From an uncultured Mucilaginibacter sp. (GTDB taxonomy: Bacteria > Bacteroidota > Bacteroidia > Sphingobacteriales > Sphingobacteriaceae): a DNA stretch of 64,000 nt. The stretch spans positions 1 through 64,000 of the forward strand of contig CAITEP010000004.1 of the NCBI GenBank assembly GCA_903891475.1, in the 5' to 3' direction. The translations under genes were made by a program, and so were the position numbers. The first letter of the stretch is position 1; each line of letters begins with the position of its first letter. Under the pieces are notes generated by a model. That model saw nothing but the letters and a program-made list of their open reading frames with translations, ran no database searches and was not told the origin of the DNA. Shown here in pieces: positions 1-64,000 of this stretch.

Positions 1-109
1 GCGGCTCAGCTTTAGTTCTATAAATCATATTGCTAACAAGTTGCCCTCCGGCAGAGCTCGTTTCCTCTTCTGATTTATGGGACGTATTTAATCATTTTTT
101 TCAATAGAA

Positions 110-1588
110 TCACCAACCATTTTTGACCACATTACCTAAAACAAGGTCAAATTCATAATCATCATTCAGCATTTGGTTAATTTCTTGAATTACCTTGTCA
201 ATATCATTGACGGCAATATTCATCATATCTATACACTCTGGCTTACCAATTAAACCACTTTTTTCAATATTCAATAACCCAATTAATGAAGATATAGGCC
301 CCCTAATTTGGTGCGATAAATAGGAGGAGTAATTTTTTAGCTTGGTGTTTTTTGATTGCAACTCTTTAGTGCGTTCAAAAACAATCTCTTCTAAGTGTTG
401 GTTTATTTGGTCGGCTATTTGCTTTTGTTTTATCACTTCTTTATTCAGGGCATTTAGCTGGATATTGGTTTTTCCTTTTCGTTTTAAATTAGTGTACAAC
501 AAGCCAATGCTAATTAAAAGTAATATGGTAACAGCGGCAGAAGCTAAAAGTTCAACTTGATTAAGCTTTTGTTTTTGCAACAGAATTTCATTTTCTCGCT
601 TGCGTTCATCAGCTTTGGCTTGTTCCCTTATTAAATCAATTTGAGTTGATACGCCTTTGTCGTGAGCAACACTATCTTGTTTATAAAGAGCATATAATGT
701 CGATAATGCCTGTTTATATCTATTTAGTTTAAGTGCTAAAATATAACTTAAGTATTTAAAACTATAATCAAACTCACCTGTTTCTAATTTTGAAGCTAAA
801 CCCAATCCTTCTGAAATAATTGCATCCGCTTTCTCAAACTTGTTTTTTCGAATAAAATATTCGGCTAAGGTAATATCAATACTAGCAACAATTCGTTTAA
901 GATCTAAATCTGTAGCCATTTTATGAGTCTCAATTAATATTGAATATGCTTTGTCGTATTTTTTTAAATTAAAATAGTTAACTCCAATATCCTGTTTGCA
1001 AATAATTTGAGATGAAGTGTCTTTTAAGTATTTAAATAAATCAAGGCTTTGGTGAAGGTACTTTAAAGATAAATCAAAATCGTTCAATTTGAAAAAAGCG
1101 TTTCCTAAATTTAGACTTATGGTAGCAATTAATCGTTTATTTGATAACTTCTTGGCAATTGGCATAGCTTTGTTAAAAAAAAGAATAGCATGTTTTGCGT
1201 CAACATCTGTATATAAATTACCTATATTATAATAAATTTTGGCCTGACTAATTAAATCGTTAGTTTTTGTGAAATTGGTTAAAGCACTTAAATAACTATT
1301 AATTGCATCTTTTGAATGACCCATATATGATTGACCAATCCCAATTACTCTTAATGCTTCTCCCATACCGTAAGTATACTCAATACGCTTAGAGGCCTCA
1401 AAAGCCTTTCTGCCAATTTCAATAGTTTGGGTTGGGTTTGATAGCCGAATAGAATAGCCTTGCTTAAGCAATTTGTTTATTCGGGCAGTATCCTCCTTGG
1501 TAAAAGTGTCATTATTGGTGATAGCTAAAGCGGCGATTGGCTTGGAACAAACCAAAAAAAAGGCAAAAATGGATAGTAATATCTTCAT
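110..1588 (-). CDS. TPR-repeat membrane protein with C-terminal HisKA-like (DHp) segment, no HATPase domain
   Basis: Signal peptide, TPR-like repeats, TM segment (VELLASAAVTILLLISIGLLYTNL), coiled coil, then H-box-like YLSHQIRGPISSLIGLLNI; ORF ends just after the DHp helices. Confidence 0.75.
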   Translation of the reverse strand: MKILLSIFAFFLVCSKPIAALAITNNDTFTKEDTARINKLLKQGYSIRLSNPTQTIEIGRKAFEASKRIEYTYGMGEALRVIGIGQSYMGHSKDAINSYLSALTNFTKTNDLISQAKIYYNIGNLYTDVDAKHAILFFNKAMPIAKKLSNKRLIATISLNLGNAFFKLNDFDLSLKYLHQSLDLFKYLKDTSSQIICKQDIGVNYFNLKKYDKAYSILIETHKMATDLDLKRIVASIDITLAEYFIRKNKFEKADAIISEGLGLASKLETGEFDYSFKYLSYILALKLNRYKQALSTLYALYKQDSVAHDKGVSTQIDLIREQAKADERKRENEILLQKQKLNQVELLASAAVTILLLISIGLLYTNLKRKGKTNIQLNALNKEVIKQKQIADQINQHLEEIVFERTKELQSKNTKLKNYSSYLSHQIRGPISSLIGLLNIEKSGLIGKPECIDMMNIAVNDIDKVIQEINQMLNDDYEFDLVLGNVVKNGW

Positions 1589-1763
1589 AATGTAAAATGT
1601 TGAGTAAGGAATAGCTCAAAAACTAATCCTAAATCAAACCTGTATTGACAAATATAAAAATATTAGGAAGCCGGGGTTTATTAAAAGTATCGGGAGTGAA
1701 TGTAATTGTAATTATGAAAAAGATAGTTTGCCACCAATGAGTTGGTGGGCAACATTATGCGGC

Positions 1764-3212
1764 CTAATCTAATTCATAATCATCCTCATTGAGCATTTGG
1801 TTAATTTCCTGAATCACCTTGTCAATATCATTTACGGAAATGTTCATCATGTCAATGCATTCAGCTTTACCAATTAAACCGCTTTTTTCAATATTTAATA
1901 ACCCAATTAATGAAGATATAGGGCCCCTAATTTGGTGCGATAAATAGGAGGAGTAATTTTTTAGCTTGGTGTTTTTAGATTGGAGCTCCTTAGTGCGTTC
2001 AAAGACAATCTCTTCTAAGTGTTGGTTTATTTGGTCGGCTATTTGTTTTTGTTTTATTATTTCTTGATTCAGCGCATTTAGTTGGATATTGGTTTTTCCT
2101 TTTCGTTTTAAATTATTGTATAATAAGCCAACACTTATTAGAAGCAATATAGCAACTGTTAATGAAGCTATTATTTCAACCTGATTTAACTTTTGCTTTT
2201 GTATCAAGATTTCATTTTCGCGTTTGCGTTCATCTGCTTTGGCTTGTTCTCTAATTAAATCAATCTGAGTTGATATGCCTTTATCGTGGGCAAGGCTATC
2301 TTCTTTATAAAGTGTATATAAGGTTGTTAATGCCAGTTTATAATTTCTTCTTTTTTGCTCTAATTGAAATTTTAAATACCTAAAATTAGCTACTATGTTA
2401 TTATTTTTAATTTTAGTGGCTAAAGTTATGCCTTCATTTATGGTACTATCTGCAATATCTAATCTATTTTTTATTATATACAATTCAGCAATAGTAATAT
2501 CGCTGCTAGCAATAATATAAATCAAGCCTAGTTCTTTAGCATTTTTAACCGTTTCAATTAAAATTGGATAAGCCGTGTCGTATTTTTTTAACTGAAAGTA
2601 CATGACTCCAATATTCTGTTTGCAAACAACTTGATATGTAGTATCGTTTAATTTTCGATACAATTCGAGCCCTTTTTTGTAATATTCAATTGCAGCTCTA
2701 AATTTATTTTCTCTGAAATAAACATTGCCAATATTTACAGTTACAGAAGCTAATAATTTTTTGTTTAATAATTTATTTGCAACAAATTTTGCCTTTTTAA
2801 AATATTGGAAAGCTCTTTGTGGATCTACACTAGAATATAAATTTCCAATATTATTGTAGATTTTAGCTTGACTAAGGAGGTCATTGATTTTTATAAAATA
2901 GGTTAATGCAATTAAATAATTATTCATTGCCTCTTTTCTATTGTTCAAATAATCACTTCCAATACCTATTATTCGAAATGCTTCACCCATTCCATAGGTA
3001 TAATCAATTTGCTTAGAAGCTTTGAAGGCCTTTTTACCAATTTCAATTGTTTGGGTTGGGTTTGATAGTCGAATTGCATATCCTTGTTTTAGCAACTTGT
3101 TTATTCGTGCCGTATCTACCTTGTTAAAAGTGTCATTATTAGTGAAAGCTAAAGAAAATATAGGATTACTAAAAACTAAAGGCCATACGAAAAGAGATAA
3201 AAATATTCTCAT
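1764..3212 (-). CDS. Paralogue of the preceding ORF: TPR + TM + HisKA-like segment, no HATPase domain
   Basis: C-terminal ~130 aa nearly identical to ORF 110..1588, TPR region diverged; same domain order. Confidence 0.75.
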   Translation of the reverse strand: MRIFLSLFVWPLVFSNPIFSLAFTNNDTFNKVDTARINKLLKQGYAIRLSNPTQTIEIGKKAFKASKQIDYTYGMGEAFRIIGIGSDYLNNRKEAMNNYLIALTYFIKINDLLSQAKIYNNIGNLYSSVDPQRAFQYFKKAKFVANKLLNKKLLASVTVNIGNVYFRENKFRAAIEYYKKGLELYRKLNDTTYQVVCKQNIGVMYFQLKKYDTAYPILIETVKNAKELGLIYIIASSDITIAELYIIKNRLDIADSTINEGITLATKIKNNNIVANFRYLKFQLEQKRRNYKLALTTLYTLYKEDSLAHDKGISTQIDLIREQAKADERKRENEILIQKQKLNQVEIIASLTVAILLLISVGLLYNNLKRKGKTNIQLNALNQEIIKQKQIADQINQHLEEIVFERTKELQSKNTKLKNYSSYLSHQIRGPISSLIGLLNIEKSGLIGKAECIDMMNISVNDIDKVIQEINQMLNEDDYELD

Positions 3213-3747
3213 ATTTTAAATAAAGGTTTATAAATAACTCATACTATCTATACTCAATCCAAACCTATAAAAACAAATGTAAAAATATTGGGCAAATTGA
3301 TAGAATTTTGATTGGCTATTTGGTTTTATGATAGCATTATTATAGATTTTTGAATTGTAAAGGCAAATTTTAGTAATGTATGGGTGCAATTATTATGCCA
3401 GATTAGGTGTGTATTCAGATTGATGATTTCTCAATCAAAAGTGTAGATAAGATTTTGTAAATCCCATCTTTGCGCCAAAAGTACTATATTAGAAAATGAA
3501 GTTCAAACTTCATAAAAGGTTAAAGCAATAGTGCAACTTGCTGAAACTTGTTTTGAACAGGATTATTATTTTGAAACCGTAAACGGTTACTGGGATTTGG
3601 TATTACTAACGGATAATTCTGATTGAGAGATTATCTAAGTACTTTATTTGCATAGCCGCGTTTAGTTATAGTAAACTAAAAGGATAACAGAGTTTAATAA
3701 TAAAATTAAATTTATAAATTCAACTTGCTTAAACTATCTAAAACTAA

Positions 3748-4665
3748 TTAACCATTCCCATTAATGAGCTTGTTTTGAGGACTCAGGTGCGATAATTGAT
3801 TTTGCAACAAGGTTAATCTACCCTCCATGTCATTAATACGGTTGTACAGGTTTCCTGGTTCTGGCGATTCGCGGATAATGCTGGCTCGCCAATACCATAA
3901 TTCAAGTACTTCTTCTGGGTCAATAGGATAGTTAGGATAATCAGTTTTATTGTCATTGTCCGACATTAAAATCAATTTACCATCTTGTTTCAACCTGTTT
4001 AATACTCTTTTAAGCACTATGCCATCGGCCTTGGTAACTATAATATAAACCCGACGGTCGCGTATATCATCTAGGTTTTCAACTGCCCTACCTATAGCAA
4101 TCGACCCACTGTGGTGGGTTGGTAACATACTCTGTCCTCGAACCTCAAATGCGCGATGACTATGGCCAGCAAAACCTGGTAAATTAAAGGAGGGTAAATT
4201 TTCTATAAATTCTGGGTCGGCATAGCCATTTAAATATCCTGCGGCAGCTTTATGTGGCACTAGCGCAATTACTTCGTTATTATTATTGTCGACTGTAACT
4301 ACTTTAGGTAGTAGTGGCGCAACGCCAACAGAAATATCTTTACCCTTATTTTTATTTGGTTTTAAACCATAATGCGATGATGGTTCACTAACTTCTGAGA
4401 TAAATGAATCAGAAACATAATTCGATGCTATTTGAAACGCATTTCCTTTCCCAGTTAAGAACCAACGAACGTTTAAATCCTCAAACTTGTTTGAAAAATC
4501 AACTATTATGTCTACCGATGGCTTGGCTTCTTGGTCTCTTTTAAGCCTATATAGCTTCTCGGCACTATCATAACCAAGGTAGTTAGCTAAATCGGGAATA
4601 TTCTTAATACCCTTTGATTCAGCTACTTGCATTATTCTTTCAAATATGTTTGTATTTTTATTCAA
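3748..4665 (-). CDS. Prophage repressor, HTH + S24 (LexA/CI-like) peptidase domain
   Basis: N-terminal HTH (ANYLGYDSAEKLYRLKRDQEAKPSVDII) and S24-type RGQSMLPTHHSGSIAIGR; divergent from early genes. Confidence 0.85.
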   Translation of the reverse strand: MNKNTNIFERIMQVAESKGIKNIPDLANYLGYDSAEKLYRLKRDQEAKPSVDIIVDFSNKFEDLNVRWFLTGKGNAFQIASNYVSDSFISEVSEPSSHYGLKPNKNKGKDISVGVAPLLPKVVTVDNNNNEVIALVPHKAAAGYLNGYADPEFIENLPSFNLPGFAGHSHRAFEVRGQSMLPTHHSGSIAIGRAVENLDDIRDRRVYIIVTKADGIVLKRVLNRLKQDGKLILMSDNDNKTDYPNYPIDPEEVLELWYWRASIIRESPEPGNLYNRINDMEGRLTLLQNQLSHLSPQNKLINGNG

Positions 4666-4668
4666 ATT

Positions 4669-4730
4669 AGTTTGTTTTAATCAAACAAGTTTGTATATTT
4701 GTTTCGTTAACCACAACAAAGTAACGAAAC
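4669..4730. promoter_or_regulatory. Probable lysis-lysogeny operator/promoter region
   Basis: Between divergent repressor and small HTH gene; perfect 9-bp inverted repeat GTTTCGTTA(4701-4709)/TAACGAAAC(4722-4730) and AGTTTG repeats with GTTTG/CAAAC symmetry at 4670-4686. Confidence 0.6.
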
Positions 4731-4744
4731 TTTTAACAAAGTAA

Positions 4745-4918
4745 ATGAAAAAAGATAAAAGAGACGATACCGCAACACTTACTGCTTTGGCTCATCGGGT
4801 TACACCTGCCTATGTGAGGATGTTGGTTAGGGGTAAAAGGAAAAATAAAGAAGACATAGTCTCCACTTATCAAAACATCTGTGAAGCTAAAAATAGATGG
4901 AGCAAACAAACTAAATAA
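4745..4918 (+). CDS. Small HTH protein, Cro/Ner-like position (57 aa)
   Basis: ATG..TAA reading MKKDKRDDTATLTALAHRVTPAYVRMLVRGKRKNKEDIVSTYQNICEAKNRWSKQTK; HTH-like pattern; below the ORF-track size cutoff. Confidence 0.65.
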   Translation: MKKDKRDDTATLTALAHRVTPAYVRMLVRGKRKNKEDIVSTYQNICEAKNRWSKQTK

Positions 4919-4955
4919 TAACTGATTTACAATACTTTAAAAAAACTGTACAACC

Positions 4956-6935
4956 GTGAGATTGATTGATGATATATTATATATTGAGTTTGCCGAAATG
5001 GAGGCATGCGGAATCCCTCGCAATACTTTATTGCATTGGAAAGGGGTAAAAGACCCTGCCGATAAGCGCCGTACCATTTTTAACTATTTAGAGCTAAAGC
5101 CAAAGTATAAAGAACTGGTTACAAATAAATATGACAATCCATACTTGTTTGTGCATTATCAAGCAATTAAAAAATTTTTGCGTACAGATGTTAAGGCGAT
5201 TGATTTTTTTACTTCATACAGAACCAATGAAAATATTGTATTACCAGCCCGGTTTATCAAGGAATATTCAACATGCGCAAATTGGCTTAATTTAATTATC
5301 GAGGTTGAAGGCAACTGGCGTATTTGTAAAAAGGCACTATTTATGCAAAGTAAGCCCGAATTATACCATGCGCTTTGTAAACTATTTAAAACTGAAAATG
5401 TAAAGTTACCCAAGGCATATTGCTCCTTAAAGCAAAAGGTAGCTATTTATAAGCAGGATGGTTATTCCTCGCTTGTTTCAAAAAAATTTGGGAATAGCAA
5501 TAGTAAAAAAGTAAAGCACGAACTTAACCATGCCTTATTGATAGAGATGCTGAGCCATAGCATGCAATATACCGATGCTTTTATTGCCGAAAAATACAAT
5601 CAAGCTATCAAAAAACTAAATGCTGGTTTTAAAACCATATCGGCCAATACGGTTGGTAATTATCGTAAAAAATATTCGGTTGAAGTTGATGGCTCAAGAC
5701 TTGGCAAGGATGCTTGGTATAATAAAGCGGGTAAAGTAATTCACCGTAAACGAGCCAGCATGCCATTAATGCTTATAAATAGTGATGATAATGAACTGGA
5801 TGTGTTTTTTCAACAAGTTAAAACCAACAAGACAGGGCATAAGGTGGCTCATTATTACTACCGCCCTTATTTGTATGTGGTGATAGATACCTTTAATGAC
5901 TATATACTTGGTTATGCCATTGGTGATACCAACACGCAGGATCTGGTAAAAGCAGCCTACCTAAATGCGGCAAACCACGTTCGGCAACTTACAGGTGGGC
6001 GTTTTTTATGGCAACAAATACAAACCGACCGCTGGGGAATTGATAAAAATGCCAAAAACGATTTCAGTCAGTTTTTTAGCAACCAAGCTGCTTTTAGTCC
6101 TACTATGCTGGGCAATTCGCGTGGTAAGGTAATTGAACAGGTTTTTCGTGGGCATTGGAGCGCCAAACTGAAAGAACTTTTCCCCATCAATTATTCCGGA
6201 ACTAATATTACTGCAAAAACCCACATCCCACGTGAGTGGTTAGAGGCAAACAAAAAAGATTTCCCGAAGGTAGAGGATGCCGAAGTATTGATTGCTGGCT
6301 TTATTAACGAAATGCGCCAGCTTATTGATAGCCGCACAGGCATCTCAAAACAACAGCAATGGCTCAATGCATTTAATGCAATGCCAAATGATAAGAAACG
6401 TCAAATTACCGACGAACAGCATTTACTATGGCTTGGGTTTGAGCATACAAATTCGCGAAGTGGAGAACAAGAACTGAATACACTAACAAACAAAGGACTC
6501 ACCCCGGTAATAAATGGTAAAAAGATGGTGTATGAAGTACCGGCTGAACATTACTTAAATACTATTGGAACTACCTGTAAAATAAAGTACGACCCATATG
6601 ACCTAAGCAAAGTATTAGCCATTAGCACGGATGAAAAAACAAGGTTGGTTTGCACACGATACGAGCTGATGCCAATGGCCAAAGCCGATTATGTGGAAGG
6701 TACCACAGATTATTTAAACAGCCGAATAGGTGAAAAAGCCGGACATGTAAAGTTATTGGGCGAAAAACGCGAACGCCGCCGTGAACTGCTGAGCCGGGCT
6801 CGATTAGATGCACATAGTTTGCTCACCGCTGGCATATTAAAAAAAGACATAAAACATGCCGCTACCAAATTGATGGAATCAAATTTTGATAACATTGATA
6901 TAGATGAAGAAATTGATATGAATGAATTGATGTGA
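4956..6935 (+). CDS. Mu-type transposase (MuA-like, DDE/rve integrase core)
   Basis: GTG start; rve core with VIDTFND, QTDRWGI and KVIEQVFRGHW as candidate D,D,E motifs; followed by AAA ATPase as in Mu A-B. Confidence 0.9.
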   Translation: MRLIDDILYIEFAEMEACGIPRNTLLHWKGVKDPADKRRTIFNYLELKPKYKELVTNKYDNPYLFVHYQAIKKFLRTDVKAIDFFTSYRTNENIVLPARFIKEYSTCANWLNLIIEVEGNWRICKKALFMQSKPELYHALCKLFKTENVKLPKAYCSLKQKVAIYKQDGYSSLVSKKFGNSNSKKVKHELNHALLIEMLSHSMQYTDAFIAEKYNQAIKKLNAGFKTISANTVGNYRKKYSVEVDGSRLGKDAWYNKAGKVIHRKRASMPLMLINSDDNELDVFFQQVKTNKTGHKVAHYYYRPYLYVVIDTFNDYILGYAIGDTNTQDLVKAAYLNAANHVRQLTGGRFLWQQIQTDRWGIDKNAKNDFSQFFSNQAAFSPTMLGNSRGKVIEQVFRGHWSAKLKELFPINYSGTNITAKTHIPREWLEANKKDFPKVEDAEVLIAGFINEMRQLIDSRTGISKQQQWLNAFNAMPNDKKRQITDEQHLLWLGFEHTNSRSGEQELNTLTNKGLTPVINGKKMVYEVPAEHYLNTIGTTCKIKYDPYDLSKVLAISTDEKTRLVCTRYELMPMAKADYVEGTTDYLNSRIGEKAGHVKLLGEKRERRRELLSRARLDAHSLLTAGILKKDIKHAATKLMESNFDNIDIDEEIDMNELM

Positions 6936-6939
6936 GCTT

Positions 6940-7060
6940 AGTAGCTAGTCGCTAATATCAAGATGAAGCCATTAAACTACTAGCTAAAATACTTGATACT
7001 AGAGACTAAATACTAGATACTAAAAAATAACTACTAGCTACTTGATACTAAATACTTGAT
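6940..7060. repeat. Intergenic 7-bp-periodic repeat, family B (TWNNTAC heptads)
   Basis: TTGATAC TAGAGAC TAAATAC TAGATAC ... TAGCTAC TTGATAC TAAATAC TTGATAC; left part has complementary TAGTAGCTAG. Confidence 0.8.
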
Positions 7061-7075
7061 ACTAAAAAAACAACC

Positions 7076-7957
7076 ATGACAACAGACGCTAAATACAAAA
7101 TTAAAGACCTGCTGCAAGCTTATTGCAAAGGTTTTGAGAGCCAAACAAAGGCCAGTAAATCATTAAATGACGTGTCGTCGGCTACTATTTCGCAAATATT
7201 GAATAACAAATGGGAGCTGGTGGCCGATAGGATGTGGCTTAACATAGGCAAGCAAGTAGGTTTTGAAATTAGCTTGTGGAACCATGTACCCACCTATAAT
7301 TATAAACTTATTAAAGACCTGCTTGCCGATGCCAAAATTAAAAGCAGGGTGCATGCTATAACAGGTGGGGCTGGTTGGGGTAAAGATACCGCCGCACGCG
7401 ATTTTTTTAACGAAAACCCCGAAGTATACCTCATAAATTGCTGGGATTTTAACCGCCGTTATTTTTTGGCAGAGCTGCTGCGCAAAATGGGTAAAAACAC
7501 CAATGGAAGCATTCCCGATTTGGTGGAACGTGTAGTATCTGAAATTAACCGTACCCAAAAGCCGCTTATTATTTTGAACGAAGCCGATAAACTGTCGGAC
7601 CAAGTGCTGTACTTCTTCATCACCATTTATAACCTCTGCGAAGATAAATGCGGAATTGTAATGTTGGCCACCAACAATTTGGATGATAGGCTTATCCGCG
7701 GTGTTGAACGCCAAAAAAGAGGCTATCCCGAAATATTTTCGAGGCTTGGGAGCAGGTTCATAAAAATCAGACGCCCATCAAAAACCGATATCACAGCTAT
7801 CTGCTCGGCAAATGGTGTTACGGATGCGCTGCAGATAAGCGAAATATTTAATAGTTGCGATGGCGATTTACGGAGGGCAAAAAAACTCATCCAAAATAAA
7901 TCGGCCACAGCCAAAACAACCAATACCGAGCCTTTAGTGCTTGAATTAGTTGGCTGA
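7076..7957 (+). CDS. MuB-like AAA ATPase, transposition target protein
   Basis: N-terminal HTH; Walker A GGAGWGKDTA, Walker B LIILNEADKL; directly after MuA-like gene. Confidence 0.88.
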   Translation: MTTDAKYKIKDLLQAYCKGFESQTKASKSLNDVSSATISQILNNKWELVADRMWLNIGKQVGFEISLWNHVPTYNYKLIKDLLADAKIKSRVHAITGGAGWGKDTAARDFFNENPEVYLINCWDFNRRYFLAELLRKMGKNTNGSIPDLVERVVSEINRTQKPLIILNEADKLSDQVLYFFITIYNLCEDKCGIVMLATNNLDDRLIRGVERQKRGYPEIFSRLGSRFIKIRRPSKTDITAICSANGVTDALQISEIFNSCDGDLRRAKKLIQNKSATAKTTNTEPLVLELVG

Positions 7958-8032
7958 TTTAACAAAACCCTCCATCACTAAAAATAATTAAACAGCTATT
8001 AAATACTGTTTAAACAGCATTTAAAAAACTAT

Positions 8033-8197
8033 ATGGAAGTAATAACCAATTACCAAAAGGAGGTAAAAGTTTTACAAGAAAGACTAATAACCCTACCTGA
8101 CCATCAGCATATTGAGCGAAGCGAAATACGTACTCGCCTTTTAACCTTACTTAATGAATGGAACAAATTATTAAACAATAAAACCACCGTAAAATGA
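8033..8197 (+). CDS. Small early phage protein (54 aa), unknown
   Basis: MEVITNYQKEVKVLQERLITLPDHQHIERSEIRTRLLTLLNEWNKLLNNKTTVK; ATGA overlap with the Gam gene. Confidence 0.5.
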   Translation: MEVITNYQKEVKVLQERLITLPDHQHIERSEIRTRLLTLLNEWNKLLNNKTTVK

Positions 8198-8718
8198 ACA
8201 ACAAACGCCAAAAAGTAGTGCTAATGCCAACCACGATTACCAAGCAAGAAGCAGAAATAGCTTTTGCCGATTATACCGAAGCAGAAGAAAGACACCAATT
8301 GATTAATAATGAAATTGAGCAAGCCATTCTTCGCATCAGGCAGCGTTATGCGCATGAGTTGGAGGATTTAACCGCCACCAAAGCCGAAACATTTGCCATT
8401 TTGTTGGCTTATGCCGAAAACAACCGAGCCGATTTTGGCAAAAAGAAAAGTATGGAAATGACAAACGGCATTATAGGCTTCCGTACGGGTACGCCATCAT
8501 TAAAAACAGCCAAAGGTTATACCTGGAACAGTGTTACCACCATGTTGGCAATGCATTATCCACAGTATATTAGAGAGATAAAAGAACCAGCTAAAGACAA
8601 GATACTTGCCGAACGCTACCTGCCCGAAAACCAAACCATGTTAAAACAATGCGGTATATTGGTAACCCAAACCGAAACCTTTTTTGTGGAGCCGCAACAG
8701 CAAATGGCATTGGTTTAA
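8194..8718 (+). CDS. Host-nuclease inhibitor Gam-like protein
   Basis: Coiled-coil N-terminus and TGIIGFRTGTPSLKTAKGYTW pattern typical of Mu Gam family; early-region position. Confidence 0.8.
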   Translation: MNNKRQKVVLMPTTITKQEAEIAFADYTEAEERHQLINNEIEQAILRIRQRYAHELEDLTATKAETFAILLAYAENNRADFGKKKSMEMTNGIIGFRTGTPSLKTAKGYTWNSVTTMLAMHYPQYIREIKEPAKDKILAERYLPENQTMLKQCGILVTQTETFFVEPQQQMALV

Positions 8719-8792
8719 AATACAATCCAAAAATAATTTTGAAAATAGTGCTATAATTAAAAAACAATTGCTAATTTTATTAGCCAAAAATT

Positions 8793-8880
8793 GGTTGAAG
8801 GTTGTACGCTGAAGGTTCTGAGTTTTAAGTAAATTCCTAAAAAAAAGCCTACAACATACAACCTTCAACCTACAACACAA
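8793..8880. repeat. Intergenic heptad inverted repeat, family A (GTTGNNN ... NNNCAAC)
   Basis: GGTTGAAGGTTGTACGCTGAAGGTT ... CCTACAACATACAACCTTCAACCTACAACACAAC. Confidence 0.8.
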
Positions 8881-8882
8881 CG

Positions 8883-9185
8883 ATGAAAATATACATATCA
8901 GGAAAAATATCGGGTTTACCATTTGAGCAGGTAACCCATAAATTTAACAGTGCCGAGGAGCGGCTGAATAAGCATGGCATTAAAAAGGTGGTGAACCCTA
9001 TTAAGCTTGACCATAGCGCCAATACCGAGCAAGATTGGGCCATATATATGAAAACCGATTTAAAAGCACTGTTAGATTGCGATACCATTTTAATGCTGCC
9101 CTGTTGGCGCGATAGTGCCGGTGCCAAAATGGAACTGCAAACCGCCCTTACCTTAAACTATAACGTGATTTGGGCGAGTGAATAA
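8883..9185 (+). CDS. DUF4406-like / nucleoside 2-deoxyribosyltransferase-like protein
   Basis: MKIYISGKISGLP...LLDCDTILMLPCWRDSAGAKMELQTA pattern. Confidence 0.75.
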   Translation: MKIYISGKISGLPFEQVTHKFNSAEERLNKHGIKKVVNPIKLDHSANTEQDWAIYMKTDLKALLDCDTILMLPCWRDSAGAKMELQTALTLNYNVIWASE

Positions 9186-9203
9186 TGGATGCATGCTCAT
9201 TAC

Positions 9204-9243
9204 AAAAAGGGTCGACTATTTATTTTAGGTGGCCCTTTTTTTT
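9204..9243 (+). terminator. Rho-independent terminator-like hairpin
   Basis: AAAAAGGGTC ... GGCCCTTTTTTT after the DUF4406-like gene. Confidence 0.6.
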
Positions 9244-9322
9244 AGCTGTTAAGGCAAAATTATTTCTTACCCTCATTATCCAAATCATCCTCCAACTCAA
9301 TCTTAACAATCTTTATAGCATC

Positions 9323-9735
9323 CTACACATAATGGCCTTTGGTTTTCGAACGGGCCTTTTGGCTTAGTTCAACAAGAGTTCGGTAATGTTCATATAAGGT
9401 ATTCAATTCATCTTCACTCAAATCCTGTATATTTAATAACCTGTTGCTAGCCTGACTATTTGCCGCAATTAATTCATTCAACTTTAGTTGCACCGCAATT
9501 GATTCTTTATTCTGCGATTTTTGAATCAAAAAAACCATTAAAAAAGTAATGACAGAAGTTCCGGTATTCACTACCAGCAACCAAGTATTGGAGAAATTAA
9601 AAATTGGTCCGTTAATAATCCAAACCACTATTAAGGCCACTGCAATTATAAAATCGGTGTATTGGCACTAAAGGTTGTTATTAAATTACTCGTTTTTTCA
9701 AAACCCGAAATATTGTCGCTTTGTTGTTTTACCAT
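9323..9735 (-). pseudogene. Low-affinity iron permease-like protein, apparently frameshifted
   Basis: FNFSNTWLLVVNTGTSVITFLMVFLIQKSQNKESIAVQLKLNELI is family-typical; N-terminal MVKQQSDNISGFEKTSNLITTFSANTP lies in another frame, joining near 9650-9660. Confidence 0.6.
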
Positions 9736-10300
9736 TTATTGGATTGTTTAAACTAAACAATCCAATAGTTTGGAAATTGTTTTAATGATTAGTTGTTTAG
9801 CTGTTTTTTCATGTTTCTATAAGATATATAATAATTCGAAGCATTACTAGTCTTTAATTTTAATGCTATGTCGGCAATCTGCTATTCGTATAAATCAATA
9901 TTAACCAATTAGTTACTATTACATAAAAGTGACTAAATTTTGTTTTTGTGATATAATTTTTGTTGACAATGGATAAGAGAGGCCGCTAACGAAATTTTTA
10001 TTTAAAATAATTCTTAAAATATTTGTTTTTAAATAACACTTTCGTTTATATTTGAAATTATTAAGCAATGCGTTAAATGTTTAAACAAGGTTTATTTTTT
10101 AAACATTCGTGTATTGGTTTCGTATAGTAACCTGCAACAGGAACACCTAAAACGAACGTAGATCAGTTAGAAAAAATTCATTCCTCTTCCCGTACTATTA
10201 AAATTACCCCAATTTATTAAGGAACGGAATAGCTATTTATTTCGGATGAAATTTATAGACTTAATTTTTATTGGCTAATTATTAACCTAAAATATAAACT

Positions 10301-11653
10301 ATGAAAAAAACTATTTTACTATTGTTATTTTTTGCTTATTCATTTCATGCTTTTGGGCAATTGGGTCTTGGCAATGCCTTATTGAAGGCAAAAAGTCAGC
10401 TAAAAAAAAGCAGCCAATCAATAAACGGTCAAACAACTTCTGATTCATCAGGAGCATCGGCAAACACCTTAAAAAAGAAAAACAAGGGATCATTGTATCC
10501 TTCACAGGCAGAAAGTGATTCGGCTGAAGCAGAATTTCGATTAAAACTTGGTGATAATGAATATAAAGTGAATGATTTTAAGAATGCTTATTATTCTTAT
10601 AAAGCGGCCGAAAAACATTGCCCATCGTCAAAACTTCTAAAGTTGCAAAAGAACTTAGGGCATATTTTATCACAAAAAGAAACCTTTATACCGTTTCAAA
10701 TGGATGATAAGGGCCTCAATGAAGACGATGAGGCATTTTGGTACCTTAATAAAGTACTTGAAGTTGACTCGACCGAGCATGAAACATGGTATTTCAAGGG
10801 CGAACTCTGTCTTTATAAAGTAAAAGAAGCGCTCCATGAAATAAAAAAAATATTAGCAATCAGGAAGAATGCGGTTAGTCCAATTAGTGATTATACCAAG
10901 GGATATATTGATACTTTAAATAGAAAGAGAGATGAAGCATTAAAAGACCCTAAAAGTAGGAAATATAAATACCAGGAAATGGGCGACATTGCATTCAAAA
11001 AAGCGATAAAATTTGGTGATGAAAATGCAGCTGCCCCTTTGAAAGTATTGGATAGTATAATTGCAAGAGGCGAAAATTATAAGGAAGAGGAAACTGAAAA
11101 AGATAAATGGCATCCCGGAGATGAACAAGTATATGGAACTAAAGAAGAAAAAGAATATCAAGAAGAGCTTTCAGCAGATTCACCAAATGAATTTTTGTGC
11201 AGGCATATTGGGTTTAAGCAGTTTTACACAAATAATTTGAGCTTGTTTTTAGAAACATACGAACAATTTAGTGTTATTGATGTAAAATATACCAAACAAG
11301 CAGATGGTGGTTTAAAGGAAGTAAAAATAATGGATCGTAATAGTATGACCCCATCAGGACAGGTAATACCTAAAATAATAACCACCTATAATTTTGATAA
11401 CAAAATGCGGTTATCGTCAGTAACTTTAACTGGTGATTTATTTTTTTTAGTTAAACTATTTTTATATTATTGGCCAAAAGGTGGTATAGGTTGGTACTAT
11501 AATGAGCATTTAAAGACAGGAGTTATAGGCACTAACCATTATATGGGCGATTTAATTACTTTTAAGTGGGTAGGTGTTATTCCTTATATAATAATTACTC
11601 AAGAACCTAGTATTCCGTTATATTACACATTATTAAAGCGGCAAAATCAATAG
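10301..11653 (+). CDS. Secreted protein with TPR-like region (prophage cargo)
   Basis: Signal peptide MKKTILLLLFFAYSFHAFG; TPR-like ESDSAEAEFRLKLGDNEYKVNDFKNAYYSYKAAEK. Confidence 0.6.
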   Translation: MKKTILLLLFFAYSFHAFGQLGLGNALLKAKSQLKKSSQSINGQTTSDSSGASANTLKKKNKGSLYPSQAESDSAEAEFRLKLGDNEYKVNDFKNAYYSYKAAEKHCPSSKLLKLQKNLGHILSQKETFIPFQMDDKGLNEDDEAFWYLNKVLEVDSTEHETWYFKGELCLYKVKEALHEIKKILAIRKNAVSPISDYTKGYIDTLNRKRDEALKDPKSRKYKYQEMGDIAFKKAIKFGDENAAAPLKVLDSIIARGENYKEEETEKDKWHPGDEQVYGTKEEKEYQEELSADSPNEFLCRHIGFKQFYTNNLSLFLETYEQFSVIDVKYTKQADGGLKEVKIMDRNSMTPSGQVIPKIITTYNFDNKMRLSSVTLTGDLFFLVKLFLYYWPKGGIGWYYNEHLKTGVIGTNHYMGDLITFKWVGVIPYIIITQEPSIPLYYTLLKRQNQ

Positions 11654-11676
11654 TGCATAATTAATTTTTTAGCATA

Positions 11677-11716
11677 AAAAAAGCCGTCACAAAAAATTTT
11701 TTGTGACGGCTTTTTT
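11677..11716 (+). terminator. Rho-independent terminator, perfect hairpin
   Basis: AAAAAAGCCGTCACAAAAAA/TTTTTTGTGACGGCTTTTTT, perfect 20-bp complementarity. Confidence 0.85.
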
Positions 11717-11836
11717 GTTACAACTTACCAAGGTTAGTTTTACCGCTTATTTATTAAAATTAATTTTTTACATTTGTTTTAAAAAATTCAATGTGTGCTA
11801 ATAGCACATAAAAAGTGTACACCTAACCTAATAATC

Positions 11837-12868
11837 ATGAAAAATAACATATCGCAAAAAGCACTTTCTCTGTTGATTTTAATATCTCTTATTATTCAAT
11901 TAGGATGTAAAAAAAATGACCCCAATCCTAATAATACCTCTACTATTGCTAAGGTATTATATTTTACAGATTCAAAAATCATGGTAGTGAATGCCGATGG
12001 CTCTAACGCGCATGCTATCAACATTACTTTGCCCGATCATGTTATTTTGGATCAAAGTAGTCCGCGAATTTCTCCCGACGGCAGTACTGTATTTTTTAAC
12101 GCTCATAAAACTGATAATAATAACATAACTATTAGTCATGATATATATTCTTATAAAATAAGTAGCGGTGCCACCAATTTGGTAGCTTCCAGTAATTCAA
12201 ATCAAACAACAAATAATATATGTAGTGTTTATACCGAGCAGCAGCAAACTAAAGTTTTATATACTCAAGCAATTAATGGTGGGCAGGTTAACATTAAAGC
12301 TTTTATTGCTAATGCCGATGGTACCAATGTTAATCCAATTAATATTGTTTTCCCATCAAATGTTCAATTAAATAGCAATGTTGTAAGGGCATCGGCCGAT
12401 GGGAAGTCGATTTATTTTACCGGACAAAGTTTTTATATTCCTGTTACAAATCCAACTCCAACTTTGTATATGGCTAATATTGATGGAACTAATGTTAAAC
12501 AAATTACTACAACTAATTTCGCATTTATTAGCGGCGATTATTTAGAGGGAGCCTTAACTAAAATATTTTATATAGATTTTGTGCTAGTGGCACCCAATAA
12601 TACAACTATTCAGTTTTATAATATTAATACCGATGGTACTAACAAACAACCAATTAATATAACCTTACCCAGCAGCGTTCAACTCTCCTTAGCATCAACA
12701 CCGGTAATATCCAAAGATGGAAAAGTAATTTATTTTTCAGCTATAATAACTAATTCACCAGGAAATTATTCAAGCAGTATTTATTCAAGCAATATTGACG
12801 GAACTAATCCCAAAATGGTTATTTCAGGCAACTCCGGATCATCCTTGGTTTTGGGCGATGTGTTTTGA
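11837..12868 (+). CDS. Lipoprotein with TolB-like/PD40 beta-propeller repeats
   Basis: Lipobox-like LIIQLGCKK; repeated VNADGSN / IANADGTN / NIDGTN and ISPDGSTVFF; internal ATG preferred to the track start 11795. Confidence 0.7.
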   Translation: MKNNISQKALSLLILISLIIQLGCKKNDPNPNNTSTIAKVLYFTDSKIMVVNADGSNAHAINITLPDHVILDQSSPRISPDGSTVFFNAHKTDNNNITISHDIYSYKISSGATNLVASSNSNQTTNNICSVYTEQQQTKVLYTQAINGGQVNIKAFIANADGTNVNPINIVFPSNVQLNSNVVRASADGKSIYFTGQSFYIPVTNPTPTLYMANIDGTNVKQITTTNFAFISGDYLEGALTKIFYIDFVLVAPNNTTIQFYNINTDGTNKQPINITLPSSVQLSLASTPVISKDGKVIYFSAIITNSPGNYSSSIYSSNIDGTNPKMVISGNSGSSLVLGDVF

Positions 12869-13021
12869 ATTGAATGTTTTTTAATAGTGCTTCAGACTTA
12901 AGTTTATAACTAGCCTTTTTAAAGCCTGATTTCGTAAATTAAATAAATATACAATACCTTCATTTAAATAGCCTTACAGCCCAATTTAAACGGCATTTAA
13001 ACGGTTTTAAAACAGACATCC

Positions 13022-13059
13022 AAAGGCTCAAACGTGTAATGATTCGTTTGAGCCTTTTT
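13022..13059. terminator. Bidirectional terminator-like hairpin between convergent genes
   Basis: AAAGGCTCAAACG ... CGTTTGAGCCTTTTT. Confidence 0.75.
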
Positions 13060-13061
13060 GC

Positions 13062-13634
13062 CTACATCAAATACCCATCCACAAAGCCGTTTTTGGCGGG
13101 GCGGGTTATACTGTGAACTTTATTTACGCTTAGGGTAGGGTTGGCTAGGGTAAAGTTAGCACTTTCGTCGGTACTGGTGTCGGTTATAATGGTACCATAG
13201 TCAACCGTGCTGCTAATAATCATATCTTCATTTGTATCTTCGGTTTCAAACACCCTGGTTAATGGTGCCATGTAGGGTAAATCAAAACCTTGAAGTGCTT
13301 GGTTTACTTTTTGGCAAAAATCATAAAAGCGCAAAGCTTGTGCCTGATTGGCCGACCCGGTAAAGGCATCGGCATAGTTTTCAAAGTATATATAAAAACG
13401 AAGGATTCCATTTCCCTTCTGCTGGTTTTTACCAACGCTTTCGTACTTAAAATCCCTCAGCTCCATCAAAATACAGGGTAAAGGTATGGCATAGCTTGTT
13501 GCCGGTTTGGTAAACTGCCCCATTTGCTTATCAAAAAAAGCCAGGTTAGGTAGGTTTAATGCCGGGTCGAAGTTTTGTAAGGTAGCCTTTAAGTAGGTAC
13601 CTATTTGGGTGAAAATGTCTTTTTTTAAACTCAT
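13062..13634 (-). CDS. Phage structural/tail-completion-like protein (gp37-like position), tentative
   Basis: Last gene of the minus-strand head/tail block; fold-like pattern PCILMELRDFKYESVGKNQQKGNGILRFYIYFEN; no firm family. Confidence 0.45.
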   Translation of the reverse strand: MSLKKDIFTQIGTYLKATLQNFDPALNLPNLAFFDKQMGQFTKPATSYAIPLPCILMELRDFKYESVGKNQQKGNGILRFYIYFENYADAFTGSANQAQALRFYDFCQKVNQALQGFDLPYMAPLTRVFETEDTNEDMIISSTVDYGTIITDTSTDESANFTLANPTLSVNKVHSITRPAKNGFVDGYLM

Positions 13635-13639
13635 GTTTT

Positions 13640-13760
13640 TAATTTCGGATTTCGGATGTTCGATTTCGGATTTATTTGGGGATAATTAATTAGCTAAAAG
13701 TTAGTAGTTAAATAATGGTAGGTTAGCTTCCTATCTCACTACTCACCTCTCACTACTCAC
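13640..13760. repeat. Intergenic 7-bp-periodic repeats, families C1 (TTTCGGA) and C2 (CTCACTA)
   Basis: TTTCGGA TTTCGGA TGTTCGA TTTCGGA and CTCACTA CTCACCT CTCACTA CTCACAT. Confidence 0.75.
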
Positions 13761-13768
13761 ATCTTAAC

Positions 13769-15391
13769 CTACCTACTTCCTAAAGCCAATTCGCTATCAT
13801 GCACAACGCTTACCAGTAATTCGGTTAATTGGCGTTTAATGTCGGTAGTATTTGACCCTTGCAGGTTAGTGGTGTGGAACTCAAGTTTCTCAATTAATTT
13901 ACCAATGGTTACCGTAACATTACGTACGGCATTGCCTCCGCTCAGCTGTGCACTATTACTTGCAGCACCGCCTTGACTCTTACTTATGGGAGTAGCTGTA
14001 TTGCCGGTAGTTTGGGATTTTGGTACGGCTAAAGGCGAACCATTATTAGTTTGGTGATCATGGCTTAGATTTGTTGAATTGGATTGGGTATTTTTATTTG
14101 ATTTGGTAGCTGGTTTAATTACAGGATGGTCCTTCTTAATTTGCGAAGCCATTCCTTTACCGGGCTTATTTGCTTTTGCTTGGGTCTTGCCTTTGCGTTG
14201 TCCCTTTGGCGTGGTTACCGAAGTGTTTTTTACCGTAGCCTTATCAAGCCCTTTTCCTTTTTTGTTGCCTTTGTTAGTAATTTGAGTAGATAAACCGCCG
14301 TTTTTAGTTGTGGATAGGTTATTTTTTGTTACTTGGCTACCAACGCCTTTGCCGTTTTTAGCATCTTCTTCCTCCTTGGCTTTTCGGTCGGCTTCGTCTT
14401 TATAGCTTTTCGCGATACTTTCATCATAGCCCCGTTTAAAGGCGCTGCCAATATCGCCCGCACCCTTTTTTACGTCCGAAAAGCCTTGGTTAACCATGCT
14501 TAAGTCGAATTTAAAGGCACCAATAATTACTTCGCCCAAACCTTTAAAAATAAGCACCAAATCAGAACCCACCTCGCCAATGCCCGAAAGTACTGCCCTA
14601 AAGGTTTCAGATTTTTGATAAGCTAAATATAACCCGCCTGCTAATAGTGCGATACCTGTAACAATAAGGCCAATTGGATTTGCATCCATAGCCACGTTTA
14701 GTGCCCATTGAGCTACAGTTGCAGCTTCCTGAGCAGCGGTTAAGCCCAATTGTAGTCCAGTAGCCAATTCTTGAGCGATGTTATTTTCGCCAATAACAAG
14801 ACCCCATGCCTGCGCGGCAATGGTACCAACAGTTTTTATACCAGTGTGAGCATTCTCGGCATTGCTTAAATCGGTGGTTAAGCCTTTTAAGGATGAAAAT
14901 TTACTGGCACCGTTTTCTATAACTGTAATAAAGTCTTTAAAACCGGTTTTATTGTTGGTAACCCCCGTTAACAGATTACCCATTTTTTCGGCTACTGGTC
15001 CCAATCCTTGACCAAGCAGGCCACTTAATGAGGTTTGTGATGATGCTCCCGATTTTGCAAAATCAGCTAAAATACCGCTCGCTTTTCCGGCAGCATCGGC
15101 CGATTTATTAAATAAATCGCCAACATCTTTCAATATTTGCAGCTGGTTACCTCCTTGCCCTATTTTTGTGAGCGCATCCATCCCTTGCTTCCCAAATTCC
15201 AGGATATGGGTTGTACTAAAGGCGTCTTTAAGGTTGTTCCCTACTTCCTGAAAAAGGGTTTTAAAAGGACTAAAGCTTTTAATTGCGCTATCAACTTCTG
15301 TTTCGAGCCCTTTTATTTGGCTAATGGCATCTTCTAAGCCGCCTAAACTGCCTTCTTTAAAATTTATAATTACATCTATACTATCGGCCAT
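13769..15391 (-). CDS. Phage tail tape measure protein
   Basis: Coiled-coil N-terminus; hydrophobic NVAMDANPIGLIVTGIALLAGGLYLAYQKSETFRAVL typical of tape measure proteins; Lys/Gly/Thr-rich low-complexity C-terminal half. Confidence 0.8.
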   Translation of the reverse strand: MADSIDVIINFKEGSLGGLEDAISQIKGLETEVDSAIKSFSPFKTLFQEVGNNLKDAFSTTHILEFGKQGMDALTKIGQGGNQLQILKDVGDLFNKSADAAGKASGILADFAKSGASSQTSLSGLLGQGLGPVAEKMGNLLTGVTNNKTGFKDFITVIENGASKFSSLKGLTTDLSNAENAHTGIKTVGTIAAQAWGLVIGENNIAQELATGLQLGLTAAQEAATVAQWALNVAMDANPIGLIVTGIALLAGGLYLAYQKSETFRAVLSGIGEVGSDLVLIFKGLGEVIIGAFKFDLSMVNQGFSDVKKGAGDIGSAFKRGYDESIAKSYKDEADRKAKEEEDAKNGKGVGSQVTKNNLSTTKNGGLSTQITNKGNKKGKGLDKATVKNTSVTTPKGQRKGKTQAKANKPGKGMASQIKKDHPVIKPATKSNKNTQSNSTNLSHDHQTNNGSPLAVPKSQTTGNTATPISKSQGGAASNSAQLSGGNAVRNVTVTIGKLIEKLEFHTTNLQGSNTTDIKRQLTELLVSVVHDSELALGSR

Positions 15392-15430
15392 GGTTGTGAT
15401 TGTTGATTATTTATTTGATAAACTTGTGAT

Positions 15431-16702
15431 TTAGTAATCAATATTTTCTATTGGCTCCGCTGCTTTGGTATTGGTTTGGGTATCGCCATCGGCTGCCACA
15501 ACATCGGTTTTTAATCCAAGTATTTTCACGCCAAATTTCTGGGCTACTTGTTGCTGATCGAGCTGAAAACCCATTGCATCAATACCCTGGTAAATTTTAA
15601 GCAGGCTATCAAGATCTTCTGGTTGATCCCATTCAAAACTATCTCCAGCCTCAAAAGGGTAACCATGTTCTTCCATCAACATTTTGAGCCAATGTTCGTT
15701 TACCAGCGTACGGAAACCGCGTTCATCGTCCTTGGTAATCTGATCTTTTACACGTTCATGCACCTCCCCTTGACTACGGCTACTGCCGTTCATGCTCGTC
15801 ATGGTTTGGCCGCAGGCTAGAATGGCAAGCTCCTCATTTATGGCCGTAATTTTTTGCTGAAACACGCTAAAAGCGTCTGTTTGTTTGTTTTCGCGGATAT
15901 CAATGTCGGTACCTTCAGGGAAAATGCCATAGCTGGCCGAGCCCATGTTTACCAGCCAGTTTTGTATTTCGTTTTGTACACGCGGATCCTGACTAGCCGT
16001 TTTTGCTATCCTGATAGGGATACCAAACATCTCCTCGAACTGATCCCAACTTTGCCAGCTATGTTTTTTGATGATGAGTAAGGGTGCGGCAATGTTGAGC
16101 AAACCCAAATCGAAAGGGTCGCCAATGGGGAATACATAGTTGGAAAGCGGGCGTTGCTGATAGTCGATGCCATCAAATTCATTTTGAAAGGGGGTAACCA
16201 CATGTTTTTCGGGATGCACATGCTTACGAGGAAGCAACACCATATTTTGTATGTTAGAGATGCTGCCATCAAAACTCAAGCTATCAATATACGGTAATGA
16301 GTAGCCGTACAATTTTGATTCCATGTACCACAACATCAGTTTATAAAACCAGTCTTTTTGCAACAACTTGGTTTTTTCGGGTTGTTCTTCACCACTGGCG
16401 TTTACTATTTTAAAGGCCTTATTTTTTATGGGCAATACACGATGATTGTAAAAAAGCCCGTAAAAAAAGCCATCCAGAATTAAATCGTGGTATAAATCGT
16501 ACAATAAAGTACGTATGGGATAAACCGGGTTTTCTGCCGCTGCACGGGCAGCCAGCCAATCGCTCATAGCTTTGCTATATAAGGAGGATTGCTGAACAAT
16601 AATTTTTGATAATAACTTTGCCGGATCTTTTTTTATTTGCTGCCTATCGGCGGCGGTTAGTTTAATTGCACCACCTTGTGTTATATTGGAGTTCTTTTTC
16701 AT
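15431..16702 (-). CDS. Phage portal protein (Mu gp29-like, DUF935)
   Basis: LLYDLYHDLILDGFFYGLFYNHR, PFDLGLLNIAAPLLIIKKHSWQSWDQFEEMFGIPIRIAK; start moved to internal ATG because the track N-terminus reads a repeat element. Confidence 0.85.
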   Translation of the reverse strand: MKKNSNITQGGAIKLTAADRQQIKKDPAKLLSKIIVQQSSLYSKAMSDWLAARAAAENPVYPIRTLLYDLYHDLILDGFFYGLFYNHRVLPIKNKAFKIVNASGEEQPEKTKLLQKDWFYKLMLWYMESKLYGYSLPYIDSLSFDGSISNIQNMVLLPRKHVHPEKHVVTPFQNEFDGIDYQQRPLSNYVFPIGDPFDLGLLNIAAPLLIIKKHSWQSWDQFEEMFGIPIRIAKTASQDPRVQNEIQNWLVNMGSASYGIFPEGTDIDIRENKQTDAFSVFQQKITAINEELAILACGQTMTSMNGSSRSQGEVHERVKDQITKDDERGFRTLVNEHWLKMLMEEHGYPFEAGDSFEWDQPEDLDSLLKIYQGIDAMGFQLDQQQVAQKFGVKILGLKTDVVAADGDTQTNTKAAEPIENIDY

Positions 16703-16710
16703 TTTTTTTT

Positions 16711-16790
16711 GCCTCACCCCGACCCTCTCCAAAGGAGAGGGGGTTAAATTGTCCTTTTATAAGCCTCCACCTATTTGGGGGATTAAGGGG
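16711..16790. repeat. REP-like palindromic intergenic element
   Basis: CCTCACCCCGACCCTCTCCAAAGGAGAGGGGG with CCCTCTCC/GGAGAGGG stem, followed by CCTCCACCTATTTGGGGG. Confidence 0.65.
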
Positions 16791-16807
16791 GGCTTTAATG
16801 CTTTTTA

Positions 16808-16853
16808 CTAGCTACTACTCACCATTCACCACTCACTCACTCACCACTCACTA
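16808..16853. repeat. Intergenic heptad repeat, family C2 (CACTCAC-type)
   Basis: ACTAGCTACTACTCACCATTCACCACTCACTCACTCACCACTCACT; overlaps the 3' end of the adjacent minus-strand CDS. Confidence 0.7.
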
Positions 16854-17254
16854 AAATACTTCCCATTGTCGCCGAAGCGCCAGGATGGGTCGGTACTTAG
16901 GTCAGGGATTTTTGGTAGTGATGGGTCAAGTTTACCATGGTTTACTTTGTTTAGCCATTCAATAGCGGCTTTGTAACGGTCTTCCCGATTTTTGGGAATG
17001 GCCCTGCCTGCAATGCTACTGTGTAGGTGATAAACCGCCATATCAATCATATACATGATAATAAGCGAGTTGCGTCCGGTTCCGGTAGCGGCAAAAATGG
17101 CGGCAACATCATATCCCCGTGGGCGCAGGTAACTGGTAATTTCTTCCTGCGCCATGTTTTCGGCATTGGCTCTGCTTAGCGCATCGGTGGTTAACATGCT
17201 TAAAATGGTGCTGCGTGTTTGCACATCATAATCTTGGTCTGTTAAAAAGCTCAT
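16841..17254 (-). CDS. Mu gp36-like protein (DUF1320 family)
   Basis: MSFLTDQDYDVQTRSTILSMLT...IIMYMIDMAVYHLHSSIAGRAIPKNREDRYKAAIEWLNKV. Confidence 0.78.
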   Translation of the reverse strand: MSFLTDQDYDVQTRSTILSMLTTDALSRANAENMAQEEITSYLRPRGYDVAAIFAATGTGRNSLIIMYMIDMAVYHLHSSIAGRAIPKNREDRYKAAIEWLNKVNHGKLDPSLPKIPDLSTDPSWRFGDNGKYFSEW

Positions 17255-17502
17255 TTATTTTTTCCTTCCTTTAGTTCTTTTACATCGGCTTGTAATACAG
17301 ATACTTGGCTTTCAAGTACTTTTAGCCTTACATCATAAACCCGGTAAGCCAATTCTTGTTGGTCTTTTACATTGGTAATGTCGGCCTTTAAATTGCTGTA
17401 GGTTATTACCACGCTAGCCACTATGCTAATGGTGCTAAACATTGTAATCAATAAATTTTTTAGGGTAATTCCTTTTAGTTCTTTTTCTTCAATTGCAGTC
17501 AT
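17251..17502 (-). CDS. Small single-TM coiled-coil protein, possible lysis-accessory (inner-spanin-like)
   Basis: TM LLITMFSTISIVASVVITYSN followed by coiled coil VYDVRLKVLESQVSVLQADVKELKEGK; overlaps next gene. Confidence 0.45.
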   Translation of the reverse strand: MTAIEEKELKGITLKNLLITMFSTISIVASVVITYSNLKADITNVKDQQELAYRVYDVRLKVLESQVSVLQADVKELKEGKNK

Positions 17503-17506
17503 TTTT

Positions 17507-17608
17507 GTGTTGTGTGTTGTGCGTTGTATGTTGTATGTGGGTTGAAGGTTGTATGTTGTGGTTTGTGGGGGTTTCCTTTCAACTTTTAACCTACAACCTA
17601 CAACCTAA
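17507..17608. repeat. Intergenic heptad inverted repeat, family A
   Basis: GTGTTGTGTGTTGTGCGTTGTATGTTGTATGTGGGTTGAAGGTTG ... CAACTTTTAACCTACAACCTACAACC. Confidence 0.85.
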
Positions 17609-17610
17609 AT

Positions 17611-19185
17611 TCACCAACCTTTACGTGCGTCCCTCCCAATCATGGGCTTAAAATCCCTATCAGGTTTGTGTTGGTCGAGGTAGTGCCAAGCGGCTTCGTC
17701 GGCATCGGGGGCATCGTCGGGGGTTTTGTAGCCGGGTTCAATGCCTTTTAGCTGGTTGTTGCCTTCTACCATGTCGGGGTCGTACATTTCATCAATGTTG
17801 TAATAGTTTTGGTTATTGATGTACGAGGGTTGCATTTTTACCATGCGTACATATTTGTTTTCTTTTTTGCGGGTATCTGTTAGTACAGTTAGTTCTGGTT
17901 TTCCTTGTTTTACCCTTTTTTTGTTGTGCTCAAACAAAGCATCGTTTATGGGGCGGGTAATAAACTGTTTCTCCATATACCATAAAATGGCTGTGCCTTT
18001 AGGTAGTTTGTCTTCCAGGTTACTCATCCATTCAAAAGCATCTATAATAGGCGCACGGCGCACAAAGCTTTTTAGGCAATGGCGTTGCCAATCGTTCCCT
18101 GCGGTTTTATAACCACCCCAAACGCGGATGGCCTTAAAATCCGAGGTAGGGTTATCCTCAAACGAAGGGTCGAAATAGCCGATAATTACGGTGTATTGAG
18201 GCAACAAATGCCACATTTTGATATAATGCAGCATGCTATCCTTAAAAATTTCGCCTTCCACATGGTTTTCATGAAAAAGCTCGGTGCGACCAATAATGCC
18301 GGCGGCGGCTAGTTTGCTGTTAATCATCTCCAGCGTATAGCGTTCTTTCCAAGCAGGTTCGCCCGTTGCAGGGTCGATGGCGAATATTTTGGAGTGGTAA
18401 ATATTTTCGCGGCGAGGTGCTCCGGCTTTGATATCGCCCACCATATGCGCCAATACACTTTGCGCGTGAATGCGGTTTCCAGCTACTACCAGCGTACCCC
18501 CTCGCGTATCTAAGGCAAAATACAAGGCACCTAAAACCCGTTTAATTATTTTTTTTACCCGCTGTTGGTTGTTCACCAATTCATCGTCATCAATATCATC
18601 GCATACCGCATAGTTTGGTCGGCGTTGTCCTTTACGCGCCCCCCGAGGACTCTGGTCTCTCCCAATACCTAAAAACCGGATACCTGTTTTGGTGGTAAAA
18701 TCGCCAGTTTGCCAATCGCCAAAGTTGTATTGCTCGCCCCAATCGTATATAAAAAGGGCATTGTATTGCAATTGCGCTTGGATATCGCCTAATAGGTTAC
18801 AGGCATCGGCTTCGTTTTTACCCATCAAAATCATGCCGCTTAGTTTGCCATGTGCCATCATCCACATAGGGATAATAATATTGGCATGTACCGATTTTGC
18901 ATGCTCGCGTGGCCATTCTAATACAGCAATCAAGTTTGGATCAGTCGCAGGTCTTTTCTTCAACACAATGGTATTGGCCGCTTTGATATGAAAGTCAGCA
19001 CAGTCAACATCGGCATAAAGAGGGAAATAGGTTTTTACAAAAAAGTTATAATCCTTCAAGGCCTTGTTTTTGCGAGCCTGTTGCTGATTGGTTGTTTCGG
19101 TCAGGTTTACTGCCAGGGCACTTTGTACTTGTCCGCAATATTCCTTCCAATCGTTATAGGTGCGTTTTTCAATACTGCTAACCAT
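17611..19185 (-). CDS. Terminase large subunit (Mu gp28-like)
   Basis: ATPase region VLEWPREHAKSVHANIIIPMWM, CDDIDDDE; nuclease-like IIGYFDPSFEDNPTSDFKAI. Confidence 0.85.
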   Translation of the reverse strand: MVSSIEKRTYNDWKEYCGQVQSALAVNLTETTNQQQARKNKALKDYNFFVKTYFPLYADVDCADFHIKAANTIVLKKRPATDPNLIAVLEWPREHAKSVHANIIIPMWMMAHGKLSGMILMGKNEADACNLLGDIQAQLQYNALFIYDWGEQYNFGDWQTGDFTTKTGIRFLGIGRDQSPRGARKGQRRPNYAVCDDIDDDELVNNQQRVKKIIKRVLGALYFALDTRGGTLVVAGNRIHAQSVLAHMVGDIKAGAPRRENIYHSKIFAIDPATGEPAWKERYTLEMINSKLAAAGIIGRTELFHENHVEGEIFKDSMLHYIKMWHLLPQYTVIIGYFDPSFEDNPTSDFKAIRVWGGYKTAGNDWQRHCLKSFVRRAPIIDAFEWMSNLEDKLPKGTAILWYMEKQFITRPINDALFEHNKKRVKQGKPELTVLTDTRKKENKYVRMVKMQPSYINNQNYYNIDEMYDPDMVEGNNQLKGIEPGYKTPDDAPDADEAAWHYLDQHKPDRDFKPMIGRDARKGW

Positions 19186-19609
19186 TGCTAACCAAGCCGT
19201 TTATAAATTCGCGTTGATAGTTGTTAATTTGCTTAGCCATTGCGGCATCCCTGCTTAGCAACCAGGTGGTAAACTCCTTTGCACAATTAATATGGTGACT
19301 AATGGTTACCTTTTTATTGCTCATAAAATCAATACCTCGGGTAATTTTTACCAACGCGTCAACGTCTATCTTATCAGCATCTACCAAATTTTCCAGCTTT
19401 AGGTAAAGTTTTTTCAGGATGGTGGCCGTAGTAATATTACCCGCGCCCTTCAGCATGGCCCATTGCCCTTTTTCTTTATGGGTGATGAAGGTGGCTTCCG
19501 TCCAGCCAACCATTTTACAGATTTCCTTTTGAGACTTATCCGTATTCAAATACATTTCGAGGGCAAGCTCCCGTTTAGTGTCGCGGTTTAGTTTTTCAGT
19601 TTTAGCCAT
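19178..19609 (-). CDS. Terminase small subunit-like protein
   Basis: Real start MAKTEKLNRDTKRELALEMYLNTDKSQKEICKMVGWTEATFITHKEKGQW (HTH); overlaps TerL; upstream track sequence is translated heptad repeat. Confidence 0.75.
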   Translation of the reverse strand: MAKTEKLNRDTKRELALEMYLNTDKSQKEICKMVGWTEATFITHKEKGQWAMLKGAGNITTATILKKLYLKLENLVDADKIDVDALVKITRGIDFMSNKKVTISHHINCAKEFTTWLLSRDAAMAKQINNYQREFINGLVSNG

Positions 19610-19616
19610 TTTTATT

Positions 19617-19817
19617 TGGGTTGAAGGTTGTGGGTTGTGCGTTGAAGGTTGTAAGTTGTGGGTTGTGCGTTGAAGGTGGTAAGTTGGGTGGTATGGTTGC
19701 TGCTTTTGAGTTTCAGGTTGTCCGTTTTGTTTATTACCTATTATAACCTTCAACCAAAGACCTACAACCTTCAACCCACAAACCTCCTACAACCCACAAC
19801 TCCCTTACAACCCTTCC
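19617..19817. repeat. Intergenic heptad inverted repeat, family A (longest copy)
   Basis: GTTGAAGGTTGTGGGTTGTGCGTTGAAGGTTGTAAGTTGTGGGTTGTGCGTTGAAGG ... CCTTCAACCAAAGACCTACAACCTTCAACCCACAAACC. Confidence 0.88.
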
Positions 19818-19987
19818 GATTCCGCTACAAAAATGTGCTAAATCTCTTATGAAAATAAATCATTATTTCATTAAGAAACTTAATTAAACAACACTAAAAC
19901 ATATTTCTGTTTTACACAGAATTTTGCGTTTTTTTTATGATTTTTTTCGTCGCACTTTTGAACCGTTGAAAATGATGGACGGGAGTT

Positions 19988-20096
19988 TTGGTTGAAGGTT
20001 GCAGGTTTTAGGTTGGATGAAATAAACTATCAACCCAAACCTTAAAACCAAAAAACCCCAAAACCTACAACCTTCAACCCACAACTTACAACCAAG
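19988..20096. repeat. Intergenic heptad inverted repeat, family A
   Basis: GGTTGAAGGTTGCAGGTTTTAGGTTGG ... CCAAAACCTACAACCTTCAACCCACAACTTACAACC. Confidence 0.88.
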
Positions 20097-20101
20097 AAAA
20101 G

Positions 20102-21118
20102 ATGGCCTTAAAAAAAAGCAGTAAACGATTTGTATTAAGCGATGAAACCCGCAACCTGTACGGTTTTGTAACCAAAACGGAAGGAATTGATTTGAAAGCT
20201 TTTCAGGATAACCCGGTGATGTTGTATAACCACGACTATAACAAATTGATTGGTCAGTGGATAGACTGCCGTATAGAAGGCCGCAAGCTTACCGCATCGC
20301 CGGCTTTTGATGAGGAGGATACATTGGCCATGCAAACTTATAACAAAGTGGAGCAAGGCATATTGAAAGGCGCGTCAATAGGTATATCGCCCACAAAATT
20401 CGATGATAAAAAAAGCGAAATGAGTGCCTGTGTTCTTTTAGAAGCAAGCCTGACACCGGTACCTAATAACCGAAACGCGCTGGCGGTATATAATACAAAG
20501 GGCGATAAGCTGAACGCGAGCGAAATAAACCAATACCTCCTTTCGGTGGAGCTAGATACCGAAACATTCATAAAAAAAACAAAAAGCATGAACGAAAAAA
20601 TTATTGTGGCTCTGATGGCCCTTTGTGCCCAAGTCGGACAGCCAATTAACCTGACGGCCGAAACTAGTGAAGATGAAGTTGAACAAGCAATTAAAAAAGC
20701 CGCTGAAAAAGTTGCTGAGCTTTTAAGTGCCAAAGCAAGTTTAACTGCGCAAATACAAACCCTGGAGGCCGAGAAAACCCTACAAACCGAAAACGAAATT
20801 GACCAAATTTTGGCCAATGCGGTAAACCAAAAAGTATTAAGTGCAGGAGATGTTGCTGCATGGAGGGCGTTTGGCATGGTAAATCTGGACGCGATGAAAA
20901 CCAGTTTAGCCAACCTGAAACCTGTGCAAGTAATAACCATGCCTAATAATCAAACCCATAATGGTAATACAGATGTTGCCCACTGGGGTTATGACGAATA
21001 TGCCCTAAATGCGCCAACCGAGCTGGAACAAATGCAAGTAACCAATCCACAAAAATTCCAAGCCCTACTAAGTGCCAAACAACAAAAAGCCAGGCAAGTG
21101 TATAGCATGGAAGGGTAA
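20102..21118 (+). CDS. Prohead protease (HK97/S78-like) with scaffold-like C-terminus
   Basis: LKAFQDNPVMLYNHDYNKLIGQW...GILKGASIGISP...LLEASLTPVPNNRNAL; coiled-coil C-terminal region. Confidence 0.82.
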   Translation: MALKKSSKRFVLSDETRNLYGFVTKTEGIDLKAFQDNPVMLYNHDYNKLIGQWIDCRIEGRKLTASPAFDEEDTLAMQTYNKVEQGILKGASIGISPTKFDDKKSEMSACVLLEASLTPVPNNRNALAVYNTKGDKLNASEINQYLLSVELDTETFIKKTKSMNEKIIVALMALCAQVGQPINLTAETSEDEVEQAIKKAAEKVAELLSAKASLTAQIQTLEAEKTLQTENEIDQILANAVNQKVLSAGDVAAWRAFGMVNLDAMKTSLANLKPVQVITMPNNQTHNGNTDVAHWGYDEYALNAPTELEQMQVTNPQKFQALLSAKQQKARQVYSMEG

Positions 21119-21120
21119 TT

Positions 21121-21300
21121 GGGTTGAATGTTCTATTTGTGTTATAGGTTGAATGTTAAAGGTTGTAGGAAATACATGCATTGCCTTATAACCCAAAAAG
21201 TAAAACCCATAAAACTCCTACGACATTCAACTTTCAACTCACAACCCACAACTCAAAACAGACAACACACAACCTTCAACTCACAACACACAACTTACAA
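21121..21300. repeat. Intergenic heptad inverted repeat, family A
   Basis: GGGTTGAATG...GGTTGAATGTTAAAGGTTGTAGG ... CCTACGACATTCAACTTTCAACTCACAACCCACAACTC...CAACCTTCAACTCACAACACACAAC. Confidence 0.85.
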
Positions 21301-21312
21301 TATAAAAAAGAG

Positions 21313-22422
21313 ATGAGAAAAAAAGAAATCAGCTATAGCAGCATCCTGTTTAACTTCATTGTAGGGGTTATTTTAGGATACCTTTTCAAAATAACTTCCG
21401 GAACCGACTTTAATCCATTATTTGGCGGCGTATGCTGGGAAGCATTGGCCATTGTAATTTCCTTGATTTCCAGAGTTACGGGTAAGCAAGCCATTGCCAG
21501 CAATGTATTGGCCGCGGGTTTGCTTAAAGAAATATGGATTTCGCGCCTGTTGGAAAAATATTACCCAATAGCTCCTTGGCTAACCCGTGGTCAGGATTTT
21601 ACCGGATTGGTTGAAAACAACACCATTCACCTGGGCGAAATTGGTGTAGACCCTACTGTGCTTATCAATAATACCACTTATCCTGTTCCATTTGCCGAGC
21701 GTGCCGATGTGCCTTTGGCTTTGAGCCTTGATTATTACGACACACAAGGTGTAGTAGTACGCAACGCCGAGCAAATGCAATTGGCCTATAACAAGCTCGA
21801 CACGGTAATACGCCAACATGGCCACGCACTTGCCAAGGCCCAATCTGCCAAGGCCGCGTGGAACTTTGCGCCGGCTGCTAACAGTACCTTTACTCCGGTT
21901 TTTACCACTAAAGGTTATCCTAAAACCAGTTATGCGGCTGGCGCGCGTTTACCGTTTAGTTTGGATAGGATTATTGCAGCCGAACAAGCGTTTGACGCGT
22001 TAGATATTCCAGCTGGCAACCGTGTATTGGTATTATGTACCCAACACAAACAAGATTTATTGGCGCAAGACGTAAACCTATTTAAAGGCTTTACCGATTA
22101 TAAAAACGGCATGGTTGGTCAGCTTTATGGCTTTGATATTTATACTACCAGCCAGTGCCCAACTTATAACAACACCACATTAGCCAAAAACGCGTATGGT
22201 GCTACACCTGCCAGTACCGATGCCATTTGCTCGTTCTTTTTTGTAGCCGATGAGGTAATGTATGCCAGAGGAACCATGGATATGTTTAGCCGCTTGCGCG
22301 ACCCGGAAGCCAAAGGCGATATAGTAAACTTCCAGCAACGTTTTGTTGCTCTTAGCATCCGAAACAAATACCAGGGAGCCATCGTCGACGCCATTACAGC
22401 CGCCGCCATCACCAATCCATAA
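21313..22422 (+). CDS. Putative major capsid protein
   Basis: Directly after protease; long soluble protein (TPVFTTKGYPKTSYAAGARLPFSLDRIIAAEQAFDALDIPAGNRVLVLCTQH); start moved to MRKKEISY since the track N-terminus translates the repeat. Confidence 0.75.
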   Translation: MRKKEISYSSILFNFIVGVILGYLFKITSGTDFNPLFGGVCWEALAIVISLISRVTGKQAIASNVLAAGLLKEIWISRLLEKYYPIAPWLTRGQDFTGLVENNTIHLGEIGVDPTVLINNTTYPVPFAERADVPLALSLDYYDTQGVVVRNAEQMQLAYNKLDTVIRQHGHALAKAQSAKAAWNFAPAANSTFTPVFTTKGYPKTSYAAGARLPFSLDRIIAAEQAFDALDIPAGNRVLVLCTQHKQDLLAQDVNLFKGFTDYKNGMVGQLYGFDIYTTSQCPTYNNTTLAKNAYGATPASTDAICSFFFVADEVMYARGTMDMFSRLRDPEAKGDIVNFQQRFVALSIRNKYQGAIVDAITAAAITNP

Positions 22423-22481
22423 TAGTAAAGGGAACCCGGAGCCAGCAGTATGATATAAGCGGCTCCGCCCTTTAAAAACAG

Positions 22482-22672
22482 TATCAAGTATTTAGTATCA
22501 AGTAGCTAGATACTTTGTAATTGGATTTAAATAAAAATCTTATTAAAAAAAGTATTTAGTATTTAGAAACAAGTAGCTAGACAAAAAAGTGAAGCTTGAA
22601 ATGTTACCTTCTACCTGATTCTTATACTAGTTACTTAATACTATCTACTTGATACTAAATACTAGCTACTAA
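22482..22672. repeat. Intergenic heptad inverted repeat, family B
   Basis: AGTATCAAGTATTTAGTATCAAGTAGCTAGATAC ... TACTAGTTACTTAATACTATCTACTTGATACTAAATACTAGCTACT. Confidence 0.88.
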
Positions 22673-22673
22673 A

Positions 22674-23240
22674 ATGAAAGTAACCACCGAAGAAATAAAA
22701 GCCATAGCTACCAAATACGATATCGAGCCTGCCGCTTTGATGGCGGTTGTGGAGGTAGAAAGCTCGGGTGTAGGCTTTAATCCGCCAACAGGCAAAATTA
22801 TCATCCGCTTTGAGCCATCTTGGTTTAAGCGCTTGAGCAAGCAGGCGAACGCTACCATAACCGAGGCATGGAATACCACGCCTTTCGAAAATCAAGCGGC
22901 TCAATGGATAAAATTTAATAATGCATTTAGTGTAGACCAAAACGCCGCGTTGCAAAGCACCAGTATTGGCATGATGCAGGTAATGGGCTTCCATTACCGG
23001 GAGCTTGGTTTTGATAGCGTTGGCGCATTTTGGGATTATGGAAAAGCAAGCGAAGCAAACCAATTAGAGCTGGGCATGCGATTTATTAAAAGTGTGCCGG
23101 CATTATACACCGCCATGAAGGATAAAAATTGGCCTGTTTTCGCTTATCACTACAATGGTGCTTTATACCGAGAAAACAACTACGACACCCGATTATTAAC
23201 TGCCTACAACAAACATAAGCAAAATGAAATTTTTGAATAA
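22674..23240 (+). CDS. Endolysin, N-acetylmuramidase (DUF3380-like)
   Basis: DIEPAALMAVVEVESSGVGF, IIRFEPSWFKRL, STSIGMMQVMGFHYRELGF, VFAYHYNG. Confidence 0.85.
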   Translation: MKVTTEEIKAIATKYDIEPAALMAVVEVESSGVGFNPPTGKIIIRFEPSWFKRLSKQANATITEAWNTTPFENQAAQWIKFNNAFSVDQNAALQSTSIGMMQVMGFHYRELGFDSVGAFWDYGKASEANQLELGMRFIKSVPALYTAMKDKNWPVFAYHYNGALYRENNYDTRLLTAYNKHKQNEIFE

Positions 23241-24036
23241 CTATTGGGCCGAAACAGCCACATCTGTCAAAAAGATAGCGCTTGCCCTGCGAACTTTTGT
23301 GGGTACCATTACGGCAAGTGCCTATGTGCAAGGTAATGTGCAATTGGCCTTTTATATATTGCTGGTGGGTGCGATTATTGACTTTTTATTGAATTTTTTA
23401 CCACCCGACAAGCCCGGCAATTCTGGCACGCCTTCGATTCCACAAATAAACCTTGGGACGGCAGTAATATTCATTTTGGCCTTATTTATTACCAGTTGCA
23501 GCATTATAAAGCCGCAGGTAAATACCATACAGAAAGATAGCACCTACACCACCTTTAAACCAATTGATTTGAAAGTGAAAGGCGCAAAGGTAAATGCGGG
23601 TATTAATTTGGATAGCCTTTACCGAGCATCGCTATTTGTGCGCGATCAGCAAAAGGACGATAGCATCTTAAAGCTTACGCTGATGGTGAAATATAAAACA
23701 GATTCAATTGCTGCCATTAAAGCCAACAAACCAATTCCGACAAGGCCAGTAATTAACTATGGACAACCAACCAAAATATACGTAACCGACCCGCAAACCA
23801 AAGCTCAATTAAGTTATTGGATTGACCAATACGGCAAGCTGCAATTAGGTTGCGAGGCGAAAGACCAAACCGTACAAACCCTACAGGCTACCATTACCAA
23901 TTTAAAAAGTAAGGAAACCATCACTACCGTAGTAGCCTTTAAAACACCCGGATGGAATTGGATAGCTATTGGCTGTCTCTCAGCCCTGGTTTTGGCATGT
24001 GCTTTTTTTTTAACGGTCAAATCAATAATTCATTAA
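23224..24036 (+). CDS. Holin-like plus spanin/lipoprotein-like composite membrane protein
   Basis: N-terminal hydrophobic holin-like segments, central TM with lipobox-like LFITSC, periplasmic-like region, C-terminal TM WNWIAIGCLSALVLACAFFLTV; overlaps endolysin 3' end. Confidence 0.5.
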   Translation: MKFLNNYWAETATSVKKIALALRTFVGTITASAYVQGNVQLAFYILLVGAIIDFLLNFLPPDKPGNSGTPSIPQINLGTAVIFILALFITSCSIIKPQVNTIQKDSTYTTFKPIDLKVKGAKVNAGINLDSLYRASLFVRDQQKDDSILKLTLMVKYKTDSIAAIKANKPIPTRPVINYGQPTKIYVTDPQTKAQLSYWIDQYGKLQLGCEAKDQTVQTLQATITNLKSKETITTVVAFKTPGWNWIAIGCLSALVLACAFFLTVKSIIH

Positions 24037-24067
24037 ATCAATACGTCAATAAATCAACTAATAAAAC

Positions 24068-25309
24068 ATGGCACCAAGACCAAACGTCACTATAAACAAA
24101 ACAAACGGCAATTTGGGCCGAAGGGCACCCAGTACCGATAATGTATTCGGGCTCATCATATCGGCACCGGCTATTGCAGGGGGCATGCAAAATGGGGTGG
24201 TATATGCAATGGCGAGCATTAACGATGCTATTGCAATAGGTATTACAGCCGCATACGATGCCACTAACACCATATTGGTTTACCACCATATTTACAGGTT
24301 CTTTTTACGCAACCCGAGTGCAACCCTTTACTTTATGAGCGCGCCACAAACCGCGGCATTAGCTGATATGACGCTTTCAACAGGCAACTATGCACCAGTA
24401 TTGTTAAAATCGCAAAATGGAAATATAAAATATGTAGGTGTTGCGCGTAACCCTGCTGCCGGCTATACACCAACTTTAACTGCAGGGCTTGATGGAGATG
24501 TACTCACGGCTGTAAACAATGCCCAAGCATTATACACGGCTGAATTTTCGAAATACCGCTATGCGGGCTTCCTAATTGAGGGCCGTAGCTTTAACGGAAC
24601 AGCGGCGGCGGCAACCAACCTACGCGGCTTAAACTGCCCCAATGTTAGCGTAACCATTGCTGCCGATAACGCCATCAGCACCTCAAAAACACAATATGCA
24701 GGCTATGCCGCTGTGGGTGATGTGCTGGGTATTTTAAGTTTGGCAAAGGTGAGTCAGGATTTAGGCGAGCTTACACCATCATTCAATTTGCAAAACCTTG
24801 GTTTGGGTTTATTTGCCACAGCAGGCTTAAGCTCCGGCCTACCCATGAGCAGCTATGCAGATGCCGACCTTGATACGCTAAACACCAGCGGATACATCTT
24901 CCCGGATGTTACAGCGGGGGTAAGTGGTTATTACCTGAGCGATAGTCATACTTGTTCATCAATTACCAGTAATGACTTTGCCTATATTGAAAACAACCGT
25001 ACCATTGAAAAGGCGATATTTTTAGCCAGACAAGCAATTTTACCACTCGTAAAAAGCAGGATAAAGGTTGACCCCATTACCGGATTGCTATTGCCACAAC
25101 AAGCCAAAGCCATTGAAACCTTGGGTGAAAGAAGTTTAGCGGGTATGTACAAAGATGGCGACATCAGCGGAGGCATTGATTGTTTTGTTGACAGAAATCA
25201 AAATATCCTTTCAACATCACAATTACTGATACAATTAACATTTGTGCCGGTAGCCATTGGCAGGGCAATCACTTTGAGCTTAGGCTTTACAAATTCTTAT
25301 AGAAAGTAG
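24068..25309 (+). CDS. Contractile tail sheath protein
   Basis: Position before tube; sheath-like C-terminus DGDISGGIDCFVDRNQNILSTSQLLIQLTFVPVAIGRAITLSLGFTN. Confidence 0.75.
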   Translation: MAPRPNVTINKTNGNLGRRAPSTDNVFGLIISAPAIAGGMQNGVVYAMASINDAIAIGITAAYDATNTILVYHHIYRFFLRNPSATLYFMSAPQTAALADMTLSTGNYAPVLLKSQNGNIKYVGVARNPAAGYTPTLTAGLDGDVLTAVNNAQALYTAEFSKYRYAGFLIEGRSFNGTAAAATNLRGLNCPNVSVTIAADNAISTSKTQYAGYAAVGDVLGILSLAKVSQDLGELTPSFNLQNLGLGLFATAGLSSGLPMSSYADADLDTLNTSGYIFPDVTAGVSGYYLSDSHTCSSITSNDFAYIENNRTIEKAIFLARQAILPLVKSRIKVDPITGLLLPQQAKAIETLGERSLAGMYKDGDISGGIDCFVDRNQNILSTSQLLIQLTFVPVAIGRAITLSLGFTNSYRK

Positions 25310-25310
25310 G

Positions 25311-25425
25311 TTGTAGGTGAGTTGAAGGTTGTAGGTTGAAAGTTGAAGGGAACCCCCCACAACCCACAACCCACAACCCACAACGTGAAACCCACATGCA
25401 ACATACAACCCACAACATTCAACAC
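25311..25425. repeat. Intergenic heptad inverted repeat, family A
   Basis: GTTGTAGGTGAGTTGAAGGTTGTAGGTTGAAAGTTGAAGGG ... CCCCACAACCCACAACCCACAACCCACAACGTG...CAACATACAACCCACAACATTCAAC. Confidence 0.88.
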
Positions 25426-25432
25426 TAAAAAA

Positions 25433-25861
25433 ATGGCAGATATAGCAATAAACGGGCTCTTGTACTCATGGGCCGATGTAAGAATTAACCTTTTAGGCCG
25501 CGACATTGTAGGCATTTTAGCCGTGGACTACGAAGACGGACAAACAACTAAGGCGGTTTACGGCCACGGAAAAAAACGTATAGGCAGGGTAAGCGGCATG
25601 TATACTGCCAGCGCTACGCTCACTTTAGAAATGGGTGAAGTGGAAGCCTTGAATTTGAGCTTACCAACGGGGACAAGCATGTATGATATCGCCCCGTTTG
25701 ATGTAACCATTTCATACGTTAACAGCGAGCAAATATTGGTAACCCATGTATTGCATCAATGCATTTTCACCAAACAAAACCGAACATCAAAAGCGGGAGA
25801 GGTAAAAGAAATTGAAGTTAAACTACCGCTGGATGTAGCCGATATTGATTGGCAGGCGTAA
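25433..25861 (+). CDS. Tail tube protein
   Basis: MADIAINGLLYSWADVRINLLGRDIVGILAVDYEDGQTTKAVYGHGKKRIGR; between sheath and chaperone; start corrected downstream of repeat. Confidence 0.72.
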   Translation: MADIAINGLLYSWADVRINLLGRDIVGILAVDYEDGQTTKAVYGHGKKRIGRVSGMYTASATLTLEMGEVEALNLSLPTGTSMYDIAPFDVTISYVNSEQILVTHVLHQCIFTKQNRTSKAGEVKEIEVKLPLDVADIDWQA

Positions 25862-25865
25862 GAGA

Positions 25866-25970
25866 GTAGCAAGTATTTAGTATCAAGACAATAGTATTTT
25901 GTAGCTCCTATGTTAGGGGCCAACCTAAAGACCTCCTCTTGATACTTTATACTAGTTACTAGCTACTAAA
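25866..25970. repeat. Intergenic heptad inverted repeat, family B
   Basis: GTAGCAAGTATTTAGTATCAAGAC ... CTTGATACTTTATACTAGTTACTAGCTACTAAA. Confidence 0.8.
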
Positions 25971-26014
25971 ATATCATTTAAACACTTATTAAACTACGAA
26001 TAAACCCCATTCAA

Positions 26015-26422
26015 ATGTCAAAAAAAGAAACTAAACTAACTGAAGAGCTTGAAGAAGTAACCTATTCAGATTCAGAATTTGAGCAAAAAACGGAGGTTCC
26101 TCAATTATTGCATGCTGGGGTATCTCAAGACCAATTGGACCTCTGGAAAGAAAAATACAAAGAGGTGCACATTGTCACTGTTAAGTTGAATGAACATGAA
26201 AGTTTAACAGGCTATTTTAAAAAATCCGACCGCAACATAATGGCCAACTGCATTAACCTGGCGCAAGACAAGAAAAACTATGAGGCAAGAGAGTTTTTGT
26301 TGAATAACACTTTTATTGGGGGCGACAAAACCATTACCACCAATTTTGACGCTGCTGTAAGTGTCGCAACAAAACTTTGGGGCAACATAAATTTTTTGAC
26401 GGCGGAGGCAACAATATATTAG
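26015..26422 (+). CDS. Tail assembly chaperone, zero-frame product (G-like)
   Basis: Lies after tail tube; ends in overlap with a -1 frame ORF containing a canonical slippery sequence. Confidence 0.72.
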   Translation: MSKKETKLTEELEEVTYSDSEFEQKTEVPQLLHAGVSQDQLDLWKEKYKEVHIVTVKLNEHESLTGYFKKSDRNIMANCINLAQDKKNYEAREFLLNNTFIGGDKTITTNFDAAVSVATKLWGNINFLTAEATIY

Positions 26423-26637
26423 GTGCTCCCTTCCTTTCCATTTCCGACCCGATAACCAGGTTGGAAGGAAGAGATATCCTCCGCAAGGCAAACGCGCTGC
26501 TTAGATATCATTTTAAAATCGATCCTGAGCAACTAACGGATGAGCAATTTTCAGAACGATGGCAAGAACTAAAATGGGTACTTGAATTTGAGAACCAACG
26601 ATACAGTGATGAAGGTAGTGGTGGATGCAGGTTATAG
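26377..26637 (+). CDS. Tail assembly chaperone extension (T-like), expressed by -1 frameshift from 26015
   Basis: -1 frame relative to 26015; slippery A AAT TTT (26389-26395) and T TTT TTG (26392-26398); predicted fusion ..WGNINFL-DGGGNNILGAPFLS.. of 207 aa. Confidence 0.72.
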   Translation: MGQHKFFDGGGNNILGAPFLSISDPITRLEGRDILRKANALLRYHFKIDPEQLTDEQFSERWQELKWVLEFENQRYSDEGSGGCRL

Positions 26638-26770
26638 TTGAAGGTTGTAGGTTGTGTGTTGTAAGTGAATTTTAGGTTGAATACTGATATCGACGGAAAT
26701 GAATGAATAACAAGGCATAAAATACAAGTCACAGCACTGAGCCCACAACCTTCAACCCACAACATACAAC
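26633..26770. repeat. Intergenic heptad inverted repeat, family A
   Basis: GTTGAAGGTTGTAGGTTGTGTGTTGTAAG ... CCCACAACCTTCAACCCACAACATACAAC. Confidence 0.88.
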
Positions 26771-26777
26771 TAAAAGA

Positions 26778-27455
26778 ATGGCAGATTTTAACATACCACA
26801 ATTATATAAGCAAGTTTTTGGTGTTTCGGCAATAACATTTAATATCCCTGATCAATCGGCAGTTTTGGGCAATGTATCTAATAGTAGGGCAGCATATAAT
26901 GGTATAGAATTGGTTAAGAATAATCAAACGCCTATCACTAATTATCAAAATTTAGACACCATTGGTAATAGTAATACAAAGCCAGTTAACAGCATTTTGG
27001 GAACACCAATTTATGAGCAAATAACGCTAACAATACCTGCAGTACAAAGCTCCGGAGGGCAAGTAACAAGTCCACAATTCAGCTATATTTTCCCCGATTG
27101 GCCTTTGTTTGATATAGCTCCCTCATGGACTATTAAAAAGGAGAATATACTTGGTGGAAACGGTACAGTAAAGGAGTATATACAGCAGGATGATTTCGAG
27201 ATAAAAATAAGAGGCTTTTTGATTAATTATAGCTCGCAAGATTATCCGGAACAATTAGTTACTGATTTTTGGAGAGCTATTAACTGTCAAAAATCAATCG
27301 GCATTAGCTCCAAGGTTTTTAACATCTTACAAATAAAAAACATCATAGTAAAAAGTGCACAGTTGCCAAGTTTAGAGGGTTATATGAATATTCAACCATT
27401 TGAAATTGATTGTATAAGTGATGAGGCTATTGAACTATTGATAAAAAAAGTATAA
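26778..27455 (+). CDS. Phage tail-associated protein (DUF6046-like), tentative
   Basis: Between chaperone and LysM-like gene; YIFPDWPLFDIAPSW...IKIRGFLINYSSQDYPEQLVTDFW. Confidence 0.5.
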   Translation: MADFNIPQLYKQVFGVSAITFNIPDQSAVLGNVSNSRAAYNGIELVKNNQTPITNYQNLDTIGNSNTKPVNSILGTPIYEQITLTIPAVQSSGGQVTSPQFSYIFPDWPLFDIAPSWTIKKENILGGNGTVKEYIQQDDFEIKIRGFLINYSSQDYPEQLVTDFWRAINCQKSIGISSKVFNILQIKNIIVKSAQLPSLEGYMNIQPFEIDCISDEAIELLIKKV

Positions 27456-27478
27456 TCCGGCAACCATTAGATAAATTT

Positions 27479-27790
27479 ATGAGGACTATTCAAGTAACCG
27501 ATCGTCAAACAATCATGGATATAGCCATACAATATTACGGTAGTGCCGCCTCGGTAGTTGATTTATGCATTGATAACAATCTTGAACTTGATGCCAATAT
27601 TAGCAACGGAGATCAATTGCTGATCAAGGATTTATATCCGGATAGTGCAAATGCCGATGCGGCTGATTATTTATTGGGAAATAGCATTAACGTAATCAGT
27701 TTGGCCGAATTTATTCCTACCAATGTTTTAGGCGACAACCAAGGAGATATACTAGCAATAAACAGTACAGATTTTTTAGGAACAGATTAA
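27479..27790 (+). CDS. LysM-like tail protein
   Basis: VTDRQTIMDIAIQYYGSAASVVDLCIDNNLELDANISNGDQLLI resembles LysM/gpX pattern. Confidence 0.6.
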   Translation: MRTIQVTDRQTIMDIAIQYYGSAASVVDLCIDNNLELDANISNGDQLLIKDLYPDSANADAADYLLGNSINVISLAEFIPTNVLGDNQGDILAINSTDFLGTD

Positions 27791-27866
27791 TGTGGGTTGA
27801 ATCACGATAGTTATCGGGATGAAGGAAAAACAACCTGCAACATACAAGCCACAACATATAACTATA
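27791..27866. repeat. Degenerate family A heptad repeat
   Basis: GTGGGTTGAATC ... CAACCTGCAACATACAAGCCACAACATATAAC. Confidence 0.6.
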
Positions 27867-27868
27867 AT

Positions 27869-28309
27869 ATGAGCATCATACAAATTAGCAATTTGCCTCC
27901 TGCTACTTCGGTAAACAGTACCGATATAATTCCATTATCGCAAGGAAACGGGCCTAATCAGGTTACGGGGCTTAGCATGACAGTTTTAAAATCATGGGTA
28001 TTAAATTTTGTTAACACATTAATTGCCGGCATTACCCAAGGGCCAACCGGCCCTGCAGGTGCAACGGGAGCACAAGGTTTGCAGGGGCAGCCAGGCCCGC
28101 AAGGTATACAAGGTCCGCTTGGCCCCCAAGGTCCTGTGGGGGCACAAGGGTTACAAGGATTAACAGGAGCAACCGGTCCCGCAGGGCCATTAGGCCCTCA
28201 GGGACCTGTAGGCCCAAGCGGGCCAGTTGGTCCTGCAGGTCCAATCGGACCCCAAGGACCAACCGGGGTTTATAAATTATCAGCTAACTTAATACAAATA
28301 TCATTATGA
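27869..28309 (+). CDS. Collagen-like tail fibre protein
   Basis: 25 contiguous Gly-X-Y triplets at 28040-28264; internal ATG start avoids translated repeat. Confidence 0.78.
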
Positions 28310-28758
28310 ATGCGAATAGCAACCAATTAAGTTTTTTAGTTAAGGCGGGAGCCTATCCATGTATAAAAATACCTTCAGGTACCATTTTAAACACCATAAC
28401 AACACTTTTTGCAGGCCCCGCAAATGCGGGATTGATAACCGATATATTGTTTAGAAACAATGCCTCGGTAGTTGTAAGTCTTAACCTAATTATAGTACCA
28501 TCAGGGCAAACTGGTGGTATTACAGGCACATTATATACGGGTGCTTATTACATAACTACCATACAAATTCCGGCAAATGCGGGTACTAATGGAACAACGC
28601 CTTTGGCATCGTTGGCTTCTTTAGTACCTCAATTATTTGACCTTGATTTGGCGGGTAACCGCGTGTTTTTGACGGAAGCCGGAGATACTTTATTTGTACA
28701 AAACCCGGCTGCTTTATCTGCTGATATAAATATAGTGGTAAAAGCAAGGACATTTTGA
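28306..28758 (+). CDS. Tail fibre-associated protein, unknown
   Basis: Overlaps collagen-like gene (ATGA) in the fibre module. Confidence 0.5.
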
Positions 28759-30599
28759 TTATGGAAGCAACACCTTTCAATAACGAAAATATTTTTTTAT
28801 GCCGGAAAGCTAATGTTTGGTATACCATGATGGATGGCGACTGGAGCAATCCAAACGTTTGGGTGGGTAATGTTTACGATAAAAAGTATATTACAACACC
28901 CCAACCAGGCGATACGGTTTATTTAAATCATAACATAACTTATGGCGTTGCTTCGCTGGCTTTAAACAACGTATACATACAAGGGAGCCTGAGCTTTACA
29001 AATGGTGCATATTCATTAATAGTTTTAGGTGACCTTCAATGTGAAGGCACAATCGACATGAGTGCCGGAGCTGGTAGTATTACTCTTGTTGGAAACAACA
29101 ATTATATTGCAAACTTTACCTCTGGCGCTTCATCCACATTTAACTATGCAGGTCTATTTGACCAAGCGGTACTTGGATTAACTTATAACGTTTTAGGGAT
29201 ATATCCGAGTAATAACTACACACAATCTAGAAAATACCTAATTGGGAACACTAATATTAATGGTTCATTAAATGTGTTTGGCGCTATACTTGATTTAACA
29301 AGTTATAGTCTAACTGTTTCCGGTAACACTTTTATTGGCTCGGGCGGCTTCCTTTTAAAAAACACTAATATTGGTTTGTCACTTTTTGTGGGTAATGTTT
29401 ATATATCTGTCAACTCTGGATGGGATTTTAGAGGTAATGGAGATGTTGAATTTAGGGGCGGTTGGACATGGGGTAATGATGATTATGGCTATTTTTACAC
29501 TGGCAAAGGTACCTATACTTTTAGCACAAACAACCAAACTATAAGCAGAAGCTACCCATATCAAACGGTAAGCACCTTTTATTGCAAGGTTGTTATCGTT
29601 GGTATTTCTCTTACTTTAGGAGATGTTAGTAATAGTGTTTATATAAATTTAGCTGGGCCAGGTAACGGAGCAGACGGAATAAATAGCAACTCAAAACTAA
29701 TTGTTTATAATGCTACTGTTTTACAAAATAGCTTAACCTTCCCAATGAGCACGTCTGGGACTTATGATTACGCCATAGCTGGTAAAGTGCTCTCAGCAAT
29801 AGGTTTAATTATAAACACAGATTATAACCTTCCTAATATTACGTACCCGAATTTATTACTTGGTGGAACTGGACGTGCGACTGCGATCTCCAACATTACG
29901 GCGGTTGGAATTTCTGTTTTTTCGTATTTAGAACTAGGTTCATTTAACCTAAATATATCCAGTGGTGGTTTATATGTAGGAACCGGAGCTACTTTTTCTA
30001 AAACCGGAGCAGGTTCTTTACTATTTGGTGGCTTATGTAACTTTGGATTAAATGCAATTGTTTCTTTGACAGGGAATCCATCAATAGAGTTTAGAGGGGG
30101 GGTGATGTTCGCTAACAACGGAAACACAGACGTAAATACTAAACTTGGTACCGGAGCCATTAGCTTTACCACCAATAACCAAAGCATAACAGTTGGTTAT
30201 CCGGGAGCAGGCTATAAGTTTTTAAATAATGTAACTATCGCAGGTATAGCCCTTACTATAACTGGTACCTCAGATGGAACAACTGCCGACATTGGTTTCG
30301 TTGGTGTAGTAAATGGGTCCAACGCTACCTCATACCTTATTGTTAACGCGTCAAATATCTTGCGCTTCGCTAATGCCGCGTCTCCAATGATTACCGGAGG
30401 TTTAACAGCCAACCTATTAAGCTTTACATTATATGAGTTAAACGGAAACCAAGATGTAAAGGGCGTAAACTATGGAAATTTACAATTAGTGGCAGGCGGT
30501 GTAAAACGCTTGCTAGGCAATGTTTCTGTTAAAAACACTTATACACTCTCGGCACCTGCAACTTTAAATACAAACGGATTTACACTAACAAACCCATAA
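28755..30599 (+). CDS. Large repetitive beta-rich tail fibre/spike protein
   Basis: Repeating Gly/Asn/Ser-rich beta-helix-like segments (DWSNPNVWVG..QPGDTVYLN; NFTSGASSTFNY; STNNQTIS); overlaps preceding gene. Confidence 0.6.
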   Translation: MIMEATPFNNENIFLCRKANVWYTMMDGDWSNPNVWVGNVYDKKYITTPQPGDTVYLNHNITYGVASLALNNVYIQGSLSFTNGAYSLIVLGDLQCEGTIDMSAGAGSITLVGNNNYIANFTSGASSTFNYAGLFDQAVLGLTYNVLGIYPSNNYTQSRKYLIGNTNINGSLNVFGAILDLTSYSLTVSGNTFIGSGGFLLKNTNIGLSLFVGNVYISVNSGWDFRGNGDVEFRGGWTWGNDDYGYFYTGKGTYTFSTNNQTISRSYPYQTVSTFYCKVVIVGISLTLGDVSNSVYINLAGPGNGADGINSNSKLIVYNATVLQNSLTFPMSTSGTYDYAIAGKVLSAIGLIINTDYNLPNITYPNLLLGGTGRATAISNITAVGISVFSYLELGSFNLNISSGGLYVGTGATFSKTGAGSLLFGGLCNFGLNAIVSLTGNPSIEFRGGVMFANNGNTDVNTKLGTGAISFTTNNQSITVGYPGAGYKFLNNVTIAGIALTITGTSDGTTADIGFVGVVNGSNATSYLIVNASNILRFANAASPMITGGLTANLLSFTLYELNGNQDVKGVNYGNLQLVAGGVKRLLGNVSVKNTYTLSAPATLNTNGFTLTNP

Positions 30600-30602
30600 A
30601 AA

Positions 30603-30857
30603 ATGAATTTTCAAGTAAATACAAATATTACCGTTTTTATTGACGGAATTAATGATTGTTATAGCCAACAGCAGGTTTATGTACAATGGCATGCAATGGT
30701 TTATAACAATGGAAACTGGGTGCTTGATGTTAACAAGTCTGCTCGAATAGGTGTTTTAGCTTCCCCAACAAATACTTTAAGTTATTCTGCTTGGAAGGCC
30801 TTAAATAGTACCGACCAGCTTTCAGCGGTTAAGGCGTTTATTTCGGCTCAATATTAA
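30603..30857 (+). CDS. Small phage protein, unknown
   Basis: In the fibre module; MNFQVNTNITVFIDGINDCYSQQQVYVQWHAMVY. Confidence 0.4.
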   Translation: MNFQVNTNITVFIDGINDCYSQQQVYVQWHAMVYNNGNWVLDVNKSARIGVLASPTNTLSYSAWKALNSTDQLSAVKAFISAQY

Positions 30858-30861
30858 AAAA

Positions 30862-31310
30862 ATGTTAGTTTTTCTTATTTACTTTTTTGCAGGGTATTTT
30901 AATTGCTGGTGCGATTGTATAAACTCCAATCCTGAAAGGTATGCCACTACATTGTTTTATAGATTCAAAAATCAACAATGGTGGGATATTTCGAAAAGCA
31001 GTGGTAATAAATGGAAAAATGGATTAAAAGCCAACGGGGAAGCTTTTTTCGGAAGCACTACTTTTTTGGTTGCAATTACTGATGCCTGGCATTGTTCCAA
31101 GGACTTGTGCTACTACTATTTGCCGCAGCGACAGGCTATGCATTTGTTTTTGGATCTTCCTTTATAATTACCTTGGCTGGGCTTGGTGTTAATTTACAAA
31201 ATGTTTCAACTCAACCACCATACCTGATAATAATTGTTCAGATTTTAATGGCATGTTTTGGCCTAGGTTGGCAAATTAGCGAAAAAACAATCGTTGTTAA
31301 AAAGTCCTGA
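30862..31310 (+). pseudogene. Membrane protein split by an apparent frameshift
   Basis: Frame 1 ...FFGSTTFLVAITDAWH joins smoothly with -1 frame LFQGLVLLLFAAATGYAFVFG... at ~31090; no slippery heptamer there. Confidence 0.5.
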
Positions 31311-31429
31311 AGGTTTATATATTGATAGTAGATTTTGATAGTGTAGTTTGATTAATTACTATCAGGGAGTATTAAAAATCAACCCAAATAATTTCACCAT
31401 TATTTTTTTAAATAAATACCCACCCCGCA

Positions 31430-31726
31430 ATGAATGATATAGTTTTAGATAATAATATGGATTTGTCAATAATAGCCGGCGACTTTGTTGTTGACGATTG
31501 TGAAGACCAAATTCAGCAACTTTTGCTGATAGCTCAACCTGGCAATTTCAGAGATAGTCCTCTTACGGGAGTTGGTATAGTTAATTATCTAAAAAGCCAG
31601 ATAACACCATCCCTTGTTGATGCACTTACAAAGAAGATTCAAATACAATGGCTATATGACGGTTATGCCGGGGTAAACGTAGTGGTGAATTCCTTTACCG
31701 ATATTGAAATTGAAGCTAACAGGTAG
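31430..31726 (+). CDS. Baseplate wedge protein, GPW/gp25 family
   Basis: DIVLDNNMDLSIIAGDFVVDDCEDQIQQLLLIAQPGNFRDSPLTGVGI. Confidence 0.75.
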   Translation: MNDIVLDNNMDLSIIAGDFVVDDCEDQIQQLLLIAQPGNFRDSPLTGVGIVNYLKSQITPSLVDALTKKIQIQWLYDGYAGVNVVVNSFTDIEIEANR

Positions 31727-31818
31727 GTTGAAAGTTGTAGGTTGTAAGTTGAATGGAAACCCCCACAACCCATAACCTACAACTCACATACATCCTACAA
31801 CATACAACACACAACCCA
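31727..31818. repeat. Intergenic heptad inverted repeat, family A
   Basis: GGTTGAAAGTTGTAGGTTGTAAGTTGAATGG ... CCACAACCCATAACCTACAACTCACATACATCCTACAACATACAACACACAACCC. Confidence 0.88.
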
Positions 31819-31824
31819 AAAGAC

Positions 31825-32649
31825 ATGGCTCAACAAATAAGTGACATACAAAATGAAATGCTTGCCGAAATGGCAAATCACCCCGAACTGGCGCCTTTAA
31901 ACAGTAGCAGCAATACTAGTATTTGGCGATTGTGGATGTTTATAACAGCTACCATTATTTATTACTTTGAAACTGTGATGGACTTGTTTAGGGCTGATGT
32001 GCAAACATTACTAAACAACAACATTTATGGTACTAGTATATGGTGGCTTACACAATTATATAATTTTCAGTTTGGCGATACGTTAGCGTTTATTAACAAT
32101 GTTTTTCAATACGCTATAGTTGATGCTACAAAGCAGATAGTTAAGTTTGCATCTATAACCACTGTTAACGGCGTTTTGCAAATAAAGGTAGCAGGCAGCA
32201 ATGGCGGCTCTCCAAGTGCATTAACCCAAAATCAATTGAATGGCGTTATTAGCTATTGCAACCAAATACAACCAGCTGGTATACGATTTGCCGTGCAGTC
32301 ATTATCTGCTGATTCATTAAACCTTACTGCCAATATTTACTACGATGCTTCGGCAGATTTAACAGTAATACAACCTGCTGTTGAAGCGGCTATTAATAAC
32401 TTTCTGACTGCCAAAAACACAACTAATTTTAATGGTATTCTATATATCAATAGTTTGATTGATGCCATACAAGCGGTTCAGGGCTTAATTGGCAATAAGG
32501 TGGATATTACCAATATAGCTGCTAAAAATGGGACTAACCCGTACGTTCAATTTTCAAGCAGTTATCAGCCTCAATCTGGTTATTTTATAATCGACCCTGC
32601 TTTTCCATTAAAAACTGCTATCACGTACATTCCATATAACAATGCCTAA
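31825..32649 (+). CDS. Baseplate J-like protein
   Basis: Position after gp25; VNGVLQIKVAGSNGGSPSALTQNQLNGVISYCNQIQPAGIRFAVQSLSADSLNLTANIYYDASAD. Confidence 0.7.
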   Translation: MAQQISDIQNEMLAEMANHPELAPLNSSSNTSIWRLWMFITATIIYYFETVMDLFRADVQTLLNNNIYGTSIWWLTQLYNFQFGDTLAFINNVFQYAIVDATKQIVKFASITTVNGVLQIKVAGSNGGSPSALTQNQLNGVISYCNQIQPAGIRFAVQSLSADSLNLTANIYYDASADLTVIQPAVEAAINNFLTAKNTTNFNGILYINSLIDAIQAVQGLIGNKVDITNIAAKNGTNPYVQFSSSYQPQSGYFIIDPAFPLKTAITYIPYNNA

Positions 32650-33137
32650 TGAAAAACTATTCGTTTGATGTTATAAAAATGATACGGTGGCTGATGCCGT
32701 ATTTTTTACTAAAACCAATACATGTGGCTTGGCTTAACACGCTAAACATTACGCTAAAAAACAGGTATAGCGATTTTTTAGCTTATCGGCAGCTAACATT
32801 AGCCAACATAACAATTAATTCTTCTGTAAACAGATTGACACGTGCTTTGTGGGATAATTTTGACAGCACACAAAAAATTTATTTGCTTCAAAATACAACA
32901 TATCATCAATCGGCATATACTTTTTTAAGTAATGAATACCATCCTGCTTTGTACGATTATTTAAAAAGCGAAAACCAGAGTACCGATTTTGATTATTTGG
33001 CGATTGAGGAAACCTTGGCAGGGGTGAACTTTGTAGTGAGGATACCTATAGCCCTTGCCACTAAAAAAAACGCTATTTATGCGTTTGTTAATAAGTATAT
33101 TTTCAGTAGCGTAACATTTAAAGTAGAGACCTTTTAA
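32649..33137 (+). CDS. Baseplate/tail protein (gpI-like position)
   Basis: TAATG-coupled to the J-like gene, precedes tail collar gene. Confidence 0.45.
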   Translation: MKNYSFDVIKMIRWLMPYFLLKPIHVAWLNTLNITLKNRYSDFLAYRQLTLANITINSSVNRLTRALWDNFDSTQKIYLLQNTTYHQSAYTFLSNEYHPALYDYLKSENQSTDFDYLAIEETLAGVNFVVRIPIALATKKNAIYAFVNKYIFSSVTFKVETF

Positions 33138-33138
33138 G

Positions 33139-34089
33139 ATGAAATTAATTAGAACACAAACTGGTGGTTATCCACGTACAATGGATCCAATTTTGAGTCT
33201 GCAAGCCGAAATGATAACAGGTATTAATGCGCCTTTTGCTAACCTTGGTGTCGATTTGGTTTTGCAAGGCTGTACAGTTATTGACAACCTAAACGGAACT
33301 GTAAATATAGCTGCTGGCATAATGTATGTAAGCGGACAGGTTCTACGCTTTGATGGTGCTGCAAACATTGCTGCAGATGGCTCACAAGCTATTGTAGTTG
33401 GCAGTACAGTTGATAGCCAGCCCCCAGTTGTTTTTGGCAATCAAACCGCCTATAGTTTATATACAGAACAAAAAGCAATCATAGTACCGCAAGACCCTAA
33501 TAACCATGCACAAATCAAAATAGGCAAAACACTATACACTTTTCAGAAATATTTGGCCGACCAGGTGAACACGGCTGTGGTAAACCAAATAAATAGTTCT
33601 GTAACTAGTATTGTTAATAATTCTGTGCAGTCACTTATTAATGCCTCCTATCCAAAGGGTTCAATAAAAGAAGTGTACGATTTTGATGGAACTTTTACAA
33701 AGAATTTCGACGGTCAAGGAATAGGAAAAACATACCCTTGGGTTGGCTGGGCCTTAGATATAGGGGGAGGTAATGGAACTTTTGGTTCTCAAGGTAGGGT
33801 AACTGTAGGCGTCGGGACTTTTAACGATGTTAGTGGTAATCGTACATTAACAATTAACAGCGGGGATTTATTAGGAGAAGCAAGCCATCTTTTAACCATA
33901 CCGGAAATGCCAACCCATAGCCACGACCAACAAGCGGATGCTTACCATACACAAGGTGGAGGAACAAGTCCGGCAGCGGGTTCAGGGGGCAACGGGACTA
34001 GAGGTACAACCTTTCCAACTGGCGGCGGCCAAGCGCACAATAACATGCAGCCATCAATAGGTGTATATAGGGTAGTGAAAATACAATAA
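33139..34089 (+). CDS. Tail collar-domain fibre protein
   Basis: GWALDIGGGNGTFGSQGRVTVGVG...LTIPEMPTHSHDQ...AHNNMQPSIGVYRVVKIQ tail collar signature. Confidence 0.82.
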   Translation: MKLIRTQTGGYPRTMDPILSLQAEMITGINAPFANLGVDLVLQGCTVIDNLNGTVNIAAGIMYVSGQVLRFDGAANIAADGSQAIVVGSTVDSQPPVVFGNQTAYSLYTEQKAIIVPQDPNNHAQIKIGKTLYTFQKYLADQVNTAVVNQINSSVTSIVNNSVQSLINASYPKGSIKEVYDFDGTFTKNFDGQGIGKTYPWVGWALDIGGGNGTFGSQGRVTVGVGTFNDVSGNRTLTINSGDLLGEASHLLTIPEMPTHSHDQQADAYHTQGGGTSPAAGSGGNGTRGTTFPTGGGQAHNNMQPSIGVYRVVKIQ

Positions 34090-34390
34090 ACCATTCTTAT
34101 AAAGCTGCTATTACTAAAAGGTTAATTCGCAAAATTTCAAGTATGTTGCTTTTAAATTTACCTGCATTCCTGGCATCTCAATCAAGTTAAATTATAAACA
34201 AATTTGTACCTGGTGCCAGAATGAATAATGGAACTAATTTTCCATTTAGGAATTCTTGATTTTCTGGAAGAGGAAAAAGAGGGAATTGCTCAAATTGATA
34301 AAATCAAAACCAGCCAACGCGGTAATTCATTTGAGAACACCCTGCCGTTTTCCCTAAAATAACTGCCAACAGCAAAGATGTGATTGCGAT

Positions 34391-34555
34391 CCTAGCAGCT
34401 CGGATGATGTAATTCTAGACTTGATATTTAGAAAATTTGAACCCACTGGTAAACTACCCTTTAAGTTACCACTATCCATGGTTGCAGCATTAAATCAAAA
34501 AGAAGATATGCCATACGATGGTAAAACCCATTGTACCATTTTGGGTTTGGATTAA
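34391..34555 (+). pseudogene. C-terminal remnant of a GH3 beta-glucosidase
   Basis: In-frame SSSDDVILDLIFRKFEPTGKLPFKLPLSMVAALNQKEDMPYDGKTHCTILGLD*, no start or upstream domain. Confidence 0.6.
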
Positions 34556-34733
34556 GTTATAATAGACAGCAAACCTATTGATTATATAAATTTTTGATGG
34601 AGGCGTTTAAATATGGTTAAGATTTTTTTCTATTCACCTGTCTATTATAACAGCGGCTTGTTAAACATTGTACATTTCGTTTTTTGAATTTATAGTAATT
34701 GTTTTGGGATGGATAATAGGATGCTTCCAAAAC

Positions 34734-34769
34734 AAAAAAGCCCTACGGCCATCACCGCAGGGCTTTTTT
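34734..34769. terminator. Bidirectional terminator-like hairpin
   Basis: AAAAAAGCCCTACGGCCATCACCGCAGGGCTTTTTT. Confidence 0.75.
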
Positions 34770-34784
34770 GTTTAATTGTTGTTT

Positions 34785-37202
34785 TTACTTATTTTTCAAT
34801 TCTTCAACCGGGGCTACAGGGCTTAAAGCTGTATGTGTTTTTTCGGTAACTATAGCTTTGGCTAAGCTAAATGTTACAGCATTTTCGGTATTGCGAGATG
34901 AAGTTCCAACCTTAACCTTATATTCTCCTGCATCAGCAATCCAAGCAGATTTGTCAGTTTGGAACGATGCTAGGTCGGCAGCAGTCAATGTAAATGTTAC
35001 TGTTTGAGCATCTCCCGGGTTTAAAAGATTTGTTTTAGCATATCCTTTTAATTCTTGTGCAGGTTTGTCAATAACCTGGGTAGGCGCGCTTAAATAAAGC
35101 TGGACCACTTGTTTTCCAGCTACCGATCCAGTGTTTTTAACGGTTGCTTTTACGGTAATACTACCTTTAAAATCTTTAGAGCTCAGGCTAACGTCGCTTA
35201 TGCTAAAAGTGGTATATGAAAGTCCGTAGCCAAATTCATAGGAAGGATTAACTTTGAATGAATCATAATAACGATAACCAACATATACACCTTCTGAATA
35301 GGTAACTTCTGAAGGCTTGCCCATCATCATGTTCGGTTTTTCGCCTGCAGGTAGTGGGAACTCCTTGCCAGGAAAATTTTTGGCTGTCGGCTCATCTTTA
35401 TAATTAACTGCGAAAGTAGTTGCAAGTTTACCAGATGGATTTACTTTACCACTAATGATATCGGCAATGGAGTTGCCACCTTCTAAACCTGGTTGCCATG
35501 CTAGCAATATACCATCAACCTGATCTTTCCAACTGGCTGTTTCAATTACACCACCAATGTTTAATACTACTATCACTTTTTTGCCTTTCGCATGAAAGGT
35601 GTTTGATACGCTACTAATAATCCCTTTTTCAGCGTTTGATAAATAATAATCACTTTCTAATTTCCTATCAGCACCTTCACCAGCGTTTCTGCCAATGGTC
35701 ACCACAGCAACGTCAGCACTATCGGCTACATCGTTAACAATGGGATTTACGTCCATTTCTGCAATTGGAGGTACTGGAATAAAAAAGTTTACCTGCTTTG
35801 GCTGTTTTGCTTTTGCTTTGGCAATATAATCAGTATAGTTATTAACCAATGATGTTTGCAAAGCATAACCCGCATTTTGTAAACCTTGTAATAAGGATAC
35901 TGTATAGGCTTTGTTTACATCGCCACTTCCGGTACCACCAGCAATTAAATTGTAGCTAGTGTTTCCAAAAAGCGCCACTTTTTTGCTACTAGCAATTGGA
36001 AGTGATTGCCCTTCATTTTTTAATAATACCATACCCTCTGATGCGGCTAATCTGGCAACAGCTGCGTGACCAGCTAAATCTGGCTTATCAGAATATTTTG
36101 TACCTAAAAATGTTGGTGATTTTAAAATTACTTTTAAAATACGCTCAACATTGGCATCTAATTGTTTAATGCTCAAAGTTCCTTTATTTACAGCATCAAC
36201 AATCGCTTCTGATTGATTTGGATTTCCAGGCATCAATAAATCATTACCTGCATTCATTTGTGCAACAGCATCTTTACCACCAAACCAATCTGTCATAACA
36301 AAACCATTTAATCCCCATTCATTTTTTAATATGGTAGTTAAAAGGTCGTTGCGCTCAGAAGTATAAGTGCCATTCAGTCTGTTATATGATGACATTACTG
36401 TCCATGGTTGAGATTGTTTAACAGCTATGGAAAAGCCTTTCAAATAAATTTCGCGCATGGTACGCTCGCTAACAATGGTATTAATGGAGTTTCTATTTGT
36501 TTCCTGATTGTTTGCAGCGTAGTGCTTTATAGAAGTACCTACTCCATTTGATTGTATGCCTTTTACTATAGCGGCAGTCATGCTACCAGCAATTAATGGA
36601 TCTTCTGAGTAGTATTCAAAATTCCTGCCACCTAGCGGATTACGATGAATATTCAGCGCTGGACCCAATATAACATCCACGCCATATTCTCTTATTTCGT
36701 TACCAAAAGCTACACCAACTTTTTTAACCATTGCCGTATCCCATGTTGAAGCTAATAAAGTAGCAACCGGAAATGCGGTGGCATAATAAGTATTCGGGTC
36801 ATTTGGTCTTTTCGGTTCAATTCTTAAACCTGCAGGGCCGTCTGAAACTGTTATTGAAGGAATTCCCAAACGTGGGATGGCATGAGTACGACCAGCCGCA
36901 CCAGGAACTTTTTCTGGAATATTATAGGCATCCGGGTCTGATGGAGGTAAGGTAAAGCCGCCAATGTCGATAGGTGCTGGTTTCTTGTCTTTTGGAGGAG
37001 GAGGCATACCAGGCATTTTAAAGCCCATGCCTACAACTAGTTTTGATTTTTCTTCCAGCGTCATTGCTGCAATAACCTGTTTTAGGCTGCTTTTGCCTAA
37101 TTGTGGTGCAGGTTTTTGATTCTGTGCTTTAGCGACATTAAAAAAAAGTCCGCAAACCACTATCAAAGCAGCATATGCTGTTGATTTGTTAATTTTTTTC
37201 AT
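34785..37202 (-). CDS. Glycoside hydrolase family 3 (beta-glucosidase-like), secreted
   Basis: Signal peptide; FVMTDWFGGKDAVAQMNAGNDLLMPG active-site region; LPAG..FGYGLSYTTF; fibronectin III-like C-terminus. Confidence 0.88.
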   Translation of the reverse strand: MKKINKSTAYAALIVVCGLFFNVAKAQNQKPAPQLGKSSLKQVIAAMTLEEKSKLVVGMGFKMPGMPPPPKDKKPAPIDIGGFTLPPSDPDAYNIPEKVPGAAGRTHAIPRLGIPSITVSDGPAGLRIEPKRPNDPNTYYATAFPVATLLASTWDTAMVKKVGVAFGNEIREYGVDVILGPALNIHRNPLGGRNFEYYSEDPLIAGSMTAAIVKGIQSNGVGTSIKHYAANNQETNRNSINTIVSERTMREIYLKGFSIAVKQSQPWTVMSSYNRLNGTYTSERNDLLTTILKNEWGLNGFVMTDWFGGKDAVAQMNAGNDLLMPGNPNQSEAIVDAVNKGTLSIKQLDANVERILKVILKSPTFLGTKYSDKPDLAGHAAVARLAASEGMVLLKNEGQSLPIASSKKVALFGNTSYNLIAGGTGSGDVNKAYTVSLLQGLQNAGYALQTSLVNNYTDYIAKAKAKQPKQVNFFIPVPPIAEMDVNPIVNDVADSADVAVVTIGRNAGEGADRKLESDYYLSNAEKGIISSVSNTFHAKGKKVIVVLNIGGVIETASWKDQVDGILLAWQPGLEGGNSIADIISGKVNPSGKLATTFAVNYKDEPTAKNFPGKEFPLPAGEKPNMMMGKPSEVTYSEGVYVGYRYYDSFKVNPSYEFGYGLSYTTFSISDVSLSSKDFKGSITVKATVKNTGSVAGKQVVQLYLSAPTQVIDKPAQELKGYAKTNLLNPGDAQTVTFTLTAADLASFQTDKSAWIADAGEYKVKVGTSSRNTENAVTFSLAKAIVTEKTHTALSPVAPVEELKNK

Positions 37203-37509
37203 TTTAATTTTTTGTTTGGTTTATTTTGGCTGCACAATGATTCCCGAATAACCATTGTGTCAATAATACACAATTGTAATCAATATTATTGAAATTGCAA
37301 AATATATAGCTATAAATACCTGTAAAAAAATTAGCAAATGTTAAATAGCTATTATTTCGATTTAATGATAGTATTTGTTTAACTATTTGCCATCCATTTG
37401 TATCATTGAATAACTAAACTGATTTACAATCTAAGTGTAATACTTGAAGTCATGTATCATTAAAAAATATAAAAAAGCTATTTTAGCCTTGAACAATTAA
37501 AAAGCATAT

Positions 37510-38655
37510 ATGACTATTAAATCTACCTACCAAGCAGCTAGTTTAGCTGCACCAGCCATTGAAAGTCATTTTGCCGAACTTGTTGAAACAAGTAAACATG
37601 ATAATTTAGGTGAAATTGCACCTAAGCCTACCCAATTAATTATTGAGGCAATTATTGACGTGGCTTTTTGGGCAAGTTTACGTAAAGAAGAAGGCAGCTC
37701 ACCAAAAATTTCACTGGCTTATTTACCCCCTTCTTTATCGGTACATCCTTTGATTTTTGAGAAACCTATCCTGCTAACCCCTGAAGTACTAACCAAACTG
37801 GCTCCAGCTGCCGAGCACGCAGGTATTCATTTGGGTGTTTGGCATCAAGAAAATAACGAATTATATATTTGGGGTACCACTAGGCATATACCTGACCATA
37901 CTTTTGTTTTAGAAGTAATTGAACCCGGATTGCTCGTGATAAAGCACAGACGCATTCATGGCTTTGGGAAGTTCATAAATGTAGCGGTATTAAAAGGCGA
38001 TGAAATAAAAATAATTGATAGCCTTAGCAAATCATTGCCGGATTGCCCGGCTTTATTAAGTTCATTGCTTGACTTTACGGCCACTACTGATATCAATAAT
38101 CCGCTAAATGTATTGATCCAATTAGCAGCATCTATGCGAGCGCATGGGCATGGCGGCTCATTGTTAGTAGTGCCCGAAGGGTCGGAGTCATGGCGAGATT
38201 CAATCATCAAGCCAATTAGCTATCCTGTTACTCCTCCATTTAAGGAGTTAAGAAATTTATTAGCGCAAAATATAGAGGAAAAGAGTATGCCCTTATGGCA
38301 AGATGAGGTTAACCGAACGGTAGAAAGCTTAGCAGGTTTAACGGCTGTTGATGGAGCCACCATTATTAACGACCAAATGGAGTTACTCGCTTTTGGGGCA
38401 AAAATTGGCTTGTCATCCAGTAGCTCCCCAGTAAACGAAATTTTGGTAACAGAACCCGTAATTGGTACATCAGGTAAAATTATTCATCCATCGCTTAATG
38501 GAGGTACTCGGCATTTATCGGCAGCACAATTCGTTTTTGACCAACGGGATGCTATTGCTTTAATTTCTTCCCAAGATGGCAGGTTTAGTATTTTCTCATG
38601 GTCTCCTTGTGAAGGTCTTGTACATGCACATTCAGTTGATGCTTTGCTTTTATAA
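37510..38655 (+). CDS. DisA_N/DAC-like (diadenylate-cyclase-fold) protein with N-terminal sensor-like domain
   Basis: C-terminal VDGATIINDQMELLAFGAKI (DGA-like) and GGTRHLSAAQFVFDQRDAIALISSQDG (RHR-like). Confidence 0.65.
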   Translation: MTIKSTYQAASLAAPAIESHFAELVETSKHDNLGEIAPKPTQLIIEAIIDVAFWASLRKEEGSSPKISLAYLPPSLSVHPLIFEKPILLTPEVLTKLAPAAEHAGIHLGVWHQENNELYIWGTTRHIPDHTFVLEVIEPGLLVIKHRRIHGFGKFINVAVLKGDEIKIIDSLSKSLPDCPALLSSLLDFTATTDINNPLNVLIQLAASMRAHGHGGSLLVVPEGSESWRDSIIKPISYPVTPPFKELRNLLAQNIEEKSMPLWQDEVNRTVESLAGLTAVDGATIINDQMELLAFGAKIGLSSSSSPVNEILVTEPVIGTSGKIIHPSLNGGTRHLSAAQFVFDQRDAIALISSQDGRFSIFSWSPCEGLVHAHSVDALLL

Positions 38656-38792
38656 CTATCCTATAAGAAGTTTTTTCAAATTGAATTACATTATTTTGAT
38701 TTAAAACCTAAAGTATTTCTAAATGTTTATCTTTCAAAATAAGCTAATTTTTAATTTCCTATTGAGTTTCTAAAAACAGAAGCTAATTTGAA

Positions 38793-39296
38793 TTAAACCG
38801 TTTGTGATTTTTGATGCGATTTTTTGCTAAAAAAATCATTTATAAAGTACAAAAGCAACACCAAATCAAAAAATAAAAATCCCTGCATTAAAGGTTTTGT
38901 TATTACTCCATCTAATGGAATTGGCGTTAAACCTAGATTTTGTAAAGTGACATGACCAAAGCCGGTCCAATTTATGGAATACAGTGTATACCCTAAAAGT
39001 AAAAAAATGGTTGAAACAAAAAATATAGCAATACCGCTAATTATATTCCTGTTGATGGTAGTTTTTAAGGGGTTTTTTAATTCCTGTTCTCTGATGGATG
39101 CCAAAACATTGTAAGTAAACCCCATTGACGGCTCTTCTAATTCTATGTTTAAAAGCTCCTCATTTAAGCCTATCAATTCATTGTACTTCTGTGAATAAGC
39201 TTCATTGGTAGCAATGAGCTTAGTAATTTTTTCATAATCATCACTTGTACAATTCCCATCCAAATAGTCCCAAAGTGTTTGTTCCATGCTTTTCAT
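38793..39296 (-). CDS. Putative anti-sigma factor, single TM
   Basis: Overlaps ECF sigma gene; cytosolic N-terminus YLDGNCTSDDYEKITKL; two hydrophobic segments. Confidence 0.65.
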   Translation of the reverse strand: MKSMEQTLWDYLDGNCTSDDYEKITKLIATNEAYSQKYNELIGLNEELLNIELEEPSMGFTYNVLASIREQELKNPLKTTINRNIISGIAIFFVSTIFLLLGYTLYSINWTGFGHVTLQNLGLTPIPLDGVITKPLMQGFLFFDLVLLLYFINDFFSKKSHQKSQTV

Positions 39297-39871
39297 ATCA
39301 ATTCTTTCACCTCATCTTTTAAATTTCGTTCCAACTTTTCTTTTAACCGCTGGCGTGCCCTAAAAAGTTTTACTTTAACAGTATTTGCTTCCATTCCCAA
39401 TACTTGTGCAATTTCTTCGAGCGACTGCTCACCTTTATAAAACAAAGTTATAATTATGGCGTCATCAGGCAAAAGTTGCTGAATTGCCTCGTTCAAATAA
39501 AACGACCTTGATTTATTTTCGGCATTGTTAACATCAAAGCTTCCATGATTTTCTATTTGTAAAAAGTTATTTTGATCATCAATGGATGATGTATCTAATC
39601 GTTTTTTACGTAAAAAAGTCATGGAGGTTGTGTAAACTATGCTATATAACCAAGTACTAAACTTAGCTTGTTTTTGAAATGCTGTTAATGAGCGGTATGC
39701 TTTAACAAAACAATCCTGCGCAATTTCCTCCCCATCCTCCCGGTTTTTAGCAAAACGCATGGCTAAGGTAAAAACAAACCTTTGGTGGCGCTTCACCAAA
39801 TCGGCGTAGGCGCTCTGGTTTCCAGCAATGGTTTGCTCAATTAGTTCGTTATCTGATAGCTTACTCTGCAT
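39293..39871 (-). CDS. ECF RNA polymerase sigma factor
   Basis: Region 2 DLVKRHQRFVFTLAMRFAKNREDGEEIAQDCFVKAYRSL; region 4 QSLEEIAQVLGMEANTVKVKLFRARQRLKEKL. Confidence 0.9.
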   Translation of the reverse strand: MQSKLSDNELIEQTIAGNQSAYADLVKRHQRFVFTLAMRFAKNREDGEEIAQDCFVKAYRSLTAFQKQAKFSTWLYSIVYTTSMTFLRKKRLDTSSIDDQNNFLQIENHGSFDVNNAENKSRSFYLNEAIQQLLPDDAIIITLFYKGEQSLEEIAQVLGMEANTVKVKLFRARQRLKEKLERNLKDEVKELI

Positions 39872-40128
39872 TTTTTAGATAGTAATAAGACAACCGAATA
39901 GAAAATCAGGTTACACCATTCGCTAAAATTACTTTTAATAGAGTTCCATCGATGTTTTATAAAAGTAAATTCATATTTATAAAGCTAATAAATTAATATA
40001 ATAACAATATTAGCCATTAACTTTTTTAACTTTTGCTGTAACCTCTATAAAAAAAGTGTTGTCATAACTAACAAATACGCCGTTTTGGTGAATTAAACAA
40101 AGCAATAAAAAAATTAAATTTATAAGTT

Positions 40129-40515
40129 ATGCTACACACAGAAGAATTAGGGGTAATGGCCGGAATTTTAGTCCCCTTAGCATTTTTTGCTATGATTTTC
40201 GGTATCGTTTATTTAAGTAAGCGTGAAAGAATGGCCATGATTGAAAGAGGTATGGATCCTAGGCAAAATAATATTTCTTGGATGCAACCTAGGCCTATGC
40301 AAAATTATTTAGGAGTAGGTCTTTTAATGATGGGTGCTGGTTTCGGCTTATTTTTAGCGTATGTTCTTGATAGCTTTGTATTGATTCAAAAAACTAATAG
40401 CGATAATCCAGCTATATACTTTTCGTTAATTACGTTTTTTGGAGGCTTGGGTTTATTAATATCTCATCTTATTGAGAAAAAAGAAGCCACTAAAGAAAAA
40501 AGGAATAATGTATAA
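40129..40515 (+). CDS. Small membrane protein (DUF6249-like)
   Basis: GIVYLSKRERMAMIERGMDPRQ pattern with TM segments. Confidence 0.6.
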   Translation: MLHTEELGVMAGILVPLAFFAMIFGIVYLSKRERMAMIERGMDPRQNNISWMQPRPMQNYLGVGLLMMGAGFGLFLAYVLDSFVLIQKTNSDNPAIYFSLITFFGGLGLLISHLIEKKEATKEKRNNV

Positions 40516-40516
40516 T

Positions 40517-40559
40517 AATTGAGGGGATAAAGATTCATCTGATACTCATCCCCTCAATT
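40517..40559. terminator. Bidirectional terminator between convergent genes
   Basis: AATTGAGGGGAT ... ATCCCCTCAATT. Confidence 0.75.
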
Positions 40560-41069
40560 TTACAAATACCTTTCCTTCAAAATTTTTACATGGTGCATTT
40601 CATGCCCGGCCGCAATGTACAATAGTCCTCTAACCGAAACAGGATATTTGCTTGCAATCCCCTTTTGCAATAATTGTTCCTCAGTAAATGACCGGAATAA
40701 GTAAAGGTTTGAACTGCGTGTTATCTTTAATTCATTGGCTAAATCTTCTAATGATCGAGCATTAAAAGTTGCCTTTTCCATATATAAGTCCTGATCAAAT
40801 CCGGGCAGTTCAATAGCTTCGCGGGAGAAACAAAGCGCACGGTAAGCAAAAGTACGCTCGGCATCAATCATATGTCCAACAACTTGTTTAATAGTCCATT
40901 TACCTTGTTCATAAGCAAAATCTCCTTTTGCGTTACCTATTCTTATTAAAAAATTGTAGGTGCTATCCTTTTGGTATTCTAAAATATCCATTATCGGATC
41001 GTTTCCTACCAAGTTTACATAACCGGCAGCATAGGGTGGATACTCATCAGGTTGTGGTCTGTTTATCAT
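40560..41069 (-). CDS. DinB-family protein
   Basis: GKWTIKQVVGHMIDAERTFAYRAL...AAGHEMHHVKILKERY. Confidence 0.8.
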   Translation of the reverse strand: MINRPQPDEYPPYAAGYVNLVGNDPIMDILEYQKDSTYNFLIRIGNAKGDFAYEQGKWTIKQVVGHMIDAERTFAYRALCFSREAIELPGFDQDLYMEKATFNARSLEDLANELKITRSSNLYLFRSFTEEQLLQKGIASKYPVSVRGLLYIAAGHEMHHVKILKERYL

Positions 41070-42261
41070 TTTTAATGGTCTTTAATATTATTCTAAATGT
41101 AGTTCCTTTGGCAATTTCCGAATCCTTGACAAAAATTTGTCCATTATGGTAATTCTCAATAATCCGCTTTGTTAATGAAAGCCCAAGTCCCCAACCCCTT
41201 TTGCGGGTGGTGTACCCAGGCTGAAAAACGGTTTCAAATTTTGAACGTGGTATCCCTTTGCCGGTATCGGTTATATCAATAAACACCTGATCCTTTATCT
41301 TGTTTCCTTGTATTTCAACATTTATTTCGCCTTTGCCTTCAATGGCATTTACCGCATTTTTTAAAAGGTTTTCGAGCACCCAATCAAATAGGGGTACATT
41401 TAAGCCTGTTATATAGTTTGATTGACCTTTAACCGAAAAATGAATATTTTTACTCACCCTAAATTTAAAATAATTTATAAAATCATTCACCACCTCGTAC
41501 AAGTTATGGTCTTCGAGTTTTGGGGTAGAGCCAATCTTCGAAAACCTATCGGCAACAATTTCCAATCGCTTTACGTCATTTTCCATTTCACCAAATAACT
41601 GGTCGTCTTCGGCATTAAACTTTTCCTTAAGCAATTCAATCCAAGCCATTAAAGATGAAATAGGGGTGCCGAGTTGGTGAGCCGTTTCTTTAGCCAAACC
41701 AACCCAAACCTGGTCTTGCTCTGATTTACGTGATGAGTTAAAGGCCGTATAAGCCATTACCAAGAAAACAGTTATAATGGAAAGTTGTATATATGGGAAA
41801 TATTTTAATTCGGTTAGTAGGGCAGAATCTTTATAATAAGTAAACCAGGCATTTCCTAATATTTTAAGCTTAATAGGGGCATGCTGTTTTTTCATATAAG
41901 CAAGCTCGTCGGCAAAATAAACCGGGTCGTAGGTTAGTTTTTTATTGCCCTCGGCAGCCAACTTTATAAATGTTTTAGTAGTATCAAGGCCACGTGTAAG
42001 TATAATTCCTCCCTTTTCATCGGTTACTATTGCGGGTACTATGGAGCTATCTCGAACAGCAAAAACATAGTTCAGAAAATCATTATCATCCGAACCTAAA
42101 ACCTGCTTCATACTCATGGCCCATACTTGTGCGCGCGTACGCTCTGACTTTGCAATGTTTTTTACCAAATAATTGGTATACAACAATGAACCACTTGCTA
42201 TAATTACAGCAAATACCAACAGTAAGTATTTCCAACGTTTTTTTTGTTGATAGGGATTCAT
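41047..42261 (-). CDS. Sensor histidine kinase
   Basis: LAKETAHQLGTPISSLMAWIELL H-box; ATPase motifs NLLKNAVNAI, DTGKGIPRSKF, GWGLGLSLTKRII. Confidence 0.88.
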   Translation of the reverse strand: MNPYQQKKRWKYLLLVFAVIIASGSLLYTNYLVKNIAKSERTRAQVWAMSMKQVLGSDDNDFLNYVFAVRDSSIVPAIVTDEKGGIILTRGLDTTKTFIKLAAEGNKKLTYDPVYFADELAYMKKQHAPIKLKILGNAWFTYYKDSALLTELKYFPYIQLSIITVFLVMAYTAFNSSRKSEQDQVWVGLAKETAHQLGTPISSLMAWIELLKEKFNAEDDQLFGEMENDVKRLEIVADRFSKIGSTPKLEDHNLYEVVNDFINYFKFRVSKNIHFSVKGQSNYITGLNVPLFDWVLENLLKNAVNAIEGKGEINVEIQGNKIKDQVFIDITDTGKGIPRSKFETVFQPGYTTRKRGWGLGLSLTKRIIENYHNGQIFVKDSEIAKGTTFRIILKTIKNDKQTTT

Positions 42262-42394
42262 TCTTTCATGTTAAGTAGTGCAAAATACTTAACAACGGGC
42301 AAATTACTGAAAAAGTACCGAAGTGTAAAAGTTGGCACACCTTCTCGAATGAAACTAAATGCTAATCATATAAAATACAATCGTATCCGGTTTA

Positions 42395-43165
42395 TTAACC
42401 TTTGCGTAACATATCCGCATATTCATTAGGTAAAGGACTATCTTCAACAGCTTTGGCTGCCTTTTCAATATCATAGTCAAAACGGATAAACTCAACCTGT
42501 ACACTATCTCTGTTTTTGACTGAACTATCTTCGTTGATATGTAATAGCACATAACCGCCACGAGGGTCTTTATCTTTTGGCTTACCTATCGAGCCAATAT
42601 TAATAGCATGACGATAATGTGCACCCTCAATTGCTTCGGATTGTATAATGCGGTGATAGGGTTGGTGGGTATGCCCAAAACACATTACATCGGCATTTGC
42701 CGCTTCCATAATGCGGAGCATGCTTTTTTCGTCTCTATCCTCAAACAAATATTCATTAATTTTACGTGGACTCCCATGCACCAATAATACATTCAATTGG
42801 TCATGGTTTAATTGAAATTCCAAACGAATATGGGCCGGGAGGGTACGTAAATAAGCGCGTTGTTCATCTTTTACTACCTCGTTGGTATAAGCAATAGAAA
42901 CTTTCCCTAAAGCCTTTTCCTCATCGGTTTTGTATGCGCAACCGCAATCATCGCTATGCCTGCCGATGCCAAAGTCATAGTTTCCGGCAATACAAGGAAT
43001 ACCTCGTTTTCTTATTTCGTCAATCACTTCGTTGGGCCAAATATTGTATCCTACCAAATCGCCAAGGCAATAAATGGCATCAGGTTTTTGTTTTTCAACG
43101 TTCCCAAAAAATGCTTCCAATGCAGGTAGGTTTGCATGTATGTCGGAGAATAACGCGATTTTCAT
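42395..43165 (-). CDS. Calcineurin-like metallophosphoesterase (YfcE/MJ0936-like)
   Basis: FSDIHANLPAL, GDLVGY, GNYD, VHGSP, GHTHQP motifs; 2 bp from upstream Acr3. Confidence 0.85.
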   Translation of the reverse strand: MKIALFSDIHANLPALEAFFGNVEKQKPDAIYCLGDLVGYNIWPNEVIDEIRKRGIPCIAGNYDFGIGRHSDDCGCAYKTDEEKALGKVSIAYTNEVVKDEQRAYLRTLPAHIRLEFQLNHDQLNVLLVHGSPRKINEYLFEDRDEKSMLRIMEAANADVMCFGHTHQPYHRIIQSEAIEGAHYRHAINIGSIGKPKDKDPRGGYVLLHINEDSSVKNRDSVQVEFIRFDYDIEKAAKAVEDSPLPNEYADMLRKG

Positions 43166-43167
43166 AA

Positions 43168-44250
43168 TTATAAAGTTTGTAGTGATTTATTGTTATAATA
43201 TTTTTTACGAAACCAAAAAGCTAAATTAACTAAGGCTATCAGGGCTGGAACTTCTACTAAGGGGCCTATCACACCTGCAAAAGCCTCACCAGAGTTTATT
43301 CCAAAAACACCAATTGCAACCGCAATGGCCAATTCAAAATTATTGCCAGTAGCTGTAAAGGCTATAGACGCGCTTCTTGAATAGTCGGCTCCGAATGATT
43401 TCCCGATAAAAAAGCTAAGGATGAACATAACGGTAAAATAGATTACCAATGGGATGGCAATCCGTATCACATCAAAAGGTATTTGTACAATCAAATTACC
43501 TTTAAGGCTAAACATTACTAAAATGGTGAATAATAATGCCACTAAAGTAATTGGAGAAATAATAGGTACATATTTAGTTTGAAACCATTCCTCTCCCTTC
43601 AATTTAATAAGGGTATATCGGCTGATGATACCTGCCGCAAATGGAATACCTAGGTAAATGCTAACGCTTTTGGCAATTTCTAAAATGGTAATGTTAACAG
43701 CCAAGCCTTTTAAGCCAAACAACGGGGGTAATATAGTAATAAACACATAAGCATATACGCTGTATAAAAGTACCTGAAATATGCTGTTAAGGGCAATTAA
43801 TCCGGCTGCATACTCACGGTTTCCTTCGGCAAGTTCGTTCCAAACCACTACCATTGCAATGCAACGGGCTAGTCCAATTAATATTAAGCCTATCATATAA
43901 GCCGGATGATCGCGCAATAATGTAATTGCCAATACAAACATTAGGATAGGGCCAACCACCCAATTTAAAATTAAGGAGGCGCTTAATACCTTGGTGTCTT
44001 TAAATACCTCTCCCATTTTTTCGTATTTTACTTTTGCCAACGGGGGGTACATCATCAATATCAACCCAATGGCCAATGGAATATTTGTTGTTCCGCTTGA
44101 AAATGAATTAATAAAGCCGGATGATGATGGAATAAAGTAACCAATACCTACACCCAATGCCATTGCTAAAAATATCCACAAGGTAAGGAACCTGTCAAGG
44201 AAGCTTAGTTTTTTTCTTTCGGCCACTGGGGCACAATCATTAGCACTCAT
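43168..44250 (-). CDS. Arsenite efflux transporter Acr3
   Basis: [19 protein letters not shown] and [41 protein letters not shown]. Confidence 0.9.
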
Positions 44251-44276
44251 TTTTATTTTATTATTTTTTATAAATA

Positions 44277-44726
44277 TTATTTAGCCCAATAGTGGTAATG
44301 CTTTGCCTCTTCAATAAATTCAATCACTTGCTTTTTTATTTCGTCCCTTACTTTGCGTGTTTGCGCTAGAATTTCTTCTTCTGTTCCCAGGAATGAAGAA
44401 GGATCAGTAAAAGACCACCCAAGGCGCTTAACCATACCTGGGAAAATAGGGCAACCTTCGGCTGCCGCAGCATCACAAACTGTAATAACAGCTTGATAAA
44501 TCATTCCTTTTTTAAATAAGTCAAAAACACTTTGGGTTTCTTTATGGCTAATATCGAGCCCAATTTCGTTCATTACCTTAACTACGTTAGGATTTAACTT
44601 ACCTGGCTCAAAACCAGCACTTTCTGCTATTAATACCCCCTCACCATATTGGTTAATGAAGGCTTCAGCCATTTGACTTCTTGCAGAATTATGTATGCAA
44701 ACAAATAATACCTTATGTTGTATCAT
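44277..44726 (-). CDS. arsC: Arsenate reductase, low-MW phosphatase type
   Basis: [33 protein letters not shown]. Confidence 0.87.
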
Positions 44727-44796
44727 GATAAATTAATTTATGATTATTTATTAGTAACTTGTATATAGCAATTTAATGATAAATCAATTAAAAAAA

Positions 44797-45639
44797 TTAA
44801 CAACATCCGGGCTCACAGCAAGGTTTCACTTCCATAGGTTTTTCGGCATATACTGTAATACTGAATATACCAGCTCCACCGCTTTTAAATTGAGCAATTT
44901 CTTCCTCAGTTAAATGCTCACTTAAAATATCCGCAGGTAGGCTAATTATCTTTTCCTTTTGGATGGTGAGGTTTTCAAAGCCATTTTGTTTTATTAACTC
45001 CAAATATTCTTCCTTTTGAATAGCTCCCGATATACAGCCTGAATACATTTCGGCACTTTTTTGCAGACCAATAGGTAAGGTTCCAATCAATACAACATCC
45101 GATATACTGAAATGCCCACCCGGCTTCAAAACACGGTAAATATCCTTCAATACCGCATCTTTATTTGGCACCAGGTTTAAAACGCAATTACTTACAATAA
45201 CATCGGCTGTGTTGGCTGTGACCGGCATGTTTTCAATATCCCCAAATCTAAACTCAACATTATTAAATCCAAGTTTATCGGCATTAGCACGGGCTTTGCT
45301 CAGCATCGCATCCGAAAAATCAACTCCTATCACCTTTCCTGTTTCTCCTGTTTCTGCTCTGGCAATAAAAGCATCGTTTCCCGCTCCCGAACCTAAATCA
45401 ATCACCACATCGCCTTTCTTTATTTTCGCGAATTGTGTTGGCAATCCACAACCTAAGCCTAAATCGGCTTCGGGGTTATACCCTTCCAGTTGGGTATAAT
45501 CATCGCTCATAATATTATATACTTCGGTACTGCAGCAAGTTGCTCCACAGCAGGAGGCTTGATTGTCTTCTTTGTCTTGCAAAGCAATTTCACTATATTT
45601 TTGCCTCACCAATTCCTTTAATTCTTGTTCACTTTTCAT
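44797..45639 (-). CDS. arsM: Arsenite methyltransferase
   Basis: VVIDLGSGAGNDAFIA, VIGVDFSDAML, conserved Cys; C-terminal CCEPGCC; start moved to internal ATG downstream of operator. Confidence 0.88.
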   Translation of the reverse strand: MKSEQELKELVRQKYSEIALQDKEDNQASCCGATCCSTEVYNIMSDDYTQLEGYNPEADLGLGCGLPTQFAKIKKGDVVIDLGSGAGNDAFIARAETGETGKVIGVDFSDAMLSKARANADKLGFNNVEFRFGDIENMPVTANTADVIVSNCVLNLVPNKDAVLKDIYRVLKPGGHFSISDVVLIGTLPIGLQKSAEMYSGCISGAIQKEEYLELIKQNGFENLTIQKEKIISLPADILSEHLTEEEIAQFKSGGAGIFSITVYAEKPMEVKPCCEPGCC

Positions 45640-45656
45640 GATTATTCTTATTTGTT

Positions 45657-45680
45657 TATTGCAATATTGCAATTGATTAA
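45657..45680. promoter_or_regulatory. Putative ArsR operator copy 2 (arsR-arsM gap)
   Basis: TTATTGCAATATTGCAATTGATTA; matches copy upstream of arsR. Confidence 0.6.
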
Positions 45681-45691
45681 TTTAAATTTTT

Positions 45692-46015
45692 TTAGCAACA
45701 ATTAGGGTTAAATGTATTAAAGAATATGCCAAGTTGCTCTTTTAACTCGTCCCAAACTATTGGGTTAATACAATAACATACGCTCACGCCTTCAATGGTG
45801 CCTTTTATCAATCCTGCATTTTTTAGTTCTTTTAAATGCTGCGATATGGTTGGTTGGGCTAAACCCAACTCGTCTACTAAATCGCCACAAATACAAGCGT
45901 TCGCGTTAATAATTTGCTGCAAAATGGCTATACGAGCCGGATGTGCCATGGCTTTTAGCTTCAAAGCCAGGTTGTTTTGTTCTTCGGTAAATATTTCTGT
46001 TTTGGTAAGCCCCAT
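45692..46015 (-). CDS. arsR: ArsR-family transcriptional regulator
   Basis: MAHPARIAILQQIINANACICGDLVDELGLAQPTISQHLKELKNAGLI. Confidence 0.9.
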   Translation of the reverse strand: MGLTKTEIFTEEQNNLALKLKAMAHPARIAILQQIINANACICGDLVDELGLAQPTISQHLKELKNAGLIKGTIEGVSVCYCINPIVWDELKEQLGIFFNTFNPNCC

Positions 46016-46017
46016 AT

Positions 46018-46043
46018 TTATATTGCAATATTGCGATTAATAT
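46018..46043. promoter_or_regulatory. Putative ArsR operator copy 1 (arsR upstream)
   Basis: TTATATTGCAATATTGCGATTAATAT. Confidence 0.6.
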
Positions 46044-46126
46044 TTGAATATTCAAAATTATTTCAAAAAAATTATTCCATTAGCTCGTTTCAGCACTTAA
46101 ATACTTAGCACTATCTTTGCAGCCTT

Positions 46127-47641
46127 ATGGTTAATAAAAAAGTGAGGGTGCGTTTTGCACCTAGTCCAACGGGTGGTTTACACTTAGGTGGTGTACGTAC
46201 AGCATTGTTTAATTATCTTTTTGCCAAACAACATGGTGGAGAATTTATTTTAAGAGTGGAGGATACCGACCAAAACAGGTTTGTGGAAGGTGCCGAACAG
46301 TATATTTTGGATTGTTTAAGTTGGTGCGGACTTACGCCTGATGAAAGCCCAGTTGTTGGCGGACCATATGCCCCATACCGACAAAGTGAACGGAAAGCCA
46401 TTTACCGTGAATATGCCGAAAAACTGCTTGCCTCGGGAAATGCCTATTATGCATTTGATACACCCGAGGAGCTAGAAAAACTCCGGAAAGATACCCCAAA
46501 CTTTCAATACAATTTATTTTATAGGGATGGCTTAAAAAACTCGTTAACGCTACCACCTGCCGAGGTAGCACAGTTAATTGCCGACCAAAAGCCTTATGTT
46601 ATTAGGATAAAAGTGCCTGCCGATGAAAAAATTAGTTTTACTGATTTGATTCGTGGTCATGTAACTTTTGAAACCAATCAAGTTGATGATAAGGTATTGT
46701 TAAAAGCCGATGGTATGCCCACCTATCATTTAGCGGTAGTGGTGGATGATTATTTGATGAAAATATCGCATGCCTTTAGGGGCGAGGAATGGCTGCCATC
46801 GGCACCTGTACATATTTTGTTATGGGAATATTTAGATTGGAAAAACGAAATGCCACAATGGGCGCACTTACCGCTTATATTAAAACCCGACGGACATGGA
46901 AAACTAAGTAAACGCGACGGAATACGCCTTGGATTCCCTGTTTATGCCATGAATTGGCTGGACGTTAAAACAGGCGAATTAGCACCTGGGTTTAAGGAGT
47001 TAGGCTTTCTGCCAGAGGCATTTATAAACTTTTTGGCAACTTTAGGGTGGAACGATGGTACCGACCAAGAACTTTTTACTTTAGCAGAACTGATTGAAAA
47101 GTTCTCGATTGAGCGGATAAGTAAAGCCGGAGCCAAATTTGATTACGAAAAAGCCAAATGGTTCAATGCCGAATGGATAAAAAGGACTGATACCAATATT
47201 TTGTTGCCGCAAGTAAAGGAAATATTGGAGAATAAAGGAATTGCAATTAATGATACTAATTATTTAGCCTCTGTAATCACATTGATAAAAGACCGTTGCA
47301 TATTAATGGAAGATTTTTATCAGCAAGCCGCCTACTTTTTCCAAAATCCTGCACTAATTGATATCGCAGCCATAAAACCAAAATGGAATACGGAGAAAAT
47401 ACATTTTTTTGAGACTTTAATCAGCAAAATTAAAGGCATGGATGATTTTGCACCACTTGAAATTGAAACGATGTTTAAAGCATTGGCGGAAGAATTAGCA
47501 ATAAAAGCAGGCGACCTAATGCTGCCTTTTAGAATTATGTTGGTTGGCGGTAAGTTTGGCCCGCATGTTTTTGATATTGCCAGCATGCTGGGTACAAATG
47601 CTACTATTGGCAGAATTGAAAATACTTTAAAGGAGTTATAA
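46127..47641 (+). CDS. gltX: Glutamyl-tRNA synthetase
   Basis: VRFAPSPTGGLHLGGVRTALFNYLFA, KLSKRDG. Confidence 0.95.
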   Translation: MVNKKVRVRFAPSPTGGLHLGGVRTALFNYLFAKQHGGEFILRVEDTDQNRFVEGAEQYILDCLSWCGLTPDESPVVGGPYAPYRQSERKAIYREYAEKLLASGNAYYAFDTPEELEKLRKDTPNFQYNLFYRDGLKNSLTLPPAEVAQLIADQKPYVIRIKVPADEKISFTDLIRGHVTFETNQVDDKVLLKADGMPTYHLAVVVDDYLMKISHAFRGEEWLPSAPVHILLWEYLDWKNEMPQWAHLPLILKPDGHGKLSKRDGIRLGFPVYAMNWLDVKTGELAPGFKELGFLPEAFINFLATLGWNDGTDQELFTLAELIEKFSIERISKAGAKFDYEKAKWFNAEWIKRTDTNILLPQVKEILENKGIAINDTNYLASVITLIKDRCILMEDFYQQAAYFFQNPALIDIAAIKPKWNTEKIHFFETLISKIKGMDDFAPLEIETMFKALAEELAIKAGDLMLPFRIMLVGGKFGPHVFDIASMLGTNATIGRIENTLKEL

Positions 47642-47665
47642 GCTTTAGAATATTTTAATAAATAG

Positions 47666-47702
47666 AAAGGGCTGGTATCATTATCCAGATACCAACCCTT
47701 TT
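47666..47702. terminator. Terminator hairpin
   Basis: AAAGGGCTGGTATC ... GATACCAACCCTTTT. Confidence 0.75.
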
Positions 47703-47737
47703 ATATTGAAACCAAGCCATTTCAGCCTGATTGTATA

Positions 47738-49279
47738 TTAAACCCCTAATAATAATCGAGAAGGATCTTCAAGTAATTGTTTTACTCTTACTAAAAAGCT
47801 TACCGATTCGCGGCCATCAATAATCCTATGATCGTATGATAAAGCAACGTACATCATTGGCCTGATCACCACTTGACCATTAACAGCAACCGGCCGCTCA
47901 ATAATATTGTGCATACCTAAAATGGCCGATTGTGGCGAGTTGATAATTGGTGTTGAAAGCATCGACCCAAAAACACCACCATTGGTAATGGTAAAAGTTC
48001 CGCCAGTCATTTCTTCTAAAGTCAATTTGTTTTCGCGTGCTTTAACCGCTAATGCTGCAACTGCTTTTTCAATTTCGGCAAGGCTCATGCTTTCGGCATT
48101 TCGGATAACTGGCACCACTAAACCTTTTGGTGCCGAAACAGCAATTGATATATCGGCAAAGTTACTGTATACAATTTCTTCGCCTTCAATACGGGCACCA
48201 ACTGCAGGCCATTCTTTTAAGGCTTCGCAAACTGCTTTGGTAAAAAACGACATGAAGCCTAGACCAACGCCATGCTTTTCTTTAAATTTATCTTTGTATT
48301 TAGCACGTAACTCCATAATTGGTGCCATATCTACCTCATTAAAAGTAGTAAGCATGGCCGTTTCATTTTTAACGGCAACTAAGCGCTTTGCAACAGTTTT
48401 ACGAAGAGAGGACATTTTCTCTCTTCTATCTGCTCGTGCGCCGCTAAATATTGGGGTCTCAACCTTGGCTGGTTTTTCTTGTACCTTTTGGGCACCAGCA
48501 TCAGCTAATTTGCCACCTTGTGGGTTTTCGGCTATTTTATCAGCTAATAAAGCATCTTCTTTAGTTATTCGTCCAGCTACTCCGCTGCCGGCAACTGATT
48601 TTGGATCGACCCCTTTTTCGGCCAGAATTTTAGCGGCTGCAGGAGATGGTACACCTGAAGCATAGCTAGCGTCAGTCTTTGAAGTTGATTGTTCAGCAGA
48701 CACTGCAGTTTTAACTGCGCCACTACCCTCAATTGAGCAAATTACCGCTCCAATTGGTAAAACATCGCCTTCCTTAGCCAAAGTTTTTAATACCCCCGCT
48801 TTTTCGGCGGTTAGTTCAAAGGTTGCTTTGTCTGATTCTAATTCGGCAATGGCTTCATCCATAGCAACCTCTTGTCCATCTTTCTTAATCCAACGCGATA
48901 AAGTAACCTCCGTAATTGATTCGCCAACGGTTGGTACTTTTACTTGTAATGAGGTTGAAATATTTGATGCCGATTGGGTCACTTCCTTTTTTATTTCGGG
49001 TTTGCTATTATTAACAACTGGCGCGGATGGGGCAGTACTCGCATTTCCCTCCGAAATAGTTGCTACGATGGCTCCAATAGGTAAAACATCTCCTTCGTTG
49101 GCAACAGCATTCAATATTCCTTCTTTCTCGGCAGTCAATTCAAAAGTAGCTTTGTCTGATTCCAATTCGGCAATTACCTCATCCATTTTTACAGCTTCGC
49201 CGTTTTTCTTTATCCACCTCGAAAGGGTTACTTCTGTAATTGATTCGCCTACTGTTGGAACTTTTATTTCTAAACCCAT
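47738..49279 (-). CDS. odhB: 2-oxoglutarate dehydrogenase E2, dihydrolipoyl succinyltransferase with two lipoyl domains
   Basis: Two copies of [16 protein letters not shown]; catalytic [17 protein letters not shown]. Confidence 0.93.
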
Positions 49280-49367
49280 GTTTATTTTAATTCTAATTAT
49301 TGAGTTGTGTTTAATTGTTGAAGTTTAATATTTCCTGATTAAATTATTGTCGAAAATACAACTTCAA

Positions 49368-52175
49368 TTAATGTGCTTCAATACCCGCTAGTTTTTTATC
49401 GCTTTCTTTATTTAGTAATTCTGCTTCTTTTTTCTCGGCTGGTTCAAAAGCCTTGGCAACTATATAACTTTGTTGCGCGGCATGTTGTTTTGCAAAACCT
49501 GTAGCTGTACTACTTCCTTCATGACGTGAAATTACCTGCAAATTTATCACATGGTCGTTATGGAACTTGCGGCAAATATATGGCCAAGCACCCATATTTT
49601 CAGGCTCTTCTTGCACCCAAATAAATTCGGTTGCTTTATTGTACTTTGCTTTTACCTTTAATATCTGAACAACTGGGGTAGGGTATAATTGCTCTATGCG
49701 TACTATGGCAACATCATTACGTTTATCTGCTTGTTGTTTTTCCAACAAATCATAATAAATTTTGCCTGTACATAATAATACCCTGGTAACTAAATTTACA
49801 TCTGCATATTCATCATCAATCAATTCATGAAACTTGCCAGTTGTAAACTCTTCCAACTTCGAAACACATTTAGGGCTGCGCAACAAGCTTTTTGGTGTAA
49901 AAATAACCAATGGCTTTCTGAAGTCGCGCAACATTTGCCTTCTTAGAATATGGAAAAAGTTAGCAGGAGTAGTACAATTAGCAACCTGTATATTGCTTTC
50001 GGCGCAAAGCTCCAAAAAGCGTTCAACACGTGCTGATGAATGCTCCGGACCTTGTCCCTCATAACCATGTGGTAACAACATCACCAAGCCATTACCACGC
50101 TGCCATTTTGTTTCAGCACTGGCAATATATTGGTCGACTATAATTTGCGCGCCATTAAAGAAATCACCAAATTGAGCTTCCCAAATGGTTAAAGCATTTG
50201 GGTTTGCGGAGGCATATCCATACTCAAAACCCAGCACACCATATTCGGATAGTAATGAATTAAATATGCTGAATTTGGCTACATTGCCAATCGTGTCAAG
50301 CGGTACATACTCATCTTCCGAATCAACCAAGGTTAAAACAGCATGGCGGTGAGAGAAAGTTCCCCGCTTAACATCTTCTCCGCTCAGCCTAACCGGGTAG
50401 CCATCTTTTAGTAAACTTCCATAGGCAAGTAATTCGCCCATGGCCCAATCAAATACATGGGTTTTGTTAACCATTTGGCTACGCTCTTCAAAAAGTTTTT
50501 CAATTTTTTTGAAAAATTCTTTTCCCTGAGGTAGTTGCGTTATTTTTTTGCCTATTTCTAGCAAGTCCTTTTCCTCAACATGGGTATCAACAGGTGCAAA
50601 AGCTTCACGAGGTTCGGCAATGTGTAAACCTTGCCATGCGCCTTCAAACATTTGAATAGTGTCAGTAAACTTCTCTTCAGCTTTTGATTCATCCAGTTTT
50701 TCTTGCAAATGGCCTCTGAATTCCTTCTCAACCTCTTGCGCATAGGCTAAATCGATGCTTCCTTCGGTAATTAACTTTTCCTTGTATATTTCAAGCGGAT
50801 TAGGGTGTGCTTCAATAGCCTTATAAAGTACTGGTTGGGTAAATTTAGGTTCATCGGCTTCATTATGTCCATATCGGCGGTAGCATAAAATATCTATAAA
50901 AACATCCTCATGAAAAACCTGACGATATTCCATAGCTAAATTTACCACATAGGCCAAAGCCTCTACATCATCGCCATTAACGTGAAAAACAGGTGATAAT
51001 ACAGTCTTTGCCACGTCAGTACAATACGTACTAGAACGGGCATCCTTGTAATTGGTGGTAAAGCCAATTTGGTTGTTTATAACGATGTGGATGGTGCCGC
51101 CAGTGCTATAGCCATCCAACTTTTCCATTTGCAATACCTCATAAACAATACCCTGACCAGCTATGGAAGCATCGCCATGTATCAATATTGGGGCTATTTT
51201 TGAATGGTCGCCATCGTACTTAAAGTCGATTTTTGAACGGGTAATGCCTTCGACCACCGGGTCTACCGCTTCCAAGTGCGAAGGGTTAGGGCATAAGCTA
51301 AGGTGAATACCCTTGCCAGTTGGACTAACCACATCTGTTGAATAACCAAGATGGTATTTTACGTCGCCGCTAATTGGCGAATCTTCATCAAAATTTTTAC
51401 CTTGAAATTCCGAAAAAACCTCCTTATAAGGTTTTTCCATAATATTGGTAAGCACATTTAAGCGGCCTCTATGTGCCATACCTATGGTAAACTCTTCAAT
51501 CCCAAATTCGGAGCCCTTTTGAATAACCGAATCAAGCGCCGGGATTAATGCTTCGGCACCTTCCAGCGAAAACCTTTTTTGACCTAAAAATTTAGTGCCC
51601 AAAAAATTTTCAAATACTACCGCGTCATTCAGTTTTTTTAGAAGTAGTTTTTTCTCCTCAACGCTAAACGCTGGGGTATTGCGCTTAGTTTCCATCCTAT
51701 CTTCAAACCATTTTATTTTTATTGGGTTGCGGATATACATGTATTCGGCACCTATCGACTGGCAGTAAGTTTCCTCCAATAAATCTCTGATGTCTCTTAA
51801 TTTGGCAGGCCCTATGCCTACCTCAACTCCAGCGTTAAAAACAGTATCTAAATCGGCTTCTGATAAGCCAAATGTTTCAAGCTCTTTGCCTGGGAAATAT
51901 TTGCGACGTTCGCGAACGGGATTAGTTTTGGTAAATAAATGGCCACGTGTACGGTAGCCACTAATCATGTTTAAAACATTAATTTCTTTCAAAAAATGCT
52001 CATCTTTTGCCGGGTTACTCGCAACAGGCGTTGTTGATGAACTTTTTCCGAAATCAAAACCTTCAAAAAATTTCTGCCAGCCAAAGTCAACTGCTTCAGG
52101 GTCATTTTTATAAGTTTCGTATAACGAAGTTATGTAGGCAGCGTTTGCGCTGTTAATATAATTGAGACGATCCAT
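49368..52175 (-). CDS. sucA: 2-oxoglutarate dehydrogenase E1
   Basis: GMAHRGRLNVL, HGDASIAGQGIVYE, RRYGHNEADEP, LLPHGYEGQGPEHSSAR. Confidence 0.95.
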   Translation of the reverse strand: MDRLNYINSANAAYITSLYETYKNDPEAVDFGWQKFFEGFDFGKSSSTTPVASNPAKDEHFLKEINVLNMISGYRTRGHLFTKTNPVRERRKYFPGKELETFGLSEADLDTVFNAGVEVGIGPAKLRDIRDLLEETYCQSIGAEYMYIRNPIKIKWFEDRMETKRNTPAFSVEEKKLLLKKLNDAVVFENFLGTKFLGQKRFSLEGAEALIPALDSVIQKGSEFGIEEFTIGMAHRGRLNVLTNIMEKPYKEVFSEFQGKNFDEDSPISGDVKYHLGYSTDVVSPTGKGIHLSLCPNPSHLEAVDPVVEGITRSKIDFKYDGDHSKIAPILIHGDASIAGQGIVYEVLQMEKLDGYSTGGTIHIVINNQIGFTTNYKDARSSTYCTDVAKTVLSPVFHVNGDDVEALAYVVNLAMEYRQVFHEDVFIDILCYRRYGHNEADEPKFTQPVLYKAIEAHPNPLEIYKEKLITEGSIDLAYAQEVEKEFRGHLQEKLDESKAEEKFTDTIQMFEGAWQGLHIAEPREAFAPVDTHVEEKDLLEIGKKITQLPQGKEFFKKIEKLFEERSQMVNKTHVFDWAMGELLAYGSLLKDGYPVRLSGEDVKRGTFSHRHAVLTLVDSEDEYVPLDTIGNVAKFSIFNSLLSEYGVLGFEYGYASANPNALTIWEAQFGDFFNGAQIIVDQYIASAETKWQRGNGLVMLLPHGYEGQGPEHSSARVERFLELCAESNIQVANCTTPANFFHILRRQMLRDFRKPLVIFTPKSLLRSPKCVSKLEEFTTGKFHELIDDEYADVNLVTRVLLCTGKIYYDLLEKQQADKRNDVAIVRIEQLYPTPVVQILKVKAKYNKATEFIWVQEEPENMGAWPYICRKFHNDHVINLQVISRHEGSSTATGFAKQHAAQQSYIVAKAFEPAEKKEAELLNKESDKKLAGIEAH

Positions 52176-52402
52176 AAAAACCAATCTTTTAAAACTTTAC
52201 AAAAGTAAACATATAGGATTATATACCTTATAAAATAATTTATAAATGTTATTTAACAAAAATTAAGTCGCATTATTATTTTAGGTATATGTTATCGCAC
52301 ATAATATTACGGCAAATTAAAATATAATTTAGGTATTTGCGGCAATACTTTTTGATTTGTAATATGGATTTTACTAGAATGTAGTCTTTAATTGGCTGTT
52401 GA

Positions 52403-53680
52403 TTAACCGCTTACAACACTGCTTTTATTTTCGGCTGATTTTGTTGGTGCCGACGCGATTTGATATTTGCTTGCTCCAGCGTTATTAACGCCAGCTATAA
52501 AAGCCCAATTACCCCAATTACTTGCCGGAGAATAATCAATTAATTTTTCTTCAAAATAGGTAGCGCCTTTTTTCCAGTCAACTTTTAAAGTGTTTATTAG
52601 ATAGTTGGCAACAATTTGGCGGTTGCTATTGGTTATAAAGCCGGTTGTATTTAATTCGCTCATAATGGCGTCAATATAACCCAACCCGGTAGCACCTATT
52701 TTCCAATTTTCAAATGCCAAGTCTTCATTAATATTTTCTGCTTTTAGGTCGGCAATATCAGTTGTAGCTATAAATTGCTGACCATGTTTTTTAAACATAA
52801 ACCTAAAGTAATCGCGCCAAAGCAAATCAAGTATTAATTGCTGCTGAGCTGGGCTTAGTTGTTCAGGGTTGCTATTCATAACTTCCCAATAAACATGCCT
52901 TAGTGAGATGCAACCAAGTGCTATCCATGGCGATAACTTAGATGAAATACTTACTTTACTACCATTACGAACCGTTTTAGAAATAGTTTGCTTACTTTCG
53001 GTCAAATAGCTTTCCAGTTGTAACAATGCCGAATCTTCACCCCCTTTAAAAACAGACAGATAACCATCGGGTTTATTAACGGTTAAATCAAAACCTAAAT
53101 CATTTAAATCAGGTATCTCTCCTGCATTTTTAATTACCGGCGTCTTAATATGATCGGGAGTTGGCAGGCATGGCCTTACGGTACTTTCGCGTTCTATCTT
53201 TTTTTTAAAGGTTACAAAACTATCAGGAATATCTTTTATCGGGAAAGGTAAATCTTCTTTATGGTATAAGGTATGCCCAATAAAATGTTTTAGGTTGAGC
53301 TTTAATTTCCACAATGCAGCTTCTGCTTTTTCGGAGATTTGGGTTTCTTCATGCGCCACTTCGCGATGATGATAAACCTCACAAACTTGATATTCGTCCG
53401 CTAATTGGGGTAATAGCACCGTTGGATCGCCTATTTTAACTATTAAATCTGCTCCTTTTTCCTTCAAATTTTTGCGCAACACCCGTACCGATTCAATTAA
53501 AAATTGAGCACGTAATATTCCTGTTTTGGGGTTATTAAACTGGTTTTTGGTAAAATAGTACGGGTCGAAACAGTATACTGGCAATACCTTATCGGCCTTT
53601 TTAATGGCTTCTAAAAGTATTTCATTATCATGAATGCGTAAATCATTCCTAAACCAAACCAATATTATTTTTTCGCCCAT
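52403..53680 (-). CDS. Photolyase/cryptochrome, DASH-like
   Basis: VWFRNDLRIHDNE, VYCFDPYYF, SPWIALGCIS, NSNRQIVANYLINTLKVDWKKGATYFEEKLIDY. Confidence 0.87.
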   Translation of the reverse strand: MGEKIILVWFRNDLRIHDNEILLEAIKKADKVLPVYCFDPYYFTKNQFNNPKTGILRAQFLIESVRVLRKNLKEKGADLIVKIGDPTVLLPQLADEYQVCEVYHHREVAHEETQISEKAEAALWKLKLNLKHFIGHTLYHKEDLPFPIKDIPDSFVTFKKKIERESTVRPCLPTPDHIKTPVIKNAGEIPDLNDLGFDLTVNKPDGYLSVFKGGEDSALLQLESYLTESKQTISKTVRNGSKVSISSKLSPWIALGCISLRHVYWEVMNSNPEQLSPAQQQLILDLLWRDYFRFMFKKHGQQFIATTDIADLKAENINEDLAFENWKIGATGLGYIDAIMSELNTTGFITNSNRQIVANYLINTLKVDWKKGATYFEEKLIDYSPASNWGNWAFIAGVNNAGASKYQIASAPTKSAENKSSVVSG

Positions 53681-54069
53681 TTAAGCAAAACTTAATTTTA
53701 GAATAAAGATGTACAAAATTGTAATTAATTTAACGATATTTGTGCCAAATTGTATTATTTTACAGGCTGTCAACATAAATATATTGAAAAAGCTAATTAA
53801 AGTTACCTTGAGGGCTAATCCGTTAACTATTAAAAAACAAATAAATAAAATAAATAAACAAAACAGGCAAACTCATTAAAAAAAGTAGGTATAGGTGGTT
53901 CGAGGTCAAATTTTACACCACTTGCGTGGGGTGTAGTTTGAAGAACATTAAAGCATTTTTTAAAAGCAATTTATTGCACAGCTATGCGTTAATTATAGCG
54001 CAGGAATGACATTTGAGTATTGTATATCTTCTACCTTTACACCATTAATCCATTAAAAATAAAATTGTT

Positions 54070-54723
54070 ATGGCAACTATTGATAGCATACAAACCGCAT
54101 ACATTGATTTTGTTTTAACCGAAGGAAAGCAACCTAACTCAGTTTATATTTTCGCTAAACAAAATGATATAACAGAAGATGAGTTTTATACCCTTTTTGG
54201 GTCGTTTGACGCGCTAGAACAAAGTATTTGGACTGGTTTTGCAACAAAAACAATTGAAGAAATAAAAGCCCAAGAAGTTTGGAGTCAATACAATACCAGA
54301 GAAAAAGGACTTTCCTTTTTTTATAGCTTTTTTGAATTGTTAAAAGGAAGCAGAAGCTTTGCTACCTATAGTTTAAAAAGCCATCCTAAAGGTTTTACTA
54401 CGCCAAAGGTATTAACCGGATTAAAATCAAATTTTGAAACTTTTTTTGAAGGTTTGATTTATGAAGGCATTGAATCGAATGAAATATCAGACCGTAAATT
54501 TTTTACCGAGCGTTATAAAGACGCCTTATGGATTCAGTTTGTTTTTGTTTTGAATTTTTGGATGAACGATTTATCGGCTGGTTTCGAGAAAACCGACGAA
54601 GCCATTGAAAAAGGTGTAAATGTTACCTTCGATCTTTTCCAACGCTCTCCAATTGATAATTTGCTGGAATACGGAAAGTTTTTAGCCAAAAACAGCGGAA
54701 TTAAAGAAAAAATGGGGCTGTAA
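54070..54723 (+). CDS. TetR-like protein
   Basis: Short HTH-like N-terminus NSVYIFAKQNDITEDEFYTLFGSFDALEQSIW and helical C-terminal domain; upstream of ABC1 kinase. Confidence 0.65.
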   Translation: MATIDSIQTAYIDFVLTEGKQPNSVYIFAKQNDITEDEFYTLFGSFDALEQSIWTGFATKTIEEIKAQEVWSQYNTREKGLSFFYSFFELLKGSRSFATYSLKSHPKGFTTPKVLTGLKSNFETFFEGLIYEGIESNEISDRKFFTERYKDALWIQFVFVLNFWMNDLSAGFEKTDEAIEKGVNVTFDLFQRSPIDNLLEYGKFLAKNSGIKEKMGL

Positions 54724-54808
54724 GCCATCATTAACTTCTTTTCTTAATTCCATATTTAAAGGTACTACCTAATTATTTTAGGTAACCTCTATCATTAAAA
54801 ATAAAAAA

Positions 54809-56146
54809 ATGACAAACGATTCTCCTAAAGAACAAAATAGCATACCAACTACCAAAGTTCAACGTTCTGCTAAATTTGTTACTACTGGTATTAAAATTGG
54901 TGGCAATTATGTAAAGCATTATTCAAAAAAGCTATTTAACCCGCAAATGGATAAATCTGAGTTGAATGAGGACAATGCCGCAGACATATATGAGTCATTG
55001 AGCGAGCTAAAAGGTAGTGCGCTAAAAGTTGCCCAAATGCTTAGCATGGACAAGAATTTATTGCCACAAGCTTATACCGATAAGTTCTCGCAATCGCAAT
55101 ATAATGCGCCACCACTTTCAGGGCCGCTAATTGTGCAAACTTTTAAAAAATATTTTGGTAAAACACCCGACCAGATTTATGATAAATTTAACGTAAAGTC
55201 ATCAAACGCGGCGTCAATAGGGCAAGTTCACCAAGCTGAATTAAATGGGAAGAAATTAGCTGTTAAAATTCAGTATCCGGGCGTTGGCGATTCTATATCA
55301 TCCGACCTTAAACTGGTTAAACCATTTGCCTTCAGGATGCTGGGCATGAGCGAAAAAGAGCTTGATGTTTACATGAGGGAAGTGGAAGAAAGGCTATTGG
55401 AAGAAACGGATTATGAATTGGAAGTACGCCGATCCATCGAGTTTTCGAATGCTTGCGCGAATTTAAATAATGTAGTTTTTCCCAAATACTACCCAGAACT
55501 TTCAAGTAAGCGAATTATTACCATGGATTGGTTGGAAGGACAGCACTTGCGTGAATTTTTGAGCACCAACCCTTCGCAGGAATTACGAAATTTGATAGGC
55601 CAAGCACTGTGGGATTTTTACAACTTTCAACAACATGAATTAAGGGCAGTACATGCCGACCCGCATCCAGGTAATTTTATGATTACCCCCGATGGTAAAT
55701 TAGGTGTGATTGATTTTGGATGCATTAAAGAAATGCCTGCCGACTTTTATTATCCCTTCTTTTCATTAACCTCGACCAATTTATTTGAAAACCGGAATGA
55801 AACCTTAAAGGCGTTTAAGCAATTGGATATGATACATGAAAACGATACGCCTCAACAAATTGAGTTTTATTTTGGCATGTATAAACAAATGATTAGCCTG
55901 TTTGCCAAGCCTTATATTAACAATAAGTTCGACTTTAGCGAGGCTTCTTTTTTTGAAGAATTATACGGCTTTGGTGAAAAAGTTGCCAAAATGCCTGAAT
56001 TTAAACAAGCACGTGGGGTAAAGCATTTTATTTACGTAAACAGAACTAATTTTGGCCTTTACAATATTTTGCATGAACTTAAAGCAGAGGTAAACACGCA
56101 TACCTATAAGCCGCATGTTTTACAAGAGTTTGTTGAAGCAGACTAA
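54809..56146 (+). CDS. ABC1/AarF/UbiB-family atypical kinase
   Basis: LKGSALKVAQMLSMD, AASIGQVHQAEL, AVKIQYPGV, VHADPHPGNFMI, VIDFGCIKEM. Confidence 0.9.
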   Translation: MTNDSPKEQNSIPTTKVQRSAKFVTTGIKIGGNYVKHYSKKLFNPQMDKSELNEDNAADIYESLSELKGSALKVAQMLSMDKNLLPQAYTDKFSQSQYNAPPLSGPLIVQTFKKYFGKTPDQIYDKFNVKSSNAASIGQVHQAELNGKKLAVKIQYPGVGDSISSDLKLVKPFAFRMLGMSEKELDVYMREVEERLLEETDYELEVRRSIEFSNACANLNNVVFPKYYPELSSKRIITMDWLEGQHLREFLSTNPSQELRNLIGQALWDFYNFQQHELRAVHADPHPGNFMITPDGKLGVIDFGCIKEMPADFYYPFFSLTSTNLFENRNETLKAFKQLDMIHENDTPQQIEFYFGMYKQMISLFAKPYINNKFDFSEASFFEELYGFGEKVAKMPEFKQARGVKHFIYVNRTNFGLYNILHELKAEVNTHTYKPHVLQEFVEAD

Positions 56147-56185
56147 ATTTTGGTAACTTGCCTGCGTTTCCTTACACTAAAAAGC

Positions 56186-57115
56186 ATGAAAAAAATATTC
56201 ATCTGTTTTTTATTATTCCTTTTTGTCACTCCAAAACTTTTTGCGCAGCAAATTAGGCGTTTTAACCCTGATACCATTATGACTGTGGTAATTGATTCGG
56301 CAGTAAACATTCATTCGCATAGATTAAATGCTCAGGATTTTATAGATGCTGTGGTTGCCGATACCAGTTTTTATAAGGCTTTTTACAACATGAAAAAATA
56401 TGCCTTTATAGCTGAAAACAGGATTTTTACCTATGATAAAAAGAACAAGGTTGATGGCAAAATTTACCGTAAACTAAAACATAGCAATGTAGCCGGCGCG
56501 CATAAAATTGAATACATAGCAAAACGCGACAGCGGTACGCTTTATAAATCAAATGGAAAGTATCAGCTTTACACCGTTGAGATGTTTGATTATATTTTTA
56601 TGAATGCCTATAATTCCGATTTTGTGAAGGAACCATCTTTACCAGGCTCGGGAGGAAAGAATGAAAGCTATAAAGACAAATTAAAAACCTTGATTTTTGC
56701 ACCAGGAACCAGGGTAAAAGGCATACCTTTTATCAGCAGTAAAACTGAAATTTTCTCTCGAGATTTACGTGAATATTACTTTTATAAATTTTCGAGGGGA
56801 ACTTACCTTGATAGCATTCCCGTTTATATATTTAAAGTAGTCTGTAAGCCAAGCACTTCCGATGGAGATACGATGATTAAAGAAATGACCACCATTTTTG
56901 ATATACGTAACTTTCAAATTTTGGGCCGGTATGTTGATATGAAGTATAGCAATATTTTTTTCAGCTTTAATGTGCAGATGAATATTGAACTTGCAAAGTT
57001 TAATGATGAGTTATTACCTGTTAAAATTACTTATCAGGGCAACTGGGATGTGCCATTTCATAAAGTTGAACGAGCAAGTTTTTTAATTGTACACAAGGAT
57101 TATAAGAAGGAATAA
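56186..57115 (+). CDS. Secreted protein of unknown function
   Basis: Signal peptide MKKIFICFLLFLFVTPKLFAQ; internal ATG preferred. Confidence 0.55.
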   Translation: MKKIFICFLLFLFVTPKLFAQQIRRFNPDTIMTVVIDSAVNIHSHRLNAQDFIDAVVADTSFYKAFYNMKKYAFIAENRIFTYDKKNKVDGKIYRKLKHSNVAGAHKIEYIAKRDSGTLYKSNGKYQLYTVEMFDYIFMNAYNSDFVKEPSLPGSGGKNESYKDKLKTLIFAPGTRVKGIPFISSKTEIFSRDLREYYFYKFSRGTYLDSIPVYIFKVVCKPSTSDGDTMIKEMTTIFDIRNFQILGRYVDMKYSNIFFSFNVQMNIELAKFNDELLPVKITYQGNWDVPFHKVERASFLIVHKDYKKE

Positions 57116-57161
57116 AAAAAGCTTTTAGTAATGGCTTGCGATCCATTACTAAAAGCTTTTT
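57115..57161. terminator. Bidirectional terminator
   Basis: AAAAAGCTTTTAGTAATGG ... CCATTACTAAAAGCTTTTT. Confidence 0.8.
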
Positions 57162-57178
57162 CAAGATGAACTTAGTAC

Positions 57179-58879
57179 TTATTTCAATACTTCGCTTATA
57201 GTTTTACCTATATTACCATTAGGAGCCTGTATGTGTAGCAAAGCCGCGATGGTAGGTGCTATATCAGTCATATGTGTTTCACGGTTCAGTTGTCCGTGTT
57301 GAATGCCCCAGCCCATAAATATTAATGGAATATGCGTATCATAAGGATTCCAAGTGCCGTGGGTTGTACCTGTTGGGCCACCATCTGCCGAACCATGGCC
57401 GGTGAAATAGCCTGGCTTTAAAATAATTTGTACTTCGCCACTATTGGCTATGTTATAGCCATTTACTATTCTTTTTCTTAATTCTTCGGGGATAGACGCA
57501 GTTTCGGCTTTTTTCATATCAACAGCAAAAGCAATCGCAGGTTGTGTTTGTAAATAAGCAATACAATCATTTTTAACATCGTCCATATTCAGATGTAAAT
57601 AATTTGTAATAGAATGGTTAAAATTTACCTGATAATCGTTTAGGCTCAACACTAAACCATCTATCTTATATTTATCCAACAAAAGCTTGTTCAAATCTTT
57701 CAAAACCGCACCATCATCCCAAACACCTGCCGGAATTTTATGGTCGTTTAAAAAAGCGGTATTATGAGCCGCACCATGGTCGGCACTTAAAAATATAGTG
57801 TAGTTTCCTTTACCTACTTTTGCGTCCAAATAAACTAAAAAGTTTGCCAACTCACGGTCAAGCCTTAGGTAAGTGTCTTCAATTTCAACAGCGTTCACTC
57901 CAAATTGGTGGCCAATATAATCAGGGGTTGATAAACTAACTGCTAAAAAATCGGTAACAGCATGTTGTCCTAAATTTTCTCCGTTAATAGCGGCAATAGC
58001 TAAATCAAGGGTAAGGGTATTGCCATAAGGGGTTGCCCTGATAATGCCCAGGTTACCTTTATATAATGCAGATGTTTTAACGGGCAAGGTAGGAGCATCG
58101 GTTCCTTTAAATTTGCCTTCATATCTACTGCTATCAGGCGTGCTTTGCAAATAGGTATTTATCGGATACAATGAATTCCAATCAAGCTTCAGATAGCTTT
58201 CGGCAAGTTTTTGGTCGTTAAAGTCTTTTATCCATTGCGGCAAATCGTTCATGTAATATGTGCTCGTAATCCAGTTCCCGGTTTTATCATCAAACCAATA
58301 AGCCGCATCGGCAGTATGCCCGGCTGGTAAAATCCCACCTCGGTCTTTTATGGCTATCCCAATTACTTTTGATCGGAAATTAGTAGCCAGTTTTAACTCA
58401 TCGGTCACGGTGGTGGTTAATAAGTTACGTGGCGACATTTGTCCGGCTTTAGATGTGCTGCCGACCGTTTGAACGGTTGTGTCTTGTGTGCAATACATAC
58501 TTTTACCAGTAGCTTGCACTATCCAATCGTTGCCTGCAATACCAGTTATAGCCGGTACCGACCCGGTATAAATACCAGTATGCCCGGCAGCTGTAACGGT
58601 TGGTATATAATCAATTTGGGTGTTTTCGCAGCTAAAACCTTCGTTCAAAAGGCGTTTAAAGCCATTTGTTTGGTAGCGGTTATAATAGCGGTAAAGATAA
58701 TCCCAGCGCATTTGATCAACCACTAAACCTATCACAAGCTTAGGGCGTGGCAGCTCAGCAGATGGTGTTTGAATTTGAGCTGCAGCACCAGAAGCAACTG
58801 GTTTGTTTACTTTTGTTTGAGCCGATGCCCAAGCAAAAGTAATTGCTAATATTAACGTTAACAGGTTTTTAATGTTCAT
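57179..58879 (-). CDS. PafA-like alkaline phosphatase/phosphodiesterase
   Basis: LVIGLVVDQMRWDYLYRYY, VTAAGHTGIYTGSVPAITGIAGNDW, SADHGAAHN, HGTWNPYDTHIPLIFMG. Confidence 0.88.
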   Translation of the reverse strand: MNIKNLLTLILAITFAWASAQTKVNKPVASGAAAQIQTPSAELPRPKLVIGLVVDQMRWDYLYRYYNRYQTNGFKRLLNEGFSCENTQIDYIPTVTAAGHTGIYTGSVPAITGIAGNDWIVQATGKSMYCTQDTTVQTVGSTSKAGQMSPRNLLTTTVTDELKLATNFRSKVIGIAIKDRGGILPAGHTADAAYWFDDKTGNWITSTYYMNDLPQWIKDFNDQKLAESYLKLDWNSLYPINTYLQSTPDSSRYEGKFKGTDAPTLPVKTSALYKGNLGIIRATPYGNTLTLDLAIAAINGENLGQHAVTDFLAVSLSTPDYIGHQFGVNAVEIEDTYLRLDRELANFLVYLDAKVGKGNYTIFLSADHGAAHNTAFLNDHKIPAGVWDDGAVLKDLNKLLLDKYKIDGLVLSLNDYQVNFNHSITNYLHLNMDDVKNDCIAYLQTQPAIAFAVDMKKAETASIPEELRKRIVNGYNIANSGEVQIILKPGYFTGHGSADGGPTGTTHGTWNPYDTHIPLIFMGWGIQHGQLNRETHMTDIAPTIAALLHIQAPNGNIGKTISEVLK

Positions 58880-59055
58880 CCTAAACTTTTTTTAAGTTCA
58901 GCAAATATCAGCAATGTAATTAAAATACAATGTGATTTTTAGGTTAATATTTCCTTAACAAAATATTAATCTTCCTCGTTTTGAACCATTGATAGGTAAA
59001 ATATCAAATTCTAAATGAATAGGTAGTGCAGCAAATTAGGTATATCAGCAGACAA

Positions 59056-60192
59056 TTAAAACGCCTGCCCCAAGCCTATGTATAAACCACTTTGTCTTTT
59101 TTCGCCAGTAGGTTTTTCGCCTATACCGTAATCAACTCTAACGCTCAAGCCTTTCTCAATATCAAAGAAATAACGAATACCTCCACCAAGGTTTGGCTTT
59201 AATTCGGGCAAAGTAAACGAATCATGAAAAACCTCGCCAGTACCAATAAATCCAACAATAGCCACTTTTTTTATGAAGCGATAGCGTAACTCAGCTTGCC
59301 CTGCCGCATAATTTCTATCCCGGTAACGACCACTATAATATCCCCGCATCAGCTCGCTGCTACCCATTTGAGGTAATAGGTAAAATGGTGACTGATTACC
59401 AATTAGACTTTGCTCCAATATATCAATCCCCAATACTAACTTGTCGCCAAATGAAATAAACTGTGTGTACTCGGCATTGAATAAGCTACCTACATAGTTA
59501 TTGCTACCCAAAACACCATGCATTAAATTTAAATAGCTAGTAAATGAGATGCCTTTGGTAGTATAAGTATTATTGTTTCGGTTATCAAAATTCAAACTAG
59601 GCCCTACGTATAAAACAGTTCCTCCGTTACGGTTTTCAATTGCAGGGTTGGTGTAAAATATACCAGTTGTATTATCATCACTAAAAGCATAGTTATATCC
59701 TCCGGCAACAAAGCCCACGTAAATATGGTTACCTAATGATTTTTCGGCACCAAAATTAATCCTGTATCTCTTTTCGCTAACATAATCCTGATTATTTAGA
59801 TGTGTGTTATTACCTAAGCCGTAAAAATTAAATGGGAAATTTATAAACCCAATAGATGCCGAATAATGGGTTATGTTTTTAGGCGACCAATACGATGTAC
59901 TTAGGTTTAACCTGTTTTGCCCTTTGGTTGTTAAGGTAGCATATCCAAAAATATTTGAAACCCTTGTGCTTCGGTCGGTGGTATCGGTATAAAAAGAATA
60001 TAAACCTGCGCCGCCAACCTCTATTCCTGTTTCGGGTGCCGAACTTAGTACAGGAAGTATTACAAAACTGCCACGTTTACTGGTATCCTTACTAAAATAC
60101 ATTCGGCGAACAAACTTTGGCAACAATTTCATTTGAGCGGATGCTTGTAAAGTATGAATCGCAAGAAATAAGATTAAGATTGTTTTTTTCAT
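59056..60192 (-). CDS. Outer-membrane beta-barrel protein, BamA/surface-antigen-like
   Basis: Signal peptide; DNRNNNTYTTKGISFTSYLNL, LMRGYYSGRYRDRNYAAGQAELRYRF, C-terminal aromatic GLGQAF. Confidence 0.8.
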   Translation of the reverse strand: MKKTILILFLAIHTLQASAQMKLLPKFVRRMYFSKDTSKRGSFVILPVLSSAPETGIEVGGAGLYSFYTDTTDRSTRVSNIFGYATLTTKGQNRLNLSTSYWSPKNITHYSASIGFINFPFNFYGLGNNTHLNNQDYVSEKRYRINFGAEKSLGNHIYVGFVAGGYNYAFSDDNTTGIFYTNPAIENRNGGTVLYVGPSLNFDNRNNNTYTTKGISFTSYLNLMHGVLGSNNYVGSLFNAEYTQFISFGDKLVLGIDILEQSLIGNQSPFYLLPQMGSSELMRGYYSGRYRDRNYAAGQAELRYRFIKKVAIVGFIGTGEVFHDSFTLPELKPNLGGGIRYFFDIEKGLSVRVDYGIGEKPTGEKRQSGLYIGLGQAF

Positions 60193-60278
60193 TTTAGCAA
60201 AAGGTATAATTAGGCGTTTTGTGTGGCTCCTAAAAAAACATATTTTTGATTTAATTAACCAACAAATAAATCAATAGT

Positions 60279-60707
60279 ATGGCAAAAGTATCAATTTACC
60301 TTAACTTTCAGGGCAATACCGAAGAGGCTTTTAATTTTTATAAATCGGTATTTAAAACTGAATTTATAGGATCTATTTTCCGAATGGGCGATCTACCACA
60401 AGAAGGCATGCCCCCACTTTCAGATGAGGATAAAAATAAAATAATGAATATTGGCCTGCCTATACTTGGTGGAACAGTAATTATGGCTACTGATATGTTG
60501 GAAAGCATGGGGCAGAAACTGTTTATAGGTAATAATACCACCATAAACCTTGAACCTGATACTAAGGAAGAAGCCGATAGGATTTACGGTTTATTATCAC
60601 AAGATAGTAAGGAGTGCGTTGCGCCTCATGATGAGTTTTGGGGATATTGGGGTTGTTGCTTGGATAAGTTTGGCATCCGTTGGATGTTTAACGTTGCTAA
60701 TAATTAG
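60279..60707 (+). CDS. VOC/PhnB-like (glyoxalase superfamily) protein
   Basis: YLNFQGNTEEAFNFYKSVFKTEF ... WGYWGCCLDKFGIRWMFN. Confidence 0.87.
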   Translation: MAKVSIYLNFQGNTEEAFNFYKSVFKTEFIGSIFRMGDLPQEGMPPLSDEDKNKIMNIGLPILGGTVIMATDMLESMGQKLFIGNNTTINLEPDTKEEADRIYGLLSQDSKECVAPHDEFWGYWGCCLDKFGIRWMFNVANN

Positions 60708-60810
60708 TAGTTGAAGAAATATTTAATTAGATTCTTGTATCTCTAAATTAGAGGGCTGTCATATTCCATCAAAAAAGGCTAATTTTGCAGCAAAAATTAA
60801 AGCATATATA

Positions 60811-61791
60811 ATGAGTACTACAAAAGGGCCAATTTCTCAGTTCATCGAAAAAAATTATCTCCATTTTAACGCGGCGGCTTTAGTTGACGCGGCCAAAGGA
60901 TATGAAACCCATTTATTAGAAGGCGGTAAAATGATGGTTACCCTTGCAGGTGCCATGAGTACTGCCGAATTGGGCATTTCGTTAGCTGAGATGATTAGGC
61001 AGGATAAAATTGCCATTATCTCGTGTACTGGTGCCAACCTTGAAGAAGATATTATGAATTTGGTTGCCCACTCCCATTATAAAAGAGTACCAAATTACCG
61101 CGATTTGAGTCCGCAGGATGAATGGGATTTGCTCGAAAACCATTATAATCGTGTAACTGATACTTGTATACCTGAGGAAGAGGCATTTAGGCGTTTGCAA
61201 AAGCACATCCATAAATTATGGAAAGATGCTGATAACGCGGGCGAACGGTATTTTCCGCATGAGTATATGTATAAAATGCTGCTAAGTGGCGATTTGAAAC
61301 AGTATTATGAAATTGACCCCAAAAACTCATGGATGCTGGCCGCTGCCGAAAAGAACTTGCCTATAGTGGTTCCGGGTTGGGAAGACTCTACAATGGGAAA
61401 TATTTTTGCCTCCTACGTTATTAAAAACGAAATTAAGGCATCTACCATGAAAAGTGGCATTGAGTATATGGCATGGTTGGCAAACTGGTATATCGATAAT
61501 TCTGAAGGTAAGGGGATAGGGTTCTTTCAAATTGGTGGTGGTATAGCCGGCGATTTTCCGATTTGCGTAGTGCCGATGCTTTATCAGGATATGGAAATGC
61601 CCGAAATACCATTTTGGAGTTATTTCTGCCAAATTTCTGATTCTACCACTTCATATGGCTCATACTCTGGTGCTGTGCCGAACGAAAAAATAACCTGGGG
61701 AAAATTGGATATACATACACCAAAATTTATTGTAGAGTCTGACGCCACCATAGTGGCGCCATTAATTTTTGCCTGGATTTTAGGGCAATAA
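60811..61791 (+). CDS. Deoxyhypusine synthase-family protein
   Basis: MVTLAGAMSTAELGISLAEMIRQDKIAIISCTGANLEEDI, PIVVPGWEDSTMGN, ITWGKL; canonical catalytic-Lys motif absent. Confidence 0.85.
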   Translation: MSTTKGPISQFIEKNYLHFNAAALVDAAKGYETHLLEGGKMMVTLAGAMSTAELGISLAEMIRQDKIAIISCTGANLEEDIMNLVAHSHYKRVPNYRDLSPQDEWDLLENHYNRVTDTCIPEEEAFRRLQKHIHKLWKDADNAGERYFPHEYMYKMLLSGDLKQYYEIDPKNSWMLAAAEKNLPIVVPGWEDSTMGNIFASYVIKNEIKASTMKSGIEYMAWLANWYIDNSEGKGIGFFQIGGGIAGDFPICVVPMLYQDMEMPEIPFWSYFCQISDSTTSYGSYSGAVPNEKITWGKLDIHTPKFIVESDATIVAPLIFAWILGQ

Positions 61792-61997
61792 AACTTAAAA
61801 AGGTTTGTTGAGTTTAACATAAGCTGCTAATTGCATAAGCTATTAAGTTAAATTTTGTTAAACCACTTATGGTTTTAGGCACCATTCATAATTATATTTA
61901 ATAAACCTTTAACTTTATGGCATGGTTTATTAATTTAGCAAGTATTAACAGGGTTTTAAAACAACCGCAATTTGCAATTGATAAATAACTGGCAAGT

Positions 61998-62876
61998 ATG
62001 GAAGAATTTGAAGCAAGCACATCAAGAAGAAAAACCAAGACAATTTATATTTCAACTGTTTTTGGCATCGCATTGGTTTTGCTGATGATTGGTTTGTTAG
62101 GCTTAATTTTAGTGGAGGCCAATAACCTATCACGCTATGTGAAGGAAAATATTGTTTTAAATATTTATGTTGATGAAGCTGCTCATGAAACGGATGTTTT
62201 GCAACTGCAAAAGCAGCTTGAACAAAACCCGATGGTTAAAAGCACCCAATATGTTACCAAAGAATTAGCGGCGCGTAACCTGCAAAAAGATTTAGGGGAG
62301 GATTTTGTTAAATTTTTGGGTTATAACCCGCTTACACCATCATTAGATTTATACCTAAAGGCAGAGTTTGCCAATAACGAGGATATTGAACGTTTTAAAA
62401 CTACTTTATTAAAAAATCCGCTGGTTAAAGATATCAAGTACCAACAATCATTAGTTGACCAAATGAATAAAAATTTGGGTTATATAAGTTTAATAATCAT
62501 CGTATTTGCTGGTATTTTCATTATTTTGTCTGTCGCGTTAATTAATAATACTATCAGGATAGTGATATACTCTCAGCGTTTTTTAATAAAATCAATGCAA
62601 TTGGTAGGCGCGACAAAAGGTTTTATACGTAAGCCATTTTTACTCTATGGCATATGGCATGGGCTTTTAGGCGGATTGATAGCTATTTTTATTTTAGTAA
62701 TAACCCTTTCGTTTATTTACAAGCAAATTCCTGATTTGATTATTTTAAGAAACTATGCCGAATTTGGAGTAATTTTCTTGTTTATAATTGGTATCGGCGT
62801 ATTTATTTCGGGTTTTAGTACCTATTTAGCAGTAAACAAATTTCTAAGATTAAAAATTTACGACCTATACAGGTAA
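61998..62876 (+). CDS. ftsX: Cell division protein FtsX
   Basis: NIYVDEAAHETDVLQLQKQLEQNPMVKSTQYVTKELA, MQLVGATKGFIRKPFLLYGIWHGLLGG. Confidence 0.9.
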   Translation: MEEFEASTSRRKTKTIYISTVFGIALVLLMIGLLGLILVEANNLSRYVKENIVLNIYVDEAAHETDVLQLQKQLEQNPMVKSTQYVTKELAARNLQKDLGEDFVKFLGYNPLTPSLDLYLKAEFANNEDIERFKTTLLKNPLVKDIKYQQSLVDQMNKNLGYISLIIIVFAGIFIILSVALINNTIRIVIYSQRFLIKSMQLVGATKGFIRKPFLLYGIWHGLLGGLIAIFILVITLSFIYKQIPDLIILRNYAEFGVIFLFIIGIGVFISGFSTYLAVNKFLRLKIYDLYR

Positions 62877-62924
62877 CACTAACAAAAATAGATTAAAAAT
62901 AAATAGTTAAAATATTTAAATAAA

Positions 62925-63209
62925 ATGGCACAAAAACAAGTTTTTAAACCAGCTCAACCAATAAAGAGCACCATAGCAGCAAAACCTGTTTCAAAGGTAA
63001 CCGAGCAAACACCGGCAACCTTTGTTTTTGATAAATCAAATTACAGGTTATGGTTCATTAGCATAGCCATTGTGATTATTGGCTTCATCTTAATGTCGGG
63101 CAATACCGATATTTATAGCGATACAAAAATCGTAATTGCACCTATTGTGGTTATGGGCGGATTCGCAGTTGGTTTTTTTGCAATATTCAAAAAACCAGCC
63201 AAAGTTTAA
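62925..63209 (+). CDS. DUF3098-like membrane protein
   Basis: Two TM segments; between ftsX and uppP. Confidence 0.7.
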   Translation: MAQKQVFKPAQPIKSTIAAKPVSKVTEQTPATFVFDKSNYRLWFISIAIVIIGFILMSGNTDIYSDTKIVIAPIVVMGGFAVGFFAIFKKPAKV

Positions 63210-63284
63210 AAGGTTTTTAATGAGCGTTTAGATAGTATTTAAAACTAGACCGCATATTTTATAAATAATTATAAATAGTTCTGC

Positions 63285-64000
63285 ATGAACATTATACATA
63301 TCATTATCCTTGCTATTATTGAAGGCCTTACCGAGTTTTTGCCTGTATCATCAACCGGGCACTTGGTGGTTACCAGTGCTATATTAGGCATAGGTAAAGA
63401 CGACTTTGTTAAGTTATTTGAAATTGTAATACAGCTTGGTGCTATTTTGGCTGTAGTGGTTATTTATTACAAACGCTTTTTTAAAAACCTTGATTTTTAT
63501 TATAAATTGATTATCGGGGTTATACCGGCTGTTATTTTTGGGTTATTGCTAAAAAAACGCATAGATGTTTTATTGGAAAGCCCACTTGCTGTTGCCATTG
63601 CTTTTGTAGTTGGTGGTATTATATTATTATTTGTTGACAATTGGTTTAACAAACCAACTATTGAAGAAGAAAAAGATATAAACTATTTAACAGCCCTAAA
63701 AATTGGCTTTTTTCAATGCCTTGCTTTATTTCCCGGTGTTTCTCGTTCAGCTGCTTCCATTGTTGGTGGTATGTCGCAAAAGCTTAGTCGCACCGCCGCT
63801 GCTGAGTTTTCCTTCTTTTTAGCTGTACCAACCATGTTTGGAGCTACCTTAAAAGATTTATGGGATTTTCACAAGCACAGCAAACTTTCGCCCGACCAAT
63901 TACATAGTGATATTGTTAGCCTGATTATTGGCAGCGTAATCGCTTTTTTGGTGGCTTTACTAGCGGTAAAAGGTTTTATATCCTTTTTAGAGAAAAAGGG
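63285..64000 (+). CDS. uppP: Undecaprenyl-diphosphatase, 3' truncated by window
   Basis: [29 protein letters not shown]...[15 protein letters not shown]; open to the window end. Confidence 0.92.

Follow-up and report, generated by a model that had tools for sequence, protein, structure and literature searches.

At orthologous intergenic gaps of Mucilaginibacter and other Sphingobacteriaceae, comparison of the sequences suggests that a hairpin is kept while the 7-nt words that build it are freely replaced between species. Two elements in gap 19610-20101 of the window, the stretch of 64,000 nucleotides that we analysed, appear to be members of this class of intercistronic hairpins at Sphingobacteriaceae gene edges, and the prophage resident there would carry the same class of hairpin as its host. 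We give somewhat better than even chances to the reading that these are lineage-wide RNA hairpins that retain their structure through a turnover of heptad words. Bacteria carry an excess of heptanucleotide repeats, for which, to our knowledge, no function is agreed. Here the sequence of a single orthologous gap is available from 50 species, and across them the hairpin and the 7-nt period stay and the words change. Why the unit is seven and whether the heptads act are now directly testable, by comparing species or by swapping words. The case is one of structure without sequence conservation, and covariance methods on aligned families will miss others like it.

Heptad arrays in the prophage and its host

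A Mu-like transposable prophage occupies about 4.9-34 kb of the window in this Mucilaginibacter-like genome, with transposition genes at 4956 and 7076, a Gam-like gene at 8194, a Mu-type portal at 15431 and a tail sheath gene at 24068. Gap 19610-20101 separates a minus-strand DNA-binding gene (19178-19609) and the minus-strand terminase (17611-19185) from the plus-strand prohead protease (20102) and major capsid (about 21304) genes. The earlier note, made from the letters of the window, had described two GTTG...CAAC inverted repeats in this gap, at 19617-19817 and 19988-20096, and both are present. The left arm of copy 1 (19617-19689) consists of GTTG-type heptads with nine in-phase cores at 19620-19686; it starts 8 nt away from the start codon of the minus-strand gene (19178-19609). 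The right arm of copy 1 (19751-19813, the span of its CAAC cores) consists of CAAC-type heptads with short interruptions. Copy 2 has a left arm of GTTG-type heptads at 19988-20015 (cores 19991-20015) and a right arm of CAAC-type heptads at 20062-20094 (cores 20062-20093), which ends 7 nt before the ATG at 20102. The heptads are degenerate: about 4 nt of each form a fixed core and three positions vary loosely. GGTTGNNGGTTG is present 14 times in the window, where dinucleotide shuffles predict 0.16, and the genome contains GTTGNNGGTTGNNGGTTG 30 times and, read backwards, 0 times.

Both copies fold far better than dinucleotide-shuffled sequence, as the proposal of long hairpins would have it. On the plus strand, the minimum free energy of copy 1 (19617-19817) was -79.8 against -54.4 for shuffles (z -5.84) and that of copy 2 (19988-20096) was -31.5 against -15.5 (z -6.11), with 0 of 200 shuffles as stable as either copy; control windows had a mean z of -0.06 (sd 1.24). 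The antisense strands gave z -4.4 and -5.8, respectively. The spacer between the copies (19818-19987), presumed to be the divergent control region, folds like shuffled sequence (z -1.08). The earlier note also placed a divergent promoter region in this gap: the two copies and the divergent genes stand, and the promoter itself is deduced from gene divergence, with no match to the Bacteroidota consensus TTG-N-TANNTTTG in gap 19610-20101. Each of the divergent phage operons has one hairpin, placed after the central spacer and ahead of the operon's first start codon; if the spacer holds the putative promoters, the hairpins would be leader structures. On inspection by eye, the stem of neither copy is followed by a T run on either strand, and no U tract was seen past the heptad stems at rpsN/rpsH. 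Because the stems lack a U tract, the heptad hairpins are not standard intrinsic terminators.

A de novo scan of 464 kb of the genome found 32 loci at lag 7, 27 of them intergenic, and 2-9 loci at other lags. The words fall into several families: A (GTTGNNN/CAACNNN), B (TAGTATC/GATACTA), C (GTGAGTG/CACTCAC), D (GTCAATA) and E (TTTCGGA). In the window, further family A hairpins lie before the gene at 8883 (8793-8876; z -5.76 over 8790-8880), between the minus-strand 17251-17502 and 17611-19185 (17509-17618; z -1.96 over 17503-17620), from the tail sheath gene to the next gene (25309-25423; z -3.86), before the gene at 26778 (26637-26770; z -2.70) and at 31724-31815 (z -4.57). A weak one precedes the gene at 27869 (27790-27855; z -2.08), and the one before the capsid gene (21122-21300; z -2.72) combines nine in-phase CAAC cores at 21228-21294 with a GTTG-type side that is sparse. 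Family B hairpins are found at 6936-7075 (mostly right arm; z -3.74), from the capsid gene to 22674 (22476-22673; z -7.68 over 22423-22673) and between 25433-25861 and 26015-26422 (25862-26014; z -3.97). Family C contributes an ACTCACC array at 16801-16855, which also contains family B remnants and lies where the minus-strand gene 16841-17254 has its 3' end, and a further array at 13733-13764. The modest fold z of some phage gaps, such as 17503-17620, counts against the reading of intercistronic RNA hairpins, as does the single arm apparent in some gaps. An Rfam scan of the window returned nothing at gathering score.

Arrays occupy 13 gaps in 29 kb of prophage and 21 gaps in 400 kb of host sample, and none were found in the 30 kb to the right of the prophage. 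Heptad elements are also present in the host housekeeping gaps rpsN/rpsH, era/der, iscA/iscU and kdpB/kdpC. The suggestion that they are something specific to the late-operon promoter region was not borne out, elements of the same kind being found in housekeeping gaps, in convergent gaps that lack promoters, in several interchangeable families and in related species. Among 60 relatives searched, a set that contained no other Sphingobacteriaceae genus, the exact family B and C patterns occurred in 17 and 26, respectively, all of the same genus. Some of the genomes compared carry distinctive forms. In G021 (loci L167-L186), family B is nearly uniform, with a 30-nt arm, a variable centre often of about 30 nt and a reverse-complement arm, and such elements occupy many co-directional gaps. 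In G034, G021 and G002, family C has expanded to long, near-perfect, one-sided tandem arrays (GTGAGTC, GTGAGTT and GTGAGTA), in contrast with the short, degenerate, paired arrays elsewhere.

Related phages suggest that the arrays go with the host lineage. The nearest relative of the terminase in named genomes is 89% identical and belongs to a Mucilaginibacter MAG (L057), whose phage is about 80% identical in shared genes and carries arrays at many corresponding gaps. Gap 17503-17610 holds family A here and families B and C in the L057 phage. Its divergent gap has two hairpin sites, the second mainly of family C, on either side of a spacer that is partly alignable with 19818-19987. Three closer virus contigs of unknown host contain no heptad arrays, and among phage relatives in genomes of other groups only L062 has any, at one locus. 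The idea that heptads are an old feature of this phage type is thus unsupported, the relatives outside Mucilaginibacter and the three closer contigs having none or one; given this scarcity, the heptads look like a host-lineage trait that the phage shares. The one exception, a phage-type locus in a Cytophagales MAG (L062:4795), builds its hairpin from ATTACGA heptads, a hint that the heptad habit reaches past Sphingobacteriaceae.

Polarity and pairing of the arms

The arrays have a strong polarity. We counted orientations in a 543 kb genome sample, partly fetched by pattern hits and with genes called as mechanical ORFs. In its 61 gaps with arrays, a GTTG-type array was followed by a CAAC-type array in 23 neighbouring pairs and the reverse was seen in 1 (binomial p 3e-6). 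The sole reversed pair, CAAC at 19751-19813 then GTTG at 19991-20015, is formed by copies 1 and 2 of the divergent gap. The fixed GTTG-left, CAAC-right order claimed earlier thus describes 23 of 24 neighbours, and the accompanying statement that the opposite order was not seen fails once, between the two copies; the opposite order is far from being equally common in the sample. The same polarity is common to the families TAGTATC, GTGAGTG and GTCAATA. It is kept even in mixed-family gaps (e.g. A-left with B-right), where the arms are unable to pair. Two-arm neighbours were of the same family in 19 of 23 cases, against 31% by chance.

Relative to genes, and read on the sense strand, the CAAC-type form predominates within 40 nt before start codons (32:2) and the GTTG-type form after stop codons (36:5). 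A G-poor arm beside the start codon may serve to keep the start region G-poor. A cause at start codons only is weakened, since convergent gaps follow the rule too, in 9 of 10 arrays. By symmetry, the direction of transcription or replication cannot set the polarity, because an inverted repeat is identical on both strands. Nor does hairpin function by itself explain it, as CAAC...GTTG would fold equally well. Strong hairpins of any kind were found in 9 of 22 convergent, 20 of 124 co-directional and 3 of 35 divergent host gaps. We found no general polarity among all gap hairpins in the genome (7 purine-left and 13 pyrimidine-left in co-directional gaps); the rule therefore belongs to the heptad class.

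The arms can pair in many registers, as had been proposed from their repeat structure: family A arms pair across loci. The mean pairing energy of family A arms (n=5) was -33.7 kcal/mol for own partners, -42.0 for swapped and -22.0 for shuffled ones. Since right arms from other family A loci suit a left arm at least as well as its own, pairing partners are not specific to a locus. In this genome, locus-specific matching was absent for families A and C and weak for family B, and the unmatched A and C arms count against intercistronic RNA hairpins as the best explanation. At orthologous gaps, own arms paired better than swapped arms in the C/F and E groups and hardly so in B and J.

Hairpins and words at orthologous gaps

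The gap between rpsN and rpsH, which holds a family B hairpin in this genome, was compared across 50 Mucilaginibacter genomes. The median fold z was -4.68 and 48 of the 50 gaps, which as species of one genus are non-independent samples, were below -2. The stem starts a median of 5 nt past the rpsN stop. Its words differ among species and include B, C/F (GAGATTA), E, G (AAAGCNT) and others; roughly one hairpin in four is non-heptad and of a type shared within a clade, which counts against the preferred reading. Identity between species was 0.69 in the hairpin part, close to the 0.68 of shuffled sequence, and 0.89 in the adjoining leader. At era/der, 27 of 29 genomes had a fold z below -2, the stem starting a median of 3 nt past the stop, and the words differ again (AAGAATC, GAGATTT). 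Other Sphingobacteriaceae genera were like Mucilaginibacter, with 16 of 17 gaps below z -2. No empty site was seen among the 50 rpsN/rpsH and 29 era/der gaps.

The period is specific. In three gap sets, the self-match of the arms at lag 7 was 0.485-0.527, against 0.29-0.32 in shuffled arms, and was about background at lags 4-6 and 8-12. The left arm was the purine-richer one in 43 of 50, 12 of 16 and 23 of 29 gaps of these sets. In other families of the class, the rpsN/rpsH gap is often short, and a heptad hairpin was present in 0 of the 19 readable gaps (of 20).

The rpsN/rpsH region has further structure of its own. Directly upstream of rpsH, a leader (TTAACCGATGGAAGGTC...GGAAACCACCATCAT) is conserved across Sphingobacteriaceae (L207-L236, L240-L259); it is about 60 nt long, forms a separate stem and is possibly the site of S8 autoregulation. 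In the three loci scanned, Rfam gave no family for this leader; we set aside two sub-threshold matches to eukaryotic families, both confined to L236. Six loci of one clade (L232, L243, L248, L249, L257 and L259) have a common hairpin, CCGGTTGCAGGTTGAGAATTAATTTCTTACCTTTGCGGCCGG, which includes a Bacteroidota-like promoter (TTG...TACCTTTG).

Explanations and known heptad repeats

The simplest reading of the kept structure, the replaced words, the position at the stop codon and the distribution over gap types is an RNA hairpin at cistron edges. Such a hairpin would be the selected feature, acting in mRNA 3'-end protection, processing or attenuation, and any complementary pair of arms would suffice, so that words could be replaced freely. 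The 7-nt period would come from the way in which arms arise, by 7-nt slippage and the copying of one arm onto the other. An effect of the hairpins on transcription or mRNA stability, as the earlier note had supposed for both late operons, is plausible, with the indirect backing of a hairpin kept at orthologous gaps. Alternatively, the arrays might be a mutational product that serves no function. Slippage in steps of 7 nt would then build the arrays, template switching would create and mend their inverted copies, and selection would only clear them from coding sequence and from harmful orientations at starts and stops. In many bacteria heptamers outnumber the other repeats with units of 5-11 nt, and slippage by 7 nt has been suggested (PMC4679880). 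The degenerate arms, unmatched per locus in this genome, fit such an origin, as do the complete differences in arrays between close phages. Hairpins at 48 of 50 rpsN/rpsH and 27 of 29 era/der gaps, with none empty, would be hard to obtain by drift, because strong hairpins are present in only about 16% of this genome's co-directional gaps. On balance, we regard a purely mutational origin as possible but unlikely.

We think it improbable that a dedicated Sphingobacteriaceae process writes 7-nt-phased inverted repeats at gene edges with changing words, temperate phages included, for example by templated or self-primed extension of DNA ends in heptad steps, which would yield a strand-symmetric polarity. 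Slightly more doubtful still are selfish, dispersed palindromes of MITE or REP type that insert in gaps and owe their polarity to a founder copy. The near-uniform family B elements of G021, with arm, variable centre and reverse-complement arm, look like such copies, and REP elements are similarly placed near gene ends (PMC3733652). Against insertion stand the lack of empty sites at rpsN/rpsH or era/der, the unconserved centres and the placement of the arms, which is not random but at both edges of genes. An origin of the heptads by RAYT transposition is likewise unsupported: paired heptad arrays flank none of the three Y1 transposase genes, and the nearest approach is a lone family B array 0.2 kb from one of them. 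Least probable of all, and by our estimate very much so, the heptads could be arrays of sites for a DNA- or RNA-binding protein. The constant period, the fixed core of each family and the CAAC-type arrays directly before starts would suit a binder, and S1, Csp and Csr proteins have been proposed for TAACTGA repeats (PMC4679880). A sequence-specific binder would not, however, tolerate unrelated words at one orthologous site between species.

The nearest known kinds are the GGGAATC heptamers of Xanthomonas and the TAACTGA repeats; the exchange of words among many families appears to be new. In Xanthomonas, GGGAATC heptamers form 70-75 convergent pairs per genome, near the upstream gene (mean 28 nt), and are commoner between co-directional and convergent genes; G-rich heptameric repeats of the form GGGGA(T/C)T are described from Nostoc (Rehm et al. 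2015, PMC4692102). Like GGGAATC, the arrays here are intergenic, degenerate tandem units of 7 nt in convergent pairs with the G-form left and the C-form right, close to the upstream gene (the median distances at rpsN/rpsH and era/der given above). The Xanthomonas genomes have one family each, with G-tracts able to form quadruplexes, whereas this genome has several families without GGG tracts; with cores GTTG, AGTA, GTGA and GTCA, the G-tracts of three needed for a G-quadruplex are absent. The Xanthomonas repeats are in the same place in two species in 83% of cases (PMC4692102), whereas here families are exchanged at orthologous gaps. TAACTGA occurs as direct heptad repeats before starts; a Bacteroidete provides one reversed case that follows a stop, and other heptamers have been noted in Bacteroidetes gaps (MacGregor 2015, PMC4679880). 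The likeness lies in heptads immediately before start codons, in fixed orientation, ribosomal operons included. TAACTGA is, however, one fixed word in direct repeats, and the present elements use many words, arrange them in inverted arms and conserve a hairpin. A genome with more than one kind of tandem heptanucleotide, as found here, is also known from Calothrix with its STRR heptamers, as cited in PMC4692102 (Mazel et al.), the source through which we compare them. In the mostly open-access literature that we searched, we found no account of many-family, word-exchanging hairpins in Sphingobacteriaceae.

REP/BIME elements with their RAYT are intergenic palindromes near gene 3' ends, mainly in co-directional and convergent gaps (PMC3733652), and the present hairpins resemble them in being intergenic palindromes at gene 3' ends. 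REP elements differ in their length of 20-40 bp, their GTAG or CGTC tag and the lack of a 7-nt period. Such a tag is absent from family A and C arms, and the GTAG of family B is inside the array, not an end tag. The RAYT genes here, moreover, lie among other repeats. The Y1 (REP-type) transposase genes are at G000:C4:80057, C11:90564 and C37:15225 (L237-L239), and those on C11 and C4 are found in clusters of short repeats distinct from heptads, namely GTTCCGTAGGAAC palindromes on C11 and GGGCTACCCTT-type repeats on C4.
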